A DNA stretch of 10,499 nt. Source: Candidatus Desantisiibacteriota bacterium (GTDB taxonomy: Bacteria > JACRDZ01). This document shows positions 1 through 10,499 of this stretch, piece by piece. Below the pieces are notes generated by a model. The model did not search any database. It was given only the letters and a program-made list of their open reading frames with translations, and was not told where the DNA came from. The first letter of the stretch is position 1. Each line of letters starts with the position of its first letter. Position numbers and translations under genes: made by a program. Location of the stretch: contig JACQWU010000033.1 of assembly GCA_016209155.1 (NCBI GenBank), positions 1-10,499 of the forward strand, read 5' to 3'.

Positions 1-441
1 TGTTATCCCGTCAGTATCATAAACTTGACCATATATTATACCTAATCTTTTTATTCTAAAATTTACATTTACTAAATTTTTTCCGGGTTCTAAAATAACC
101 TGTTTTTCAATTTGTTTAGGATCTTTTCTAAAAGTTATTTTTGACTCAAAAGTATCAATTAAAACCATTTTATAAGTCCCAGGAGGTACCATATTTATGA
201 CGTAATTGCCATTTCTATCAGTAACTGATGAAAATGCATCTATTCTGCCTTTTACTTTTATACGATAGTTTCCACTCAGATCTGTTAACCCTACCGCAAC
301 CCCCTCCATCCCTTTTCCTAATTTTTCATCATATACGTTCCCCGATATACTCCCATAAACTTCTGCATAAATATTTTGTGACGCATTGAAAATACAAATT
401 AGGAACACAAAAATTAATAATATTTTATTTACTCTATTCAT
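1..441 (-). CDS. Secreted carboxypeptidase-regulatory-like domain protein (3' end outside window)
   Basis: The frame is open from the ATG at 441 to the window edge, giving 147 codons with no stop. Residues 1-26 form a signal peptide: basic MNRVNK, a hydrophobic core (ILLIFVFLICIF), and a likely cleavage after IYA. Two beta-sandwich repeats of the CarboxypepD_reg type follow. The first runs from about residue 28 (GSISGNVYDEKLGKGMEGVAV) to about 98, and contains the hallmark TDRNGNYVINMVPPGTYKMVL. The second starts near residue 137 with GIIYGQVYDTDG. Such domains occur in extracytoplasmic binding or adhesion proteins, where they form structural modules. A GGAGGGGG ribosome binding site lies 7 bases before the ATG. 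The gap to the stop of the upstream gene (464) is 22 bp, so the two genes are probably co-transcribed. The exact role depends on the missing part, which may carry further repeats or an enzyme domain. Confidence 0.8.
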   Translation of the reverse strand, partial: MNRVNKILLIFVFLICIFNASQNIYAEVYGSISGNVYDEKLGKGMEGVAVGLTDLSGNYRIKVKGRIDAFSSVTDRNGNYVINMVPPGTYKMVLIDTFESKITFRKDPKQIEKQVILEPGKNLVNVNFRIKRLGIIYGQVYDTDGIT

Positions 442-463
442 TATTATCCCCCTCCAAACAAAT

Positions 464-1186
464 TTAAATTTTTTCTATAATCTCATTTATCTTCAATTCT
501 TTTTTATCCTCTTTCATCTTAAGCTTTATATGAATCGAACCTTTTCCTTTTATTTCGCTTAAATCATATATAAACAATTTCCAATTACCCTGCTCTATTT
601 GCTTTGTTGGTAAAGAATTAAAAGCTTCCTGATTTTGAGAATCAATTGGGATCATTAATATGCGATAATTTCGCGACATTTTTTCATCCGGTCTGGTTTT
701 TAATCCAAAATGTAATTCTGTGTTATTAGATATATTATTTTTGGTATGCAAATGCGGTAATCTCTTCGTTTTATAACTCATCCAAAATGAGTATTTTTTA
801 TCACCTTTTAATGCTTCTTTAAAATACACATCAAAATTTATATATACTTCTATATTCTCATTCTCTGCTTTGTATATACTTATTGTGCTGTCAAATTTGC
901 TAATAATATTACTATATTCTATATCATATAAATCCTTCTCATCCCATAATGCACCTGATGAAGAAATATTAAATTTATCTAAACTAAATTTCTCACCATA
1001 AGTACTTACCTCCACGTAATCTGTAATTTTAATATACTCGGGATGAAATTCATAAATTTTGCAGTAAAGATCGAATGTATAATATGGGTATTCTGTTGTC
1101 TCTTTTTGTTCTGTAGCTTTAACTAATATAGTATTAAGTAAAATCATTATGCAAGTACTAAATATTAGAAATTTTATCTGTCGCAT
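464..1186 (-). CDS. Uncharacterised secreted protein
   Basis: This 240-residue protein is not one I recognise. Residues 1-24 form a signal peptide (MRQIK, then the hydrophobic FLIFSTCIMILLNTILV, then KA before TEQ), so export is likely. There is no lipobox cysteine at the cleavage site. The mature part is rich in Lys, Glu, Tyr and Ile, with alternating polar and hydrophobic stretches (VEVYINFDVYF, SIHIKLKMK) that suggest beta structure. It has no transmembrane segment and no metal-binding or catalytic motif that I can see. The start is supported by a GAGGGG ribosome binding site 5 bases upstream. A promoter (TTGACA, 18-bp spacer, TAATAT) lies at 1290-1319. It is the first gene of a two-gene unit with the CarboxypepD_reg protein, so both may act together at the cell surface, which is inferred from position only. 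Confidence 0.7.
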   Translation of the reverse strand: MRQIKFLIFSTCIMILLNTILVKATEQKETTEYPYYTFDLYCKIYEFHPEYIKITDYVEVSTYGEKFSLDKFNISSSGALWDEKDLYDIEYSNIISKFDSTISIYKAENENIEVYINFDVYFKEALKGDKKYSFWMSYKTKRLPHLHTKNNISNNTELHFGLKTRPDEKMSRNYRILMIPIDSQNQEAFNSLPTKQIEQGNWKLFIYDLSEIKGKGSIHIKLKMKEDKKELKINEIIEKI

Positions 1187-1289
1187 CTTGTCCCCTCGAT
1201 AGACTTGACAAATTCAAATACCTTGCTCACATTTACTATTTCAAATTATTTGACCAGATGTAATATCATTTATTTTGGAATATTTTTAT

Positions 1290-1319
1290 ATATTAATCCC
1301 AAAATATTGTGCATGTCAA
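1290..1319 (-). promoter_or_regulatory. Sigma-70-type promoter for the secreted-protein pair
   Basis: On the minus strand, a perfect TTGACA (1314-1319) is followed after 18 bp by TAATAT (1290-1295). Transcription would start near 1283, giving a leader of about 95 nt before the ATG at 1186. The region is very AT-rich, so chance matches are possible, but the -35 hexamer is perfect. Confidence 0.5.
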
Positions 1320-1372
1320 TATATTTTTCGACAAATTAACATAGTCTCTGGGATTACAAAGGCATGTAAAAT

Positions 1373-1405
1373 GAAGAACCCTGCGGCAGACCGCAAGGTA
1401 TCTTC
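1373..1405. repeat. Short hairpin repeat, copy A
   Basis: This imperfect palindrome has arms GAAGA-ACC-TGCGG and CCGCA-GGT-TCTTC around a CAGA loop. It has one mismatch and one bulge, about 13 paired bases in all. A diverged copy in reverse orientation lies at 2496-2530 and keeps the same core (TGCGGCAGA and TCTTC end), so this is a dispersed family rather than a one-off terminator. No T-run follows it. Confidence 0.65.
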
Positions 1406-1440
1406 TGTCTCTCTTTGAAATTCTTTATTATTTATTTTAG

Positions 1441-1581
1441 TGCCAATTCATCCCTGACTTAAAAGGCTTACGTATTAATGGCATTTCAGATAAAGGGGTT
1501 ACCTATTTAGAGCAATTTAAACATTTCGAAAAAAAACAAAAAGGAGGGATTAATTTATGCTACCATCAAAACTTTTTTTAA
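1441..1581 (+). pseudogene. Possible leucine-rich-repeat protein remnant
   Basis: One plus-strand frame reads CQFIPDLKGLRINGISDKGV, then TYLEQFKHFEKK. It resembles one repeat of the ribonuclease-inhibitor type of LRR (LxxLxLxGxxITDxGLxxLxxL). A stop (TAG) lies directly before it, there is no start codon, and the frame ends at the TAA at 1579-1581 inside the antisense toxin-antitoxin remnant. If real, it is a scrap of a larger gene brought in or left behind by rearrangement. A single repeat is weak evidence and a chance frame is possible. Confidence 0.25.
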
Positions 1582-1766
1582 ATTCTCTTCAAATAATTTA
1601 ATCATATTTTGAATAGCAGCAACTTCTTTTTCATCAAAATATTTTCCCCGCATTGAGAACACACATTGGCTGGAATTTTTTCAATAAAAAGGTGATACCC
1701 TTTTCTATCAACCGTATAGGAAACCGTTGACTTTTCCATTTCACTATTACACAATAGACACTTCGT
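1555..1766 (-). pseudogene. YgiT-type zinc finger (MqsA N-terminal-like) antitoxin, broken
   Basis: Read through one frameshift, this region encodes a protein of about 71 residues of the YgiT-type zinc-finger family: KCLLCNSEM, then YTVDRKGYHLFIEKIPANVC, then SQCGE, then YFDEKEVAAIQNMIKLFEEN, then LKKVLMVA and a TAA. The four zinc ligands C3, C6, C36 and C39 are present. Two lesions are visible. The expected ATG directly before KCLLC reads ACG (1764-1766), although an AAGGAG site remains upstream. One base is missing in the run of four A at 1642-1645, which shifts the frame after CGE; without a correction the product would end at about 54 residues. In intact modules this small antitoxin follows a DUF4258 toxin, and a remnant of that toxin lies directly upstream here. 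ACG can rarely start translation and the A-run could be a sequencing error, so function is not strictly excluded. Confidence 0.75.
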
Positions 1767-1858
1767 CTTTTTCTCCTTACTTTAAAATCATCTTCCAATT
1801 TTTTTAAAGATGGGATATATGCTGTTATTATAGTATTTTCTAATATACATAAACGGAG
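1763..1858 (-). pseudogene. DUF4258 toxin, C-terminal remnant
   Basis: One minus-strand frame reads LRLCILENTIITAYIPSLKK, then LEDDFKVRRKR. This matches the C-terminal end of DUF4258 proteins, where a strand of the type ITxYxP is followed by a W/LEDDFKxRR tail. The reading frame should end in TGA overlapping the antitoxin ATG (ATGA), but the overlap now reads ACGA at 1763-1766, so the frame runs on into the antitoxin sequence. The first two thirds of the toxin are absent: upstream of about 1858 the DNA codes for the GAF protein in another frame. DUF4258 proteins are RelE-fold-like toxins found with YgiT-type partners. The remnant is too short to be toxic. Confidence 0.65.
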
Positions 1859-2384
1859 CAATGTAGTTTGCGATATTTTCCAATAAAATTTTATCTTTTT
1901 CATTAAATTTTGTTTCCTTATTGGCAACAAAAAAATTTCCCAAACATTCGTCTTGATAAATAATGGGAACAGCCAAAGCTCCATTTATTTTAATATTATT
2001 ATCAATCTCAAAAAGAATATGATTTGAATACAGACTTATTTTCTCTATCATTGCTATACTCCAGATACTGTCCCACATCCTAAGAGGTACGATATAATTC
2101 TTTATAAGGGTTTGTTTTCTGCAGGTGTATTTAATAATAGAAGGACATACAATTGCTCCTTTCTTATCAATATACCCAAAGATCCCAAATTTGCTTTGCA
2201 TCATATTTAAAATTATACCAAGTACATTGTTGTAGATATCATCATTTGTAATTTTAGGAAAATGTTCAATAATATATTTTTTTAAAATAATATCCGGCTC
2301 CTGCTTTTTATATTCAATATTTTTTTTACTTCTGTAAACTGAATTATTATCAAAGCAGTTTTTATCTCTTTTTAACATTATCAT
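1788..2384 (-). CDS. GAF-domain protein, probably truncated at its C-terminus
   Basis: The product has 198 residues. Residues about 44-182 form a GAF domain of the kind common in sensor kinases: FGIFGYIDKKGAIVCPS, IWSIAMIEKISLYSNH, GALAVPIIYQDECLGNFFVA and NKETKFNEKDKILLENIANY. GAF domains bind small ligands or sense redox state and normally control a linked output domain. None is linked here. Residues 183-198 (KYYNNSIYPIFKKIGR) are read out of frame from a DUF4258 toxin remnant, and the stop is a TGA at 1788-1790. This suggests that a longer sensor protein lost its output part at a recombination junction near 1858. The start is backed by AAAGGA about 7 bases upstream. Residues 1-43 look polar and are not a recognised domain. 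The CheX-like gene lies upstream on the same strand, 144 bp away. Confidence 0.75.
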   Translation of the reverse strand: MIMLKRDKNCFDNNSVYRSKKNIEYKKQEPDIILKKYIIEHFPKITNDDIYNNVLGIILNMMQSKFGIFGYIDKKGAIVCPSIIKYTCRKQTLIKNYIVPLRMWDSIWSIAMIEKISLYSNHILFEIDNNIKINGALAVPIIYQDECLGNFFVANKETKFNEKDKILLENIANYIAPFMYIRKYYNNSIYPIFKKIGR

Positions 2385-2422
2385 TATTAATCCTTTCTTA
2401 TAAATAGGTAATATAAAAAATT

Positions 2423-2476
2423 AACCACAGAGAAAACCTCAGAGTAATCCCTTTATTTTCTCTGTGAACTGTGGTT
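2423..2476. repeat. Palindromic repeat of the AACCACAG type
   Basis: AACCACAG at 2423-2430 is mirrored by CTGTGGTT at 2469-2476, and inner segments AGAGAAAA and TTTTCTCT add further pairing. From memory, sequences of the type AACCACAGAGAACACAGAG recur between genes in many environmental genomes. It lies between the CheX-like and GAF genes and could act as a weak terminator or RNA-stability element. No T-run directly follows. Confidence 0.6.
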
Positions 2477-2495
2477 CATTCTTTATATAAATACA

Positions 2496-2530
2496 GAAGA
2501 TCCCCGGCGGTCTCTGCCGCATGGTACTTC
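2496..2530. repeat. Short hairpin repeat, copy B
   Basis: In the reverse orientation this is a diverged copy of the hairpin at 1373-1405, with the same GAAG-ACC-TGCGGCAGA core and ATCTTC end. It touches the TGA stop of the CheX-like gene (2529-2531), so the hairpin forms at the very end of that transcript and may protect or terminate it. Confidence 0.6.
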
Positions 2531-3113
2531 ATAAAATTTGTATTCCAAGCCAAAATTTTTTTTGTGACAGAGAAAAAGATAAATACATCAAATGATCACT
2601 ATAAGGGGAGGCTATTAATTCTGTTCCCTTCATTGATTTTGGCAATGATATTTTCCCTTTTATTGAATTATTATCCATTCTTGCTACGATATCGGCCGCA
2701 AGGATATTTGACATTTCACTTACAAAATAATGCATGCAATCACTGTCAAAATCAATTTCTACTTTTCCGAACTTTCTGGCGGCTTCAATGGCAAAATTAC
2801 TTGGGAATCCGAGTAATATCGAACAATCCGGTTCATTCATAATCGAACAAATTCCAATTATACTGCTCGCAATTATATCCGGTTCTTTTTTTATAATTCC
2901 ATGATATTCCGGTTGGGTCCCGCAGGATGGAGTTAGCGTGGAAATTACTGCTTCTTTTGTACTTTCAATTATTTTGGAGTAGATATGGATATCACTCATA
3001 AAATTTACAAATTTTTTAAAACATTCTTCACTTTTGTTTTTTAATATGGCAATATCCTTAATAAAAATTTTTATTTCCTCATTTCCAATAGAAATTTTGT
3101 CATTTTGATACAT
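2529..3113 (-). CDS. CheX-like chemotaxis phosphatase domain protein
   Basis: The product has 194 residues. Residues about 45-190 show the CheX fold pattern: an N-terminal strand region (STKEAVISTL), HGIIKKEPDIIASSIIGICS, CSILLGFPSNFAIEAARKF and then the key helix VSEMSNILAADIVARM. The ExxN motif (E133, N136) is the catalytic pair that CheX and CheC proteins use to dephosphorylate CheY-P. The related second helix of CheC is absent, as expected for CheX. The start is supported by an AAAGGAGGAT site 5-6 bases upstream. No che or flagellar gene is visible nearby. The next gene on the same strand is a GAF-only protein, so the pair looks like an orphan signalling unit that could act on a response regulator outside the window. 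Many CheX-like proteins in such genomes have no known partner. Confidence 0.72.
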   Translation of the reverse strand: MYQNDKISIGNEEIKIFIKDIAILKNKSEECFKKFVNFMSDIHIYSKIIESTKEAVISTLTPSCGTQPEYHGIIKKEPDIIASSIIGICSIMNEPDCSILLGFPSNFAIEAARKFGKVEIDFDSDCMHYFVSEMSNILAADIVARMDNNSIKGKISLPKSMKGTELIASPYSDHLMYLSFSLSQKKFWLGIQIL

Positions 3114-3325
3114 ATTTAATCCTCCTTTTAAATAAAATTTTAATTATCTATTAATAATTTTACATATATTTAAAAAAAGCACAACGTTGAAAGAATGGGT
3201 ATAAAGTGGGTATCAAAATTACATAGTGAAAGAGAAAAAATGAGGAATTTCGAACTGATAGTAAGTTCAAATATTTAATTAGTACTACAGGCTAAACAAA
3301 AACGTGAAAAAAACATAAAAAATCT

Positions 3326-3781
3326 TCATTTTTTGCATTTAAAATATTGTTTCAGTATTTTTCGGTGATCAAAAGCTATTTTTTCAGGAAGATTTTTTGC
3401 CGTGAAAATTTTCGCATCCTTTGCATCATCACCCGCTTTCGGGTATCCGTAGGCTTTGGCTATAAATACTGTTGTTATAGTGTGATGATAGGGATCTCTT
3501 CTCGGACTGGAATAAGTATGGAACTGTGCAATAAGCTTAACTTTTAAACCTGTTTCCTCTTTTGATTCACGTACCGCGCAATCTTCCAGCGACTCTCCAT
3601 ATTCAACAAAACCGCCGGGGATTGCCCAATATCCTTTTGGACGATTTTTTCTTTCTATAAGAATTATTCCTGTTTCCTTCGAAGGTGTAACACACTCAAT
3701 AATAACATCAGCTGTAGGCAGAGGATTGACATATTTTTCTATACGCGTTTTACAATGAGGACAATAAATATATTTTTTCAT
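3326..3781 (-). CDS. Nudix hydrolase, ADP-ribose pyrophosphatase-like
   Basis: The product is a cytoplasmic hydrolase of 151 residues that cleaves nucleoside diphosphates linked to another moiety. The Nudix box is perfect: G57-x5-E63-x7-R71-E72-x2-E75-E76-x-G78-L79, in GGFVEYGE and RESKEETGL. The following [16 protein letters not shown] segment resembles the ADP-ribose pyrophosphatase group (COG1051). The N-terminus has a short CPHC motif (C7, C10) before the fold, part of a possible half zinc ribbon with no second CxxC. An AAGGAA site lies about 6 bases before the ATG. The gene is the last of a three-gene unit, 12 bp after DUF3343. Substrate cannot be fixed from sequence: ADP-ribose is the best guess, while a sugar nucleotide would fit the nucleotidyltransferase-like first gene. 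It ends with TGA, and no terminator hairpin is visible in the 212 bp after it. Confidence 0.88.
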
Positions 3782-3793
3782 GTTTTTCCTTGC

Positions 3794-4042
3794 TTAATCA
3801 ACATTAATCCTTGTCCACTCATTATCAATCTTCCGGTAAAATCCCTCAAGCTTAAGCTTTGCCAGCTTAAATTCTTCATCCAATTTGTTCAAAAAATCGC
3901 TGTCAAACTCAATTGCCAGACCGCAATCTGTGGTTATTTTTCTGGGTTTTATTATGGTTTTATTTTTTATTTTCAATTTTTTAAAAATTTTTTCCGCAGA
4001 TAAAGTATGATATGTGGTAAAAAAAACCGCAAGAAATTGCAT
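3794..4042 (-). CDS. DUF3343 family protein (putative Se/S carrier-like)
   Basis: This is a small 82-residue protein. The pattern FTTYHTLSAEKIFKKLKI, then KPRKITTDCGLAIEFD, matches DUF3343 (putative selenium/sulfur carrier-like), whose hallmark is a PRxxSSxCG motif with one conserved cysteine, here C40-G41. The family is named for its resemblance to, and association with, selenium and sulfur-relay proteins such as YedF; its biochemistry is not settled. The C-terminal 25 residues (KLAKLKLEGFYRKIDNEWTR) extend slightly past the usual domain. The gene starts 9 bp after the nucleotidyltransferase-like stop and ends 12 bp before the Nudix start, so translation is probably coupled; its own ribosome binding site (TAGGTAG) is weak. 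A sulfur or selenium link would fit the AprAB-like genes elsewhere in the window, but they are not in the same operon. Confidence 0.7.
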   Translation of the reverse strand: MQFLAVFFTTYHTLSAEKIFKKLKIKNKTIIKPRKITTDCGLAIEFDSDFLNKLDEEFKLAKLKLEGFYRKIDNEWTRINVD

Positions 4043-4051
4043 AAGTACTAC

Positions 4052-4750
4052 CTATAAAAAATTCACAGGATTATTTAAATATTCTTTAAATTTTTCCAAT
4101 CCCTGAATTGTGCTGGTTTCAATATTCTGTTGTGAAATTTCATATGAAAGCAGTTCATCACGTTCAATAAGAGCATTAAATATATCTTCCAGAGAAAAAG
4201 CTTCATGATTATTTAAAAATAAAAAATCAAATATTTTTTTATTTAATATACATGTATTGGCATATGTATACATTATATCTTCATTTAAATTTGTATTAAT
4301 AAAATTTTTTACTTTTTTATTTTCAACTGTCACATTGCCATTTGTGCCAAAACGGTTATTCCTATACATAAACATAAGTCCCTGATTTTTATTTTTTATA
4401 AAATACTGCATAATACCTTTATAATTAATAGGAAAATATGAATCCCCTGAAATCACATAAAACTCATCATGAAGATATTTATATACACTTTTGATTACCC
4501 CTCCGGTCCCAAGCATGGAATCCTCAATATTAGTACATCTCAAATTTACTCCGAAATCCTGACCTTTATAAAAATAATAATTAATATTCGCACCAAGATT
4601 GCCGGTACATACAATAATATTATCTATCCCGTAATCTTTTAACAGCTCAAACTGATATTCCATAAACGGCCTGCCTTCTACATCCATTAAAGAATCAGGA
4701 ATACTAAGGTTTAGACCGGGCTTCCAGCCGGCCATAATTAATGCCTGCAT
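4052..4750 (-). CDS. Sugar-nucleotidyltransferase-like protein with degraded catalytic signature
   Basis: The product has 232 residues with the fold of NDP-sugar pyrophosphorylases (COG1208, close to heptose-1-phosphate guanylyltransferase-like proteins). Recognisable parts are MQALIMAG, VEGRPFMEYQFELLKDYGID, IIVCTGNLGANI, MLGTGGVIKSVY (80-91), FYVISGDSYFPINY with the expected metal-binding D103, and YANTCILNKKIFDFL. The nucleotide-binding signature GGxGTRLxPxTxxxPK is lost. The sequence reads AGWKPGLNLSIPDSLMDV, so the second glycine, the GTR arginine and the PK lysine are all replaced, the last by D19. The frame is otherwise intact and the GGGAGGT site about 6 bases upstream is strong. It is therefore either a non-catalytic relative or a diverged enzyme. 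It leads the unit that continues with DUF3343 and the Nudix hydrolase. Pairing with ilvD upstream is unlikely because a repeat fills the 116-bp gap. Confidence 0.75.
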   Translation of the reverse strand: MQALIMAGWKPGLNLSIPDSLMDVEGRPFMEYQFELLKDYGIDNIIVCTGNLGANINYYFYKGQDFGVNLRCTNIEDSMLGTGGVIKSVYKYLHDEFYVISGDSYFPINYKGIMQYFIKNKNQGLMFMYRNNRFGTNGNVTVENKKVKNFINTNLNEDIMYTYANTCILNKKIFDFLFLNNHEAFSLEDIFNALIERDELLSYEISQQNIETSTIQGLEKFKEYLNNPVNFL

Positions 4751-4780
4751 AAAAAATACCTCCCTGGTTAATTCGTATTT

Positions 4781-4860
4781 TTAGGTATTTAGACTGAAGG
4801 CTGAAGGTTATTAGTTATTACACCTAAAAGCCTTCCACCTTCAGCCTATTCATCTAAATA
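4781..4860 (-). repeat. Dispersed 80-87 bp palindromic repeat, copy 1
   Basis: In reverse orientation this reads almost base for base like 10138-10224. It starts TATTTAGATGAATAGGCTG, passes GGCTTTTAGGT and ends CCTTCAGCCTTCAGTCTAAA-TACCT. The ends are complementary (TATTTAGACTGAAGG against CCTTCAGCCTA and CTAAATA), so the transcript would fold. It lies between the ilvD stop and the nucleotidyltransferase-like start, where it may separate the two transcripts. Confidence 0.8.
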
Positions 4861-4866
4861 TTTACA

Positions 4867-6528
4867 CTAATAATTTAACAGGGCGCCTTTTGCGCCTGAT
4901 GTTACTTTTTCTGCATAACGCGCAAGATAACCTGTTTTAATTTTAGGTGCCCGCGGCTTCCATTTTGAAAAACGTTTTTTAATCTCTTCATCGGAAAGTT
5001 TAACATTAAGTTTTCTTGCCGGAATATCAATTTCTATTAAATCACCGCTGCGTATAACCGCAATAACTCCGCCTTCCATTGCTTCCGGTGAAACATGCCC
5101 GATAGCAGCTCCGCGCGTACCGCCTGAAAATCTTCCGTCTGTAATCAGCGCAACATCCTTATCCAGCCCTACTCCGCAGATGGCAGATGTAGGGGCAAGC
5201 ATTTCTCTCATTCCCGGACCGCCGCGGGGACCTTCATAACGGATAACCAGCACTTCGCCTTTTTTTATTTTATTTCCCAATATAGCAGAAACTGCTTCTT
5301 CTTCAGATTCAAATACACGTGCAGGTCCAGTATGAAACAGCATCTCATGCGCCACAGCCGATTCTTTTACGACACTTCCGGAAGGAGCAATATTCCCGAA
5401 AAGAGCGGCCAATCCTCCTGTTTTATGATACGGATTATCAAGAGGACGAATAACCTCCCTGTCCAATACCTTAATATCTTTTAAATTGTCCTTCCATGTT
5501 TTGCCTGTAACCGTTAACTCCTGCATCTTTATCAATTTCCTGCGCGTAAGTTCTTTCATAATCGCATATACTCCTCCTGCTTCATATAAATCCTCAAGAT
5601 GATGAATCCCCGAAGGTGAAATAGATGCTATATGAGGAACTTTTACGCTTATTAAATTAAGCATACTCAAATCAAATTTAACACCAACTTCATTGGCAAT
5701 AGCCGGAAGATGCAAAGAAGTATTGGTTGATCCTCCAAAAGCCATATCTAAAACTAAAGCATTATGAAATGCCCCCGGAGTGAGTATATCTTTTGGTCTT
5801 ATATCATTTTTAACAAGTTCGAGTATCTTACCTCCGGCATTTTTAGCAAGACGGATGCGCTCCGCATAAACAGCAGGTACTGTCCCATTTCCGGGAAGAG
5901 CTATGCCAAGGGCTTCACAAAGACAATTCATTGAATTCGCAGTAAAAAGCCCTGCGCATGACCCGGGTCCGGGACAGGCGCAATCTTCCAGTTCAGCAAG
6001 ATCATCCATAGACATTTTTTTTGTTTTAACTTTTCCAACAGCTTCATAAACAGTTATAAAATCCACGGCTTTATGACGGAAACTGCCGCTTAACATGGGT
6101 CCGCCGCTTATAAAGATACTCGGGATGTTAACTCTTGATGCACCCATAAGCATGCCCGGAGTAATTTTGTCGCAGTTAGGAACAAACACCAGTCCGTCAA
6201 AAGGATGCGCCATTGCCATTGCTTCAACTGAATCCGCAATAAGCTCGCGGCTTGCAAGCGAATATTTCATACCCTGATGCCCCATAGCAATACCATCGCA
6301 AATCCCGATACATCCGAATTCAACAGGTGTCCCTCCGGCCATATAAATCCCTGCCTTAACTGCTTCAACGATTTTTGACAGATGTATATGCCCCGGAATA
6401 ATCTGGTTATAGGAATTAACAATCCCGATTAAAGGACGTGAAATTTCCTCATTGGTATATCCCATTGCTTTAAATAATGAACGATGCGGAGCTTTTTCCA
6501 GCCCTTTTTTCATAATATCGCTTCTCAT
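4867..6528 (-). CDS. ilvD: Dihydroxy-acid dehydratase
   Basis: This 553-residue enzyme is full length for IlvD and dehydrates 2,3-dihydroxy-isovalerate or 2,3-dihydroxy-3-methylvalerate to the 2-keto acid, the third step of valine and isoleucine synthesis. It is cytoplasmic and uses an Fe-S cluster plus a divalent metal. Visible motifs are [18 protein letters not shown] at the start, [13 protein letters not shown] (38-50), [15 protein letters not shown] (77-91, metal-binding D78), [15 protein letters not shown] (116-130, cluster ligand C119 and the lysine K121 that is carbamylated in homologues), [20 protein letters not shown] (183-202, C191) and [20 protein letters not shown] near the C-terminus, with the serine proposed as catalytic base. 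The ATG has an AGGAGGT site 9 bases upstream and a promoter at 6597-6625. No other ilv or leu genes are adjacent, so it appears to be a stand-alone gene. No T-box or leader peptide is visible in the leader of about 60 nt. The stop is TAG. Confidence 0.97.
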
Positions 6529-6596
6529 AAAATTCGACCTCCTGTTTCACTCTTTATTTGATCTAAATTTTCCATATTAAATAAATGCTAAAATAA

Positions 6597-6625
6597 AATA
6601 TATATGTATCTAAATAAGTTGTCAA
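6597..6625 (-). promoter_or_regulatory. Sigma-70-type promoter of ilvD
   Basis: On the minus strand, a perfect TTGACA (6620-6625), a 17-bp spacer and TATATT (6597-6602) lie about 70 bp before the ilvD start. A transcript would start near 6590, giving a leader of about 60 nt that holds only the AGGAGGT ribosome binding site and no room for a riboswitch. Confidence 0.65.
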
Positions 6626-6908
6626 GTATTTTGATATTTTTTGAAATTTTATGGTGAAATTTTAATACAGGAGTATCCCCAAAAATAATACGGGATTATA
6701 ATCATGGGAAAAACCTTCCACAAAAAATCGGATATGGTGCCATGTGCTGTATTTTTAGCATATGACGAGATTTTTTTGCAGTAGAATATTTTCCCTCGGC
6801 GGGGAGAAACACATTTTTCGGAAGGACCGGATTATTTATTACCTATAAATTACATTTAACGATTTACATTTCTATCTCTGTTTTTGGGCATTAATTTTGT
6901 AATCGGTC

Positions 6909-7098
6909 AGAAGGTGTGAAAAAATTGAAAATATAAAAACAAAAATTTCCATCTTGAATTTTTGGTAGGGGTTCGATTCATCGAACCCGTTTACGGGCTT
7001 GATAAATCAAGCCCCTACAATATTAAATTTTCATTTTTTATCGAGATAGGGAATTCTGATATAAAAAACGCGTTTTTATCAATTTTTTCACACCTTCT
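6909..7098. mobile_element. MITE-like element with 19-bp terminal inverted repeats
   Basis: AGAAGGTGTGAAAAAATTG at 6909-6927 is matched perfectly by its reverse complement at 7080-7098. The similarity extends inward a further 8-10 bases with gaps (ATATAAAAAC against GTTTTTAT). The element is about 190 bp, non-coding and carries a compound palindrome in its middle. Size, perfect terminal repeats and lack of a gene fit a miniature inverted-repeat element moved by a transposase elsewhere. I see no convincing target-site duplication: the flanks read GGTC and TAAG. The right end coincides with the stop of the broken toxin gene (7098-7100). Confidence 0.55.
6965..7018. repeat. Compound palindrome: two tandem 9-bp hairpins with matching outer ends
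   Basis: GGGTTCGATTCATCGAACCC (6969-6988) and GGGCTTGATAAATCAAGCCC (6995-7014) are each perfect 9-bp stems with 2-base loops, separated by GTTTAC. The outer GTAGGGG and CCCCTAC also pair. From memory, related GTAGGGG-type double hairpins are scattered through many environmental bacterial genomes. It sits inside the MITE-like element. Confidence 0.75.
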
Positions 7099-7373
7099 TA
7101 AGTTATTGGATGGAGGAAAATAATTGATTCTTGATTGTCATTGCAAGCGAGTGAGCCAAAACCCAGAGTGAAACGAAGGGGAAGCAATCTCAATGGGAGA
7201 TTTGATATATGAAAGATACCGCTATTATCGATATTCAATTTATGATAGAGTTTTAATTGATTATTGATAAATGTGTCCAAATCTTCTTCGAGTGTTCGGA
7301 ATCTTTTGGAAAGCTTTTTTAAATCTTTTTCAAACTCTTGTACTTTCTTGATATCGTTAAATATCTTCCCCAT
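7098..7373 (-). pseudogene. RelE-like toxin, 3' half replaced by a dispersed repeat
   Basis: The open frame has 91 codons, but only residues 1-59 look native: FEKDLKKLSKRFRTLEEDLD, then KLYHKLNIDNSGIFHISNL. This is typical of the first half of RelE/HigB-type mRNA-interferase toxins that have a KRFxTLEEDL helix. From residue 60 the frame runs through a dispersed repeat (7133-7193) and gives a meaningless tail. The expected core strands and the catalytic arginine or lysine region (KxFxCxSLKGKG..SGIRVIY) are missing, and I find no remainder on the far side. The start overlaps the antitoxin end by 17 bp (7357-7373), as in a working module. The truncated toxin is almost certainly inactive, while the antitoxin is intact. 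Whether the 59-residue fragment still binds the antitoxin is unknown. Confidence 0.7.
7133..7193. repeat. Dispersed repeat of the GTCATTGC...GCAATCTC type
   Basis: The sequence opens GATTGTCATTGCAAGCGAG and closes GAAGCAATCTC, with ATTGC and GCAAT arms. From memory, this end sequence (GTCATTGCGAGC...GAAGCAATCTC) is a very widespread intergenic repeat in bacteria, here slightly diverged. It lies inside the toxin reading frame and defines the point where similarity to RelE-like toxins stops. Confidence 0.65.
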
Positions 7374-8148
7374 TATAACTCCTTACGGAATATTCAGAAG
7401 TACGATAGAAAACAGATTCATAATTAATTTGTTGATTATCTTCAGCAGTTAACCATGGGACATCATTGTGAGAATATTTACTTATTTCTGAAGCATTTTT
7501 TTTTTTTATTCTGTCTAATACTTCATCAATCATTTCAATTTCATGACCTTTTAATTTTGCTAAATCCGGCTTTCTTAATGGCAGATATTTCCTCTGCGGA
7601 TATTGAAAATATTTGTCATTAATTCTGACTAAATCCTTCCCCTCCATTTCGTTAATAATTTTACTGAATTCTTTTGGAGTCGGGCCAAAATGGTTTTTTA
7701 TATATGTTGCACCAATCAATTGCTCTTCATATTTTTCGTAAAAATCAAAATCAATAAAATAAAGTAATTTATAAATAACAGTTTCTCCGATATTCGGTTT
7801 TGAACCAACTTTATTAAGTATGTATAATAAAACTTCCTTAAATTTTTCAATATTTTTCTGCGGAACACTTATCCGTATTTCACCTTTTGATTCTTCAACT
7901 TTTTCTTTTTTCTTTTCCAATATCACGTTAATATCTTGTTTTAAATCCAAAAGTACATCTGTGCTTATATTAAAAATTTTCGAAAACTTAGCAATTTCTT
8001 CTGCACTTATTTTTCTGTCACCATTCTCAATTTGAGAAAGAGAAATTCTATTAATTGTTAATAATTCTGATAGTTGTTCTTGAGATAATTCAGCACTTTC
8101 ACGAAGTTTCTTTATTTTTAATCCTATTTTTTTATTAAATATATCCAT
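7357..8148 (-). CDS. HTH-Panacea (DUF4065) antitoxin and autoregulator
   Basis: The product has 263 residues from the chosen ATG at 8146-8148. Residues about 6-68 form a Xre/Cro-type helix-turn-helix: IGLKIKKLRESAELSQEQLSEL, then INRISLSQIENGDRKISAEEIAK. A Lys/Glu-rich linker (70-95) follows. Residues about 100-240 form a Panacea (DUF4065, SocA-like) domain with VIYKLLYFIDFDFYEKYEEQ, IGATYIKNHFGPTPKEF and a later APWLTAE-like segment (VPWLTAEDNQ). Panacea is known as a promiscuous antitoxin domain that neutralises many toxin folds; the HTH form also represses its own operon. The ATG has an AAAGGGGGG site about 8 bases upstream. The earlier in-frame ATG at 8184 has none and lies inside the predicted promoter. 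The next gene is the truncated RelE-like toxin, overlapping by 17 bp. The gene itself shows no lesion, so it may be kept for repression or anti-addiction. Confidence 0.85.
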   Translation of the reverse strand: MDIFNKKIGLKIKKLRESAELSQEQLSELLTINRISLSQIENGDRKISAEEIAKFSKIFNISTDVLLDLKQDINVILEKKKEKVEESKGEIRISVPQKNIEKFKEVLLYILNKVGSKPNIGETVIYKLLYFIDFDFYEKYEEQLIGATYIKNHFGPTPKEFSKIINEMEGKDLVRINDKYFQYPQRKYLPLRKPDLAKLKGHEIEMIDEVLDRIKKKNASEISKYSHNDVPWLTAEDNQQINYESVFYRTSEYSVRSYNGEDI

Positions 8149-8174
8149 TTTATAGCCCCCCTTTAAACATAATA

Positions 8175-8203
8175 AATATATCATATGTTATATTTTAAGT
8201 CAA
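8175..8203 (-). promoter_or_regulatory. Promoter of the HTH-Panacea operon
   Basis: On the minus strand, TTGACT (8198-8203), a 17-bp spacer and TATATT (8175-8180) lie 27 bp before the ATG at 8148. The short leader holds only the AAAGGGGGG ribosome binding site. The earlier in-frame ATG at 8184 would fall within the promoter, which supports the shorter start. Confidence 0.65.
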
Positions 8204-8229
8204 GAATATGTTATAATTTACAACATATT
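8183..8229. promoter_or_regulatory. Probable operator for the HTH-Panacea regulator
   Basis: ATATGTTATA occurs twice in direct orientation (8183-8192 and 8206-8215), 23 bp apart. The second copy pairs with AACATATT (8222-8229) as an 8-bp inverted repeat with a 9-bp gap. The first copy lies between the -35 and -10 hexamers and the second just upstream of the -35. This is the placement expected for autorepression by a Xre-type antitoxin. Confidence 0.5.
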
Positions 8230-8322
8230 TTAATAAGAACTATATTCTTTAATACTCCTTAATTGGCCGGATTTGTCTTCGCTGCTACCGTTTTCATGAG
8301 GAGTAAATGTTGAAATTAGTTA

Positions 8323-8347
8323 TTGACAATTAATAATTTAGTGTCAA
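8323..8347. promoter_or_regulatory. Possible promoter or operator region of the apr-like operon
   Basis: A perfect TTGACA (8323-8328) could be a plus-strand -35 box, but the sequence 17 bp later (AAAATA) is a poor -10. The same TTGACA is mirrored by TGTCAA at 8342-8347, a 6-bp inverted repeat that may instead be a regulator site. Confidence 0.3.
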
Positions 8348-8378
8348 AATATCATTATGGCTAAAGGTAATGATATTT
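8347..8378. promoter_or_regulatory. Perfect 11-bp inverted repeat in the leader of the apr-like operon
   Basis: AAATATCATTA (8347-8357) and TAATGATATTT (8368-8378) are perfectly complementary around the 10-base loop TGGCTAAAGG. It lies 31 bp before the chosen start of the AprA-like gene. It could be a DNA operator or an RNA hairpin in the 5' leader. A 7-codon frame (ATG at 8357 to TAA at 8380) lies across the loop and right arm. It does not match an S-box, which would be a plausible element for sulfur genes. Confidence 0.5.
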
Positions 8379-8409
8379 AATGATACGCTCAGGGAAGAGG
8401 GATAGAGTT

Positions 8410-10134
8410 ATGAATAAAAATGAAAATGACAAAAAAGTAGAATTTCAGGAAGCGGATATTCTTATAATCGGCGGCGGAACTGCGGGATGTTTGGCAGGTA
8501 TTGAGGCCAGAGAAAAAAATCCCGGACTTTCTGTAATCATTATGGAAAAAGCTCATATCGACCGTTCAGGGTGCCTTGCGGCAGGGATGAATGCGATTAA
8601 TGCCTATATAAATCCGGGAGAAACTCCTGAAAGTTTTGTAAAATATGTCCGCTATGATGCAATGGGTCTTGTCCGTGAAGATCTGATAAAAAGCGCTGCC
8701 GAAGAAATAAATTCAGTGGTTAAAAAAGTTGAAAGCTGGGGACTGCCGGTAAAAAAGAATAAAGATGGAGAATATTCACCGCGCGGAAGATGGAATATTC
8801 AGATTAACGGAGAATCTCTAAAACCTATTATTGCAGAGAAAGCGCGCAGTGCCGGAGCTAAAGTTCTTAACCGTGTTGCGGCAACAAATTTAATTATAAA
8901 AAACGGAAAAGTAATCGGCGCTTTCGGGCTCGGGGTAAGAGATATGAAATTATATGTCATAAAAGCCCGCGCGGTAATTGTATGCACAGGCGGGGCAAGC
9001 GGAATATACAAACCCAATAATGACGGATCCGCTCATCATAAAATGTGGTATCCTCCGTTTAATACAGGAACAGGTTATGCAATGGGAATCCGTGCAGGCG
9101 CTGAGATGACAAGTTTTGAAATGAGATTTATTGCTCTGCGGACAAAAGATGTGATAAGTCCTACGGGTACTCTTGCTTTATGATTCGGGGCAAAGCAGAT
9201 TAACGCAAAAGGTGAACAATTTATGAAAACCCGTTACAGCCTTTTTGGCGGCGAAGGCGCTCCAACCTGTCTTCGGGTATATGGACCTACGATTGAAAAT
9301 AAAGAAGGCCGCGGGCCCTGTTACATGGACACAAGGCATCTGAATCCCGGCGAAGTAAAAGCTCTTAAAAGCTCATATCTGGATATGTATCCGGGGATTG
9401 TTCTTTACTGGGCTGCAAACGGCATTGACCCCGGCAGGGAACCTGTCGAAATTTGTGGAACAGAACCCTATGTAACCGGCGGGCACTGCCAGGCAGGATA
9501 TTGGATCGGCATAAATCGTCAAACTACTATTCCCGGGCTATATGCCGCAGGAGATGTTGCAGGCGGATATCCATATAAATTTGTCAGCGGATGCTGGGCG
9601 GAAGGGATACTTGCCGCGCGCGGTGCAGTTGAATATATAAAAACTCAAAAAAATATAAAATTTAATTTTGATAAAGAAATAAAAGATGAAAAAAATAGAA
9701 TTTTTTCTCCTTTTGATCGTTTTAATAAAGAAGGAGAAGGAATTACCCCCGATGAAATGGAAGAAAGACTCCAGAAAATAATGGATGAATACGCGGGCGG
9801 AATAAGGACCTGCTATGAAATAAATGAAGAAAAATTGAACGTTGCGCGTAAGCATCTGGTCAGAATGAAAAAACAGATTACATATCTGATAGCAAAAGAC
9901 AGTCATGAACTTATTAAAGCGCATGAAGTCATAGACCGGATAGAAGTTGCTTCCGTGCTGGTTGAACATTTATCATACCGCAAAGAAACACGCTGGCCCG
10001 GTTATACCACGCGCCTTGATTATCCTGAAAAAGATGATATTCACTGGCTCAAATTTGTTAACTCGGTAAAAGACAGCAAAACAGGAGAAATAAAAATAAT
10101 CGAACGTCCGTATAAGAAAATAGTTTCGGACTGA
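8410..10134 (+). CDS. Adenylylsulfate reductase alpha-like flavoprotein (AprA-like) with in-frame TGA
   Basis: The product has 574 residues if the TGA at codon 258 is read. It is an FAD enzyme of the fumarate reductase/AprA superfamily, predicted to reduce adenylylsulfate to sulfite and AMP with electrons from the AprB-like ferredoxin encoded 115 bp downstream. Visible parts are the FAD fold ADILIIGGGTAGCLAG (15-30) and EKAHIDRSGCLAAGMNAINA (46-65), and the active-site run FEMRFIALRTKDVISPTG, whose arginine fits Arg-A265 of Archaeoglobus AprA. Beyond the TGA come GGHCQAGYWIG (active-site histidine), YAAGDVAGGYPYKFVSGCWA and the C-terminal helical domain ending in ETRWPGYTTRLDYPEKDD. The two parts are in one frame with no other lesion. 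The ATG at 8410 follows GGGAAGAGGG; the upstream ATG at 8380 lacks a site. Type and context resemble the AprAB-like pair of clostridial assimilatory sulfate reduction rather than true dissimilatory AprA, which is my recollection. If the TGA stops translation, the gene is dead. Confidence 0.85.
9181..9183 (+). other. In-frame TGA codon within the AprA-like gene
   Basis: The reading frame is GGT-ACT-CTT-GCT-TTA-TGA-TTC-GGG-GCA-AAG, and it stays open for 316 further codons that match the AprA family. The family context around the site (GTLAL-x-FGAKQIN) suggests a small residue such as glycine, so a GGA-to-TGA change would explain it. No typical bacterial SECIS hairpin is seen 15-40 nt downstream. 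A 7-bp hairpin TTGCTTT/AAAGCAG does enclose the TGA in its loop, starting upstream of it. Confidence 0.9.
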
Positions 10135-10137
10135 AAC

Positions 10138-10224
10138 TATTTTAGGTGAATAGACTGAAGTAGATAAGGCTTTTAGGTATAAATTTCTATTGCTAATATC
10201 CTTCAGCCTTCAGCCTAAATACCT
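10138..10224 (+). repeat. Dispersed 80-87 bp palindromic repeat, copy 2
   Basis: It matches the reverse complement of 4781-4860 over its whole length with few differences: it starts TATTTTAGGTGAATAGACTG, passes AAGGCTTTTAGGT and ends CCTTCAGCCTTCAGCCTAAA-TACCT. It begins 4 bp after the TGA stop of the AprA-like gene and ends 26 bp before the AprB-like start, so it lies inside the presumed apr operon and would fold in its mRNA. Confidence 0.8.
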
Positions 10225-10249
10225 GATTAAAAAATTGGAGAAAATAAAA

Positions 10250-10499
10250 ATGAGTATTTTAATAGATAAAAATAAATGTACAGGCTGTAAGGGTTTAAAA
10301 GAACCAAAATGCGTGCAAAACTGCCCCGGAGATTTAATGGCTCTGGGAAAAGACGATAAATCATATATTCGTGAACAAAGAGACTGCTGTGACTGCATGG
10401 TATGTGTAAAACTGTGTCCTCATCATGCTATTATAACCAAATTACCCTATCAATTAGCAGATTACAAAGCAACTCTCGTCCCTATGGTATCAAAAAAAA
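10250..10499 (+). CDS. AprB-like ferredoxin with two [4Fe-4S] clusters (3' end outside window)
   Basis: The frame has 83 complete codons with no stop before the window edge. Two cluster-binding motifs are visible: C10-x2-C13-x7-C21-x3-C25-P and C46-x2-C49-x2-C52-x3-C56-P. The first, with the longer x7 loop followed by CPGDLMAL, is the arrangement of AprB (CxxC...CxxxCPxDLM) rather than of small clostridial ferredoxins. CVKLCPHHAI also fits AprB. Its expected role is electron transfer to the FAD of the AprA-like subunit in the cytoplasm. The ATG has a TTGGAG site about 9 bases upstream. It is separated from the AprA-like gene by a palindromic repeat but is on the same strand and is the expected partner. 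No lesion is seen in the visible part, which matters for judging whether the operon is still used. Confidence 0.88.
   Translation, partial: MSILIDKNKCTGCKGLKEPKCVQNCPGDLMALGKDDKSYIREQRDCCDCMVCVKLCPHHAIITKLPYQLADYKATLVPMVSKK

Follow-up and report, generated by a model that had tools for sequence, protein, structure and literature searches.

The in-frame TGA of a putative assimilation-type aprA gene is almost certainly an ordinary GGA-to-TGA change

INTRODUCTION

Does a TGA in the reading frame of a redox flavoprotein gene specify selenocysteine, is it read through, or is it an ordinary substitution? The question arises from a 10,499-nucleotide stretch of DNA (hereafter, the window) in which an aprA-type flavoprotein gene, encoding an adenylyl-sulfate/PAPS reductase alpha subunit (8410–10134, plus strand, 574 codons), has one TGA inside. 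In the original prediction a GGA-to-TGA mutation or an assembly error came first, and recoding was left open because of a hairpin around the TGA, an intact AprB-like partner and a DUF3343 gene. We examined the codon, its RNA context and the column of homologous residues, together with the metagenome-assembled genome (MAG) from which the window comes (3.08 Mb in 352 contigs, 79% complete).

RESULTS

A single TGA interrupts an otherwise conserved aprA-type frame

The aprA-type frame opens at ATG 8410 and runs for 257 codons to the TGA at 9181–9183, which is followed by 316 sense codons and by the gene's own stop, also a TGA (10132–10134). The read-through product matched NF005331 (NCBIfam, adenylyl-sulfate reductase subunit alpha) over residues 9–572 with 798.8 bits against a cut-off of 557, which makes it a full-length member of that family, and PDB chain 8a8o_A over residues 15–571. 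The gene is thus in frame on both sides of the TGA and free of a frameshift, as had been claimed. The good conservation noted past the TGA was borne out as well: no family-invariant position is changed downstream (0/82) versus two of 90 upstream, and it is therefore unlikely that the gene has been dead for a long time. The TGA replaces conserved Gly258 and is one substitution away from GGA, the commonest glycine codon of the gene (24/58). Neither a terminator nor a promoter was found at the TGA site, and the MAG, at 79% completeness, yielded no second, intact copy of aprA.

The product is predicted to be an assimilation-type APS/PAPS reductase subunit

Homology predicts that the product is the alpha subunit of an assimilation-type APS/PAPS reductase and relates it to MtPAPSR (PDB 8A8O). 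That entry is the nearest solved structure (686 bits), followed by Archaeoglobus AprA 1JNR (1jnr_A, 418 bits). The homology with the alpha subunit of MtPAPSR from Methanothermococcus thermolithotrophicus (PMC10322725) is full-length (15–571 versus 8–554) and the two proteins have the short AprA form in common, but an internal stop occurs only in the window gene and not in MtPAPSR or the NF005331 family. MtPAPSR Lys120, Arg121 and Ser122 have been linked to PAPS specificity (PMC10322725), whereas the window protein has Arg, Trp and Asn at these positions of the 8a8o alignment; its substrate could be either APS or PAPS. The dissimilatory AprA of Archaeoglobus fulgidus (1JNR/2FJA; TIGR02061) belongs to the same protein family and R265 and neighboring residues are conserved, yet the window protein scores 481 bits with TIGR02061, below the cut-off of 642.

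In the closest relative found (locus L088), the aprA-type gene lies beside a sulfite reductase-like gene, an ATP sulfurylase gene (sat) and an ABC transporter, which suggests that the gene serves sulfate assimilation. Homology and these neighbors would together assign APS/PAPS reductase activity to the window protein. CysD and CysN are encoded in the MAG (contig C265) and would supply APS; no Sat of the PRK04149 type was found in this 79% complete assembly.

Neighboring genes give no support to recoding of the TGA

Downstream of aprA lies the 5′ part of a gene for an aprB-like ferredoxin subunit (10250–10499, plus strand). TIGR02060 is the best match of this fragment, with 56.4 bits against a cut-off of 135.65; the gene is broken just past the window, where 21 N mark a gap in the scaffold (contig positions 10500–10520), and the partner called intact in the original prediction can be followed only up to that point. 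Similar short N runs occur in several other contigs of the MAG. As an argument for recoding the partner has no weight, since every AprAB system should have one. The DUF3343/Se_S_carrier gene (3794–4042, minus strand) is real (PF11823, 53.5 bits) and belongs to a proposed Se/S carrier family (PMC5322559), but the family is also present in organisms without SelD (PMC5322559). We found no evidence that the gene bears on the TGA. Elsewhere in the window (7098–8184, minus strand), a gene with an HTH plus a SocA/Panacea domain overlaps a 91-aa ORF without a family match; the arrangement looks like a Panacea-type toxin–antitoxin pair.

Relatives carry glycine at the TGA column

We took the codon aligned with residue 258 at every locus obtained from a genome-contig scan and from a scan of 98 genomes. 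Glycine occupied the column in all 50 AprA-like relatives in which it was aligned, at 46–72% identity; the closest of these, L088, is 72% identical, so that the state of the immediate lineage at this codon lies outside the comparison. The relatives are titled in their records as Bacillota, Nitrospirae, Planctomycetota, Chloroflexi, Actinomycetota and archaea, and write the glycine with all four GGN codons (GGA, GGC, GGG and GGT). The crystal-structure relative 8A8O also has glycine, while canonical AprA has Leu or Phe. Neither Cys, Sec nor an in-frame TGA occurred at the column among the 50 relatives and canonical AprA. Selenoprotein positions, by comparison, usually have Cys homologues.

Alignment to 1JNR placed the arginine of the ALRTKD motif at R265, Leu257 at L278 and the TGA codon at F279, where the close relatives of the window protein differ from Archaeoglobus fulgidus AprA in having Gly. 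The TGA therefore sits where the original prediction had put it, next to the counterpart of Leu278, which we take to line the flavin pocket. The same prediction had held that the context favors glycine and that a plain glycine codon in close relatives would refute recoding; plain glycine is what the relatives have.

The RNA around the TGA does not resemble a SECIS element

A hairpin holding the TGA in its loop does exist at 9173–9193 (plus strand), but it is weak, with G–U in three of its seven pairs, and regional folds are no stabler than shuffles (z from +0.01 to +1.29), which leaves it without force as support for recoding. The 50 nucleotides from the TGA (9181–9230) fold at −1.8 kcal/mol (z +1.04), a stability equalled or surpassed by 170 of 200 shuffles. 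Folding of this segment revealed no SECIS hairpin immediately downstream of the UGA, in line with the original reading that a normal one is missing.

The selenocysteine and UGA-decoding machinery was not found

The original prediction proposed that recoding would also be refuted by a genome without selA, selB or selC. In the 79% complete MAG we found no selA, no selD and no tRNA-Sec (selC) above the gathering score. All selB matches in the MAG fell below the cut-off: the best is EF-Tu and the second CysN, as read from their sequences and, for CysN, from the adjacent CysD as well. Because the MAG is only 79% complete, these negatives are not absolute; selA was also absent from three genomes of the same phylum that are 91–98% complete.

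ARAGORN, run on tRNA loci, gave no tRNA with a UCA anticodon among the 150 of 206 tRNA candidates scored, and the anticodons seen in tRNA-Gly genes were UCC and CCC. TGA is the terminal stop of 27 of the 109 surveyed ORFs of at least 300 codons and, in addition, of the aprA-type gene itself. Since TGA ends normal genes, a code with UGA as Gly (table 25), for which the UCA tRNA was not found either, and a code with UGA as Trp were both rejected.

Isolated in-gene stops occur elsewhere in the MAG

We surveyed 80 stretches (857 kb) of the MAG for same-frame stops between long open segments, setting ordinary gene borders aside. Besides the one in aprA, about seven isolated in-gene stops of all three kinds (TAG, TAA and TGA) were listed. 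Three have homology on both sides: a TAG that takes the place of the Glu seen in structures, in a PksL-like polyketide ketosynthase (L139, contig C43, position 2755), a TAG in Lon protease (L152, C215, 3976) and a TAA in a DHH–CBS phosphodiesterase (L168, C62, 2384). The others were judged by coding character and a domain on one side, and are likely TGA in a copper oxidase (C335) and, just before the SATP motif, in a helicase (L190, C138), and likely TAG in a DNA methylase (C13) and an MlaD protein (C328).

Single stops of all three kinds thus occur roughly once per 100 kb of assembly. This rate is low, because none of the 44 PF00005 matches in the MAG has an internal stop and, among 10 PF00890 matches, only aprA has one. 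Consensus error at low coverage could produce a rate of this order, and so could ordinary pseudogene content; we lean towards error because at least one stop strikes a housekeeping gene (Lon). In-gene stops of three kinds indicate a background in this MAG that is not specific to TGA, and we found nothing that distinguishes the single stop in the conserved aprA frame from these other isolated nonsense codons.

Contigs of the MAG showed further features. On C138, at about position 6720 of the minus strand, a frame encoding a GTP-dependent PEP carboxykinase passes straight into the helicase frame with no gap between them, probably as an assembly chimera. On C43, in a phylum that is uncultured and has been little sampled, polyketide synthase frames exceed 2000 codons, and the nearest PDB entries to the ketosynthase encoded there are Bacillus PksL-type enzymes. 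The product of the last gene of contig C84 (15430–18108, L134), of 892 aa, finishes with an Arg-rich segment (CRRPCHWRTLVFGSDVPWRYFRSSSWKARGG...) that is out of keeping with the rest, pointing to a frameshift or to foreign sequence where the contig ends.

DISCUSSION

Programmed selenocysteine, in which SelB and a SECIS hairpin would have the UGA read as Sec at a redox site, draws on the closeness of the TGA to the flavin, one residue from the Leu278 counterpart, and on the DUF3343 gene in the window. On the terms set by the original prediction, it is ruled out by the glycine column together with the sel genes that were not found. The poor fold of the 50 nucleotides from the TGA and the occurrence of DUF3343 in SelD-lacking organisms also speak against it, as does a literature search that found no report of a Sec-containing AprA, and we consider it exceedingly improbable. 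A recoded TGA would have meant, as far as that search shows, the first selenoprotein AprA; to the extent that the present data allow, the recoding reading is refuted. Very little probability attaches, likewise, to lineage-specific decoding of UGA, as Sec or a standard residue, in aprA alone, the genes responsible lying in the fifth of the genome that the MAG lacks; we rate it no higher than selenocysteine.

The conserved frame past the TGA would also fit stop readthrough or suppression, with a near-cognate or suppressor tRNA inserting a residue so that full-length AprA is made. Here the missing UCA-anticodon tRNA and the UGAU context, which is not of the leaky UGAC type, count against it; readthrough at a basal level would yield traces only, and no single suppressor explains in-gene stops in the same MAG that include TAG and TAA. 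We hold this to be very unlikely, if marginally less so than the other alternatives. The TGA might instead separate two functional polypeptides, with reinitiation at ATG 9223, where a 303-codon frame opens (9223–10134, plus strand) behind an SD-like AAGGTGA. This ORF was delimited mechanically, starting at the first ATG past the TGA. The ATG is the conserved Met272 of the full protein and is not likely to be a new start; the SD-like stretch is made of codons that encode the conserved NAKGEQFM motif, the cut would fall inside the FAD_binding_2 domain (residues 16–387), and none of the relatives is split at this point. A functional split is accordingly as improbable as selenocysteine.

We conclude that the TGA is almost certainly an ordinary GGA-to-TGA substitution, either a consensus or assembly error or a recent nonsense allele, and is decoded as no residue. 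The glycine of the relatives and the failure to find selA, selB, selC and selD uphold the first-ranked reading of the original prediction, while the hairpin, the AprB-like partner and the DUF3343 gene, on which it had kept recoding open, carry no weight. A single base would have changed in the codon of a conserved but otherwise unremarkable glycine of an assimilation-type AprA, the ancestral codon presumably being GGA. We infer that the source is somewhat more probably an error in the consensus or assembly of this fragmented MAG; with a somewhat lower but still considerable likelihood, it would be a real and recent nonsense allele in the sampled population.

If the TGA is real, translation stops within the FAD-binding domain once 257 residues have been made, and, with no second aprA in the MAG, the cell would be without the AprAB reductase from the aprA-type copy. 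The locus also provides a worked example: a TGA in the frame of a redox gene, together with a fortuitous hairpin and a neighbor associated with selenium, gives the look of a recoding event, and this impression vanishes when one checks the residues of homologues at that column, the sel genes and the in-gene stop background of the MAG.
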